Source: Prosthecobacter debontii (GTDB lineage: Bacteria > Verrucomicrobiota > Verrucomicrobiia > Verrucomicrobiales > Akkermansiaceae). Taken from it: 48,540 nucleotides of DNA. Made by a program: the position numbers and the translations under genes. The stretch is from positions 1-48,540 of the forward strand of contig CAMAXN010000017.1 in the NCBI GenBank assembly GCA_945862245.1, read 5' to 3'. The notes under the pieces are model-generated. The model saw nothing but the letters and a program-made list of their open reading frames with translations, was not told the DNA's origin and made no database searches. Below are positions 1 to 48,540 of the stretch, piece by piece. Positions within the stretch are counted from its first letter, which is position 1. Every line of letters begins with the position of its first letter.

Positions 1-245
1 CGGTTTGCGGCGATGCACATGCCCACGCCCGAGGTGCAGGCGAGGATGCCGAAATCAAAGGTGCCGTCCGCGACATTGCGGGCAACAAGGTTCGCGTAAT
101 CCGCGTAGTCCACCGAGTCCGGCGTGTTCGTTCCGAAATCCTCCACCTCATGCCCTGCGGCACTTAGGTGAGCGACGATGGCGTTCTTCATTTCAAAAGC
201 GCCATGATCGGCGCCGACGGCGATGCGGAGTGGGGATTGGGTCAT
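1..245 (-). CDS. rpiB: Ribose-5-phosphate isomerase B family protein (partial, C-terminus outside window)
   Basis: The minus strand is open from an ATG at 243-245 to the left edge without a stop, giving the first 81 residues or so. The translation opens with RIAVGADHGAFEMKNAI and carries VDYADYANLVA and FGILACTSGVGMCIAAN, which fit the RpiB/LacAB fold. The Asp-His of GADHG and the Cys of ACTSG correspond to the known substrate-binding and catalytic positions. RpiB interconverts ribose 5-phosphate and ribulose 5-phosphate in the cytosolic pentose phosphate pathway. The ACTSG form in place of the enterobacterial ICGTG leaves a related sugar-phosphate isomerase possible. It diverges from the symporter/galK pair. 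No Shine-Dalgarno sequence is visible before the ATG. Confidence 0.88.
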   Translation of the reverse strand, partial: MTQSPLRIAVGADHGAFEMKNAIVAHLSAAGHEVEDFGTNTPDSVDYADYANLVARNVADGTFDFGILACTSGVGMCIAAN

Positions 246-368
246 GGCAGAGAGGACTTGCGCATACAACGACGGGAATGCGGCGATGGGAAATGGAAAT
301 TTGGAGAAAATTGCCGCCCCGCAATCTTTCGCTCGCATCCATCGGGGCGGAAGCTAAGAATCGCGTTA

Positions 369-380
369 CGGAACGTTCCG
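369..380. promoter_or_regulatory. Perfect 12-bp palindrome, possible LacI/GalR-type operator
   Basis: CGGAACGTTCCG is an exact palindrome with a central CG. It lies 24 bp before the symporter start and in the divergent region with rpiB. Palindromes centred on CG are typical of LacI/GalR-family operators, and the adjacent genes (sugar symporter, galactokinase) are typical targets. No regulator gene is in the window, so the assignment is inference. A looser inverted pair, CCGCCCCG/CGGGGCGG, lies about 30 bp upstream. Confidence 0.35.
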
Positions 381-403
381 CCTAGACCTCAAAAACCCCA
401 AGT

Positions 404-2359
404 ATGAATAGCATCGAAATCATTCTCTTCATTGTCGCCGTTGTCGGCGTAATCGCCCTCGGTATTTGGAAAAGCCGTGACGAGGCGGGCGCGGAAACGA
501 ACGCTTCAGATTACTTCCTTGCGGGTCGCGGCCTGACTTGGTGGCTCGTCGGCTTCTCGTTGATCGCGGCGAATATCTCGACTGAGCAGTTCGTAGGCAT
601 GTCCGGATCTTCCGCGAACTGGCTGGGCATGGCCATCGCCTCCTACGAATGGATCGCTGCAGTCACGCTCGTCATCGTCGCGTTCTGGTTCCTACCCCGC
701 TTCCTCAAGGCCGGCCTATACACCATCCCGGAGTTCCTCGAATATCGCTTCGATGCTGTTGCCCGTTTCACGATGGCCATCCCGGCGATCGTCACTCTGG
801 TCTTCGTGGCGACCTCCTCGGTCATCTTCTCGGGTGCGAAGTTCATCTCGGAGTATTACAACACTGTGCCGGTTCTCAACAACCTGACGGCGATGTGCTG
901 GCTGATCGCCATCTTCGCGGCGGTCTATGTTTTCGTGGGAGGCCTGAAGGCCTGCGCTTGGACTGATTTGATTTGGGGAGCGGCCCTGATACTCGGAGGG
1001 ATTGTCGTCCTAGCCTTCGCGATGAGCGCGCTTTCTGACCGGCCGGCGGAAGACCTGATCCAAACCAAGGTGGCGAACTCCAGCGCGACGGTGGCGGATC
1101 TCGAGCGTGCCGGTGCCTGGGAGCGGCTGATGCTTCTCAACGATGGAAAGAATGGCGAGGCCGTGGCGCGAAACGGAGATAATCTCTCAGGTGGCAAAAT
1201 GCACATGGTGCGCCCGAAAGAGGACTCCGACATCCCGTGGACCGCGCTGCTCATCGGGCTATGGATTCCCAACCTCTTCTATTGGGGGCTCAACCAGTAT
1301 ATCGTCCAGCGAACGCTCGGTTCCAAGTCGCTCGCGGAGGGACAGAAGGGCATTGTTTTCGCCGCTTTCCTCAAGCTCATCATTCCTTTCGTAGTCGTCA
1401 TCCCCGGCATCCTTGCTTTCAACCTGTTCTCGGGCGACCTGCAAAAAGGAGCCCAATCCTCCAACCAGACAATCATCGAGAAGGGCGGACAGTCAGCCGT
1501 CTATAAAGTGAACACCGAGTTCGTGAAGCTGGAACCCGCGCTTGCGGCAACAGTCTTTGCCGCGAACGCGAAAGCCGCCGGAGGCCAAGTGGATCTGCCT
1601 GCGGACGCAACTGCTGAGCAGATCGCCGCGCAGATCAATGCATTTGCCAGTAAAGCAGGAAACTCTGCGGGCGATCTCAAGGGCTATGATTACGATGCCG
1701 CGTTTCCCGTACTGGTGCGCAACCTGATCAAGCCTCACCCGCTGATCTCATGGTTCGTGCTGGCCGCACTCTGCGGAGCCGTCATCAGCTCACTGGCCTC
1801 GATGCTCAACTCTGCCTCGACGATCGCTGCGATCGACCTCTATTCCAAGGCCACCGGCGTTACGGATTCAACCAAGCTGGTCTTCGTAGGCCGCATGTTC
1901 GTGGTGATCTTCGTTATTCTTGCTGCACTCATCGCCCCGCAGCTCAGCAACTTTGCATCGATCTTCTCATACATTCAGGAGTTCCAAGGCTTCATCTCTT
2001 CGGGAATTCTGGGCGTGTTCATCTTCGGCTTCTTCTCGCCGCGCACCCCACGCTGGTTCGGCATGATTGGCATCGTGACCAACATCGTGTCCTATGGCGC
2101 TCTAAAATGGGTGTTCGGCCCGATGATTGTCGAAAAGGGTTGGTGGTATGCGAAGGAAATGGCCTTCCTGGATCGGATGGCCATCTGTTTCACCCTCGTC
2201 ATGCTAATCGGCGCGATTGTCACCATCCTCAAGCCGCTGGCCAAGCCGGTCATACTTCCGGTAAACGACCAGATCGAGCTGACCACATCCTCCGGCGCGA
2301 AGGTGGTGGGCTTCGTGGTAGTCGTGCTAACAATCGCTCTCTACGCGGTTTTCTGGTAA
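404..2359 (+). CDS. Sodium/solute symporter (SSS family), probable Na+/sugar cotransporter
   Basis: This 651-residue inner-membrane protein resembles the SGLT branch of the SSS family. Evidence is an N-terminal helix, ISTEQFVGMSGSS after the first core helix, GGLKACAWTDLIWGAAL in the middle (the family's GGL..V.WTD region), and a row of hydrophobic helices to the C-terminus. Members couple Na+ entry to uptake of sugars or other solutes. Galactokinase starts 22 bp downstream, so a galactose/glucose substrate is the best inference. It is longer than bacterial vSGLT (about 540 residues) because of two soluble inserts, near residues 215-275 and 350-440. The second is rich in Ala, Gly and Asp. The ATG at 404 has no clear ribosome binding site. 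Confidence 0.9.
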   Translation: MNSIEIILFIVAVVGVIALGIWKSRDEAGAETNASDYFLAGRGLTWWLVGFSLIAANISTEQFVGMSGSSANWLGMAIASYEWIAAVTLVIVAFWFLPRFLKAGLYTIPEFLEYRFDAVARFTMAIPAIVTLVFVATSSVIFSGAKFISEYYNTVPVLNNLTAMCWLIAIFAAVYVFVGGLKACAWTDLIWGAALILGGIVVLAFAMSALSDRPAEDLIQTKVANSSATVADLERAGAWERLMLLNDGKNGEAVARNGDNLSGGKMHMVRPKEDSDIPWTALLIGLWIPNLFYWGLNQYIVQRTLGSKSLAEGQKGIVFAAFLKLIIPFVVVIPGILAFNLFSGDLQKGAQSSNQTIIEKGGQSAVYKVNTEFVKLEPALAATVFAANAKAAGGQVDLPADATAEQIAAQINAFASKAGNSAGDLKGYDYDAAFPVLVRNLIKPHPLISWFVLAALCGAVISSLASMLNSASTIAAIDLYSKATGVTDSTKLVFVGRMFVVIFVILAALIAPQLSNFASIFSYIQEFQGFISSGILGVFIFGFFSPRTPRWFGMIGIVTNIVSYGALKWVFGPMIVEKGWWYAKEMAFLDRMAICFTLVMLIGAIVTILKPLAKPVILPVNDQIELTTSSGAKVVGFVVVVLTIALYAVFW

Positions 2360-2381
2360 CGCCAACGTTGATTCACCCGCC

Positions 2382-3548
2382 ATGCTTTCCCCGAACACCC
2401 CGATCAAATTCCTCGTCACCGAGGCGGGTGCCGCGCTGCTCTCCCGCTACGGAGTTTCGGCTGCTACAGTTGCCGTAGCTCCGGGCAGGGTGAACCTGAT
2501 CGGCGAGCATATCGATTACTGCGATGGCTTCGTGCTGCCCTTCGCGATTGAGCGGGCGGTGGTCATCGCCGCCGCGCTGAACGGGACTTCCGAGGTTCGC
2601 GTCGCGACTTCTTTCGATTCCGAAGGCGCGGTGATCCCGCTCGGTGCGCAGCAGGAAATTTCCGTGCCGAAATGGTCGAACTACCTGCGCGGCGTCATCG
2701 AGGGTTTCCGGCTGCGCGGGATCGCGGTGCCGGGTTTCGATGCGTTTATCGTCTCCAGCCTACCGGTGGGCGCGGGGCTTTCCTCCTCCGCCGCGCTGGA
2801 GTGCGCCATGGCGACTTTGTTGGAAGATTTCACGGGAACATCGCTCGGCACACGTGAGAAAGCTCTGCTCGCACAGAAAGCGGAGCATGATTTCGCGGGC
2901 GTGCCCTGCGGGATCATGGATCAGTTCGCCTCCGCCTTTGGAAAAGAAGACCAGCTCATCCTGATCGACTGCCTCACTGGCGGGACGGAGATGGTGCCCT
3001 TCGCTGATCCCTCGCTGACCATTCTCGTTTCCAATACCAAAGTTTCCCACGAGCTCTCCGACGGCGGCTACGCGGCGCGGCGGAAAAGCACGGAGGACGG
3101 CCTCGCCGCGATTGGCAAGCCAAGCTGGCGCGATGTGACCCTCGCGGATCTCGAAGGTGCGGCAGGGAAAATGGATGAGTTGACCTTCCGCCGTAGTCGC
3201 CACGTTGTCGGCGAGATTGATCGCACCATTTCTGCCGCAGCAGCTTTGAAAGCTGGTGACTTCTCCACCCTTGGTGGACTCATGTATGCCAGTCATAATT
3301 CGCTTCGAGATGATTTCGAAGTCTCCTGCCCAGAACTCGATCACCTCGTGAAAACTGCATACAATCTAGAAGGAGTGATTGGTGCACGGATGACAGGCGG
3401 TGGCTTCGGTGGATCCACTGTCACGCTGTGTGAGGCGGAAAAATCCGCGGATATCGCAGCAGCTTTCGTGGAATCCTACGGAGCGGAGTTCGGTTTTGCT
3501 CCAGAAATCTTCACCTCCCGCCCAGCGGAGGGGGCGAGGTTGGTTTGA
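2382..3548 (+). CDS. galK: Galactokinase
   Basis: This 388-residue GHMP-family kinase phosphorylates alpha-D-galactose at C1 with ATP, the first step of the Leloir pathway. All three family signatures are present: the galactokinase box PGRVNLIGEHIDYCDGF near residue 37, the ATP-binding GHMP motif PVGAGLSSSAALECA near 128, and the C-terminal GARMTGGGFGGSTV near 338. CGIMDQFASAFG holds the expected catalytic Asp region. Length is normal. It lies 22 bp after the symporter stop and is probably co-transcribed with it. No galT, galE or galM is visible in the window. The start is an ATG without a Shine-Dalgarno sequence. Confidence 0.96.
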   Translation: MLSPNTPIKFLVTEAGAALLSRYGVSAATVAVAPGRVNLIGEHIDYCDGFVLPFAIERAVVIAAALNGTSEVRVATSFDSEGAVIPLGAQQEISVPKWSNYLRGVIEGFRLRGIAVPGFDAFIVSSLPVGAGLSSSAALECAMATLLEDFTGTSLGTREKALLAQKAEHDFAGVPCGIMDQFASAFGKEDQLILIDCLTGGTEMVPFADPSLTILVSNTKVSHELSDGGYAARRKSTEDGLAAIGKPSWRDVTLADLEGAAGKMDELTFRRSRHVVGEIDRTISAAAALKAGDFSTLGGLMYASHNSLRDDFEVSCPELDHLVKTAYNLEGVIGARMTGGGFGGSTVTLCEAEKSADIAAAFVESYGAEFGFAPEIFTSRPAEGARLV

Positions 3549-3746
3549 ATTTTCCCGCACAAATGGATTCGTTCCATGGCTGCGCGGCGTGAGCATATTT
3601 TTTTGTATCAAAGCGGCAATCCGCAAACCCGCATAAACCTCGGGGAGGCCTTGGCCAAGACGATGGTCGAACTGCCCGTAGGCTAAAGCTGCTTATTGCA
3701 TAAAAAAAATCTCTTCAAGTGCCGCTTAGGCATTTAGTTTTCCGGC

Positions 3747-4694
3747 GTGGCGAAGCTAGTGAAACAATCCCAAGGAAGCTCTCTCTGGAAAGACGCATGG
3801 CATCGCTTGGTGCGAAACAAGCCCGCAGTGGTGAGCCTCGGAGTACTTTTCGTGGTGGTGATTGCGTGCTTCGTTGTGCCTTTTCTTCCTTTTGTGAAGG
3901 ACCCCACTGTGATTAACCTAACCAATCCTGCGGCCGCTCCGAACGCGAATCATTGGTTTGGTACCGACCAACTCGGGCGAGATCTCTTCGCGCGGGTGCT
4001 TTACGGCGGCCAAGTCTCGCTTCTCGTCGGCTTTGTCGCCACCGGTGTGGCGGTTTTGATCGGTGTGATCTACGGCGCGTTCTCCGGCTATGTCGGCGGC
4101 AAGATCGATGCTGTCATGATGCGTTTCGTAGATATTCTCTTTGCGCTACCCTTCCTCGTACTGGTCATCCTTTTCGCGCTCGTAGTCGATGATTATTCGT
4201 CTGCATTCACCACTTGGATCATCGAAATAACGGGCTGGGAGCGTGGCCGTGTAGCTCCCATCACCACGCTGATCCCGCTGTTCATCGCGATCGGTGCGAT
4301 CGGCTGGCTAACCATTGCTCGCATTGTCCGCGCCCAGGTCATAAGCGTGAAAACTCTCGATTTCGTGGAGGCCGCGGTTTCGCTGGGTCTGAGCCGTTTC
4401 CGCATCCTCTTTCGCCATATCCTGCCAAACGTAATTGGTCCCATCATCATTTACACCACGCTCGCGGTGCCGGGGATTATGCTACTTGAAAGCGTGCTGT
4501 CCTTCCTTGGCCTAGGGGTAAAACCGCCAAACTCCTCATGGGGTATCCTCATCAAGGAAGGCTCGGACCGCATGGAGGTTACTCCCTACCTACTGCTTTT
4601 CCCCTCCCTGTTTTTCGCAACGACACTCTTCGCCCTCAATTTTCTGGGTGATGGGCTTCGCGATGCCCTCGATCCGAAATCATCAAAGGATTGA
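3747..4694 (+). CDS. ABC transporter permease, OppC/DppC type (orphan)
   Basis: The 315-residue protein has an N-terminal transmembrane helix (VVSLGVLFVVVIACFVVPF), then GTDQLGRDLFARVLYGG, the hallmark just before the BPD_transp_1 domain of OppC/DppC permeases. The EAA loop region reads EAAVSLGLSRFRILFRHILP near residues 210-229. Such subunits pair with an OppB-type permease, two ATPases and a binding protein to import peptides, nickel or oligosaccharides. None of these partners is next to it here, so it either works with subunits encoded elsewhere or is a relic. The start is GTG; the reading frame has no suitable ATG close by. It is preceded by about 200 bp of non-coding DNA with an A-rich run. 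Confidence 0.88.
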   Translation: MAKLVKQSQGSSLWKDAWHRLVRNKPAVVSLGVLFVVVIACFVVPFLPFVKDPTVINLTNPAAAPNANHWFGTDQLGRDLFARVLYGGQVSLLVGFVATGVAVLIGVIYGAFSGYVGGKIDAVMMRFVDILFALPFLVLVILFALVVDDYSSAFTTWIIEITGWERGRVAPITTLIPLFIAIGAIGWLTIARIVRAQVISVKTLDFVEAAVSLGLSRFRILFRHILPNVIGPIIIYTTLAVPGIMLLESVLSFLGLGVKPPNSSWGILIKEGSDRMEVTPYLLLFPSLFFATTLFALNFLGDGLRDALDPKSSKD

Positions 4695-4798
4695 GGCTTT
4701 GTTGCTTGGAAAGTCCGTCCATATATGGGACAAGCCGGTAGTGTGTGTATCCGCTTTCAGCGATGTAATCGTGGTCTGCGTTCACTTTATCAACCAAC

Positions 4799-5533
4799 GT
4801 GATCCGCTTAGAAAAAAAATCTGCGATTGATGGTCTAGACTGGCTCTACCCACCGATCTGCGAAATCTGCGGGCTGGGGCTTTCTGGCGGAAAAGCGCTT
4901 TGCAAACCCTGCGCGGAAAACCTGCCGCGCATCACACCGCCTTTCTGCGATGTCTGCGGCGAGCATTTCCACGGCCTGATCGACAGCTTTTTCGATTGCC
5001 CGAACTGCAAGGAACTTTCGTTCCACTTCGAGTTCGCTAGGGCCGCGATGGATCGTTCGGAATCAACACTCGATCTCGTACACCGCCTGAAATATGGCAA
5101 GGAAATCTATCTCGGCGCGGAGCTTGGGAGGCTGGCTTGCCGCGCCTTTGCCGACCGTCGGCTGGCCGTGGCGCTGGAGGAAAAATGGCCACTGGTGCCG
5201 GTGCCGCTGCATCGCTCCCGGCAGATGGAGCGGCAATTTAACCAAGCAGAGGAGATCGCGCGAATCATCGCTATGGAGACCGGGCTGCCGATGTTGCGCC
5301 TGCTGAAACGGGTGCGGCGCACGGAAACACAAACCCGCCTTAGCAGGAAACAGCGTATGGATAACCTACGCGGCGCTTTCGCCTTGCAGCATGCAATTCC
5401 GGAAAACTCCCCGCCCGGTTATCTCATCGTTGATGATGTTTTCACCACCGGCTCCACGGTGGATGAGTGCGCGAAGGTGCTGCGAAAAGCTGGCGCCGGC
5501 AGAGTCGCCGTACTTACGGTGATGAGGGGGTGA
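4799..5533 (+). CDS. comF: ComF family protein (phosphoribosyltransferase fold)
   Basis: The 244-residue protein has the ComF architecture. The N-terminal zinc-ribbon region has four CxxC pairs (CEIC, CKPC, CDVC, CPNC) within the first 80 residues. It is followed by LVPVPLHRSRQMERQFNQ and the PRPP-binding loop LIVDDVFTTGSTVDECA near residue 212. ComF proteins are required for natural transformation in several bacteria and act at the cytoplasmic side of DNA uptake, although the exact biochemical role is unsettled. No other com gene is in the window. The start is GTG at 4799 with no ribosome binding site. The 104-bp upstream gap contains the short palindrome CCATATATGG at 4719-4728. Transcription converges with the DUF1080 gene. 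Confidence 0.88.
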   Translation: MIRLEKKSAIDGLDWLYPPICEICGLGLSGGKALCKPCAENLPRITPPFCDVCGEHFHGLIDSFFDCPNCKELSFHFEFARAAMDRSESTLDLVHRLKYGKEIYLGAELGRLACRAFADRRLAVALEEKWPLVPVPLHRSRQMERQFNQAEEIARIIAMETGLPMLRLLKRVRRTETQTRLSRKQRMDNLRGAFALQHAIPENSPPGYLIVDDVFTTGSTVDECAKVLRKAGAGRVAVLTVMRG

Positions 5534-5606
5534 TTGGAAGGAGTGGCTGACGCCTGTGTGTGATGACCATACATGCTTGTAGTAAACAGGCATCAGTTAC
5601 TACGCT

Positions 5607-6173
5607 TCACTCCTCCACGGTAATCGCGCGGAAATCTATTTTCATCGCCACACCTGCGTGCATCTGCAGGCCGATAGGGCCTTTCTCCTTCGCGCTGTCC
5701 GAGGTGTAGGTCATCACCTCCTTACCATTCAGCTCTACGATATAAACGGCACCCTTGGCGGTGATTTTCATTGCGTTCCACTCGCCTTCCTTGAGCAGCT
5801 CCGCGACGCCTTTCGCCTCCACCGGGTAGCCACTTTTCGAGGCGATGTAAGGCGAGGCGGTCATGTCTCGCTTGAGCGATCCTGAGATGCCAATCTGGAT
5901 CTGGTCGTTCTCATGCCGCAGGAAGACGCCGGAGTCGATCTTGCCCTCGAACCGGAACTCGCAGAAAAAAACGAAGTCGGTGTATTCCCTTTCTGTCCAA
6001 AGAATGGAACCCTGTTTGTTCGCGTTGCTCGTGCCGGTCAACACATCATCCGCCGCCGTCCAGACATCGGCCCCAACCGTTTTCCAATGGTCCAAGGAAT
6101 TGCCGTCAAAGACCACTTTGGGGGTGGCGTGGGAAATAAAGGTGGAGGCCAAAAAGTAGGTCAGGATTTTCAT
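5607..6173 (-). CDS. Secreted DUF1080 (3-keto-disaccharide hydrolase domain) protein
   Basis: This protein of 188 residues starts at ATG 6173, giving a signal peptide MKILTYFLASTFISHA. Longer upstream starts would bury that signal. The mature part is a jelly-roll DUF1080 domain: VVFDGNSLDHWKTVGADVWT at the front, then FFCEFRFEGKIDSGVFLRHE, ending in KIDFRAITVEE. DUF1080 proteins are abundant in Verrucomicrobiota and Planctomycetota and are linked to extracellular or periplasmic carbohydrate turnover. Some act on 3-keto-glycosides. It is the last gene of the serS-esterase-CPBP-DUF1080 cluster, 19 bp after the CPBP stop. TATACT sits directly before the start and could be a -10 element, but it is too close to serve this ATG. 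Confidence 0.85.
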   Translation of the reverse strand: MKILTYFLASTFISHATPKVVFDGNSLDHWKTVGADVWTAADDVLTGTSNANKQGSILWTEREYTDFVFFCEFRFEGKIDSGVFLRHENDQIQIGISGSLKRDMTASPYIASKSGYPVEAKGVAELLKEGEWNAMKITAKGAVYIVELNGKEVMTYTSDSAKEKGPIGLQMHAGVAMKIDFRAITVEE

Positions 6174-6192
6174 TAGTATAATGATACATCTA

Positions 6193-7173
6193 CTAAGGCG
6201 CAGAAATTTCAGTTTTCGCAGGCGGACATATCCGGACAATGACAACGCAGCACGCGAAGCAGACGCCAATAGCGGCAAGCGGCAAAAGACCCGATTTCAG
6301 GTCGTTTCCGATAAACCATGGATGGAGCGGCGATGAGTGATCGAGGGTGCGTACCAAGTAAAAAGTTTTCAGCGTAAACACAATTCCGGCGTGGAGTCCT
6401 ATGGAAAGCCAGAGTGAAAAGGTGCGGAGACGGCACCAGCCGAGGATCAGGCCGAGCAGAGTGAGCGTAGCAAACTCCGACGCGAAAAACGCCCGGTCGG
6501 TGAAGTGGCCGAGAGTGCCGCCGAGCATCTCGAAGCCGGCATGCCAGGCGTGGGGATCTGCGATCATCATCCCGTCCGGCGGGCTTAGGAAATGGATGAG
6601 GGAAAACATCACAGAACTGCCGATCCATGCCGTGAGCACGGAGCCAGCTCGTAACCACAGCCCGAGCAACAGCCCGCGAAAAATGAGTTCCTCGATCACT
6701 CCCGACCCGAGTGTGGGCATGAGGACTTTCGAGAAAAATTTCCCGGCAGAAAATTCAGCGTCTCGCGGGACGGTCGCGCCGGTGATTTCCAAGACAAGAG
6801 TGCCTGCGCCAAGCGAGGCCGCACCGACGAGCACCCCGGTTAGGAGATAGGTAAACCGCTTGCTCAATGGAAATTTCCGCAGGGCATAAAAATTGACCTG
6901 CGGATTGTGCGGAATGCGCTTCATCCAGCATACAAGAAAAGGCAACAGTGAGAGCCCGGAGATAACGAGCGAGCGGGAAAAGTAGCGGTCAATCTTCGCA
7001 CTCTCTGCAGAACCGGCGACCGATTCTATGACGGCTGGGTAATCATTTGTCTTTGCGCTTTCGGCGAGATTTTTTCCTGCGTCGTAGAGATGCGGAGTTA
7101 ATAGGGCTGCCAAGAAAAGTGAGGCGGCCAGCCAGAGAATGATCGCCCCAGCTTCTGACTTCAGGAAACGCAT
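6193..7173 (-). CDS. CPBP family intramembrane glutamic endopeptidase
   Basis: The protein has about 326 residues from ATG 7173, chosen because it follows the esterase stop by 5 bp and begins directly before the first helix. Six to eight hydrophobic segments are visible. The catalytic motifs of the CAAX/CPBP (Abi) family are present: EELIFRG (EExxxR) followed by a GLLLGLW helix, SLIHFL as the second histidine motif, and GLHAG as the third. Members cleave proteins within the membrane. Bacterial ones are tied to bacteriocin immunity or envelope processing, but the substrate here is unknown. It sits between the esterase and the DUF1080 gene in one minus-strand unit. Confidence 0.85.
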   Translation of the reverse strand: MRFLKSEAGAIILWLAASLFLAALLTPHLYDAGKNLAESAKTNDYPAVIESVAGSAESAKIDRYFSRSLVISGLSLLPFLVCWMKRIPHNPQVNFYALRKFPLSKRFTYLLTGVLVGAASLGAGTLVLEITGATVPRDAEFSAGKFFSKVLMPTLGSGVIEELIFRGLLLGLWLRAGSVLTAWIGSSVMFSLIHFLSPPDGMMIADPHAWHAGFEMLGGTLGHFTDRAFFASEFATLTLLGLILGWCRLRTFSLWLSIGLHAGIVFTLKTFYLVRTLDHSSPLHPWFIGNDLKSGLLPLAAIGVCFACCVVIVRICPPAKTEISAP

Positions 7174-7178
7174 TAGTC

Positions 7179-7931
7179 TTACTTCTTCTGTGCGAACAAC
7201 CATTTGATCACCTCTAGGTTCTTGTAAGTTTGCGTCCAAGAGTCATGACCCACACCGGGATACATCGTTAGCTCCGCCTTGCCGTGAGCATCTTCCAAAG
7301 CGGCGGCCATGAGTTCACTATTTTTAGCAGGCACAACATCATCTGCGTCTCCATGGAAAATCCAGATAGGGATGTGTTTAAACCTCCGGACGGATAATGG
7401 GTCGCCTCCACCGCAAATGGGGATTGCGGCTGCCCAGGTTTGGGGGCTGCGAGCGAGCATGTCCCATGTGCCGAAACCGCCCATAGAAAGCCCAGTAATA
7501 TAGATGCGCTTTGGGTCGATGGGGTGTTTCTCTGCCGTTTTCTCGATCAGCGCGAGGACAGCTTCGGTTAGGCTTTCTTTTCCGCCTGCCTCTTTGCGCA
7601 CGCGTCGATCAGGTGCTGCTGTCGTCCACCACTTATTCGCTGGGCATTGCGGTGCGATCAGGAAAACGGATTCACCGAGAGCCGCCGCGCCCTTCAGAAT
7701 GTCGTTAACTCCATGTTTGAGCTGAACTTTGTTATCAGAACCGCGCTCACCAGCGCCGTGGAGAAATAATACGAGCGGATATTGTTTTCCCACCTCCGCT
7801 TTCTCGGGAGCTGTGAAACGATATAAAACCTCCGTGCCACTTTTGGTCTTGAAGGTCAGCGGTACGTGTTCGGCCATCGTAACAACTTTAGATGCGACTA
7901 TTAAAACTGCGGCTAGAAGGAGTGTCTTCAT
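7179..7931 (-). CDS. Secreted alpha/beta-hydrolase, PHB depolymerase/dienelactone hydrolase-like
   Basis: From ATG 7931 the product is 250 residues with a signal peptide (MKTLLLAAVLIVASKVVTMA). The body is an alpha/beta-hydrolase: LVLFLHGAGERGSDN gives the oxyanion-hole region, the nucleophile elbow is GLSMGG (Ser), IFHGDADDVVP carries the acid, and YPGVGHDSWTQTY the catalytic His. This layout matches predicted peptidase/PHB-depolymerase-like esterases, common in polymer-degrading bacteria. The substrate cannot be told from sequence. It starts 7 bp after the serS stop and ends 5 bp before the CPBP gene, so co-transcription is likely. Confidence 0.85.
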   Translation of the reverse strand: MKTLLLAAVLIVASKVVTMAEHVPLTFKTKSGTEVLYRFTAPEKAEVGKQYPLVLFLHGAGERGSDNKVQLKHGVNDILKGAAALGESVFLIAPQCPANKWWTTAAPDRRVRKEAGGKESLTEAVLALIEKTAEKHPIDPKRIYITGLSMGGFGTWDMLARSPQTWAAAIPICGGGDPLSVRRFKHIPIWIFHGDADDVVPAKNSELMAAALEDAHGKAELTMYPGVGHDSWTQTYKNLEVIKWLFAQKK

Positions 7932-7938
7932 AAAGTTG

Positions 7939-9222
7939 TCAGGAAATGTATTCGTAACCGAAATACGGCACAAGCGCTTCGGGGATGCGGATCGATTCAT
8001 TGGCTTGCTGATATTGTTCCAGCAGAGCCACGTAAAGCCGAGGTAGGGCAGTTCCGGAGCCGTTGAGTGTGTGCGGGAAACGATTTTTCCCTTCCTTGTC
8101 CTTGAATCGAAGCTTCATCCTCCGCGCCTGATAATCGCCGAAACATGAGCAGCTTGATACCTCTAAGTATTTCCCGTGGCCGGGTGCCCAGACCTCGATG
8201 TCGTAGGTCTTCGCTGAGGACTGTCCGATATCTCCAGTGCAAAGTTCGATCACCCGGTAATGTAGCCCGAGCTTTTGCAAAATGCTCTCCGCATGCGCGG
8301 TCAGCTCCTCCAGCGCTTGGAAGCCCGTTTCCGGATCGACCACTTGCACGAGCTCCACTTTATCAAACTGATGCATGCGAATGATGCCCTTGTTATCGCG
8401 GCCTGCGGAACCCGCCTCTCGCCGGAAGCAGGGTGTGTAGGCCACCAGCTTGATCGGGAGGTCGGACTCAGCAACGATGGTATCGCGGTAAAGATTCGTC
8501 ACAGGAACCTCGGCGGTGGGAGCGAGAAAAAGGGTGTTGCGGCCGTCGTTTCCCGAAGGCTCGGTGCCATACATATCGTCCTCAAACTTTGGCAACTGAC
8601 CGGTACCTTCCATGCACTCACGCAGCACGAGGTGCGGCACATTGACCTCCTCGTAGCCATTCTCCGTCTGAGTATCTAACAAGAACTGGATCAATGCCCG
8701 CTCCAGCTTCGCGCCCTTGCCGCGATAAACCGCGAAGCCCGACCCGGCGATGCGGATCGCGTCGTCCCACGAGATCAGGCCGTGTTTCGTGGCGAGCTCC
8801 ACATGATCCTTCGGCTCGGAAATTTCCGGTTTCGCACCCCACTCGCGGACGATGGGGTTCGCCTCCTCGCTGTCGCCCACCGGGCATCCCGAGTGGGGTA
8901 GGTTGGGGATGTTGAGGAGAAGTTCCGTTTGCTTCGTTGAGGCATCCTCTGCTTCGGTGTCGTGTTTGGAAATCTCGTCGTTGATGGCGCGCACCTCCGC
9001 CTCGATCGCCGTGCTGTCCTCGCCCTTCGCTTTCATCAACCCGATCTGCTTGGAGATCGTCTTGCGCTTGTTTTGGAGTTCCTGCTTCGCGGTCTCGAAG
9101 GCACGCCGCGCCTCATCGCAGGCCAGCACTTCGTCGATCAGTTTCCAATGATCCCCGCCGCGAGCCTTCAGCCGCGTCTTAACCTCGTCCGCCTGTTCCC
9201 GTATCACCCGTATGTCCAGCAT
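7939..9222 (-). CDS. serS: Seryl-tRNA synthetase
   Basis: The best start is ATG 9222, giving 427 residues beginning MLDIRVIREQADEVKTRLKA, the usual SerRS N-terminus. A further in-frame extension upstream is unlikely to be real. The N-terminal coiled-coil arm that binds tRNA-Ser covers about residues 30-100. Class II motif 2 is FRREAGSAGRDNKGIIR and motif 3 is GSGTALPRLYVALLEQYQ near the C-terminus. The enzyme charges tRNA-Ser, and also starts selenocysteine synthesis where that exists. It leads the minus-strand cluster with the esterase, CPBP and DUF1080 genes. No T-box or other leader structure was seen upstream. Confidence 0.97.
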   Translation of the reverse strand: MLDIRVIREQADEVKTRLKARGGDHWKLIDEVLACDEARRAFETAKQELQNKRKTISKQIGLMKAKGEDSTAIEAEVRAINDEISKHDTEAEDASTKQTELLLNIPNLPHSGCPVGDSEEANPIVREWGAKPEISEPKDHVELATKHGLISWDDAIRIAGSGFAVYRGKGAKLERALIQFLLDTQTENGYEEVNVPHLVLRECMEGTGQLPKFEDDMYGTEPSGNDGRNTLFLAPTAEVPVTNLYRDTIVAESDLPIKLVAYTPCFRREAGSAGRDNKGIIRMHQFDKVELVQVVDPETGFQALEELTAHAESILQKLGLHYRVIELCTGDIGQSSAKTYDIEVWAPGHGKYLEVSSCSCFGDYQARRMKLRFKDKEGKNRFPHTLNGSGTALPRLYVALLEQYQQANESIRIPEALVPYFGYEYIS

Positions 9223-9299
9223 GTCGGGCGCACTTTCACGGATCGCCGCGGGGGTGAAAAGCTCCGATTTCAGAAGCCCATATCGCGAAAACATCGGGA

Positions 9300-9327
9300 T
9301 TGCGGTTGTTATTACATGGGTTATAAT
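9300..9327 (+). promoter_or_regulatory. Promoter of the AbrB/Doc operon, predicted leaderless
   Basis: A consensus -10 box TATAAT lies at 9322-9327, with a weak -35 (TTGCGG, 9300-9305) 16 bp upstream. Transcription would start six to eight bases after the box, at or next to the AbrB ATG at 9334, so the message would have almost no leader. The AbrB-like product could bind here to autoregulate, as is usual for such antitoxins. Confidence 0.55.
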
Positions 9328-9333
9328 GTCGGC

Positions 9334-9561
9334 ATGATCACCACCGTCAAAATCACCTCGATCGGCAACTCAGCGGGCATCATCCTGCCCAAGGAGTTGC
9401 TGGAAAAGCTGCGCGTCTCGAAAGGCGACACCCTGACCGTCACGGAAACGCCGGATGGCATCGGCCTCAATCCCTATGATGAGAACTTCGCCACGGCGAT
9501 GAATCTTGCGGAGGAGATCATGCGGGAAGACCGGGATGTTCTCAGGAAGCTGGCTCAATAG
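9334..9561 (+). CDS. AbrB/MazE-type antitoxin, DNA-binding
   Basis: The 75-residue protein MITTVKITSIGNSAGIILPK has the swapped-hairpin AbrB/SpoVT/MazE fold signature: a short strand, GNSAGIILPKELLEKL, then KGDTLTVTETPDGIGL. The C-terminal tail (DENFATAMNLAEEIMREDRDVLRKLAQ) is the helical part that would wrap the toxin. ATG 9334 is preferred over ATG 9316 because the -10 box lies between the two. The gene is 17 bp ahead of a Doc-type toxin, so it is most likely the antitoxin and autorepressor of that pair. Doc is classically paired with Phd, but AbrB/Doc combinations are also known. Confidence 0.88.
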   Translation: MITTVKITSIGNSAGIILPKELLEKLRVSKGDTLTVTETPDGIGLNPYDENFATAMNLAEEIMREDRDVLRKLAQ

Positions 9562-9578
9562 AATTTCACAAGCGACCG

Positions 9579-9974
9579 ATGACTTCCGAACCAAAATGGA
9601 TCACCCCGCCAATCGCGCAAGCGATCCATAACAGGCAGCTCGCGGAACACGGAGGACAAGACGGCCTGAGGGACGAAGGTCTTCTCCTTTCTGCCTTGGC
9701 GAGACCCCAGCAGTTGCTCAGTTACGGAAGCCCTCCTCCCGACCTTTGCTCCCTGGCTGCGACCTACGCATACGGTATCGCGAAAAACCATCCCTTCCTG
9801 GATGGCAACAAGCGCACCGCGTTCGTGGTTTACCGCCTGTTCCTCAAATGGAACGGGGTCGAGCTGAAGGCGGATAAGACACAGCGTTATGTGACTATGC
9901 TCGCCCTCGCCGCCGGGGAGATTTCCGAGGAATCCTTCGCCGCCTGGCTGCGCGAAAACACGTCCACAGACTGA
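9579..9974 (+). CDS. doc: Doc-type toxin (Fic/Doc family, death on curing)
   Basis: The 131-residue protein has the Fic core NHPFLDGNKRTAF near residues 68-80, in the Doc variant with Lys in place of the first Arg-associated Gly segment (HPFxDGNKRT). It begins with ITPPIAQAIHNRQLAEHGG and GLRDEGLLLSALARPQQL, both typical of Doc. Doc phosphorylates the elongation factor EF-Tu and stops translation. The antitoxin is the AbrB-like gene immediately upstream in the same operon. All visible catalytic residues (His, Asp, Asn, Lys, Arg) are intact, so the toxin is probably active. Length is normal for Doc (about 126 residues). Confidence 0.92.
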   Translation: MTSEPKWITPPIAQAIHNRQLAEHGGQDGLRDEGLLLSALARPQQLLSYGSPPPDLCSLAATYAYGIAKNHPFLDGNKRTAFVVYRLFLKWNGVELKADKTQRYVTMLALAAGEISEESFAAWLRENTSTD

Positions 9975-10051
9975 GTCCATCGGCTTTTCCCACCTCAGGA
10001 TTCCTGCACTAGGGAAGCACAGTCACCAAACTTTGTCAGAAAAAAGTGATT

Positions 10052-11387
<1,336 letters not shown>

Positions 11388-11413
11388 TCCGAAACTCGGA
11401 AGCATCTATCCAC

Positions 11414-11447
11414 GGCGGGCCGCGCAAGTCGCGGCTCGCCTTTTTTT
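11414..11447 (+). terminator. Rho-independent terminator after GAPDH
   Basis: GGCGGGCCGCG (11414-11424) pairs with CGCGGCTCGCC (11430-11440) over 11 bp with a single G-T wobble and a 5-base loop. A run of seven T residues follows. It is the clearest intrinsic terminator in the window. The convergent acyltransferase gene ends only 4 bp beyond it. Confidence 0.93.
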
Positions 11448-11450
11448 GAT

Positions 11451-12554
11451 TTATGTGCGTTTGCGGCTTTTCCAAGCATCAATAAATTGCGCGAGGATGA
11501 GAAAAAATAGGATGAAAATCGCCGCGCCCAATGTTGCCTGCCATGGACCGAGCTTGCCACTGATCCAATCGTTGAGACCGATGCCGATAACCATGCCATA
11601 AAGGATTATGACGTGAATGATGTAGATTTCGAAGGTCAGCCTGCCGACGACTAGTAGGCGGGGGAAACCGATCCCCCACATCGTCTCTACCCAGCACAGC
11701 AAGCCGATGAAAGCCACTACCTGCGCCGCGCGCGATGTGAACCATGTGAGCCCAAAAACAGTGGCATCATCGAGGTAGGGAAAGCTGAAGACAGCTGCAC
11801 GGAGCACCTCTAATACGGCAGCTAGCGCGAAAAACCAGAGACAGGAGAGCGGGGTCTGGAGCTTTCCGCGAAATATCCTGATGCAATCCCCAATGGCTCC
11901 ACCGAGGAACACGAAGGCCAGCCATGGCGCGAGCGGAAACACCGAATGCGGGCCGCGTATCGCATTCTGAATAATCTGCGGCCAACCGGCTGGAACATAC
12001 TGCGTTTCTGGCATCTGGCGCAACCAGATGTAGAGCGCGAGAGTGGCGGCACAGGCTCCTACATACCACCATGCAAGGGCAAGCCCGCCAATGCGGTGCC
12101 GAATAGCTGCGATGACAAGCAGGGCGACGAGGCCGATCCCGATGCATTGCAGGACATGGAAGGCGGATGCCCATGCCGGGAAATCCAGCTGCACATAGGA
12201 TTGGATCCGCGATGCGGAAAGCTGCAGGGCGTATCCCCAGAGCAGCAGTTCTCCGGCGCGCCTAAGCCCTTTGCGAACCCGCTTGCGTTTCAGGAAGCGC
12301 GGCTCGGTCTCACCCCCAAGCAAATAGGTGAATATCATTCCAGCGACCGTAAAGAACAGCGGGGCAGTGAATCCGCGCACGAAATTCCAGGCCCTGTATA
12401 CAGGGTACTCCGCATACTGCCCTCTCTCCCCGAGCGCCTCCCCTACGAAGTGCCCTTCCAACATCAGCAGGATCGCCAAGGCCCGAGCTAGATCGATAAA
12501 CTTTAACCTCGGCTCTGCTTGGCTGTTTGGCTTATCAAAACTGATTTCGCTCAT
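11451..12554 (-). CDS. Multi-pass membrane acyltransferase, DUF1624/HGSNAT-like
   Basis: The 367-residue polytopic protein has ten or so hydrophobic helices. The N-terminus (RLKFIDLARALAILLMLEGH) matches the opening of the heparan-alpha-glucosaminide acetyltransferase/DUF1624 and related acyltransferase-3 families, where R..IDxxRg.ai..M...H holds the proposed catalytic His. Such enzymes carry acyl groups across the membrane onto cell-surface sugars. The specific substrate is unknown. It is the last gene of a minus-strand run with the LppM-like and thiol proteins, 57 bp after the LppM stop, and converges on the GAPDH terminator. There is no Shine-Dalgarno sequence at its ATG. Confidence 0.75.
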   Translation of the reverse strand: MSEISFDKPNSQAEPRLKFIDLARALAILLMLEGHFVGEALGERGQYAEYPVYRAWNFVRGFTAPLFFTVAGMIFTYLLGGETEPRFLKRKRVRKGLRRAGELLLWGYALQLSASRIQSYVQLDFPAWASAFHVLQCIGIGLVALLVIAAIRHRIGGLALAWWYVGACAATLALYIWLRQMPETQYVPAGWPQIIQNAIRGPHSVFPLAPWLAFVFLGGAIGDCIRIFRGKLQTPLSCLWFFALAAVLEVLRAAVFSFPYLDDATVFGLTWFTSRAAQVVAFIGLLCWVETMWGIGFPRLLVVGRLTFEIYIIHVIILYGMVIGIGLNDWISGKLGPWQATLGAAIFILFFLILAQFIDAWKSRKRT

Positions 12555-12611
12555 GGGCTTGAATTATCGCTTGAGCGCGATGGGAACAGCAAGCCCCGCA
12601 TCCTGAGTAAT

Positions 12612-13340
12612 TCACACAATACGCGCTCGCCTGCGGCGGATCAAATAACGGCAAAGGACGGCGATCAGGATCGCGAGGAGTAAGGTTACGAAACCGATTA
12701 GCAGCCAAGGAATGGGTAGTGGCATAGTGAAAGCATTCACGGTTGGCTTGCTCAGCGCGATAGCGAGGGCGGTTTTCCAAACTAGGGTACGACCTTTATT
12801 TTTGGTATTGGTGGCGTTATGAGAGGTGGCTGCATTTGGCAGATGGATGATGGTGGTGACGCTTCGGCCATCGAGCTGCGACTTTGGGATAAAACCAGCT
12901 CCGGGTAGGACCTTAGAGAATTCTGCGATCCTTTTGAAATCTATATCGAGGCCGCGTAAGTTGACTTCCGCCTTACCCATAAGCTCCACCCCTGTGGCGG
13001 GCAGCTTCTCAATCGTGGGACCGGAAGCAACCCCGGCCAAGTCCATCGCGTTAGAAAAGGTCGCGCTGACATCTATGTGCAATCGTCCCTGCTCGGTGCG
13101 GGTCTTGATAACGTGGCTTGTGAACTCGGGCGTCTCCGCCATGAAATCTGCGATGAGCTTTTTCACCCCATCCTCGCCGCCATGGATAGATGCCGCAACA
13201 GCAGGAGCCGACACAGTGATGCGGGCGGCGCCGGATGCATCCGCGTGTATCCAGATTTCTTCACGGACATCGAGGCAGGAGCTGACTAGGAAGCATGCCA
13301 ACAGGGCGAGTGTGGCCGCGTGTTTGTGCCAAAGGTTCAA
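12612..13340 (-). CDS. LppM-like lipoprotein with C-terminal membrane anchor
   Basis: The 242-residue protein begins with a lipoprotein signal (ALLACFLVSSC, lipid-modified Cys at residue 22). It continues with the LppM/DUF3153 style domain (CLDVREEIWIHADASGAARIT), common in bacterial surface proteins of unknown function, and ends in a transmembrane helix near 209-233 followed by an Arg-rich tail. This would give a domain held to the membrane at both ends. The start codon is TTG at 13340, with no Shine-Dalgarno sequence and no in-frame ATG that would keep the signal. It begins 14 bp after the stop of the thiol-protein gene, so the two are probably one operon. Confidence 0.72.
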   Translation of the reverse strand: MNLWHKHAATLALLACFLVSSCLDVREEIWIHADASGAARITVSAPAVAASIHGGEDGVKKLIADFMAETPEFTSHVIKTRTEQGRLHIDVSATFSNAMDLAGVASGPTIEKLPATGVELMGKAEVNLRGLDIDFKRIAEFSKVLPGAGFIPKSQLDGRSVTTIIHLPNAATSHNATNTKNKGRTLVWKTALAIALSKPTVNAFTMPLPIPWLLIGFVTLLLAILIAVLCRYLIRRRRARIV

Positions 13341-13354
13341 GGTGATATTAGGTT

Positions 13355-14311
13355 TTATCCGGCTGAAGCCCGTTGGAACAGCGAGGCGAGATCCGGAAGG
13401 TCGGCGGCGCTACGCGCGGGCTGTGCGGAAACGATTTCCCCGCGATGGAAAATAAAAGCACCGGGCAACTGGAGACCATCCCCCGCAAGGTGACCAACCC
13501 CACATCCCTTGAAAACGGCGATCAATCCCCTCCACCAAACATGGGGGCCGAAGAGTTCCATGAAACCGCCCTTGCCAAGGCCGAAAGCGCGATACAGTTC
13601 GCAGCGGGGATCAGCAATGCGGGGGGTGTCTGAGTGCTCGCCGAGGTAACGGATTTCCTCGCCGGATTTCAGCATGTGGACGAGGACAAGGACTGCTCCG
13701 TGGCGCTGCGCCTGCTGCTCCAGTTCTTGAAGACTACGCAAGATCTGGCGTGTGAACGTACAACCAAAGTGGCGCAAAAAAACGAGCACAAGTGGACGTT
13801 CTTGCGAAGCATCGGAGAGAGTCTCATCGGTGGAGAGTTGATAGATCGTGGCGGCCTCATAGATGGAGTAGGGGGTGCTGCGGTAAAGAGGAATGCCGGT
13901 GTGGGCGCGCAGCGCGGCCCAAAGAATAAATCCGTAAGGAATGATCCAAACCAGGGCATCGAGAATTAGGAAAAATAGCGAACCGGCGGGGAGAGTATGG
14001 GAGGAAACCGCGAAACAAATAATCAGGGAGGTGACTATGGCTTTCATGAAAGCCATCAATACAATGAGCCAATGCCGGATTGGATCCATGGCGGCAAAAA
14101 GTAGGGCTACACCGACTGCTCCGGAGATCATCCCTAGCACGCGCCAGAGCATGGGATGGTTTGGGCGTTGGATACTGAGCAGATCAAAGGCATGGAAAGG
14201 CCAAGCGTTCGTCCACACTGCGAATAGAATATGGTAGGCTCCAGCGAGCAGCAGGGTGGTACGCATCCATTGGCTGGTGCGGCATGTTCCCTCTGGGCAA
14301 TACAAAGTCAT
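13355..14311 (-). CDS. Membrane-fused peroxiredoxin-like (AhpC/TSA_2, SelL-type) protein
   Basis: From ATG 14311 (AGGA lies 6 bp before it) the product is 318 residues. The first 135 or so form four to five transmembrane helices. The rest is a thioredoxin-fold domain with LVFLRHFGCTFTRQ around residue 184, the signature of the AhpC/TSA_2 family. In most relatives the motif is CxxC or UxxC. Here the second Cys is Thr, so a classical CxxC disulfide cannot form. It is probably a thiol redox protein on one face of the cytoplasmic membrane. A 6-bp hairpin (14334-14351) lies just before the ribosome binding site. It heads the run into the LppM-like and acyltransferase genes. Confidence 0.72.
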   Translation of the reverse strand: MTLYCPEGTCRTSQWMRTTLLLAGAYHILFAVWTNAWPFHAFDLLSIQRPNHPMLWRVLGMISGAVGVALLFAAMDPIRHWLIVLMAFMKAIVTSLIICFAVSSHTLPAGSLFFLILDALVWIIPYGFILWAALRAHTGIPLYRSTPYSIYEAATIYQLSTDETLSDASQERPLVLVFLRHFGCTFTRQILRSLQELEQQAQRHGAVLVLVHMLKSGEEIRYLGEHSDTPRIADPRCELYRAFGLGKGGFMELFGPHVWWRGLIAVFKGCGVGHLAGDGLQLPGAFIFHRGEIVSAQPARSAADLPDLASLFQRASAG

Positions 14312-14447
14312 ACAACATCCTAGGAGTAAACTTTCTCCCTGCAACGGGAGATTTTCAGCATATTTTCTTTCTGCGGCCGCGCCTGACGCATACCTACCTA
14401 AGTTCCCACTTGAATCTCCAACCTGCTCGCCCTAATCCCTTCCCCGC

Positions 14448-15053
14448 ATGGACGCTCGCCACCCTTATGAAATGATCCCACTGTTCACTGCGGGATGCGT
14501 ACTGGGAGTGTGGCTGATCGGCTCCCACTCTTTGATGTTAGCGCGACCGGCGCTGGTCCAGGGTTGGTTGAAAAAATTTCCGCGCCATGCCCTCTCCGGG
14601 CAGATCATCCTCGGTATCGGTCTCGCATGGTTTTGGCTGCTTGTCGCGCCGGAAGGCATGGGCAAGCTCAGTGCCCTATGTATGGATCTCGGCGAGTTCA
14701 ACAACATTAAGCCTACACTGAGGCTGCTGGTGCCCGCCACGCTGGTAATGGTTGCAGTGAGTGTGCGCGACTTTCTAGCGGTGCGAGCCTTGGGCGTGCT
14801 CGGGCTGATGATTGCCGCGCCGTTGCTGGATGCCGCTTTCCTGAAAGAACCTTCCAGCCGCCTGCTCATTCCGATTTTCGCCTATGTGTTGCTGACGGTA
14901 TCGATGTATTTGGTGGGGATGCCCTACCTCTTCCGCGATGCGGTGACATGGCTAACAACTACCCCAGCAAGATGGAGGATAGCCTGCCTTCTAGGGCTGG
15001 GCTACGGCGTAGCCACGCTGATCTGCACATTCGCTTTTTGGCGAAATTACTAG
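14448..15053 (+). CDS. Unknown six-helix membrane protein
   Basis: I do not recognise this 201-residue protein. It has about six hydrophobic stretches (for example LFTAGCVLGVWLIGSHSLML, LVPATLVMVAVSVRDFLAV, VLGLMIAAPLLDAAFL and a C-terminal GLGYGVATLICTFAFW) with short polar loops. It ends in a basic segment and FWRNY. It is transcribed divergently from the thiol-protein operon. Its stop lies 4 bp from the convergent entericidin-like gene. The frame stays open throughout with coding-like codon use, so the gene is probably real. Function is unknown. Confidence 0.7.
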   Translation: MDARHPYEMIPLFTAGCVLGVWLIGSHSLMLARPALVQGWLKKFPRHALSGQIILGIGLAWFWLLVAPEGMGKLSALCMDLGEFNNIKPTLRLLVPATLVMVAVSVRDFLAVRALGVLGLMIAAPLLDAAFLKEPSSRLLIPIFAYVLLTVSMYLVGMPYLFRDAVTWLTTTPARWRIACLLGLGYGVATLICTFAFWRNY

Positions 15054-15057
15054 GAGA

Positions 15058-15243
15058 CTAGTAAATAGGAGGAGCGCCAGATTGATCATCCGAAGTATAA
15101 CCTCCGGTCTTTTCCTCCGCTTTTTTCTCCATTTCAGTGCCGAGCACACGCATGTCCCGCCCCAAGCCAATCGCGGTGTTGCATGATGACAGGGTGATGA
15201 GAGTAATAATGCTAATAAATATCGTATTCAAAGTGCGTTTCAT
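15058..15243 (-). CDS. Entericidin-like small lipoprotein
   Basis: The 61-residue peptide has a short signal with a lipobox, ITLSSCNTAIGLGRDM, lipid Cys at 21. The mature part (CNTAIGLGRDMRVLGTEMEKKAEE) resembles entericidin EcnA/EcnB, small membrane lipoproteins that act as a bacteriolytic peptide and antidote pair in enterobacteria. In many other phyla a single copy occurs, with unknown role. A Gly-Gly-Tyr-Thr tail follows. The ATG at 15243 lacks a Shine-Dalgarno sequence. It lies 33 bp after the stop of the acidic protein gene. Confidence 0.75.
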   Translation of the reverse strand: MKRTLNTIFISIITLITLSSCNTAIGLGRDMRVLGTEMEKKAEEKTGGYTSDDQSGAPPIY

Positions 15244-15276
15244 GTAGGTAAAAATTGCGGTCAGAGACCGCGGTTG

Positions 15277-16467
15277 TCAACTTTTCTTGATTTCGCGGCG
15301 CATTTTGATGATTCCATCGCGGATCATAAAAATTTCGTGACGGAGGTTTTCGAGATACGCGCAGGCGTCGGGATCGTCTGCATCGGCGATCATTTCACCG
15401 CAGGCACCTACGGCGTCGTTAATCCAGTTCAGGCAGCGTTTCAAAACGGCGAGGACGAACCCGGCTTCTGGTTCGTAATCGCTACCATGCCCATGGAGCA
15501 CGCCCGCCAGCTTGGCGCTGACCTGCATGAGATTGGAAACGAGCCGCTGGGCCGGGCTGTCCTTGTCATCGCCGCGACTCACCAGATCAAAGCTACGCAT
15601 GGCCACTTCGCGGGCCTTGGCCTGGAGCGGGTGGCTTTCGGCCAACCATTCGTCTTCGCTTTCATTGTCTTCATCGTCCCCATCGGAGTTTTGCCATTCC
15701 TCCAAGAAATCCGCTTCTGTAGCTGAGTCCTCGTCCTCTCCGTTTTCCTCGCGCTCTGCCATAGCTCCGAGAAGACCATCCCAGCCCATCACGAATGCCT
15801 CTTTCCGCTCACTGTCGTAGTCGTCGATGTATTTTTCTAATACCTCCTGATAGGCGTCACTGAGGCGATCAGATTCTTTGAGGCGCTCTTCCCACTCAAA
15901 TTCGTCGAGTTCGCCTTTGTTGGTAACGGATGCACTTTCTACTAAATCGTCGAGCTCATTGCGGCGTATCACCTGGGCGAGGAAATCCCGCATCGCGCTC
16001 AGGTTGGCGAGTTTCTGCGCTTCCTCCTGATCCTCATCCATCTGCCACCCGCTAGCGGAAACTTTCAGTTGGTAATCCGCCGCCTCGATGAGCACCCGCC
16101 CGTTGATTTCGCTGAACCACTCGATATAGAGGATGTTGCTCCACTGGTAAGGTATTTCCTGTCCACGCCGTTCGCACTCGTCCATTTCTTCCTCGGAAAT
16201 TTCCGGTACACGTGCTTTTCGTGAGGCGGTGATATCGCCGATGATGCCGGTCTGCTCGGTATCGAGTTCGGAAGCCTCGGGGCAGACACGGGGTTTGGGA
16301 TTCTCAAACTCCAGCACGGTTCCTGCGAGATCGCGCCAACAATCGCCGTTAAGGGAAAGGATCAGCGGCTCATCGCGGCCGGCGAGCCAGATCTTGCCAG
16401 TGGTGAGCCCCTCGACGGTGTTGTCGATCAACCCGTGTTCCACCGCTTCATCCACGCGCCATGCCAT
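15277..16467 (-). CDS. Unknown, highly acidic 396-residue protein
   Basis: I do not recognise a family. The protein has no signal peptide or membrane segment, so it is probably cytosolic. The first 100 residues look like a small beta-rich domain (KIWLAGRDEPLILSLNG). Residues 155-275 are very rich in Glu and Asp, with a low-complexity acidic run around 235-275 (NSDGDDEDNESEDEW). The C-terminal 110 residues look alpha-helical (AQRLVSNLMQVSAKLAGVL and EIFMIRDGIIKMRREIKKS). The frame is long, uses normal codons and contains no conflicting better ORF, so it is a real gene. Function cannot be assigned. It is transcribed divergently from the kinase gene. Confidence 0.72.
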   Translation of the reverse strand: MAWRVDEAVEHGLIDNTVEGLTTGKIWLAGRDEPLILSLNGDCWRDLAGTVLEFENPKPRVCPEASELDTEQTGIIGDITASRKARVPEISEEEMDECERRGQEIPYQWSNILYIEWFSEINGRVLIEAADYQLKVSASGWQMDEDQEEAQKLANLSAMRDFLAQVIRRNELDDLVESASVTNKGELDEFEWEERLKESDRLSDAYQEVLEKYIDDYDSERKEAFVMGWDGLLGAMAEREENGEDEDSATEADFLEEWQNSDGDDEDNESEDEWLAESHPLQAKAREVAMRSFDLVSRGDDKDSPAQRLVSNLMQVSAKLAGVLHGHGSDYEPEAGFVLAVLKRCLNWINDAVGACGEMIADADDPDACAYLENLRHEIFMIRDGIIKMRREIKKS

Positions 16468-16624
16468 GCACCATATGATCCCACCTCGACGGCGACCGTC
16501 AAGCAGGCTGTTTTAGGCGGAACGAGAGCCCGTCAATAAATTCGCCTGCCCGGCATCGCTTTGTATTTCTCTGCCAGGGCAATCGTTTATTTTCTGCGCT
16601 TGCGCTTGCCACACGCCCGTGCTC

Positions 16625-16653
16625 TTGACAGATCAGGGGGGCAGTGTGAATAC
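16625..16653 (+). promoter_or_regulatory. Candidate promoter of the Ser/Thr kinase
   Basis: A perfect -35 box TTGACA lies at 16625-16630. The -10 is poor: GAATAC at the canonical spacing, or TACATT at 16651-16656 with a 20-bp spacer. The kinase ATG is at 16666, so the leader would be very short. Confidence 0.35.
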
Positions 16654-16665
16654 ATTCCATTCCAG

Positions 16666-18276
16666 ATGAGCGAAACGACGCATGGCACCCCGTTCGAAGC
16701 TCCCGAGTTGGAGGAAGTCGCGCGGCTTTTCCCCAATTACGAGATCCTCGGACTTATCGCGTGCGGAGGCATGGGTGCGGTTTACCACGCGGTGCAGTCG
16801 TCGCTGGAGCGTCCGGTGGCGATCAAGATCCTACCGCGCGACTTCTCCACGGATGCGGAGTTCCGCGCCGGCTTTGAATCCGAGGCGAAGGCGATGGCGA
16901 AATTGAACCATCCGAACCTGATCGGCGTCTATGATTTCGGCGAGGTGGAGGGGCTGCTTTTCATCGCGATGGAGTTTGTGGCAGGGCAATCCCTGCACCA
17001 TGCCTCACACGGATGCCCCTTCGAACATGCGGACGCGGTCCGTCTGGTCATCGATGTCTGCCACGGCCTCGCGCACGCCCATGAGTTCGGCATCCTGCAC
17101 CGGGATATCAAACCTTCCAACATCCTTCTCGACGACCAGATGAACCCGAAAATCGGGGATTTCGGTCTAGCGCGGCCGCTGGAGCGTCAGATCGAAGAGG
17201 GCGAGCAGATTTTTGGGACGCCGGGATATACGGCACCGGAAGTCTTGCGTCCTCCCTTCACGATCGACCAGCGTGCCGACATCTTTTCCGTGGGCGTGAT
17301 GCTCCATGAGCTTCTAACAGGTCATTTGCCGGATGCAGATCCGCGCCCGGCCTCGCAGATCTGTGGTTGCAACCGGCGCCTTGACGTGGTGATCCAGCGC
17401 GCCACCGACCCGAATCCCAACCGCCGCTTCGTAAGCGCAATGGAATTCGCAAAAGAGTTGGAGAAGATCGCCGCTGCGCCGACCCTCACACTAGGGACCG
17501 CTCCTTCACGTGCTCTCTCTCGGCCAAAGCCAGCTTTATCAAGTCCCGCAGCGGCCTCTTCCCTACGTCAGCAAAGTGCATTAGGCCAGCCGAAAACCTT
17601 TGCCAAGGAATCTTCGGGAACCGGCCTCGTCATTTTCCTCATTGTTGGGTTGCTCGGTGCTGTCGCCGCGTATTTCGTGATCAAGGACAGGCAAGGCGAA
17701 GCACCAGCGCCGGTTTCCCCGCCGCCCAAGCCCGCTGTGGCAGTGAATCCGCCCCCGCCTTCGAGCCAAGAGCCTGTGGTGGATGATGCGGAGGAACTCG
17801 ACCCAAAGGATATCCTACGCCGCACCCGCTCATCGATACGCCAGCGGCTTGGTCCATCCCTCGAGAGCCACCGCCTCGACATGAAGGAGAACCTTGCAAA
17901 TTACAAAAAGGCGATGGAAACCGCCTCGGAGGGGCTTTCCTTCAAGGATCGAGAACGCATTAGCGAAGCCCTTTCCGAAAATCTAGGTATCTGGGAAAAA
18001 AGCGGAGACAAGATTCCGAATACCCTTCCCGCCAGCTTCGGGGTGATTGAGAGTGTGGTGAATATCCATGACACTTATGTCGAGAAACAAGCTAAACTTG
18101 AACGCGATCTCGAAAGTGAGATTGCATCACTCGCCGGAGTTTATGTGCTGGAGTTGCAGAACCAGATTGAGCAAATCTCAAAAAACGGGAATGTCCTTGC
18201 AGTCGCCGCCTTGGAGGAAGAGGCCCAGGCCGTGCAGGAGAATGTGCAGCGCTTGCGTGAGATGATAGTCGATTGA
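16666..18276 (+). CDS. Hanks-type Ser/Thr protein kinase, membrane anchored
   Basis: ATG 16666 gives 536 residues. The kinase domain spans about 25-270, with glycine loop CGGMGAVY, VAIK (Lys54), HRDIKPSN (145-152), DFG (165-167) and GYTAPE. All catalytic residues are present, so activity is expected. A Pro-rich linker follows, then one transmembrane helix near 320-339 (LVIFLIVGLLGAVAAYFVI). A Pro-rich segment and a helical, probably coiled-coil C-terminal domain (about 370-536) lie on the outer side. No PASTA or other recognised sensor domain is seen. Such kinases sense envelope signals and phosphorylate FHA partners. An ABC protein with FHA-like segments lies 4.4 kb downstream. It converges with the thioesterase gene, 6 bp apart. 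Confidence 0.93.
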   Translation: MSETTHGTPFEAPELEEVARLFPNYEILGLIACGGMGAVYHAVQSSLERPVAIKILPRDFSTDAEFRAGFESEAKAMAKLNHPNLIGVYDFGEVEGLLFIAMEFVAGQSLHHASHGCPFEHADAVRLVIDVCHGLAHAHEFGILHRDIKPSNILLDDQMNPKIGDFGLARPLERQIEEGEQIFGTPGYTAPEVLRPPFTIDQRADIFSVGVMLHELLTGHLPDADPRPASQICGCNRRLDVVIQRATDPNPNRRFVSAMEFAKELEKIAAAPTLTLGTAPSRALSRPKPALSSPAAASSLRQQSALGQPKTFAKESSGTGLVIFLIVGLLGAVAAYFVIKDRQGEAPAPVSPPPKPAVAVNPPPPSSQEPVVDDAEELDPKDILRRTRSSIRQRLGPSLESHRLDMKENLANYKKAMETASEGLSFKDRERISEALSENLGIWEKSGDKIPNTLPASFGVIESVVNIHDTYVEKQAKLERDLESEIASLAGVYVLELQNQIEQISKNGNVLAVAALEEEAQAVQENVQRLREMIVD

Positions 18277-18282
18277 GGTGGC

Positions 18283-18690
18283 TCAGCCTTTTTCCCCAAA
18301 ACCTTGGGGCAAGCGCTGCGGCTTACCTTCAGGCATTTTCACCAGTGCCAGCGCCTGCCGCGCAGTGACCAGCAGCGCCCCATCCTCCTCGCGGTGCATC
18401 TCGAACTCGCACCAAAACCTGGCTGCGCTCAGCTCCCCGAGCTTGCCCCGTATTTCAATCCAGTCACCGAGCTTCGCCGGCTTTTTGTAATCCACCTCGG
18501 TCCGGATCAGCACAGGGTAGATCCCCATTTCCGACATCCCACGTAAGTCCATGCCCAACGACGCTGCCAGCCTTGTCCGGCAGGTTTCTATCATACGTAG
18601 GTAGGCGAGGTTGTGCACCACGCCGCCGCAATCCGTATCGAAAAACATCACTTCCTCACGCGTCGCCAACTCGTTGATCGCTTCCTGCAT
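18283..18690 (-). CDS. Acyl-CoA thioesterase, YbgC/4-hydroxybenzoyl-CoA type
   Basis: From ATG 18690 the product is 135 residues, the normal length of a single hot-dog domain. The in-frame extension to 18780 is probably not used. The family motif FFDTDCGGVVHNLAYLRMIE is complete, including the catalytic Asp and the Tyr/Asn of the substrate pocket. Members hydrolyse acyl-CoA thioesters. In proteobacteria ybgC is linked to the Tol-Pal cluster, which is not present here. It lies between the kinase gene (convergent, 6 bp) and the pseudo-Lon gene (divergent, 83 bp apart). Confidence 0.88.
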   Translation of the reverse strand: MQEAINELATREEVMFFDTDCGGVVHNLAYLRMIETCRTRLAASLGMDLRGMSEMGIYPVLIRTEVDYKKPAKLGDWIEIRGKLGELSAARFWCEFEMHREEDGALLVTARQALALVKMPEGKPQRLPQGFGEKG

Positions 18691-18773
18691 GCGGCCAGCC
18701 TTGCAGAAAGGTGTGCCTTGTCGCAATATTCTCTTGTCTGACAACGTTGAATTGTGAAGTTGGTTCGTAAAGA

Positions 18774-20834
18774 ATGACAATTACTTCCCGATCATTATTC
18801 TCCACCGTGATTTTCAGCGCACTCACGGGTGTGGTCGGTGTGGCGCCTGCTGAGCAACCGCCCCCGGTCGTTGTGGTTCCGCAACCAAAGCCAACATCAA
18901 AGCCAACCTCTACACCGGCAGAGGACACCGAAGCCATTGCCATCTCCCAGGTGCAGGAGATGGCGGGAAGACTCGCCCGGGAAAAGGAAGTAGAAGGCGC
19001 CGCTACGCTCGCTCCTCCAGTGGTCGCGCCACCGCCTGTCCGCGATTTCACTCCCAGCGATAGGGAAAAGATGAGCCTTCTGAAAGCCAACGGCAGTGCG
19101 GCGCCAACCTTCGTCCCGCCAAGTGAGGCAATGCCGCCTTTCCGCAGGGATAGGCTTCCAATCAATACGGATGCAATGATTTCCCTCTCGCAGATGATGA
19201 TGCTGCTTTCACAGGGAGCCTCGATGGATGAGGCTCCGCAACGCCGCGCCGTTGCGCAAGCGCTTGCCCTCGCCCTTGCCCGCGATCCCGCAAACTCCTA
19301 CGCCCGCGACATTCTTTCCTCCATTGCCGAGAGTAAACGCCTAGGTGATCCGGATCCAGAAAAACTCGACCACGCGAAGACGCAGATATGGAAACTAAAC
19401 GACTGGCTAAGCACACCAGAGGCGGGCAACGATGGCAATTTACTCGCCGACCTTCTCGGTGATACGGCCGCGGCTCTTGACCCTGAGCATCCATCGGCCG
19501 AAGAATGGATTAATTTCGGCGAGCGCGGCAAGTGGGACGGCTGGGTGGATCCGCTCGCCTCTTTCCAAGAGCGCGAGAAGAGCAGCCCACCACCCATTGC
19601 AAACATTGAGGCGAATAAGCCCGATGCGACACCCGATAAAAAACTTTTCTCCGAGCTGAAATCTTCCAGTGGCTCGATCGGAGCGGTTCTCTACGACAAT
19701 CAGCCGAACACCGATTCCTACGTCCTCGGCCGCGTAAACGTGTTTATGCAGGCGACACCTCTGTCCGATAAGAAGGGGGATGAGATAGGAATCCAAAAGT
19801 TGAACATTAAGATAAATTGTAGCGAATCGGTCAGCTTGGAAGTCTTTCAAAAAGTGTCCACTCCCATCATCAAGGCGCTTGCTAAGGTGCATGATGTGAA
19901 CGAGAGCATCTTGCCGAAGGTCGAGATCAGAATCCGTACTGGAAAGGCCGAATCCTATTCCATCCGGCGCAACGACGATGACATGACCGGGCCGGGCTTC
20001 ATTCTCGCTAACGCCGCTCTCACCGGCATCGCTCCCGATGCAATTTTCATGTCCAACCTAGATAGCGAAGGCGAAAAACTGGAACTTCCCGATTTCTTCT
20101 GGAAGAAACTAAACGCGCTCATCGATGATGACGGTGGTAGGTTGGTGGTCCCCGCCGCAGCTGAGGAATATCTCACCGCTCTGTTGGCCATGGAAAAGCC
20201 GGAGTTCTTCATGAAATTCGAGGTGCTACTCGCTTCATCGCCCGAGGAGGCCATCCGGCTTTGCGCGATGAAGCCGGATGCCGAGCTCGCGACCACGCTG
20301 GCTAAGTTCAAGCAGATCAAGGACAAGTCCACTTCCTCCGCTCTCGGCCCGTATCTTGCCAACGTGTACGTCCGCAAGCGCCTAGTTGAGATTTCACAAG
20401 CCGCCCCCTACCACCTTTCCGCAAAGCTACTCGCCATGCAAGGCGCAGGCGCTCATCCCCGCGCCCTCGATAAAAAAATCCTCGCTGTAGAGATCTTTGA
20501 TTCCGTTGATCCGCTCAACGAGTTCTCGGAAATGAATATCTGGGAGCTAAACGAGAAAAAAATCGAAGCCATGGGTGAAGCCCAAGATGAAACCCGCGAG
20601 CGGCTTAACCGCATCGAGCCCTACGCCCACACGCGTGACAGAGAACTTTTTACGAGCGCAGAGGATTTAATCGCCTACCTACGCTCGATGATCCGCATCA
20701 CCCAAGACAGAAGGACGCTATTGGAAAAAGGTAATGAAATCTCCAGAGCCCACCGCGCGTTCCAAGACGCGAACCGCAAAATGCGCCTCAATCTGGCGCT
20801 GATCACTGGAGAATCCCTGCCGAAAAATAATTGA
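18774..20834 (+). CDS. Secreted protein with a degenerate Lon-like (S16) domain
   Basis: The 686-residue protein has an N-terminal signal (SLFSTVIFSALTGVVGVAPA), a Pro-rich linker to about residue 120, and helical segments to about 290. Residues 300-500 resemble the Lon proteolytic domain: GSIGAVLY, strands KLNIKINCSES and KVEIRIRTG, then TGPGFILANAALTG, a DSEGEKLELPDFFWKKLNAL segment, GGRLVVP and ASSPEEAIRLC. The aligned catalytic Ser of GPSAG is Gly408, while the catalytic Lys position (Lys444) is kept. It is therefore probably an inactive, exported relative of Lon. The last 190 residues are charged and helical. This assignment is by eye only. It diverges from the thioesterase gene. Confidence 0.6.
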   Translation: MTITSRSLFSTVIFSALTGVVGVAPAEQPPPVVVVPQPKPTSKPTSTPAEDTEAIAISQVQEMAGRLAREKEVEGAATLAPPVVAPPPVRDFTPSDREKMSLLKANGSAAPTFVPPSEAMPPFRRDRLPINTDAMISLSQMMMLLSQGASMDEAPQRRAVAQALALALARDPANSYARDILSSIAESKRLGDPDPEKLDHAKTQIWKLNDWLSTPEAGNDGNLLADLLGDTAAALDPEHPSAEEWINFGERGKWDGWVDPLASFQEREKSSPPPIANIEANKPDATPDKKLFSELKSSSGSIGAVLYDNQPNTDSYVLGRVNVFMQATPLSDKKGDEIGIQKLNIKINCSESVSLEVFQKVSTPIIKALAKVHDVNESILPKVEIRIRTGKAESYSIRRNDDDMTGPGFILANAALTGIAPDAIFMSNLDSEGEKLELPDFFWKKLNALIDDDGGRLVVPAAAEEYLTALLAMEKPEFFMKFEVLLASSPEEAIRLCAMKPDAELATTLAKFKQIKDKSTSSALGPYLANVYVRKRLVEISQAAPYHLSAKLLAMQGAGAHPRALDKKILAVEIFDSVDPLNEFSEMNIWELNEKKIEAMGEAQDETRERLNRIEPYAHTRDRELFTSAEDLIAYLRSMIRITQDRRTLLEKGNEISRAHRAFQDANRKMRLNLALITGESLPKNN

Positions 20835-20847
20835 TTCCAGCGTTCGC

Positions 20848-21291
20848 TCAAATCCCGGCCGCAGGCTGCTTGCGTAACAGCTTCCTCGGCGTGGCCCAGT
20901 GATCAACGGCGGGATCGACGATGAAATCGCGGGCCAGCGCCTCGCGGCCTAACAGCAGGCGGTTGATCATGCGCTTGCGTGACACGAGGGATACGACCAC
21001 GCGTTTCTCGACCCCTGCCAACCGCAGCTGCGTCTCCACGAAAATCCGGCTTGTTGGAGGACCAGTCGAAGACCGCACTTTTTTTCGCGCAACAATATCC
21101 TCCTCAAGGATGACGAGTTTCTTGTCTTTGCGGTCGAGGCGGACGGTGAAACGCACGCGGTCGCCGGGCAGTTCGGTGATCTCGGCACAGTCAATGGCGC
21201 TGCTGCGCGCACCGGTATCGGCCTTGGCCTTGAGGCGTATGCCCCATTGGGACAACTCCGCCCACTCGCGCCAGCCTATCGTCATACTCAC
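20848..21291 (-). CDS. RimB-type ATP-dependent zinc protease (RimK-associated)
   Basis: The 147-residue protein matches the retropepsin-like RimB/DUF615-associated family: KADTGARSSAI carries the aspartyl motif DTGA, and LLGREALARDFIVDP is the second signature. In Pseudomonas RimA and RimB assist RimK in adding or removing glutamate on ribosomal protein S6. The start is a GTG at 21291, whose codon overlaps the rimK stop (GTGA); an ATG at 21285 is an alternative. The overlap implies coupled translation. It converges on the pseudo-Lon gene with 13 bp between stops. Confidence 0.87.
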   Translation of the reverse strand: MSMTIGWREWAELSQWGIRLKAKADTGARSSAIDCAEITELPGDRVRFTVRLDRKDKKLVILEEDIVARKKVRSSTGPPTSRIFVETQLRLAGVEKRVVVSLVSRKRMINRLLLGREALARDFIVDPAVDHWATPRKLLRKQPAAGI

Positions 21292-22481
21292 GGCTCGCCG
21301 CCTTTCAGTTTGGTAGGCAGCTTTTTTACCTTCCGGCGTTTACGTTTTTTAGCGGGGATGAGGCCTTTCATGTGCTCTCCCCTGCCATAGCAGAGAAGGG
21401 TGTCGTCGGCTTCTAGAACACGGCAGCCCTTGGGGTTGGAAATGACCGTGCCTTTGCGGCGGAGGGTAAGCACCACCACGTCATGCTCACGCAAGCCAGT
21501 CTGCTCGATCGTCATGCCCACATACGAGCTACCGATCGGGATGTGGATATCCGCTACCGAATAGCCACGCGAAACGGTGAGCCGCTGGCGTATGTCTATC
21601 TCGGGGAATTTCACCTGATCGGCGATGTAGTCGATGATCTCGCCGGCGATGTCGAGGCCGGTGGCTCCCTCGATGCCCTCAAGGCCGGGCGAGGAATTCA
21701 CCTCCATGATCTGCGGGCCGTCCTTTCCTTCCAACATATCTACGCCGCAGATGCGCAGGCCCATGATCTGCGCGGCGCGGACGGCGGCTTCCTCGTAGGC
21801 GGGATCAAGCGTGATAGCCTCCGCCTTTCCTCCGCGATGGACATTGGAGCGGAATTCCTGCCCTTGCGCCACACGTCGTATGGCAGCCACCACACAATCA
21901 CCTATCACAAAAGCGCGGACATCCTTACCCTTGCTCTCCGCCACGAATTTCTGGAGCAGCACCTGCTGTTTCGTAGAGTGCAGGGTCTCTACGATGGCGC
22001 GTGCGATCTCAATTTTGTCGGCGAGAATCACACCCACTCCCTGTGTGCCTTCGAGGAGTTTGATGATAACAGGCGCTCCGCCGACGCGCTGCAGGGCGTC
22101 CTCAAGGTCGCGCTTGTCGTCTACGTAGGCGGAGGTAGGGATGCCGACATCGTGGCGGGAAAGGATCTGCAGCGAGCGTAGCTTGTCGCGGGAATTGCTG
22201 ATTCCCGCCGCCGTGTTTGGCGTGAAGACATCCATCTGCTCGAACTGCCGAACGACGGCAGTGCCATATCGCGTGATCGAAGTGCCTATTCTTGGCAGCA
22301 CCGCATCTGGTGTACGCAGGGACTTGCCATGGTAATAAAGCGCCGGATCACCCTGATCGAGGCCAATGGTGAGTCGCTGAGTGTCGAGCACCTCGATCTT
22401 ATGACCGCGCTTCCTCCCCGCATCGATGAGGCGGCGGGTAGAATAGCACTTCGGTGAACAAGAAAGAATAGCTAGCTTCAT
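21288..22481 (-). CDS. rimK: RimK-type glutamate ligase (ATP-grasp) fused to an RCK_C/TrkA-C domain
   Basis: ATG 22481 gives MKLAILSCSPKCYSTRRLID, the RimK N-terminus; a longer start is unlikely. ATP-grasp signatures lie at 137-190 (VIIKLLEGTQGVGV, QKFVAESKGKDVRAFVIG) and 255-270 (QIMEVNSSPGLEGIE). RimK adds glutamate residues to the C-terminus of ribosomal protein S6. Residues 302-376 are an extra RCK_C-like domain (SVADIHIPIGSSYVGMTI, LREHDVVVLTLRRKG, EADDTLLCYG), followed by a Lys/Arg tail. RCK_C domains bind small ligands, c-di-AMP among them, so ligand control of RimK is possible. It runs into rimB by a GTGA overlap. The upstream 230-bp gap contains the palindrome CCCTTAAGGG (22563-22572). 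Confidence 0.88.
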   Translation of the reverse strand: MKLAILSCSPKCYSTRRLIDAGRKRGHKIEVLDTQRLTIGLDQGDPALYYHGKSLRTPDAVLPRIGTSITRYGTAVVRQFEQMDVFTPNTAAGISNSRDKLRSLQILSRHDVGIPTSAYVDDKRDLEDALQRVGGAPVIIKLLEGTQGVGVILADKIEIARAIVETLHSTKQQVLLQKFVAESKGKDVRAFVIGDCVVAAIRRVAQGQEFRSNVHRGGKAEAITLDPAYEEAAVRAAQIMGLRICGVDMLEGKDGPQIMEVNSSPGLEGIEGATGLDIAGEIIDYIADQVKFPEIDIRQRLTVSRGYSVADIHIPIGSSYVGMTIEQTGLREHDVVVLTLRRKGTVISNPKGCRVLEADDTLLCYGRGEHMKGLIPAKKRKRRKVKKLPTKLKGGEP

Positions 22482-22713
22482 ACGAGTGGGAAGGTCGTTA
22501 TTCATAAGCCGCGCCAATCGCCGCGTCAAAGCAAAGTCCTTAAATACCGGGAAAGTAAAACTCCCTTAAGGGTGTATCCGCCTTTCTCCATACAAAAATC
22601 CATCATCATAAATCACCTCGTATCCCGCTAGGATAAATTCTCCAGCTACGCCGAAGCTCACGCCATCATCCCCCGCAAACTGCGCGAAAGGTGGGAATAC
22701 AGATGAGGCTAAT

Positions 22714-25700
22714 TTACGTCACGCTCCGGTTCTGGCTACCAATGACCCACGCAGCTAGCCCGCAGCAACTGAGGCTGACCCCGAGCAGAACCAAGCCGCA
22801 GAACCTCATACTTTCCAGATCCTTATCAAGAAACGATACGGGCTTTTTCAATGCTAGGAAGACCGAGCGAGGTTTCTCGTTGCGATAGTCGTTGCGGAAA
22901 GTTTCCGCTTCGCGGACAAGAAGATCGATGCGATCGTTGACAAAAAACGTGTAGGTAGGCTTCCCGTCGTCGCTATCGGGCCAGATTTTCATGGTGGATA
23001 CCTCGATTGGCGTGCCCTCGTCAACCAAACGACGGATGCGCTTGACAAGCATGCGGGCTTCAAACTCGTTTTGGGCGCCAGAGGCAAGCAGGCTGCGAAG
23101 GCCTTCCTTGACCATCTCGAAGCGCTCGAGGCCGGCTTTATCCAGCTCGGAGCCCTCATCTCGTGTGCGATCGATTTTCCGCTGGAGGCGGATACGTTCG
23201 AGTTCGAAGGGATTGCGCGTGGCCTGCGCGACGAGTATGCCTTCAAAGGCGTATCGCAACGGCATGATACTGGCGGGTACAGGTACGCCGCCGCGCTCGC
23301 GCTCAAGCTTCGCCTCTTCGAAGAGACCACGGTTCATTTCTTTGTAAGGAACCAGCGCCCCAGCGAGGAGCATCTGCGGAACGAGCAGCAGCGGTACGGC
23401 AGTGAGCGCGGCGCGTTCTGTTTTGACAAGGGAAGATACGAGCAGAGCCATGCTAGTGCCGGTCAACGCGGTAAGCATCATCCAGATCCAGTGATAGAGA
23501 AGCATACCCTTTATCTCTAGGAAATGGTTCCCGACAAGCAGGTAGGTGAGGCACTGTAGTCCGCCGATGATGCCGAGAGCCAGAAACTTCGCACTGACAT
23601 ACGAGACGCCACTGGGCTGGCAGTTGCGCTCGCGGCGCAACACCGCGCGATCGCGTAGGATCTCGGTGGCCGAGTTCGTGAGACCAAGGAACATCGCGAC
23701 AGTAACGCTCAGGAACAGGAAGGCCGGAATGTGTAGAGCGGTAGCGAACTCGTATTTGCCCTGCGGAGACGAACGCAGGGTAATGGCGATCAGCGCTGCG
23801 AGGATGGGTGCCTCAAGGAAGGTACTGTAGATCGTGCCACGATTGCGGACTTTCGAAAGCATGGAGCGCCGGAAATGGGTCAGGAAAACGAGAGGCACTG
23901 CGCGCCAGGGACGGCTTGGTGTCGGCGGAATGGGAAGCCTCGCGCCCGCCTCCACCTCACTGAGGCGGGTTAATGGCGGCGCATCCCGCGCCAAAGATTT
24001 TAGCAAGGCAACGCTCTCAAAACGTTCCTGCCAGAAAGTCGGAGGAAAACGGCGCGCAGCGCCGGTATTACCGCTTGCACCAATTACACTGAGCGGAGTT
24101 TCGAGGACATCAAAAACAAAATCTGCACCGAGCGGTATATTGGCTATCATCGAGGGATGCGCAATATCTAGTTCCGCGCAGGCTTCGCGAAAATAGCCTA
24201 CCATGGCAGACGGTGTGCCGAAATAGGTGAGTTTCCCGCCGTTATCAAGCAGCAGCACTTTGTCGAAAAGCCGCAGCACACCCGCGCCCGGCCGGTGCAA
24301 AGAAGCGATCACGATTTTTTCCCGCGCCAGCGCATGTAGGGTTTCTGCGACATGCTCGGAGTCTTTCGAGGAGAGCCCGGAAATGGGCTCGTCGAAAAGA
24401 AATAGCTCAGCGCGACTACCAAGGTCTAGGCCGAGGTTTAGCCGCCCACGCTCACCGCCGGAGATCGTCTTATCGCCGAGCGAGCCGACCTTCCGCCTTG
24501 CGATACTTTGCAGGCCCAGCTCCGCGAGCATGCTATCGACGCGCCGCTCATGCTCAGCAGGCGTAAGTCCCGGGCGGCGTATCATTACGCCGTGCCGCAG
24601 GTGTTCGCGAACTGTTAGCTGCGGGTTGAGCGCCTCTTCCTGCGGCATGTGCGCTATAAAAGGCACGAGCCGTTTACGGCGCTCATAAAGAGAGATACCA
24701 TTGAGATTTATTTGCCCGCGCGTCGGCTTACGCTGGCCAGAAAGCACCGCCAGCAATGTGCTTTTACCGCTGCCGCTGGGGCCAATGATGCATAGCATCT
24801 CACCGCGCCTCACCTCGAAGCTGATCTGATCAAGCGCACGCGCACCTTTGCCAAAATCATGGCTCAGCCCATCCACTTCCAGCGATTCAATCTGCGTCCG
24901 TTCCTCATCGAGGAAGCCCTTGGAAAAGCGACAGCGTATCGCTTGGCTACCAGAAAGCCGGATCAGCGAGCCGTCGCGCAATGTGGCGCGTTGCCTAACA
25001 GGTAGGTCGTCCACCAGCACTGGGCCACCCGCTTCACGGATTTCTAGAAAAGCGCTGGAGCCCTCGCCATTGTAACAGATGAAAAGCACGGTCTTCGGCG
25101 CGAGCTTCGCGCCCAATAACAGATCGCCGCTACTAAGTGCGGTCGCATCATTAGAGACAAGGTATTCTTGTTTCTCGGCGGCGAGGCGGAACCTACGCCC
25201 CGATTGCAACGCACGTTTGCGTAGATCGTTCACCGTAAGGCTGTAGCCTGTCTGCCCGCCGATTCGCTCGTGGTTCAGGCAGGTGACGACGTCTCCTTTT
25301 TTTAAAGTGCCGTTGCTGCCGGCATGGAGTAGCGTATCGGTCAGTACCTCGATCTCCGCGTGCAGGCCGAAGCGCACACGCAGTTCGCTGGTTCGGACAC
25401 GTGTGCGTTCCGCGACCAATCCATCCTCCCCGGATTCTAGATAAAGTCCTGGCATGCTCTCCATTTTGCGCACATCTAGGAAAAACCGTAGGTCTTCGTA
25501 AGTCATCAGCCATCCGGGTATGGCGAGTTCCTGACGTTCCCGGAGACGCATGAATGAACCGGTGCCAAGAGATTTCCCGCGCACCCAGAGTGGCGTGGCG
25601 CCGGTATTGCGCAGCAGGGTCAGATCCCGCGCGCGATAAACACGGAACTCCTGCTCGCCAGCTGCGGGAGGTAGCACGACATCGGCTTGCTTGCCTCCGA

Positions 25701-26241
25701 AAATAAGCTTTTCGAAGGGCAGATCCGCATCTGGGAGATCTCCTTCCTCGCCGCACATCTCGCGGATGATGGACGTTCCCATCTCGGGCTGGCCAAGGCG
25801 GCGCATAAAAATCTCGAAACTGGCGCGGCTGCGCTCAGATCGTCCCGCCGCGTCCACCAGCGTGAAAAGCTGCAAGCCAACGGCGAGCTTGCCCATTTCG
25901 TCAAGACTCTCGCGGAGTTCCGAGGCAAGGCCTTGCATAGGCTTCGGGCTCTCCACAGCGCGGCGCAGCCGCTTCGTCAGCCAAGCATGATCCACCTCGG
26001 GAAAGGCGCTGCGCAGCATATCCAGAATTAGATCCGCCTCGGTCGCGCAGAGCACGTCGTCGAGCGTGGCGAAGGCGGCAAATGCATCCACCAGCGCGCC
26101 CACCTGTCCCTCGGAACGTTTCCCTATCCGTCCGAGCCTCCCCACACCCGGCAGCCAGTCTGGCAGTTTGGGGAGCCAGCCACGCTTGCTACCCACACGC
26201 CCCTCTCCCCCAGGTCTTTTCCATTCTTCTTCGCCGTCCAT
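22714..26241 (-). CDS. FHA-like/ABC transporter fusion (ABCG-type, Rv1747-like)
   Basis: The 1175-residue protein has a TerB-like helical segment at about 45-160, two FHA-like beta regions at about 175-260 and 290-440, and an ABC ATPase domain. Walker A is GPSGSGKST (487-495), the signature ISGGERGR (593-600), Walker B LFLFDEP (613-619). An ABC-2 permease half follows (helices around 800-1000 and a last one near 1155). The layout is that of Mycobacterium Rv1747, an ABC half-transporter with FHA domains controlled by the kinase PknF. The usual FHA phosphothreonine-binding residues are not obvious, so phospho-binding is uncertain. The exported substrate is unknown. Confidence 0.8.
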   Translation of the reverse strand: MDGEEEWKRPGGEGRVGSKRGWLPKLPDWLPGVGRLGRIGKRSEGQVGALVDAFAAFATLDDVLCATEADLILDMLRSAFPEVDHAWLTKRLRRAVESPKPMQGLASELRESLDEMGKLAVGLQLFTLVDAAGRSERSRASFEIFMRRLGQPEMGTSIIREMCGEEGDLPDADLPFEKLIFGGKQADVVLPPAAGEQEFRVYRARDLTLLRNTGATPLWVRGKSLGTGSFMRLRERQELAIPGWLMTYEDLRFFLDVRKMESMPGLYLESGEDGLVAERTRVRTSELRVRFGLHAEIEVLTDTLLHAGSNGTLKKGDVVTCLNHERIGGQTGYSLTVNDLRKRALQSGRRFRLAAEKQEYLVSNDATALSSGDLLLGAKLAPKTVLFICYNGEGSSAFLEIREAGGPVLVDDLPVRQRATLRDGSLIRLSGSQAIRCRFSKGFLDEERTQIESLEVDGLSHDFGKGARALDQISFEVRRGEMLCIIGPSGSGKSTLLAVLSGQRKPTRGQINLNGISLYERRKRLVPFIAHMPQEEALNPQLTVREHLRHGVMIRRPGLTPAEHERRVDSMLAELGLQSIARRKVGSLGDKTISGGERGRLNLGLDLGSRAELFLFDEPISGLSSKDSEHVAETLHALAREKIVIASLHRPGAGVLRLFDKVLLLDNGGKLTYFGTPSAMVGYFREACAELDIAHPSMIANIPLGADFVFDVLETPLSVIGASGNTGAARRFPPTFWQERFESVALLKSLARDAPPLTRLSEVEAGARLPIPPTPSRPWRAVPLVFLTHFRRSMLSKVRNRGTIYSTFLEAPILAALIAITLRSSPQGKYEFATALHIPAFLFLSVTVAMFLGLTNSATEILRDRAVLRRERNCQPSGVSYVSAKFLALGIIGGLQCLTYLLVGNHFLEIKGMLLYHWIWMMLTALTGTSMALLVSSLVKTERAALTAVPLLLVPQMLLAGALVPYKEMNRGLFEEAKLERERGGVPVPASIMPLRYAFEGILVAQATRNPFELERIRLQRKIDRTRDEGSELDKAGLERFEMVKEGLRSLLASGAQNEFEARMLVKRIRRLVDEGTPIEVSTMKIWPDSDDGKPTYTFFVNDRIDLLVREAETFRNDYRNEKPRSVFLALKKPVSFLDKDLESMRFCGLVLLGVSLSCCGLAAWVIGSQNRSVT

Positions 26242-26609
26242 CGCTCACCATTTCTGACAGGTCACCGCGGATGCCGCAAGCATTCGCGAGACCGCGGCCT
26301 ATATCCAGCGGCAAGGCGAGGGCATAGGGGCACGTGGATCATGCCGACATCAATCCAGCGCTTAATGCCGTGGAAGATGTGTTCGATGTAAACGGTGCAA
26401 AAGTAGACAAGCTGCACTACAGGCGGCCGAGGAGGGCGGTGAGGGAAATAGCGAGAAATACAGTCCGCTGACCAGAGAAAGAATATTCACATATCCAAGC
26501 GAAGCAGAGTTTGGCCGAAATATGAAAGCGGTGATTCTCCGAATTTAAGAACAGTGCGCAAGTCATGCGCGAGATTTGCGCGATTGCGAAAAGAGGCGAT
26601 GATACATTC
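26242..26609. other. Non-coding region upstream of the ABC gene and DUF2256
   Basis: No gene is supported in this 368-bp gap. Short open frames exist on the minus strand, with hydrophobic stretches such as SGQRTVFLAISLTALL, but they are broken by stops and have no recognisable similarity. They might be the remnant of a membrane protein gene. Confidence 0.4.
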
Positions 26610-26753
26610 ATGCCGAAACATATCGGGAAAGCGGATCTTCCGCAGAAGGTTTGCGCCGCCTGCGGGCGGCCTTTCGCGTGGCGTAAAAAATGGGAAAGGA
26701 TATGGGACGAGGTCAGATACTGCTCCGACCGCTGCCGGAAGGCGCGGAAGTGA
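26610..26753 (+). CDS. DUF2256 small zinc-finger-like protein
   Basis: The 47-residue peptide [20 protein letters not shown] continues into [19 protein letters not shown] and DRCRKARK. The DUF2256 pattern is complete: LPxKxCxxCGRPFxWRKKW and VxYCSxRC, with four Cys likely to bind zinc. The family is very small and widespread, often near photolyase or cryptochrome genes. None is here, and its function is not established. ATG 26610 is preferred to the longer in-frame start. It converges with the retropepsin gene. Confidence 0.9.
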
Positions 26754-26783
26754 ATATTCCAAGAAGATCGGCGGTACCACTTG

Positions 26784-28157
26784 TCACCTTTGTATCAAGA
26801 ATATACGGTTCTCGGTGTAGGTGATCACGGCATCGAGTTCGCGCATGAAGTCGGCTCCGAAGAGGCCGACGTATCCCATTTCCTTGTGTGTGCTCTCATC
26901 GCGGGTCATGTCGGAAGCGAGCACCTTGCGATTAGTCAGCGCGGCGTCTCCCATGGTTAGCTTGGGGATCATGGTGACGGCGGCAAGGCTCTTGCCCCCG
27001 ATCCCCCAGACCTCCTGATCGAGCGGACCGACCTTGCAGCCGTATTCCTTCGCCGCGTCGATCTGGAGCAGTGTACCATCGGCTCCGGTATCGATCATAT
27101 AAGTGACATCGTGGTCATTGAGGGTGCCGTCCACGAAGATATGGTTGCCGCGACGCTCGAACTGGAAGGACTGGTAACGGCGCAGCGTGAGTATTTCCTG
27201 CACGGTGAGTCCTTGGCAATGCTCTAGGAATTGCGCGCCTTCCTCTGTCCACGCCTTGAGGTAGGCTTCGTCATCCACCACAAAATTGGAGATCGGCACT
27301 GGCTGTTTTTTCCCACCCACAAGCTGGAAGGTCGCCACGGTCGGGGTTTTGGAAATCACCTTGCCGCGCAAAATCTTACCCTCCTTGGTTTTGAAGAGAC
27401 GGAAATCCGTCGATCCGCTGCCATCTGCAAGGCCTGCATCATCCTGATCTGATCGGTCGGGGCGGAGGAAAATACGGCGATCGGGATAAGAGATAACGGC
27501 GTCGAGCTTGGACATGAATTCCGCCCCGAGGATTCCGTCCTCGCGGGCTACTGTGCCCGGCGGCTTATCCTTGAGCATGTCGGTGGCGAGGATATTGCGG
27601 TCTTTGAATATCGCCTCGCCCAGCTGGATCGTGGGCACGGGAGCCCAGCCAGCGGGAGCTTCACCAGACACTCCGTAGATCAACTGGTCGAGCGGGCCGA
27701 CTTCAAGTCCAACGGATTCTGCATAGGAGATGTGGAGCAAGCTCGTACCCGCGCCGGTGTCAATGAGGAGGTTAGCGGGCTTACCATTGATTTTGCCTTC
27801 CACGAAAATCGAGTTGTTTTCGAAACGGAAGGGAAATGACTCATAGCCGCGGAGTTCGAGGCATTGGCGTATTGTCAACGCCCGGCATTTCTGCAGGAAG
27901 ACAGCCTCTTCCATGCTCCATGTCTTGATGTATTCCTGCTCATTGGGCGCGAGTTTATCAAAGGCAACCACAGCGCGCTGTCCATCGCGGAGCAGAAGTG
28001 TAACCTCGGTATCCGTTTTCTCGATTAGGACGGCCTGTATGATCTTGCCGTTGGCTCCCTTAAAATCGCGGTATTCGGCGTCCGGGACTATCTGTGAGAA
28101 ACCCATCTTGCTGAGCAAAAGGGCAATGGCGAAAGCGGCGATGCATTGTATTTTCAT
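26784..28157 (-). CDS. Secreted tandem retropepsin-like aspartyl protease with two SHD1-like domains
   Basis: The 457-residue protein has a signal peptide (IAAFAIALLLSKMGFS) and two repeated modules. Each has an SHD1-like region (YRDFKGANGKIIQAVLIEK, and FRLFKTKEGKILRGKVISK) and then a retropepsin-like domain. The first catalytic motif is LIDTGAG (Asp133) and the second MIDTGAD (Asp356); the flap-side hydrophobic-Gly motifs are DGILGAEF and VGLFGADF. Retropepsins act as dimers with one Asp from each chain; this chain carries both, like pepsin. Both Asp-Thr-Gly motifs are intact, so a working protease is plausible. It starts 8 bp after the stop of the other SHD1 gene. Confidence 0.82.
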   Translation of the reverse strand: MKIQCIAAFAIALLLSKMGFSQIVPDAEYRDFKGANGKIIQAVLIEKTDTEVTLLLRDGQRAVVAFDKLAPNEQEYIKTWSMEEAVFLQKCRALTIRQCLELRGYESFPFRFENNSIFVEGKINGKPANLLIDTGAGTSLLHISYAESVGLEVGPLDQLIYGVSGEAPAGWAPVPTIQLGEAIFKDRNILATDMLKDKPPGTVAREDGILGAEFMSKLDAVISYPDRRIFLRPDRSDQDDAGLADGSGSTDFRLFKTKEGKILRGKVISKTPTVATFQLVGGKKQPVPISNFVVDDEAYLKAWTEEGAQFLEHCQGLTVQEILTLRRYQSFQFERRGNHIFVDGTLNDHDVTYMIDTGADGTLLQIDAAKEYGCKVGPLDQEVWGIGGKSLAAVTMIPKLTMGDAALTNRKVLASDMTRDESTHKEMGYVGLFGADFMRELDAVITYTENRIFLIQR

Positions 28158-28165
28158 GAATTGTA

Positions 28166-29410
28166 TTATTTGAAGTCGCCTTCCTTAATGAAGGACACCC
28201 AGTCAGTTTCGAAAGCCTCAACGGTGTCAAAGCCAAAGAGCTTAGCGAACTCTTCCGGAGCAGGAATTTGGTTGGATGACTCGATGCGCTGTATCATTTT
28301 GGCAAACGAACCGAGGCGCTTTGAATCGTTCTCCATATAGTGGGCAAAGGAATAGATCAGAACGAGGCGTTCGGGCGTGAGCTCCTCTGGCTTCCATTTC
28401 AGCATTTCCTCGAGTTTGACTACGACTTTGCCAGATTTCACCAACGGTTTCAGCGTCCGCGCCCATGAAGTACCGTCATCGAATCCGCTCTTCGAGCTAA
28501 TCTCGTCTTTCTGTGATCCCTCAACCGATATCAGGTTGGTTTCTGATTTCCCAGCAAGGCTGATTTCCTTAAAATACGCATGACCGGTGAGCAGAGCGAA
28601 ATAGCCTTCGGAGCCGAATGACGAGACTCCGCCCATCTGCCTTGAAAGCAAACTACCGGCGATCACATGAGTGGGGAACGGGGAGAGGTCTTTGCGGAAT
28701 TTGTCGTCGTCTTTAATGTTAAAGACCGTGACCTGGTCAAAAATATTGAATTTCGTACAGGTTTCATCGGGAGCGCTGATGGAAGTGGAGCCAACTAGCG
28801 ACCATGTGTTGGCAACAGACATGGAGGCACCCTGTTGACCATTAGCAGCGAGATACTCCGCATACCATTTGCCCAACTCTGGATAAACGTCTCTATCCTC
28901 GACAAGGAGGATCAGCATGCGCTTGTCGCCCCAATCCTTGCGGAAATTCATGTGGACGAAGGCCATCCCATACCACAGCCGCTCGGCGGTCTCCGCCACG
29001 GCCTGCGGTCGAATCTTACCCGCCGTGCCGATCAGAAAATGCGGAGTTTCGAAAAGCTCGAAGCCATCGGCGCTATCGCCGAAGGTAAGGATTTCTTCGC
29101 GTTTCTTGAACCCCGAGGTGTCAAGACGAAGGTCTTTCTCAACCAACCCCGGCTCACCGCCGGTCAGAATGGCCTCCTCTGCACCGCCGAACTCTACCAG
29201 ATGCAGGCGGTCGGCAAGGCTCATATCCTCTGCCTTTAGCTTGATCTCCTTGGAATCCTTGTTGATCAGTGTGACAATGATTCCTTCGACTCCACCCAAG
29301 CTAGCCTCCAAGATGCCGCCTTTCCGCGATGTCCAGATTCTCATTTCTGCAGCATGGCAAGGCAGGGCAAAGCAGGCGGCGCCGCAGATTGATATTAACA
29401 ACATTTTCAT
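28166..29410 (-). CDS. Secreted SHD1-domain protein of unknown function
   Basis: ATG 29410 (or 29404) gives about 414 residues with a signal peptide (MLLISICGAACFALPCHA). The N-terminal segment MRIWTSRKGGILEASLGGVE resembles the SHD1 (Sla1 homology 1) domain found in many Planctomycetes-Verrucomicrobia secreted proteins. The remainder (ELFETPHFLIGTAGKIRPQA, then a long mixed alpha/beta region with THVIAGSLLSRQMGG) resembles DUF1570-type putative peptidase domains, but no clear HExxH motif is seen. It is the first gene of a two-gene unit with the tandem retropepsin, 8 bp apart, suggesting a shared extracellular role. Confidence 0.68.
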   Translation of the reverse strand: MKMLLISICGAACFALPCHAAEMRIWTSRKGGILEASLGGVEGIIVTLINKDSKEIKLKAEDMSLADRLHLVEFGGAEEAILTGGEPGLVEKDLRLDTSGFKKREEILTFGDSADGFELFETPHFLIGTAGKIRPQAVAETAERLWYGMAFVHMNFRKDWGDKRMLILLVEDRDVYPELGKWYAEYLAANGQQGASMSVANTWSLVGSTSISAPDETCTKFNIFDQVTVFNIKDDDKFRKDLSPFPTHVIAGSLLSRQMGGVSSFGSEGYFALLTGHAYFKEISLAGKSETNLISVEGSQKDEISSKSGFDDGTSWARTLKPLVKSGKVVVKLEEMLKWKPEELTPERLVLIYSFAHYMENDSKRLGSFAKMIQRIESSNQIPAPEEFAKLFGFDTVEAFETDWVSFIKEGDFK

Positions 29411-29418
29411 TTCTGGTA

Positions 29419-29427
29419 TGGTATAAT
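29419..29427 (+). promoter_or_regulatory. Extended -10 promoter, probably for trpD
   Basis: TGGTATAAT is an exact extended -10 (TGnTATAAT) on the plus strand, 100 bp before the trpD start. No good -35 is needed with this class. The predicted leader of about 95 nt contains a 9-codon open frame at 29464-29493 (MNLAAIFPH) that has no Trp codon. Confidence 0.5.
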
Positions 29428-29527
29428 AGCGGCACGGGTAGCCCCTACAATCCAATTTTTCACATGAACTTGGCGGCGATTTTTCCTCATTGAATTTTGA
29501 AAGTTAAAGTTTGAGATTCCAATCCGC

Positions 29528-30571
29528 ATGGACGCTATCATCACACACCTTGAGCACGGTGAAGAACTCGATCCACGCGAGATCGAAGTCGCCGCTGAAC
29601 TGCTGCTCGATTCATCCATCGCCGATGACACGAAAGCCCGCCTGCTACTTGCGCTTTCGCTGAAAGGGGAGACGCCCGCCGAAATTGCCGGCTTTGTGGA
29701 AGTATTTCTCCAGCACGCCGTCGATCCCATGATCGGCGCGATCGAACTCGATGGCCCCACGCTTGATGTCTGCGGCACCGGCGGCGACCAGCTAAATCTT
29801 TTCAACGTCTCCACGACCGCAATGTTCATCGCTGCCGCAGCGGGAGCGGTCGTCGTAAAGCATGGCAATCGCGGTATCACCTCAAAAAGCGGTGGTGCAG
29901 ATGTACTGGAAGCGCTTGGTGTTCGCATCGACCTGCCGCCGGAAGGCTTCCGCCATTGCCTCAAAAAGGCGGGCGTCGGTTTCCTCTTTGCGCCGAACTA
30001 TCATCCCGCCTTCAAGGCGGTCGCAGGCGTGAGGAAACAACTTGCAGCCGCCGGGCATCGTAGCATTTTTAACCTAATCGGGCCTCTGCTCAACCCCGCC
30101 CGACCCAAGTGCCAACTCGTCGGCGTCTCCGACCCCTCGCTATGTCCCGCCTTCGCGGAAATTCTGCAGCGCCTCGGACGGGAAAGCGCGTGGGTCGTCA
30201 GCGGCATAGCTCCAGACCACCGCGCTGTGGACGAGGTATCGCTAATGGGCTCGACCCGAATCTGCAAATCCGGCGCCTACCAAGATTTCGTGGACGAGGA
30301 AATAAACCCCGAGGATTTCGGCTTTCGCAAAGCCCGCCTCGAAGACCTCCAAGGCGGCGACGCGAAAACTAATGCCGCCATCCTTGAAGCCATCCTTTCC
30401 GGCCAAGACACCGGCCCCAAGCGTGACATCGTCCTCCTCAACGCCGCCGCCGCCCTAGCCTGCGCTGGCCTAGCCGACCACATGGGCGACGCCATCGACA
30501 TCGCCCGCGAAACGATCGACTCCGGCGCGGCTACCGAACGCCTGCGGTTGCTTCAGGAAGCCTCCGCGTGA
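29528..30571 (+). CDS. trpD: Anthranilate phosphoribosyltransferase
   Basis: The 347-residue protein is the second step of tryptophan synthesis: it joins anthranilate to PRPP. The diphosphate-binding loop is LDVCGTGGDQLNLFNVSTT. KHGNRGITSKSGGADVLEALG, just below the usual length of that segment, completes the signature. GHRSIFNLIGPLLNPARP and APDHRAVDEVSLMG follow. The length and motifs are normal. It is separate from any other trp gene in the window. It is transcribed divergently from the SHD1 gene pair. Confidence 0.95.
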   Translation: MDAIITHLEHGEELDPREIEVAAELLLDSSIADDTKARLLLALSLKGETPAEIAGFVEVFLQHAVDPMIGAIELDGPTLDVCGTGGDQLNLFNVSTTAMFIAAAAGAVVVKHGNRGITSKSGGADVLEALGVRIDLPPEGFRHCLKKAGVGFLFAPNYHPAFKAVAGVRKQLAAAGHRSIFNLIGPLLNPARPKCQLVGVSDPSLCPAFAEILQRLGRESAWVVSGIAPDHRAVDEVSLMGSTRICKSGAYQDFVDEEINPEDFGFRKARLEDLQGGDAKTNAAILEAILSGQDTGPKRDIVLLNAAAALACAGLADHMGDAIDIARETIDSGAATERLRLLQEASA

Positions 30572-30801
30572 GTACGCTCGTTACTCACTCGGTAAAGCAT
30601 GCCATATCGCACGTACGCCTTTTAATACTGGAAAAATCGCTACGCTGCATCTGCTGGCTCACTGCAGGCAGTTGGGTATTATGCCAACGAATAAATAACA
30701 CCGAAGGGTGTGATTGGTTGCGCCAAGATTCATGATGCAAAGGCGTCGCGGGATTGCCTTTGCCTCGCGGCGGAGGGGATGCCAAAGTTTGCAGTCAGCA
30801 C

Positions 30802-32028
30802 ATGCACAGCCGCCCGCCAAAAAAGTTCACGCCGATCCCGTTCACCTATCATCAGGAAATTGATTTACGGATTGATTCGCTAACGAACCTCGGTGCGGGA
30901 GTGGGCCGGGTGGATGGCTGGGTGGTTTTCGTGCCCTACGCCTTGCCGGGCGAGCTGGTGCGGACGCGGATTTTCCGCAATGACAAGAACCACTCGCAGG
31001 GCGATCTCGTCGAGATTTTGGAAAAATCCTCGGATCGAGTGGAGCCGGGCTGCGCGTTGTTCGGGACGTGCGGCGGCTGCCAATACCAGCACCTTTCCTA
31101 CGAAAAGCAGCTCGCTTGGAAGACTCGCCAGATCCGCGAGCTGCTGAAACACATGGCTGGCGAGGAGCGAGAGGTGAACCCCTGCGCTAGCTCGGAGCAG
31201 ATCTGGAACTACCGCTCTAAAATCACTCCGCACTTTGAAAAACCCGTGGACGGCGTCATCAAGGAGATTGGTTTCCTCAAAGTCGGGCGGCGTATGGAAA
31301 TCCTGAACGTTCCGAACTGCCCCATCGCGATGCAGGAAATCAACGACGCGCTGCCGGAAGTCCACGCAGATGTGCGCGCGAACGGGCGGCTCTACAAACG
31401 CGGAGCGACCATCCTCCTGCGCGCCACCGAAGGCCGCGTCGAGCGCGATCCCAAGGCCATCGCCCGCGAGGAAATCGGCGGCGTGAAATTCGATTTCGTA
31501 GCCGGCGAGTTTTTCCAGAACAACCCGTTCATCTTGGAGAAATTTACCGGATACATCGGCGAAAAGGCACTGGAGGGCGGCGCACGATATCTGGTGGACG
31601 CGTATTGCGGCGCGGGGCTCTTCGGGCTTTGCCTGGCGAATCGCTTCGAGAAAGTGATGGGCGTGGAGGTGAACGAGGCGGGTGCGCGCTGGGCGGCGAA
31701 TAACGTCGCGCTCAACGGTTTTGAAAACGTCTCGATCCTGCAAGCCGACGCGGAGGAAATTTTCGCAAAGATCGACACGCCACCCGAGGAAACAGCAGTG
31801 GTGATCGATCCTCCGCGCAAGGGTTGCTCGCCGGAATTTCTCGCACAACTCGTCTCCTACGGCCCGCAGCGAATCGTTTATGTTTCCTGTGATCCCGCGA
31901 CGCAGGTGCGGGATTACAAAATCCTTCGCGAAGCAGGTTACGCGCTCACCGAGGTGCAGCCTTTCGATCTTTTTCCGCACACCCGTCACGTCGAGTGCGT
32001 GATGATTCTGGCGAAGGGGATTGCCTGA
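30802..32028 (+). CDS. RlmD/TrmA-family RNA (uracil-5-)-methyltransferase
   Basis: The product is 408 residues from ATG 30802; a TTG 48 bp upstream is in frame but less likely. The order is a TRAM domain (IDLRIDSLTNLGAGVGRVDG), an iron-sulfur motif (FGTCGGCQYQHLSYEKQ), a beta-barrel insert, and a SAM-binding methyltransferase: LVDAYCGAGLFGLCLANRF, VIDPPRKGCSPEFL, and VYVSCDPATQVRDYKIL with the catalytic Cys of YVSCDP. Members methylate U1939 or U747 of 23S rRNA (RlmD, RlmC) or U54 of tRNA (TrmA); the four-iron cluster motif favours the Rlm type. The 230-bp gap before it holds no gene. Confidence 0.9.
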   Translation: MHSRPPKKFTPIPFTYHQEIDLRIDSLTNLGAGVGRVDGWVVFVPYALPGELVRTRIFRNDKNHSQGDLVEILEKSSDRVEPGCALFGTCGGCQYQHLSYEKQLAWKTRQIRELLKHMAGEEREVNPCASSEQIWNYRSKITPHFEKPVDGVIKEIGFLKVGRRMEILNVPNCPIAMQEINDALPEVHADVRANGRLYKRGATILLRATEGRVERDPKAIAREEIGGVKFDFVAGEFFQNNPFILEKFTGYIGEKALEGGARYLVDAYCGAGLFGLCLANRFEKVMGVEVNEAGARWAANNVALNGFENVSILQADAEEIFAKIDTPPEETAVVIDPPRKGCSPEFLAQLVSYGPQRIVYVSCDPATQVRDYKILREAGYALTEVQPFDLFPHTRHVECVMILAKGIA

Positions 32029-32094
32029 AGCGCCCGCTGTATCTAGCTTTGCGGGTATAAACTGGCTCAAAGGGCTTTCTTGCTGTTTCCTATT

Positions 32095-32113
32095 GCAAAT
32101 GATTCTCAATTAG
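32095..32113. promoter_or_regulatory. Fur-box-like site overlapping the feoA promoter
   Basis: GCAAATGATTCTCAATTAG agrees at 11 of 19 positions with the Fur consensus GATAATGATAATCATTATC, including the central ATGAT..TCA part. It overlaps a candidate promoter, TTGCAA (32094-32099) and TATTTT (32116-32121) 16 bp apart. Transcription would start at or next to the GTG of feoA at 32128. Iron repression of the feo genes would fit. Confidence 0.65.
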
Positions 32114-32127
32114 GTTATTTTCCTCCT

Positions 32128-32367
32128 GTGCTCACCACTTCTTCAGTCCGCCAAGTCACCCTCAACGAGGGGGCTGTGAATTGTGATGTGCGCATCAGCA
32201 GTCTCAACGGCCCGGCCTGTGAACGCCTCCGCGATCTCGGCTTCTGCGAGCAGATGCAGCTCCGCAAAATCTCCAACGGCCGCAACCTTGTCTGCACCGT
32301 TTGCGGCGCGAAAATGGCCATCAGCCGCGAGCTCGCCGAGCAGGTTCTCGTTTCCCCCGTCCTCTGA
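32128..32367 (+). CDS. feoA: FeoA family ferrous iron transport accessory protein
   Basis: The best start is GTG 32128, giving about 79 residues beginning MLTTSSVRQVTLNEGAVNCD; a TTG at 32080 is in frame but would include the promoter. The rest has the SH3-like FeoA fold signature: ISSLNGPACERLRDLGF, then MQLRKISNGRNLVCTVCGAKMAISRELAEQVLV. FeoA binds the cytosolic side of FeoB and is needed for Fe2+ uptake. It is the first gene of the feoA-feoB-Cys-rich cluster and is 10 bp ahead of feoB. Its predicted transcript may be leaderless. Confidence 0.85.
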   Translation: MLTTSSVRQVTLNEGAVNCDVRISSLNGPACERLRDLGFCEQMQLRKISNGRNLVCTVCGAKMAISRELAEQVLVSPVL

Positions 32368-32377
32368 AACCACGGCC

Positions 32378-34270
32378 ATGTCCGCCGCATCCGAGGCTCC
32401 CAGCACCGTCGCCCTGATCGGAAATCCAAATTCTGGAAAAACTACACTCTTCAATGCCCTCACGGGTGCGAATCAGCGCGTAGGTAACTACGCCGGCATC
32501 ACTGCTGAGCTGAAAATTGGCGAAGCCTACACTCCTCACGGCCGCAAACTCCACGTCCTCGACCTTCCCGGCTGCTATTCCCTCCGCGCGAACTCACCCG
32601 ATGAAAAAATCGCGCTCGACGCCCTCACCGGAAAGCTCCCCGGCACCGCCGCCCCCGACCTCGTTGTCTGCGTCGTCGATGCCTCGAACCTTGAGCGCCA
32701 CCTCCAGCTCGCCCTCCAAGTCATTGAGCTCGGCATGCCCTGTGTGCTTGCTCTGAACATGGTAGATGTCGCGGAAAAATCCGGACTGCGCCTCGATCCC
32801 GCCAAGCTTTCCGAGGAACTCGGCATCCCCGTTGTCGTAATGCAGGCGAACGCCTCAAAAGGCATCATCGAGCTGAAACAGGCGCTCCGCCACCCCTTTC
32901 CTCCGTCCTCTTCCGCGCTGTGGCAAAAATCCGACGGCGATCCCGAGGAAGCACGTCGCACTTTTATCGCGGATATCTGTTCGCTCGCCGCCCGGCGTCC
33001 AGACGCTCAAACATGGAGCCTTTCCGACAAGCTGGATTCCGTCCTGCTCCACTGGTTCACCGGTTGGGTTGCTTTCATTGCGGTGATGTTCACCGTTTTC
33101 TGGGCGATTTTTTCCTTCGCCTCCGTCCCTATGGATATCATCGATTCCGCGCTCGGCTCCTTTGGTGGCTGGGTGGAGGAAATGCTGCCGGAAGGTGATT
33201 TTCGCTCGCTGCTTGTCGATGGTGTCATCGCTGGGGTCGGCGGCGTGCTCGTTTTCCTGCCGCAGATTATCCTGCTTTTCCTTTTCATCGGCCTGCTGGA
33301 AAGCAGTGGCTACATGGCGCGCGCCGCCTTCCTCATGGATGGCGTCATGGCCAAGGCCGGACTCAGTGGCAAAGCCTTCCTGCCGCTTTTCAGTTCCTAC
33401 GCCTGCGCCATCCCCGGCGTCATGGCCACCCGCACCATTGACTCCGCCAAAGAGCGCCTCGTCACCATCTTCGTCGCCCCGTGGATGAGCTGCTCCGCCC
33501 GTCTACCGGTCTATTTTCTGATCGTGCCGCTGCTGCTCCATGAAAGCGAAGGCTCGTGGAAACAGGCACTCATCCTCTTCGGCATCTATGCGCTCGGCAC
33601 AGCTACTGCGTTAGTAGTAGCCCGCGTCCTGCGCGGCCGCCTCGGTCCCGACAAATCAGCCAACCATTTCCTCCTCGAACTCCCGCCCTACCGCCGCCCG
33701 CAATGGCGTTATATTTTCCGCCACGTCATCGACCGCGCTTGGTCTTTCGTGAAGAAAGCAGGAACCATCATCCTCGGCCTTTCCATCCTGCTCTGGGCGC
33801 TGGCCACCTACCCGAAGACCGACTCCAAAGACCCCGGTGAAATCCTTGCACACAGCGCCATGGGCCGCATAGGAGCGTTCATTGAGCCCGCCGTGAAACC
33901 CCTCGGCTTCGATGGCCGCACCGGCACCGCCATCCTCACCTCCTTCGCCGCCCGCGAGGTGGTTGTTTCCTCGCTGGCCATCATTTTCAGTGTCGAGGAT
34001 ACGGACGACGACGAGGAAACCCGCAGCCTCCTCCGCGACCGCATCGCCGCCGCCACCTGGCCCGACGGACGCCCGCTCTTCACCCCGCTTACCCTCATTT
34101 CTCTCCTCGTTTTCTTCATCTATGCCCTCCAATGCCTACCTACTACTGCAGTAGTAGCACGTGAAGCAGGCTCTTGGAAATGGGCCATCGGCCAGTTCCT
34201 CTTCATGTCCGGCTTCGCCTACGCCGCCTCGCTCCTAGTCTTCCAAGGAGGCCGCCTCCTGGGTTTCTAA
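32378..34270 (+). CDS. feoB: Ferrous iron transporter B
   Basis: ATG 32378 gives 630 residues. The N-terminal G domain has GNPNSGKTTLFNALTG (G1), VGNYAGITAE (G2), LDLPGCYSL (G3) and LNMVDVAE (G4). A short linker and about eight membrane helices follow, with SGYMARAAFLMDGVMAKAGL and LLFSSYACAIPGVMATRTI, the Cys-containing gate motif of FeoB, and the C-terminal FAAREVVVSSLAIIF. It imports Fe2+ across the inner membrane, driven by the G domain. It is shorter than the E. coli protein (773 residues) but complete. An exact 18-bp palindrome lies inside the gene at 34140-34157. It is flanked by feoA and a small Cys-rich membrane gene. Confidence 0.95.
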   Translation: MSAASEAPSTVALIGNPNSGKTTLFNALTGANQRVGNYAGITAELKIGEAYTPHGRKLHVLDLPGCYSLRANSPDEKIALDALTGKLPGTAAPDLVVCVVDASNLERHLQLALQVIELGMPCVLALNMVDVAEKSGLRLDPAKLSEELGIPVVVMQANASKGIIELKQALRHPFPPSSSALWQKSDGDPEEARRTFIADICSLAARRPDAQTWSLSDKLDSVLLHWFTGWVAFIAVMFTVFWAIFSFASVPMDIIDSALGSFGGWVEEMLPEGDFRSLLVDGVIAGVGGVLVFLPQIILLFLFIGLLESSGYMARAAFLMDGVMAKAGLSGKAFLPLFSSYACAIPGVMATRTIDSAKERLVTIFVAPWMSCSARLPVYFLIVPLLLHESEGSWKQALILFGIYALGTATALVVARVLRGRLGPDKSANHFLLELPPYRRPQWRYIFRHVIDRAWSFVKKAGTIILGLSILLWALATYPKTDSKDPGEILAHSAMGRIGAFIEPAVKPLGFDGRTGTAILTSFAAREVVVSSLAIIFSVEDTDDDEETRSLLRDRIAAATWPDGRPLFTPLTLISLLVFFIYALQCLPTTAVVAREAGSWKWAIGQFLFMSGFAYAASLLVFQGGRLLGF

Positions 34271-34312
34271 TTTCGCTCTTACTTAAGGTTTTAAAATTTA
34301 AAGTTTAGTATT

Positions 34313-34465
34313 TTGGATCTACAAAGTTACCTTGCCCTCGGAGTCGTCGCCCTCACTGTCGCCGCTTTCGCCTACCGCCTCATTTGGCGCCGCGTAAAAT
34401 CCGGCTGCGGAAGAAACTGCGGCTGCGTGAATGAAGTGAACAAGGGAAGCGCGCGGACGCCTTGA
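34313..34465 (+). CDS. FeoB-associated Cys-rich membrane peptide
   Basis: This 50-residue gene is a plausible third feo gene. The frame from TTG 34313 reads MDLQSYLALGVVALTVAAFA, then YRLIWRRVKSGCGRNCGCVN and EVNKGSARTP. It has one transmembrane helix, then basic residues and the Cys cluster GCGRNCGC. That layout matches the FeoB-associated Cys-rich membrane protein family (Virus_attach/FeoC-like group), which lies directly after feoB in many bacteria. The start is a TTG without a Shine-Dalgarno sequence, 42 bp after the feoB stop. The AT-rich gap before it may hold a translational signal. It converges with the unknown gene at 34477. Confidence 0.78.
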   Translation: MDLQSYLALGVVALTVAAFAYRLIWRRVKSGCGRNCGCVNEVNKGSARTP

Positions 34466-34476
34466 CCAAGCCTTCG

Positions 34477-35013
34477 CTACACCCCAACGCAGATTGTTCC
34501 GGCGGAACGCAAGAATGCGGTTATCTCCGCGAGCATAGCATCGCACTGACGGCTCCATTTCGATTTTCCTCGCAGGATCATCGCACATTCGCGCAGGCCA
34601 GAGAAACGGATGTCCTCCGCTCCGGCTTCACGGAGCTGGGAAAGTTCCGCGCGCATCGTTTCGAAAAACGCCAACTCGAAGCCATTACCCGCCGAACGTG
34701 CTGCCGCCACTAGCGACACAGTCAGCGGCGGAGCCAACGGCTCCAGTTTTTCCGCTATACGCTCGCAACCGATCTTCACTAGCATTTTTCGCATACGCTC
34801 GAACAGATCCTCAAGCTGGAGCAGACGCAACGAGCATTGGCTCTCCAAGTAAAGCTCCACACCGTTGCGGATTTCCGAGATGAGCGGAAAATCCCCGTGG
34901 TCGGCGGCGCGGGCAGCGCGGCGCAGCGCGTCTTCCAGCCACATAGTATCGTAATCAAACACCTGGTGGGTGCCGATCTGTAACGCGGGTCTGTTGCCAA
35001 TGTATGAGATCAC
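34477..35013 (-). CDS. Unknown protein downstream of nrdR
   Basis: The 178-residue frame from GTG 35013 has no recognised family. It is mostly helical and charged (DALRRAARAADHGDFPLISE and LLQLEDLFERMRKMLVKIG), with no signal peptide or membrane segment, and ends in AEITAFLRSAGTICVGV. The frame is intact, with typical codon use, and starts 26 bp after the nrdR stop, so it is probably co-transcribed with nrdR. Function is unknown; no NrdR partner role can be claimed from sequence. Confidence 0.65.
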   Translation of the reverse strand: MISYIGNRPALQIGTHQVFDYDTMWLEDALRRAARAADHGDFPLISEIRNGVELYLESQCSLRLLQLEDLFERMRKMLVKIGCERIAEKLEPLAPPLTVSLVAAARSAGNGFELAFFETMRAELSQLREAGAEDIRFSGLRECAMILRGKSKWSRQCDAMLAEITAFLRSAGTICVGV

Positions 35014-35039
35014 GGAGGGGTTGTTCTATTGGTTCCGGC

Positions 35040-35531
35040 TCATTCCTTGAAGAGACGGCGTTGGAAAGTATCGCGTGCTGCGCGACGGGAGAGGGATTGT
35101 ATCTCGGCGATGAATTCGTTGACGTTTTCGAACTGCCGGTAAACGGAAACGTAGCGGACATAGGCCACCGGATCGATCTGGTGAAGCTTGTCCATCACCT
35201 TCGCACCGATGGAAGCAGATGGAATCTCGCGGAGGTGATCCTTGTGAAGGTCGGTCAAAATCTCTTCCACCGCGCGGTCGAGGCGCTCCATGGAGACGGG
35301 CCGTTTCTCGCAAGCTTTGATCAGGCCGCCCATCAACTTCTCTCGGTTCAGTGATTCGCGCGTGCCGTCCCGTTTCACCACCCGCAGCTCTGTGCGCTCG
35401 ATCTGTTCGTAGGTTGTGTAGCGGTAAGAGCATTTCAAGCACTCCCTGCGCCGACGAATCGTCGTTCCATCCTTCGAGGAGCGTGAATCGAGCACTTTGT
35501 CTTTTTGAGAACCGCATTGGACACAACGCAT
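35040..35531 (-). CDS. nrdR: Transcriptional repressor NrdR
   Basis: From ATG 35531 the product is 163 residues. The N-terminus MRCVQCGSQKDKVLDSRSSK and the second pair ECLKCSYRYTTYE give the Cys4 zinc ribbon. The ATP-cone follows (VVKRDGTRESLNREKLMGGL and the IGAKVMDKLHQIDPVAYVRY part). NrdR senses ATP/dATP and represses ribonucleotide reductase genes. The usual nrd boxes were not recognised in the window, and no nrd gene is near. It lies between the epimerase gene and the unknown gene, all on the minus strand. Confidence 0.96.
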   Translation of the reverse strand: MRCVQCGSQKDKVLDSRSSKDGTTIRRRRECLKCSYRYTTYEQIERTELRVVKRDGTRESLNREKLMGGLIKACEKRPVSMERLDRAVEEILTDLHKDHLREIPSASIGAKVMDKLHQIDPVAYVRYVSVYRQFENVNEFIAEIQSLSRRAARDTFQRRLFKE

Positions 35532-35619
35532 GGGTGAAACAGGAAACAGTGATGCACACCCTACCCATACCGATGGTGTCGTCAACGCAAAAACTACGAC
35601 ATATTTAGTAGATGTCTAC

Positions 35620-36555
35620 TCACGGATGGATTCCGTGCCGATAGGGATCGCAGGGTGAGAACACGATGTAAGACTCTGCGGACACGAAGGCCTCACCGGT
35701 GATTTGCGGGATGAGTTCACCATTCACGATGTGGACTTTTCCTTCGAACACACCGCCGAGTATTCCAGCTTGGAGCCAGACTTCGCCTTCCTTGAGATCG
35801 CCGTCCGAGTAAAGGCAAGCGAGCTTCGCGCTGACACCCGTGCCGCACGGCGAGCGATCGTATTCCGCGCCCGGACAGAGCACGAAGTTCCTGCCGTCCA
35901 CCCCATCGCCGCCCTCACCCACGACTTCAACATGGTCGATTTCGGCTTCGTCATCTCCGCGGATGCTTGCCGTTTCCAGACCTTTCCTCACAGCTTTCGA
36001 GAAGCCCATGAGTTTTTCCAAATTCGCTTTTCGCAGGCCGATGCCGGGATCACGGACGAGGAAAAACCAGTTCCCGCCCCACGCGATATCGCCTTTCACT
36101 GTGCCGTAACCCTCCGCCTCCACGGCGACATCCTTGCGGAACCGGTATGACGCCACATTCGAAACCGTGACCCGTCCGTTGCCATGCAGCCTCGCCCCCA
36201 CCACTCCTACGGGAGTCTCGATTCGGTATTCTCCCACATTCATCCTGCCGAGGTATTCGAGAGTCGCGACAAGGCCAATGGTCGCGTGACCGCACATGCC
36301 GAGGTATCCGGAGTTATTGAAAAAAATAACCGCCGCGTCGTTGTGCGGATCGTCTGGTTCGCAGAGTAACGCGCCGACGGCGGCCTCGGAGGCACGCGGC
36401 TCCAAGCAAAGCGATGTCCTTAGCCAGTCGTAGTTTTCCCGTAGCTGCGCGAATCGTTCCGCCAAGCTACCGCCGCCCAGATCCGGCGCGCCGGAGATAA
36501 CCAGACGCGTCGGCTCACCAGCTGTATGGGAATCGATGACCCGAATTTTTTCCAT
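35620..36555 (-). CDS. 4-hydroxyproline 2-epimerase (proline racemase family)
   Basis: The 311-residue protein has both catalytic Cys of the family: MCGHATIGLVATLEYLG and DRSPCGTGVSAKLACLYSDG. The Thr-free dual-Cys form marks racemase/epimerase activity, as against the dehydratase. It turns trans-4-hydroxy-L-proline into cis-4-hydroxy-D-proline. The adjacent D-amino-acid dehydrogenase, 7 bp upstream in the same operon, is the expected next enzyme of this pathway. The remaining steps (dehydratase/deaminase and aldehyde dehydrogenase) are not in the window. Proline or 3-hydroxyproline as substrate is possible but less likely. Confidence 0.86.
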   Translation of the reverse strand: MEKIRVIDSHTAGEPTRLVISGAPDLGGGSLAERFAQLRENYDWLRTSLCLEPRASEAAVGALLCEPDDPHNDAAVIFFNNSGYLGMCGHATIGLVATLEYLGRMNVGEYRIETPVGVVGARLHGNGRVTVSNVASYRFRKDVAVEAEGYGTVKGDIAWGGNWFFLVRDPGIGLRKANLEKLMGFSKAVRKGLETASIRGDDEAEIDHVEVVGEGGDGVDGRNFVLCPGAEYDRSPCGTGVSAKLACLYSDGDLKEGEVWLQAGILGGVFEGKVHIVNGELIPQITGEAFVSAESYIVFSPCDPYRHGIHP

Positions 36556-36562
36556 ACGTGTT

Positions 36563-37825
36563 TCAATAGCGATCCGGATCGAGCAGCGCCATATCGTATT
36601 TCATCGCCGCACCCGTGATGAGATCCGCGACCATCTCCCCGCTCACCGGTGCAAGGCTGAGGCCGAGCATCGAGTGCCCGGTGGCGACGACTACGTTCTC
36701 GCGGCCACCCGCCCTGCCGATGTAAGGCATGCCGTCCGGCGAGCAGGGACGCAGCCCTTTCCAAACCTCCAGCCCGCTGAAATCAGTTTCCGCGAGCTCA
36801 GGAAAATAGCCACCGATCGATTTGAGGATGCCGTTGAGCCGCCTGCGGCTTACCGATTCATCGAGACCTACTATTTCCATCGTACCTCCGATGCGAAGCT
36901 TGCCGCCCATCGGCGTCACCGCCACCCGCGCCTCGTTGAGCAGCGAGCAAATGGACGGCAGTGCTGGTGGATTCGGGTGCGTGACGCTGTATCCCTTGCC
37001 TGCCTGCATGGGTAGACGTAGCCCGAGTTTTTTTCCCACCGATGGCGACCACGCACCGCCGCAAATCACGAACTCATCACCGGAAATCTCATCGCCGCTT
37101 TTTAAGACAGCCGCCTTGACCTTCGTGCTGGATTGCCGGAAGTCCTTCACCTCCTCACCCCAGCGGATCACGCCGCCAAGCTGCCGCACCTGGCTGCGCA
37201 GATCCCCGAGGAAACGTGCCGGGTCGAGGTGGCAGTCCTGCGCGAAATACACCCCGCCGACCACATCCATCTGAATGGCAGGATCTTTCGCCAGCACCGC
37301 CTCGGCATCTAGCAGCTCAGCTTCTACACCTAACGATTTTGCAGTGGCGGCGATTTCCGCCTCGTGCCCCAGTGCCTTGCGTGTCTTGCAAAGCATCAAC
37401 AGCCCTTTCTTTTGGAGGCCGAACTCGAAGCCTTCCGTTTCTGAGAGTTCCGAGAAAATCTTGCGACTGCGTAAGGCCAGGTCGCGAAGCACCGGCATGG
37501 CGCGCTTCACTCTCGCTGGGCTGGCTGCCATATAAAATTTCAAGCCCCACGAGATCAGCTCCCAGCTCGGGCGCGGGCGGATCGAAAAAGGGCTTTCCGG
37601 ATCGAACATCCAGCGTATCCCTTTCCAAATCATGCCCGGAGCTGCCAGAGGCACAAAGTGGCTGGGCACCACCATCCCCGCGTTTCCCGTCGAGCAACTC
37701 GCATCCACCTCTGAGCCGCGCTCGATCAGCGTCACCCGCATACCCCTTTTTAGGAGCTGATAGGCTGCGGAAAATCCGATCAACCCACCGCCTATCACAA
37801 CCACGTTTTTATCTCGCACAGTCAC
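36563..37825 (-). CDS. FAD-dependent D-amino-acid (D-hydroxyproline) dehydrogenase
   Basis: The 420-residue protein belongs to the DAO/DadA family: an N-terminal FAD-binding motif (VVVIGGGLIGFSAAYQLLKR), then ERGSEVDASCSTGNAGMV and a C-terminal GLRPCSPDGMPYIGRAGG with GHSMLGLSLAPVSGEMVADL. Such flavoenzymes oxidise D-amino acids to imino acids and feed electrons to the quinone pool; with the epimerase gene 7 bp downstream, cis-4-hydroxy-D-proline is the likely substrate. The start is GTG 37825 with no Shine-Dalgarno sequence. It heads the two-gene operon. Confidence 0.88.
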   Translation of the reverse strand: MTVRDKNVVVIGGGLIGFSAAYQLLKRGMRVTLIERGSEVDASCSTGNAGMVVPSHFVPLAAPGMIWKGIRWMFDPESPFSIRPRPSWELISWGLKFYMAASPARVKRAMPVLRDLALRSRKIFSELSETEGFEFGLQKKGLLMLCKTRKALGHEAEIAATAKSLGVEAELLDAEAVLAKDPAIQMDVVGGVYFAQDCHLDPARFLGDLRSQVRQLGGVIRWGEEVKDFRQSSTKVKAAVLKSGDEISGDEFVICGGAWSPSVGKKLGLRLPMQAGKGYSVTHPNPPALPSICSLLNEARVAVTPMGGKLRIGGTMEIVGLDESVSRRRLNGILKSIGGYFPELAETDFSGLEVWKGLRPCSPDGMPYIGRAGGRENVVVATGHSMLGLSLAPVSGEMVADLITGAAMKYDMALLDPDRY

Positions 37826-37967
37826 AGAGGAAGACTAGTTGAAATGAGGAAATTAGAAAGGCTAAACTCAAATAAAATATCGTATTCTTCGCGATTAGTT
37901 TGACTCTGCTTCATCCATACGGGGATGCGATTTTCTCCTACGAAAGCCGTTTCAAGAGAGGTTTTAA

Positions 37968-40900
37968 TTATACCTCACGCCCGCAGCATTGCTTGAACTT
38001 TTTTCCGGAGCCACAGGGGCAAGGAGCGTTGCGGCCAGCGGTCTCGATAGCGAAGCTGGGCTTGCGTTTCGGGAGGTTGAGCTTGAGGGCGGGAGATTCC
38101 GCGCTGGAGTCGAGTTGCGAGGTATTGATGTGCGCGGAACTGCCGGAGGAAGCCAAGTTGTCTCTGGTGAGTGCGGACTCGCCGCCCTGAAGCTGGCGCG
38201 GCTGGCTATGGAGTTGGCGGAGGAAATCTTCGAGGTTCGAGGCAGAGCGGAATAGGTTCGTCAGCGCCTCCTGCTTGATGGAGTCCATGAGCGTTATGAA
38301 AAGGTTGTAAGCCTCATTTTTATACTCGATGAGTGGATCCTTCTGACCTTGGGCGCGAAGGCCAACGCCTTCCCGGAGGGCGTCCATGTTGTAAAGGTGC
38401 GCCTGCCATTGCTTGTCGATAGCGACAAGAACCATGCGGCGCTCTTCTTGGTCGAGTACTTCGTAGGGCAGGCCGCTAACCTTGATCTCATAGGTCTCCT
38501 TCACTTTGGCGACAAGGTATTTTGAAATTTGTTCCGGCGTTTGCGTAACATCTAACTCGGCAATGCTGATGGGTAGGTTCGCGTTCACCCAGCCAAGGAG
38601 TTCGGTAAAGTCGGGCGAGTCATTGTCGCGATTTTCGAGGTATTCGCTGACCTTGGTGGGGATGGTTTCCTCGATAATTTCGATGACAAGCTCACGCGGG
38701 GTTTCGGTGCTGAGAACCTCGTTGCGATAGCCGTAAACAACCTCGCGCTGCTTATTCATCACGTCATCGAAATCGAGGACGCGTTTGCGCCAAGTATAGT
38801 TACGCTGCTCGACGCGTTTTTGGGCGGTTTCCACAGAGCGGTTGAGCCACGAATGTTCGAGGGCTTCGCCGTCCTTCATACCGAAGCGCTCCATCATCGC
38901 GGTCATGCGGTCGGCGGCGGCGAAGTTCCGCATGAGATCGTCTTCGAAGGAGATGAAGAACTGCGAGCGGCCGGGATCGCCTTGGCGGGCGCAACGGCCA
39001 CGGAGCTGGCGGTCCACGCGGCGGGATTCATAGCGCTCCGTGCCGATGACAAATAGTCCGCCGACTTCGGGCACACCCTTGCCGAGCTTGATGTCAGTAC
39101 CGCGGCCTGCCATGTTGGTGGAGACGGTGACGGCACCGGGCTGGCCGGCTTGGGAAATAATTTCCGCTTCCTGCTCGTGGAATTTCGCGTTGAGGACGGA
39201 GTGCGGGATTTTGGCGCGCTGCAACATCCGGGCGAGAGTCTGCGAGGCCTCGACGGAGGCGGTGCCGCAGAGGACGGGCTGGCCTTTGCCGTGGGCTTCT
39301 TCGATTTTCGCGATCACCGCGTTGAACTTCTCGCGGCGGGTTTTGAAAACCTGATCGTTCTCATCCACGCGGACGTTGGAGGTGTTCGTCGGGATCGGAA
39401 GGACGTCGAGGCGGTAGATATCGTGAAACTCGGCGGCTTCCGTTTCGGCGGTGCCGGTCATACCCGCGAGTTTTTCGTAGAGGCGGAAGTAGTTCTGGAT
39501 CGTGATCGTGGCGAAGGTCTGGGTCTCCTTTTCGATGGCGACACCTTCTTTCGCTTCCACGGCTTGGTGGAGGCCGTCCGACCAGCGGCGGCCCGGCATT
39601 TCGCGGCCGGTGTTGTCATCGACGATGATGACCTTGCCGTCCTTGACGACGTATTGGACGTCCTTTTCATAGACGCAGTAGGCCTTGAGGAGCTGGGAGA
39701 TATTGTGGATTTTCTCGGCTTGGACGCTCATGCGGTCCTGGGCTTCCTCCTTGGCGGCGATCTTTTCCTCGGGGCTGAGTTCGAGGTTTGTATCGATGTC
39801 GGCGAAAACACTGCCGAGGTCGGGGAGGGTGAAGGATTCCGGATCGCCGGGGGAGAGGAACTCGCGCCCGATTTCCATGAGGTCGGCATCGTTGCCTTTC
39901 TCGTCGATGACGAAATAGAGTTCTTCCTTGAGTTCGAAGAGTTCTTTTTTCTGAGCGTCTTGGTAGAAGGAGAGTTCGGATTTCTCGATGAGGCGGCGGT
40001 TTTCCGGCTCCTCCATGAACCGCATGAGCATGCGGTTGCGGGGTTGGCCGAGTTTGATTTTGAAAAGCAAGCGACCGGCGCCGTCCATGTCGCCGGCGTC
40101 GGCGAGCTTCTTGGCCTCGGCGGCGAGGTCGTTGCAAAGCTGGGTCTGCTTTTTGACGAGTGCGTCGATGGAGGCGCGGTATTTATCGAACTGGTGGGTG
40201 GACTGCGCGGTGGGGCCGGAAATGATGAGGGGCGTGCGCGCCTCGTCGATGAGGATGGAGTCCACTTCGTCGATGATCGCGAAGTAGTGGCCGTGTTGGA
40301 CTTGATCTTCGCGGGAAGTGGCCATGCCGTTGTCGCGGAGGTAGTCGAAGCCGAACTCGGCGTTGGTGCCGTAGGTGATGTCGCAGGCGTATTGCTCGCG
40401 GCGGTCCCATGGCGGCATCTGGTTCTGGATGCAGCCGACGCTGAGGCCGAGGTAGCGGAAAAGGGATCCCATCCAGTCGGAGTCGCGCTTGGCGAGGTAG
40501 TCGTTGACCGTGACGACGTGGACGCCGAGGCCGGTGAGAGCGTTGAGGTAAACGGGCAGGGTGGCGACGAGAGTTTTCCCCTCGCCGGTTTGCATTTCAG
40601 CGATCATACCGCGATGAAGGGCGGTGCCGCCGACGAGCTGGACGTCGAAATGGATCATCTGCCACTCGAGCGGGTGATCGCTTACCTGAATGATGGTGCC
40701 GCACATCCGGCGGGCCGCGTTTTTCACGACGGCGTAGGCCTCGGGAAGGATCTGCTCAAGGTAGTTAGCACGCGCTTTTTGGAAGGCAGGCTCGATCTCG
40801 TGGAAAGCGGCTTTGGCTTCCTCGATGGCTTCGGGGGTCGCGCGGATCGCGGCGGGTAGGGAGGGGAACTCTTCGCGCATCGTCTTGAAACGCTCATCAA

Positions 40901-41147
40901 GGGCGGCGGCGGTAGCGGAAAGTTCCTCCTCCGACATGCGGGCGATCACGGGTTTCGCAGGCGTGATTAGATCGTGGTAGCGGGCGAGATGGGCTTGCCA
41001 TTTCGTGGTGAGTTCACGGAGCTTTTCCTCAGGCTCGCGCTGCAAGGCCTCCTCGATTTCTATGATACGGCCTACGGTCGGGCGTATACGGCGCAGTTCG
41101 CGCTGGTTCTTGCTGCCAACGATTTTTTGGAGAATCCACTTGATCAT
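37968..41147 (-). CDS. secA: Preprotein translocase ATPase SecA
   Basis: The 1059-residue protein drives proteins through SecYEG. Walker A is MQTGEGKTLVATLPVYL, Walker B IIDEVDSILIDEART, followed by NISQLLKAYCVYEKDVQYVV and AGMTGTAETEAAEFHDIY. The C-terminus GRNAPCPCGSGKKFKQCCG is the SEC-C zinc motif. The protein is 150 residues longer than E. coli SecA. The extra length is in a helical insert near residues 345-470 (FMEEPENRRLIEKSELSFYQ and following), as in other Verrucomicrobia-type SecA. A long open frame on the opposite strand is only a shadow. A 247-bp AT-rich gap with possible promoter elements lies upstream. Confidence 0.97.
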   Translation of the reverse strand: MIKWILQKIVGSKNQRELRRIRPTVGRIIEIEEALQREPEEKLRELTTKWQAHLARYHDLITPAKPVIARMSEEELSATAAALDERFKTMREEFPSLPAAIRATPEAIEEAKAAFHEIEPAFQKARANYLEQILPEAYAVVKNAARRMCGTIIQVSDHPLEWQMIHFDVQLVGGTALHRGMIAEMQTGEGKTLVATLPVYLNALTGLGVHVVTVNDYLAKRDSDWMGSLFRYLGLSVGCIQNQMPPWDRREQYACDITYGTNAEFGFDYLRDNGMATSREDQVQHGHYFAIIDEVDSILIDEARTPLIISGPTAQSTHQFDKYRASIDALVKKQTQLCNDLAAEAKKLADAGDMDGAGRLLFKIKLGQPRNRMLMRFMEEPENRRLIEKSELSFYQDAQKKELFELKEELYFVIDEKGNDADLMEIGREFLSPGDPESFTLPDLGSVFADIDTNLELSPEEKIAAKEEAQDRMSVQAEKIHNISQLLKAYCVYEKDVQYVVKDGKVIIVDDNTGREMPGRRWSDGLHQAVEAKEGVAIEKETQTFATITIQNYFRLYEKLAGMTGTAETEAAEFHDIYRLDVLPIPTNTSNVRVDENDQVFKTRREKFNAVIAKIEEAHGKGQPVLCGTASVEASQTLARMLQRAKIPHSVLNAKFHEQEAEIISQAGQPGAVTVSTNMAGRGTDIKLGKGVPEVGGLFVIGTERYESRRVDRQLRGRCARQGDPGRSQFFISFEDDLMRNFAAADRMTAMMERFGMKDGEALEHSWLNRSVETAQKRVEQRNYTWRKRVLDFDDVMNKQREVVYGYRNEVLSTETPRELVIEIIEETIPTKVSEYLENRDNDSPDFTELLGWVNANLPISIAELDVTQTPEQISKYLVAKVKETYEIKVSGLPYEVLDQEERRMVLVAIDKQWQAHLYNMDALREGVGLRAQGQKDPLIEYKNEAYNLFITLMDSIKQEALTNLFRSASNLEDFLRQLHSQPRQLQGGESALTRDNLASSGSSAHINTSQLDSSAESPALKLNLPKRKPSFAIETAGRNAPCPCGSGKKFKQCCGREV

Positions 41148-41394
41148 GAGAAACGGGGCTGTGCCCTTTGAGGGCTAAGAGGAACGGTCGATACACTGTG
41201 AAATGCGGGGAAGCAAGCGTGGGAATCGTGCGGAGATCCCTCAAAAATATTAAAATATTACGTTATCATTGCTGAAAAATCTACAATTCCGATAATCACT
41301 TACACAGAGTGAACTTCGGAAAACCGTGCGGCGGGAAGCCCAACTGACGGAGAGGCAGGCGGGCATCGGCGGGGGTTGATTCATAGTTATAGCG

Positions 41395-41751
41395 TCATTC
41401 AAGGCCACGCTCTGCAATCTCGTCTTCGTCCCAACCAAGGTAATGACCCAGTTCGTGAAGATAGGTGGTGCCGACCTCATCGCGGTAGTCCTGTTCGTCG
41501 CGCTCGGTGTATTCCCAGAGGTTCTCCACGAAAATGCGGACGCGCGGCATCGCATCCGGGCCAGGCTCCTCGATCAGCGAAGCACCTTCGAAAAGCCCGA
41601 GGATATCATCATCGATATCATCGTCCGGCGCGGGCTTGCCTTCGAAGGAAACAGGGCAAGTTTCTGCCTGTTCCTTTATACCTTCTGGCAACACCTTAAC
41701 GATCATCGCCACCTCGTTTTCGGCGATTTCACATAGTTGCTTAAAGTTCAT
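41395..41751 (-). CDS. Zincin-like metallopeptidase family protein
   Basis: The product from ATG 41751 is 118 residues; a GTG three codons upstream is in frame. The active site reads HELGHYLGWDEDEI near the C-terminus, which is the HExxHxxGxxxDE motif of the small minigluzincin-like family (PF06262 type). The front half is acidic (DDDIDDDILGLFEGA). Such proteins occur singly in many bacteria, and their substrate is unknown. The gene lies between the SH3 lipoprotein gene upstream and secA downstream on the minus strand. Confidence 0.85.
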   Translation of the reverse strand: MNFKQLCEIAENEVAMIVKVLPEGIKEQAETCPVSFEGKPAPDDDIDDDILGLFEGASLIEEPGPDAMPRVRIFVENLWEYTERDEQDYRDEVGTTYLHELGHYLGWDEDEIAERGLE

Positions 41752-41822
41752 GCTATTCACTCAGCGGGCTTTTTTGTAGTGTGATTCTCCTCGGTCTTTT
41801 TTGTGGATTTCACCTTTGGAAC

Positions 41823-42365
41823 TCAAGGAGCAGCCTTGGGCGCAGATGGAGTTGAATCGGGGATGGGCGCGTTTGGATCGATGATGGTCGGGATGGTACC
41901 TCCTGAAGGCTCACCAGCCTTGTTTAGGGGCGGAAAAGTTTCTATGCCATCACCATCCGGCAGCGGCGGATAAGGCTGATAAGCCCCATCGATAGGCGCT
42001 AGGTTGGAGCTCGATGATGAGACCATAACGGAAGGCACCCAGCCCACCTCACCGTTATCGAGTTCCACCCGCACGTAGGATCCGTCATCAGAAACAATTT
42101 TCATATTGGTACCAACATTCAAGAGCTTGTCGGCGTCCTCGCCGTCCTTCGGCTTATTTTTGAAAAAAGCGGTGTTGGGAATATTTGTCGAAATAAACTG
42201 CCCCGGATAAATCTCCCGGCTGTAACGGGTATCGGTGTCGTTCAGGCGACTTCCGGGAGCTCTCAGCGAATCAAAAGTGCCTGAGCTGCTATGTGGATCA
42301 CTAAATGTTCCACAAGACGCAAGCGAGAGTGCGGCAGGAATCAAGCCAAAGACGCGGAGTTTCAT
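41823..42365 (-). CDS. Lipoprotein with bacterial SH3-like domain
   Basis: ATG 42365 gives 180 residues with a lipobox, LIPAALSLASCGTF (lipid Cys at 18). The middle part (GTNMKIVSDDGSYVRVELDN followed by GEVGWVPSVMV) matches a bacterial SH3 domain, often involved in peptidoglycan binding. The rest is a low-complexity Pro/Asp/Ser tail. No enzyme domain is seen. It is probably an outer-membrane or periplasmic lipoprotein. It is followed by the metallopeptidase gene 71 bp later on the same strand. Confidence 0.75.
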   Translation of the reverse strand: MKLRVFGLIPAALSLASCGTFSDPHSSSGTFDSLRAPGSRLNDTDTRYSREIYPGQFISTNIPNTAFFKNKPKDGEDADKLLNVGTNMKIVSDDGSYVRVELDNGEVGWVPSVMVSSSSSNLAPIDGAYQPYPPLPDGDGIETFPPLNKAGEPSGGTIPTIIDPNAPIPDSTPSAPKAAP

Positions 42366-42551
42366 CAGGCTCAAAAAATGCCACCCCATGAATGCTGGGT
42401 CAACTTTTCAATGCCGTAATTAAACACGAGTGCCCCTTAAAATGCATGCTTTCGAAAGTCCCCGTGCGCGGCATGTATTGCTTTAACCAAAGCGTCGAGC
42501 GGATAAAGAAAGACGAACCCAAGAGCTACTAAATAAAACGGGGACCGAGAC

Positions 42552-43592
42552 TCACCGCGCCGAAGCTCGCCGTAACCGGTCCATGATCGCAACACCTAGG
42601 CCAGTTTCACTGACCGGTTCGGCGATAATCTCGTCGAGGCCCATCTCATCCATTTCGCGCATTGCGTAAAACAGGCGGATCGCGGCCTCGGCTAGCTTGC
42701 CGTTGCTAGGGCTAAGCGCAACCACGCTGTCCCAGCGGAAAGCGCGGACGAACTCGCCGCCCTCCTCGCCGGTGTAGCTGAGCAGTCCGTAGGTCTTGCC
42801 GATCTCCGGCGTGAAATCGGATGGCTTCTCAATCAGGCGGAAAGGTGTGAGCGGCGCGTAGTGGCTTTCAAGCTGCCCGGGGGCTATCACCTTGTCGCCG
42901 GGCTTTGCCTTCTCGACCTTGCCAAATTTCTGGAGTTGCTCCTTGGTGATCGGGCCGGCGCGGTGGAGATGGAAAATAGGCTTCTTGCCCTCGCGAGGTT
43001 CGATGCGGATGATCGTGCTTTCCAAGCCCTCGCCGCAGGCTCCCGCATCGACGATAAGCGGGATACGCCCCCCGAGTTCTTTCATCACGGCGGCGGCGGA
43101 GGTCGGGGAAATGCGCCCGAAGCGGTTCGCGCTCGGCGCGGCGATGGGGTTACCCAAAGCCTTGTTAATCGCACGGAAAAGCGGATGCCCGCTCTGGCGT
43201 ACACCGACCGTTGGTAGGCCGCTAGTGACGATGTCGGGCACTTCGGGGGTTTTTGGCAAAATGATCGTCAGCGGGCCGGGCCAGAATTCGTTGGCGAGCT
43301 GGTTCACCGTTTCCCGGATCTCCTCCGGCACCACCGCCACTCGCTCCAGATCCCGGAACGACGCGATGTGGACGATGAGCGGATCGAAGCTCGGCCGCTC
43401 CTTCGCCGCGAAAATTTTCGCAACGGCATCTGGGTTAAATGCGTCCGCCGCCAGCCCGTAAACCGTTTCCGTCGGCAGAGCGACGACCTCGCCCTTTTGT
43501 AGAAGCGCGACTGCCTCGTTCTGCGCTTCCTTCATCCCGTCGTCAGTTGCACCAATGATCCTTGTCTCGAACACGCGGTGATGCTTCCCCAT
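42552..43592 (-). CDS. Threonylcarbamoyl-AMP synthase (Sua5/YwlC type)
   Basis: ATG 43592 gives 346 residues beginning MGKHHRVFETRIIGATDDGM; the longer frame upstream runs into the repeat element at 43615-43760 and is not credible. The YrdC domain has GEVVALPTETVYGLAADAF, KERPSFDPLIVHIASF and LGNPIAAPSANRFGRISPTS. A C-terminal Sua5 domain is present (DKVIAPGQLESHYAPLTPFR). The enzyme makes the threonylcarbamoyl-AMP used for t6A37 of tRNA. It follows ndk on the same strand, but the repeat lies between them. Confidence 0.93.
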   Translation of the reverse strand: MGKHHRVFETRIIGATDDGMKEAQNEAVALLQKGEVVALPTETVYGLAADAFNPDAVAKIFAAKERPSFDPLIVHIASFRDLERVAVVPEEIRETVNQLANEFWPGPLTIILPKTPEVPDIVTSGLPTVGVRQSGHPLFRAINKALGNPIAAPSANRFGRISPTSAAAVMKELGGRIPLIVDAGACGEGLESTIIRIEPREGKKPIFHLHRAGPITKEQLQKFGKVEKAKPGDKVIAPGQLESHYAPLTPFRLIEKPSDFTPEIGKTYGLLSYTGEEGGEFVRAFRWDSVVALSPSNGKLAEAAIRLFYAMREMDEMGLDEIIAEPVSETGLGVAIMDRLRRASAR

Positions 43593-43614
43593 GGAACGCT
43601 GCATTGCAACCCTT

Positions 43615-43760
43615 GGACTGCTACAGCCCGCTGTAGCTTTCGGCAATGCAGCCCTGCTGCGAGCCGGACGGCATTGGCACGACGAGGCTTGATCGTTCTC
43701 AGTCCTCCGCCGTTGACAGCAGGCTGTCTCACGGAAAGCTACAGCTGGCTGTAGCAGTCC
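43615..43760. repeat. Palindromic repeat cluster (REP/BIME-like) between ndk and sua5
   Basis: The outer arms 43615-43641 and 43734-43760 are inverted copies that differ at one of 27 positions. Each contains a hairpin: GCTACAGCCCGCTGTAGC (43620-43637) and GCTACAGCTGGCTGTAGC (43738-43755). Two more lie inside: GCAGCCCTGCTGC (43648-43660) and GACAGCAGGCTGTC (43715-43728). It is non-coding. The structure resembles REP/BIME elements, though the family is not recognised. Confidence 0.85.
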
Positions 43761-43767
43761 AAATTCC

Positions 43768-44205
43768 TTAGTAGGAAAAAATCTCGCCGTCTTTAAAGAA
43801 GCGCTTGATCTCGGCGGCGGCGGCTTCCGGGGAATCGGAGGCGTGGCAGACGTTGCGCATTTTCGCGTCGGCGTCCTTGAAGCCGAAATCGCCACGGATC
43901 GTTCCGGGGGCGGCGACCATGGAATCGGTGGGGCCGAGCAGGTCACGGATGCGTAAGATCACGTCCTCGCCTTCGAGGGCGAGCGCGATGACCGGTGTTT
44001 CCTGCATGAAGCCGCGGACGGAAGGGAAAAACGGCATGTCGGCAATATGCGAGTAATGCTCCGCAAGAATTTCATCGCTCAAAGACATCATTTTGATGCC
44101 GCGCACGAGGAAGCCTTGCTTTTGGAAACGGGCAAGCACCTCGCCGGTGAGGTTTTTTGCAACAGCGTCGGGTTTGAAGAGAATCAATGTGGTTTCAAGA
44201 GCCAT
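43768..44205 (-). CDS. ndk: Nucleoside diphosphate kinase
   Basis: ATG 44205 gives 145 residues starting MALETTLILFKPDAVAKNLT. The active site is MRNVCHASDSPEAA, with the phosphorylated His in the NxxHxSD motif, and GPTDSMVAAPGTIRGDFGF carries the nucleotide-binding part. It transfers phosphate between nucleoside triphosphates and diphosphates. Length and motifs are normal. The start lacks a Shine-Dalgarno sequence. It precedes sua5 on the minus strand and follows chrA, with repeat elements on both sides. Confidence 0.97.
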   Translation of the reverse strand: MALETTLILFKPDAVAKNLTGEVLARFQKQGFLVRGIKMMSLSDEILAEHYSHIADMPFFPSVRGFMQETPVIALALEGEDVILRIRDLLGPTDSMVAAPGTIRGDFGFKDADAKMRNVCHASDSPEAAAAEIKRFFKDGEIFSY

Positions 44206-44266
44206 GGGCTTTGAGGTAGGCGGCGAAATGCGGCTCTGCAAGTCTTTTCAGGGGTGGGGTTGGGCT

Positions 44267-44403
44267 CTTGCATTTTGAGAATTCGAACCGCAGATGGACA
44301 CGGATTCACGCAGATGGAAGAAATCAGTCACCACGCTAGTCAGGCATATCCATCTTATCTGCGTCCATTTGCGTTTATCTGCGGTTCGATTCCTTGCATT
44401 TTG
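44267..44403. mobile_element. MITE-like inverted-repeat element flanked by an exact 11-bp direct repeat
   Basis: CTTGCATTTTG occurs at 44267-44277 and again at 44393-44403. Between them lies an inverted-repeat unit of about 115 bp: TCGAACCGCAGAT (from 44283) returns as its reverse complement at 44377-44389, and ACGCAGAT (44308-44315) as ATCTGCGT (44357-44364). Middle parts of the arms differ. It has no ORF. The flanking repeats look like a target duplication. Similar ATCTGCGGTTC elements occur in many environmental bacteria, to my recollection. Confidence 0.7.
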
Positions 44404-44433
44404 GTAGCCTGAATCCGAAGGTATGCCGAGCCG

Positions 44434-45711
44434 CTACACAAAAGCCGTTGCCAGACCCAGCAGGGCGCAGGCGGCGAGGACGGCGGTGAAGGGAACTTTG
44501 AAAAGCTTCATCACGAGGAAAGCCGCGCAGGCCGTGACCGCCACGAAAACATCGAAGCCGCCGCCCGTTTCCGGCCACAGGGCGTGGGTGGAAAATTTCA
44601 CTCCAAGATTCAGGATAACGCCTACCACGGCGGCGGTGATCGCCGTCAGGCACGCGCCGAGCTGGGGCATGTGGCGCAGGCCCTCGACGAAGGGCGCTCC
44701 GAGGAAAACCATGAGGAAGGACGGAATGAAGGTCGTCCAGACAGTGATCGCCGCGCCGAGCGACGCGCCGCCGAGCGGGCTGAGATTTCCTGGATTCCGC
44801 CAGCCGCCTACAAATCCGACGAACTCCAGCACAATGATCAGTGGCCCCGGTGTGGTTTCCGCGAGAGCTAGCCCGGCCATCATCTGCGAGTGGGTAAGCC
44901 ATTGGTGGTGCTCCACTGCTTGCTGGGCGACGTAGGGCAGCACGGCATAAGCCCCGCCAAAAGTCACCAGCGCCGCCTTGCTGAAAAACAAACCCTGTGC
45001 CACTGGCGCACTGCCCCAGCCGAGCCAAACGCCAAGCGCCACGATGGGTAGGAACCAAAGCGAGAGGCAGAGCGAAATAACTTTAAGCGAGCGCGCCCAG
45101 CTCGCCTTCGGAGCGGGAGGCAGGATGAGTTCATCGCCCGCTTGCGCCTTTCCATGGGATTTTCCCGCCGGAAACTGTCCGGGAAACCAGCGATGTCCCA
45201 GCGCACCGCACAGCGCCGCCGCAAGGATAATCAGGACGAAGGAGATGTTGAAAAAGTAGATCGCTACGAAAGACAGCACGGCGATGACCCACAGCGAGGG
45301 GCTGTGCATTGTTTTCCCGCCGATCCTTAGCACCGCCTCGGCGATTACCGCGATGACAGCAGGAATCAGTCCGTAAAAAATCGCCGCCAGCCATGGTAAA
45401 TGCGCGCCCGCCATGTAGAGCCAGCCGAGTCCGAAAAGTAGCAGCGCGGAAGGCAGCACAAACAGTGCTCCGGCCGCCACCCCACCCCGCCAGCCATGCA
45501 AGCGCCAGCCGAGATACGTCGCAAGCTGTTGCGCCTCCGGCCCCGGCAGCAGCATGCAGAAATTGAGCGCGTGGAGGAAATGCCCAGCGCCGATCCAGCG
45601 CCGTTTCTCCACCAACTCCCGGTGCATGATCGCGATCTGGCCCGCCGGCCCGCCGAAGCTGATCAGCCCAAGCTTCAGCCAGAATCTCAGTGCTTCGCGA
45701 AATGACGGCAT
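44434..45711 (-). CDS. chrA: Chromate efflux transporter ChrA
   Basis: The 425-residue membrane protein has two homologous CHR domains. The first begins FREALRFWLKLGLISFGGPA, with HALNFCMLLPGPEAQQLATY; the second has VTFGGAYAVLPYVAQQAVEH and LALAETTPGPLIIVLEFVGF. Both PGP motifs are intact, as is typical of long-chain ChrA. Such proteins export chromate, driven by the proton-motive force, and give chromate resistance. No chrB or other resistance gene is near. A helix-poor linker of about 60 residues joins the domains. Confidence 0.93.
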   Translation of the reverse strand: MPSFREALRFWLKLGLISFGGPAGQIAIMHRELVEKRRWIGAGHFLHALNFCMLLPGPEAQQLATYLGWRLHGWRGGVAAGALFVLPSALLLFGLGWLYMAGAHLPWLAAIFYGLIPAVIAVIAEAVLRIGGKTMHSPSLWVIAVLSFVAIYFFNISFVLIILAAALCGALGHRWFPGQFPAGKSHGKAQAGDELILPPAPKASWARSLKVISLCLSLWFLPIVALGVWLGWGSAPVAQGLFFSKAALVTFGGAYAVLPYVAQQAVEHHQWLTHSQMMAGLALAETTPGPLIIVLEFVGFVGGWRNPGNLSPLGGASLGAAITVWTTFIPSFLMVFLGAPFVEGLRHMPQLGACLTAITAAVVGVILNLGVKFSTHALWPETGGGFDVFVAVTACAAFLVMKLFKVPFTAVLAACALLGLATAFV

Positions 45712-45808
45712 GGCGCAAGGAGTGGCTGCATTCTGCTGCCAGTTGAGGATAGGAAAATGGCTGGGGTTGCTGGGCAGCCAATAGGCAGCCCCTCCTTGCT
45801 AAATATGG

Positions 45809-47083
45809 TCAAATTTTGTGCGTGCCAGGCTTTGGCACAGGGGCGACAGGATTCGCGTCAGAAAGATTAAAGCTGTCCGGTGCAAGATCCTGTCCGGATT
45901 TCCAGAGATCCGCCCAGGTGATGCGCTGGCCGGTGTGGGCGGCCTCGCGGCCGAGGATGCCGAGCATCGTGCTGCGCACCATAAGTTCGCCAGTGTTGAG
46001 CGGCTCGCCTTTACGTATCGCGGCGAACCACTCGTTGTGGCAGACTTGGTACATGTCCGCAGGCGCGGCGCGGTAGGCCCATGTCATTTTACCGGAAGGA
46101 TCCTTGGTAAGGACGCGACCTGGGGCTTCGAGGGTACCTTTTTCACAAAATACACGGTCGACCACCTCATTGAAGCAGCCGCTATGCTGACGCTGGCCGA
46201 CGTGGCACATCACACCATCTGGGTACTCATACGCGACGTCGTAGTGATCCCAGACATTGCCGTCGTCTGTCCGCTGCGTGCGACCGCCGCCGCCCCGCGC
46301 CGCGATAGGATCCACATCGCCCATGGCCCAAGAAACCTTATCAACTGTGTGGATAGCCTGCTCAAGCAGCGGGCCACCGGAGAGCCACTCATGGCCCATC
46401 CAGTTGCGCACCTGCCACTCCACATCGCCCCAATTTGCATCGCGCTGGTCGATGGAGGTGGAGGGTTTGGGGACGTTGGAAAGGTAGGTGCCGTAAACGG
46501 AAATGACACGGCCGAGTTCACCGGCCAGAAGTTTTCCGTAACCCTCGCGCACACCGGGATCGAAACGCCAGCAATAGCCGTGCTGGAGGGTGAGGCCTTT
46601 CTCCTTCGCGATGCGCGCGGTTTCCATGACGGATTTCACTCCCGCCACATCCACCGCCATCGGTTTCTCCGCGAAAACATGTTTCCCTGCCTCGATCGCC
46701 GCGCGCATGTGCTGGGGGCGGAAGCCTGGAGGCGTTGTGAGCAGCACCACATCCACGCCGCTTTCGATCACTTTCTGAAAAGCATCCAGCCCGGAAAACT
46801 GCCGCTCCTGCGGAACTTCCAGCCTGCCCTCAAAGCGCTTCAGGTTGTTCAGCGCCTTGGGAATCTGTGTATCGAAGACATCGCCGATGGACCACAGGAT
46901 GGTGTTGTCATCTGCAGCAAGCGCCTGGCTTGCCGCACCTGTGCCGCGTCCGCCGCAGCCGAGCAAGCCGATCTTGAGCTTCGCGTTGTTGGCGGGAGCA
47001 CCCAGCAGGAGGTTCGGGAAAGCGGAAAGGGCGGTAGTCGCGCCGGCGGCCTTGAGAAATGTACGGCGGTGAGTAGGTTCCAT
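45809..47083 (-). CDS. Tat-exported Gfo/Idh/MocA family oxidoreductase
   Basis: The 424-residue protein begins with a twin-arginine signal (HRRTFLKAAGATTALSAFPN), then the NAD(P)-binding fold LKIGLLGCGGRGTGAASQAL, VFAEKPMAVDVAGV and the catalytic-region HGYCWRFDPGV. Many Verrucomicrobiota secrete these proteins for carbohydrate or inositol-like oxidation with an NAD(P) carried in; substrate unknown. This gene has one of the few good ribosome binding sites in the window, GAGGAG at 47087-47092 before ATG 47083. It lies downstream of the symporter gene, 92 bp away. Confidence 0.9.
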   Translation of the reverse strand: MEPTHRRTFLKAAGATTALSAFPNLLLGAPANNAKLKIGLLGCGGRGTGAASQALAADDNTILWSIGDVFDTQIPKALNNLKRFEGRLEVPQERQFSGLDAFQKVIESGVDVVLLTTPPGFRPQHMRAAIEAGKHVFAEKPMAVDVAGVKSVMETARIAKEKGLTLQHGYCWRFDPGVREGYGKLLAGELGRVISVYGTYLSNVPKPSTSIDQRDANWGDVEWQVRNWMGHEWLSGGPLLEQAIHTVDKVSWAMGDVDPIAARGGGGRTQRTDDGNVWDHYDVAYEYPDGVMCHVGQRQHSGCFNEVVDRVFCEKGTLEAPGRVLTKDPSGKMTWAYRAAPADMYQVCHNEWFAAIRKGEPLNTGELMVRSTMLGILGREAAHTGQRITWADLWKSGQDLAPDSFNLSDANPVAPVPKPGTHKI

Positions 47084-47136
47084 GTGCTCCTCAATACAGC
47101 GAAAACCATGCCCGGCTTACAGGAAAAATTTCGAGG

Positions 47137-47169
47137 TTTCCGGCCGCTTTCCGGCCGCTTTCCGGCCGC
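47137..47169. repeat. Three tandem copies of an 11-bp unit
   Basis: TTTCCGGCCGC is repeated exactly three times (47137-47147, 47148-47158, 47159-47169). Each unit contains the palindrome CGGCCG. The array lies between the symporter stop and the Gfo/Idh/MocA start, so it is transcribed or forms a spacer in a shared operon. Copy number could vary by slippage. Confidence 0.9.
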
Positions 47170-47175
47170 TTTACC

Positions 47176-48540
47176 TCAGTGCGCCGGCCCTTGCTGCTCC
47201 TGAATGTATTCCTGTTTCAGACCCAGCGCCTCGGGGGCGTGGAGAACTAGCATTTTCATGCGGATATCGGCGGGAATGGTTTTGCGGGTCGCCTTGGAGA
47301 CCACGATCATTAAGACGATGGCGAGGGGAACCGCCCAGAGCGCGGGTTGCTCGGCGAGGATGCGGAGCAGCGGATGGCTGATCCAGAAGGCGTTGAGGGC
47401 ATCCGGCTCCCATGTGGTCTTGGAAAGCTCGGCGGCGGCTTTGGCGGTTTTAGCCTGGATGTCGCTGATGCTGGTAAAGGTGACGCAGACTAGAGAGCAG
47501 AGGCCGCCGGTGAGCATGCCGGTGGCGGCGCCTTTCATCGTCATGCCGCGCCACCAGACACTCATGAAGAGCAGCGGGAAATAGCTGGCCGCGGCGATCG
47601 CGAAGGCCTGGCCGACCATGAAATTGATGTCAAGCTGCTCGACCTGCGAACCCAAGCCAACGGAAACCACGCCGACGAGGACGGCGCACCACTTGAACAT
47701 TTTCATCCGCTGCTCCGGCGAGGACTGCGGGCGGATCATGCGGCCGTAGACGTCGTGGGCGAGGGCGCTGGTCATTGAAACGAGCAGCCCGGAGAAGGTG
47801 CTCATGAACGCCGCGAAAGCGCCTGCACAGGTGATGCCGCTGAGGATGGAACCGAGAATCCCGTATTTCTCGCGGATCAGCACGGGAAGCTCGAGCACCA
47901 CCTTGTCCGGCCCCTTGGAACCGGTCGCTTCGTAGAGTTCCGGCAGGAGATTCCGCCCCAATACACCAAAAACCGGCGGGAAAACATAGAACACACCGAT
48001 CAGGATCATCACCCACATCGTAGTCTTCTTCGCCGCGATGCCGTCCGGGTTTGTGTAGAACCTCACAAGGATGTGCGGCAGACCCGCCGTGCCGCAGACG
48101 ATCGCGATGATCAGCGAAAAGGTGTAAAGAAGCGAGAGGGGTTTCGATTCCTCCGGGGTGAGGCCGGCGGCCTTCGCGGCCTTCGTCGTCAGCGGGCCGA
48201 AGGGGGCGATCCAGTCCTCGTCCTTCGGCGCTTTGGCAGGCAGGACGCGTTCGGTTTGTCCATGATCCACGGTTTGTACGATGGCGGGCGGGGAGTCGGA
48301 GATGGATTTGTTCAGTGAGAGGTTTTTCCCGTAGCCGCCATACACAGACAGCAGCACGAAGATCGGCACGGAGATGGCGAACATCTTGATCCAGTATTGT
48401 ACCGCCTGCACCAGAGTGATGCCTTTCATGCCGCCGAGCGCGACGTTTAGCGTAATCACCGCGCCCACCACCAGCACGCCCACCCAATACGGCAGGCCGG
48501 GGAAAATGTAGGCGAGCGTGACGCCCGCGCCTTTCATCTG
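47176..48540 (-). CDS. Cation/acetate symporter-like SSS protein (partial, N-terminus outside window)
   Basis: The minus-strand frame is open to the right edge, so the start is missing; 454 residues are present. It has the ActP-type SSS features: GGMKGITLVQAVQYWIKMFA, the TAGLPHILVRFYTNPDG motif of acetate permeases, FAAFMSTFSGLLVSMTSALAH, and several further helices. The acetate branch is best supported, although the substrate could be another monocarboxylate. An insert near residues 85-140 (soluble, with QTVDHGQTERVLPAKAPKDE) is present. It is upstream of the oxidoreductase and on the same strand. Confidence 0.88.
   Translation of the reverse strand, partial: QMKGAGVTLAYIFPGLPYWVGVLVVGAVITLNVALGGMKGITLVQAVQYWIKMFAISVPIFVLLSVYGGYGKNLSLNKSISDSPPAIVQTVDHGQTERVLPAKAPKDEDWIAPFGPLTTKAAKAAGLTPEESKPLSLLYTFSLIIAIVCGTAGLPHILVRFYTNPDGIAAKKTTMWVMILIGVFYVFPPVFGVLGRNLLPELYEATGSKGPDKVVLELPVLIREKYGILGSILSGITCAGAFAAFMSTFSGLLVSMTSALAHDVYGRMIRPQSSPEQRMKMFKWCAVLVGVVSVGLGSQVEQLDINFMVGQAFAIAAASYFPLLFMSVWWRGMTMKGAATGMLTGGLCSLVCVTFTSISDIQAKTAKAAAELSKTTWEPDALNAFWISHPLLRILAEQPALWAVPLAIVLMIVVSKATRKTIPADIRMKMLVLHAPEALGLKQEYIQEQQGPAH

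Follow-up and report, generated by a model that had tools for sequence, protein, structure and literature searches.

A predicted exported S16 pseudoprotease of Prosthecobacter debontii and its possible role as a non-catalytic partner of envelope proteases

Both live AAA-less Lon domains outside the cytoplasm and dead Lon folds in DNA-handling ATPases are already known. SepM, which has a Lon domain without an AAA module, is extracellular. YlbL of Bacillus subtilis is described as a membrane protein in which a Lon domain with a Ser-Lys dyad is combined with a PDZ domain, with no AAA module, and which is likely extracellular (PMC6051672). The Lon folds of RadA, ComM and BrxL serve DNA-handling ATPases, and the Lon-like domain of RadA and ComM is required for oligomerisation (PMC11612176, PMC10164562). 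MamO is a dead protease that activates its live, HtrA-type relative MamE, and such losses are reported to have happened several times (PMC4794232), while in plastid ClpP/ClpR inactive subunits are retained beside active ones (PMC6508832). In a 2008 survey, 117 Lon homologues were counted, of which two lack catalytic residues, and one PDZ-Lon_C protein is listed (PMC2605481). Our searches of open-licence papers turned up no exported dead S16/Lon domain paired with a live one.

Here we describe a gene in a 48,540-nucleotide stretch of Prosthecobacter debontii DNA (the window), the product of which shares its three-part architecture and predicted N-terminal signal with an AAA-less 'S16 family serine protease' of Verrucomicrobiota (PF05362, NCBI name); the latter keeps Ser and Lys, whereas the window protein has Asp403 and Lys445. 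As in the YlbL/SepM type, the Lon domain comes without AAA, but the PDZ domain and the Ser-Lys dyad of that type are both absent. RadA, ComM and BrxL likewise have a Lon fold without a protease role, although theirs is fused to cytoplasmic DNA-handling ATPases. The MamO/MamE pair resembles our case in uniting a dead protease with a live relative outside the cytoplasm, a relation suggested here by gene adjacency in relatives, but MamO has a trypsin/HtrA fold, binds metal and functions in magnetosomes; ClpP/ClpR differs in having another fold, in being ATP-driven and in residing inside an organelle. The pairing described below makes it testable why bacteria repeatedly retain a dead protease beside a live homologue.

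Domain layout and relation to S16 proteases

The gene, its parts and the adjoining gene are as follows.

18774-20834, + strand: pseudoprotease gene by sequence, 686 aa, with a predicted S16 (Lon P) fold that lacks the Ser-Lys pair
18774-18851, + strand: predicted signal peptide, about residues 1-26 (hydrophobicity proxy 2.11; cleavage site set by eye)
18843-19074, + strand: DNA of the Pro-rich linker, internal copy of a stretch from another gene of the same genome (G000:C11)
19110-19568, + strand: N-terminal helical domain, residues 113-265, best-conserved part of the dead family
19665-20279, + strand: S16 (Lon proteolytic) domain, residues 298-502, from structure matches
19980-19982, + strand: Asp403 codon, site of the catalytic Ser (alignments; codon checked)
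20106-20108, + strand: Lys445 codon, site of the catalytic Lys (alignments; codon checked)
20280-20813, + strand: C-terminal helical domain, residues 503-680, with an APYHLSAK motif common to the intact sisters
18283-18780, - strand: divergent 4HBT-type thioesterase gene (PF13279, E 1.1e-17), true start possibly further in

A predicted structure search matched the window protein to the Lon P domain over the whole of that domain, in agreement with the fold proposed in a preliminary description of this DNA, and hexameric Lon entries as well as the Lon-like domains of RadA, ComM and BrxL were among the matches. The observation made there is confirmed in part, and its interpretation is supported in part. 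At the sequence level Pfam gave no PF05362 match even at E 10, and the protein is tied to PF05362 S16 through intermediates only, by way of hhalign matches to intact S16 relatives. We built two alignments, A1 for the dead-form family (65 rows) and A2 for intact AAA-less S16 proteins (17 rows). The A1 profile found matches in 49 of the 112 genomes of the order that were searched, and several of the weak ones were ORFs that also match Pfam Lon_C; these are AAA-less, carry the KDGPSA...GGVxxK pair and have an N-terminal hydrophobic segment in 15 of 17 A2 rows. In hhalign, A1 and A2 aligned across 530 columns (probability 99.5, E 2.7e-23), a span that takes in the C-terminal AP[YN]HLSA region; the S16 parts alone gave 95.2 (2.9e-8). 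The dead family is thus homologous to AAA-less Ser+Lys proteins over nearly its full length, both helical flanks included. The intact group in turn matched 19 LonA domains (98.9, 1e-17), whereas a direct comparison of the window family with LonA gave no match (hhalign 0.2). The window protein is predicted to fold like a Lon-type (S16) protease in its middle part, with a helical domain on either side.

Export is likewise predicted: a weak proxy for a signal, hydrophobicity, was positive in the window protein and in 61 of 65 A1 rows, yet also in 6 of 19 LonA controls. Pfam matched neither an AAA+ module nor a PDZ domain in the window protein, and the S16 flanks are helical. Its earlier designation as AAA-less stands, and that as exported stands as a prediction. 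The accompanying premise, that it would be unusual for a Lon domain to lie outside the cytoplasm with no AAA module, does not hold: YlbL, likely extracellular, is a counterexample (PMC6051672), and relatives that lack AAA but have Ser, Lys and N-terminal hydrophobic segments are frequent in the window's order.

The Pro-rich linker is an internal segmental copy placed between signal peptide and mature protein, with 84.1% DNA identity to the G000:C11 ORF over 233 alignment columns and 72% protein identity. The source ORF (P0099; L002) encodes 465 aa and is kinase-like by eye, without a Pfam match. Among the other aligned relatives the linker was not found, except for a related stretch in P0002.

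Loss of the catalytic pair and purifying selection

Two approaches, hhalign and MAFFT alignment of 53 sequences (31 dead, 22 intact), concordantly place the catalytic Ser at Asp403 and the catalytic Lys at Lys445. The catalytic Ser is missing, as the preliminary description had it, but neither residue equivalence given there holds: the Ser equivalent is Asp403 rather than Gly408, and the supposedly retained Lys444 gives way to Lys445, which is Lys in only 21 of 65 relatives, with Leu, Tyr and others elsewhere. At position 403 the 65 A1 rows have Asp (24), Ser (13), Ala (11), Asn (9), Thr (3) or others (5), and Ser403 and Lys445 occur together in none of them, a loss of the pair across the family, where the preliminary description had asked about the Ser. 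Asp403 coincides with Lys445 in 20 of 65 rows, and a salt bridge between the two may replace the catalytic pair. In a wider set of 125 distinct aligned rows, Ser and Lys were both present in all 53 with an intact motif and never together in the 72 without it, a count that includes truncated copies and two rows with gaps at the catalytic site.

In addition, Nei-Gojobori dN/dS was 0.09-0.42 in 26 dead-gene pairs with dS < 2, 0.03-0.43 in 33 intact-gene pairs and 0.10-0.28 in eight pairs of upstream dead genes, in a set where some loci stem from one genome entered twice. The dead protein is under purifying selection and is maintained. Judged by its sequence, the window protein is a pseudoprotease that has lost its catalytic residues and kept its constraint.

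Intact sisters, tandem pairs and the window's own lineage

Among 145 genomes of the window's bacterial family, the dead form is present in 105, an intact-like form (A2 profile match of at least 150 bits) in 51 and both in 49, the dead form being about twice as frequent; 56 of the 105, including the window's own genome, have no intact-like gene at this threshold. In 34 genomes the dead gene is followed on its own strand by the intact-like gene, which starts less than 0.7 kb further downstream; the profile ends are 82-614 bp apart. For this count one A1 row per genome was set against all 55 A2 rows of at least 150 bits, weaker rows being dropped, and only genes on the same contig and strand were compared; 36 pairs were found, all with the dead gene upstream and none in the reverse order, and two were set aside (G123, 1.28 Mb; G256, 1.9 kb). 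The 34 pairs come from five genera, two of which contribute 13 and 12, and are therefore not independent cases. The longest ORFs of a pair lie -98 to 120 nt apart (20 measured pairs). Another family of the order also has the dead-then-intact order, with three pairs overlapping by 4 nt and one with a 3-nt gap.

By alignment, Ser and Lys are kept in 33 of the 34 tandem partners, in all of 30 partner loci, nine of which read LDGPS or VDGPS, and in 48 of the 50 intact-like rows aligned, out of 55 in total. A SepM model matches the intact sisters weakly. Individual copies depart from the pattern: the intact-type tandem partner G260:C45 (L243) has Gln for Lys, hence a dead-dead tandem, the intact-type copy G269:C235 (L253) has Tyr for Ser, and G278:C121 retains both catalytic residues in a degenerate motif. 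In family f4, every one of the tandem copies at loci L047, L049, L052 and L053 carries the KDGPS motif; L052:4352-6601, labelled intact in our tree, has the sequence GGVAERIRG, in which Arg takes the position of the Lys.

In a quick tree of 63 rows, made with the two catalytic columns left out, two switches between dead and intact are required, and two is also the number that its starred branches impose. In G043, G068 and G023 the upstream dead genes are nested within the intact group, apart from the window's own, main dead branch, the base of which is weakly supported (SH-aLRT 56). On this tree the catalytic pair has been lost at least two times.

Of 22 genomes searched in the window's genus, the dead form is present in 17 and an intact-like form in one (G239); 16 of the 17 lack an intact-like gene. 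Family searches of the window's own genome (94.9% complete, 83 contigs) found no intact sister. There, a single ORF matches Lon_C above the cut-off; it carries a KEGPSFDLPIAL motif and we take it to be ComM-like. An HtrA homologue (53% identity) is encoded at C6:52286-53749. Neither an S16-type protease gene nor HtrA adjoins the dead gene at the window locus. Among 33 named loci, some of which are the same records as genomes of the larger set, the thioesterase gene adjoins the dead gene in 30 and the other three start at or near a contig end; HtrA and OmpA-type genes lie downstream in five, an ankyrin/L,D-transpeptidase type gene follows in two and the intact sister in one. As a separate observation, none of 18 distinct f1-family genomes has a LonA-sized Lon_C match, the best (50.8 bits) being an AAA-less S16 protein, whereas scores of 270-294 bits are reached by many genomes of the order's f2 and f3 families; LonA may be missing from the f1 family.

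A proposed non-catalytic partner of an envelope protease and its alternatives

Since in many relatives the dead form is encoded directly upstream of a sister that keeps the pair, it would likely assist a protease rather than cut. By analogy with MamO and its activation of MamE, we propose that the dead S16 protein, predicted to be exported, is a non-catalytic partner that binds substrates for a cell-envelope protease or activates it, a reading to which we give a probability of roughly 0.45. With no intact sister found in the window's own genome, it would act there on another envelope protease or alone, and the HtrA homologue encoded elsewhere is a candidate target, HtrA genes following the dead gene in some relatives. 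Such a role would assign a function to a gene of 105 of the 145 searched family genomes, the named relatives of which are now called 'hypothetical protein'. A broader version is more speculative: Verrucomicrobiales may possess an ATP-free extracytoplasmic Lon-type system of tandem dead and intact S16 paralogues, in which the pairing arose at least twice, and in the window's lineage the dead paralogue would have outlived its partner and taken on an envelope-proteostasis role of its own, while a salt bridge between Asp and Lys would keep the former active site locked.

A tentative alternative, akin to the peptide-binding scaffold suggested in the preliminary description, dispenses with the protease, the dead S16 domain and its helical flanks serving as a stand-alone scaffold or chaperone for envelope proteins or peptides. 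The 56 genomes that have the dead form without an intact-like sister would fit this, as would purifying selection and the stronger conservation of the N-terminal helical domain (mean majority fraction in A1 0.67; S16 0.55, C-terminal part 0.57); however, the dead gene adjoins its intact sister in 34 genomes and the pair was lost at least twice in such surroundings, which speaks for a link to a protease, at least in the ancestors. That link could also be structural. Lon proteolytic domains assemble as hexameric rings, such entries are among the structure matches, and adjacent genes in a single order, closely spaced and homologous over their full length, would suit a fixed dead subunit in a mixed S16 ring, as in ClpP/ClpR. 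We consider this improbable, as the dead form occurs about two times as often as its would-be ring partner and also in its absence, in the window's genome among others; the 56 solitary cases make a strict subunit role unlikely there.

That the protein is an enzyme whose S16 fold bears a new active site is hardly likely: polar positions are conserved in the S16 domain (Thr/Ser405, Thr/Ser417, Arg/Lys456, Glu483 and Ser488 in A1), but positions 403 and 445 vary freely and no conserved constellation of catalytic type was recognised in A1. Decay of a functionless gene is the least credible reading, largely refuted by the dN/dS values, the full-length open frame and the presence in 105 family genomes, even though the gene is the fastest-changing of the well-conserved block 14448-22529 when compared with L140 (64% identity, against 69-96% for seven neighbours).

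Finally, two neighbours of the gene deserve mention. A Ser/Thr kinase with a predicted extracytoplasmic tail is encoded at 16561-18276 on the + strand (PF00069, E 3.2e-46), and 11 of the 33 named loci have a homologue of it close to the dead gene. At 20848-22529 on the - strand, an ORF matching PF05618 ('putative ATP-dependent zinc protease') and a RimK-type ATP-grasp ORF that carries a TrkA_C domain overlap.
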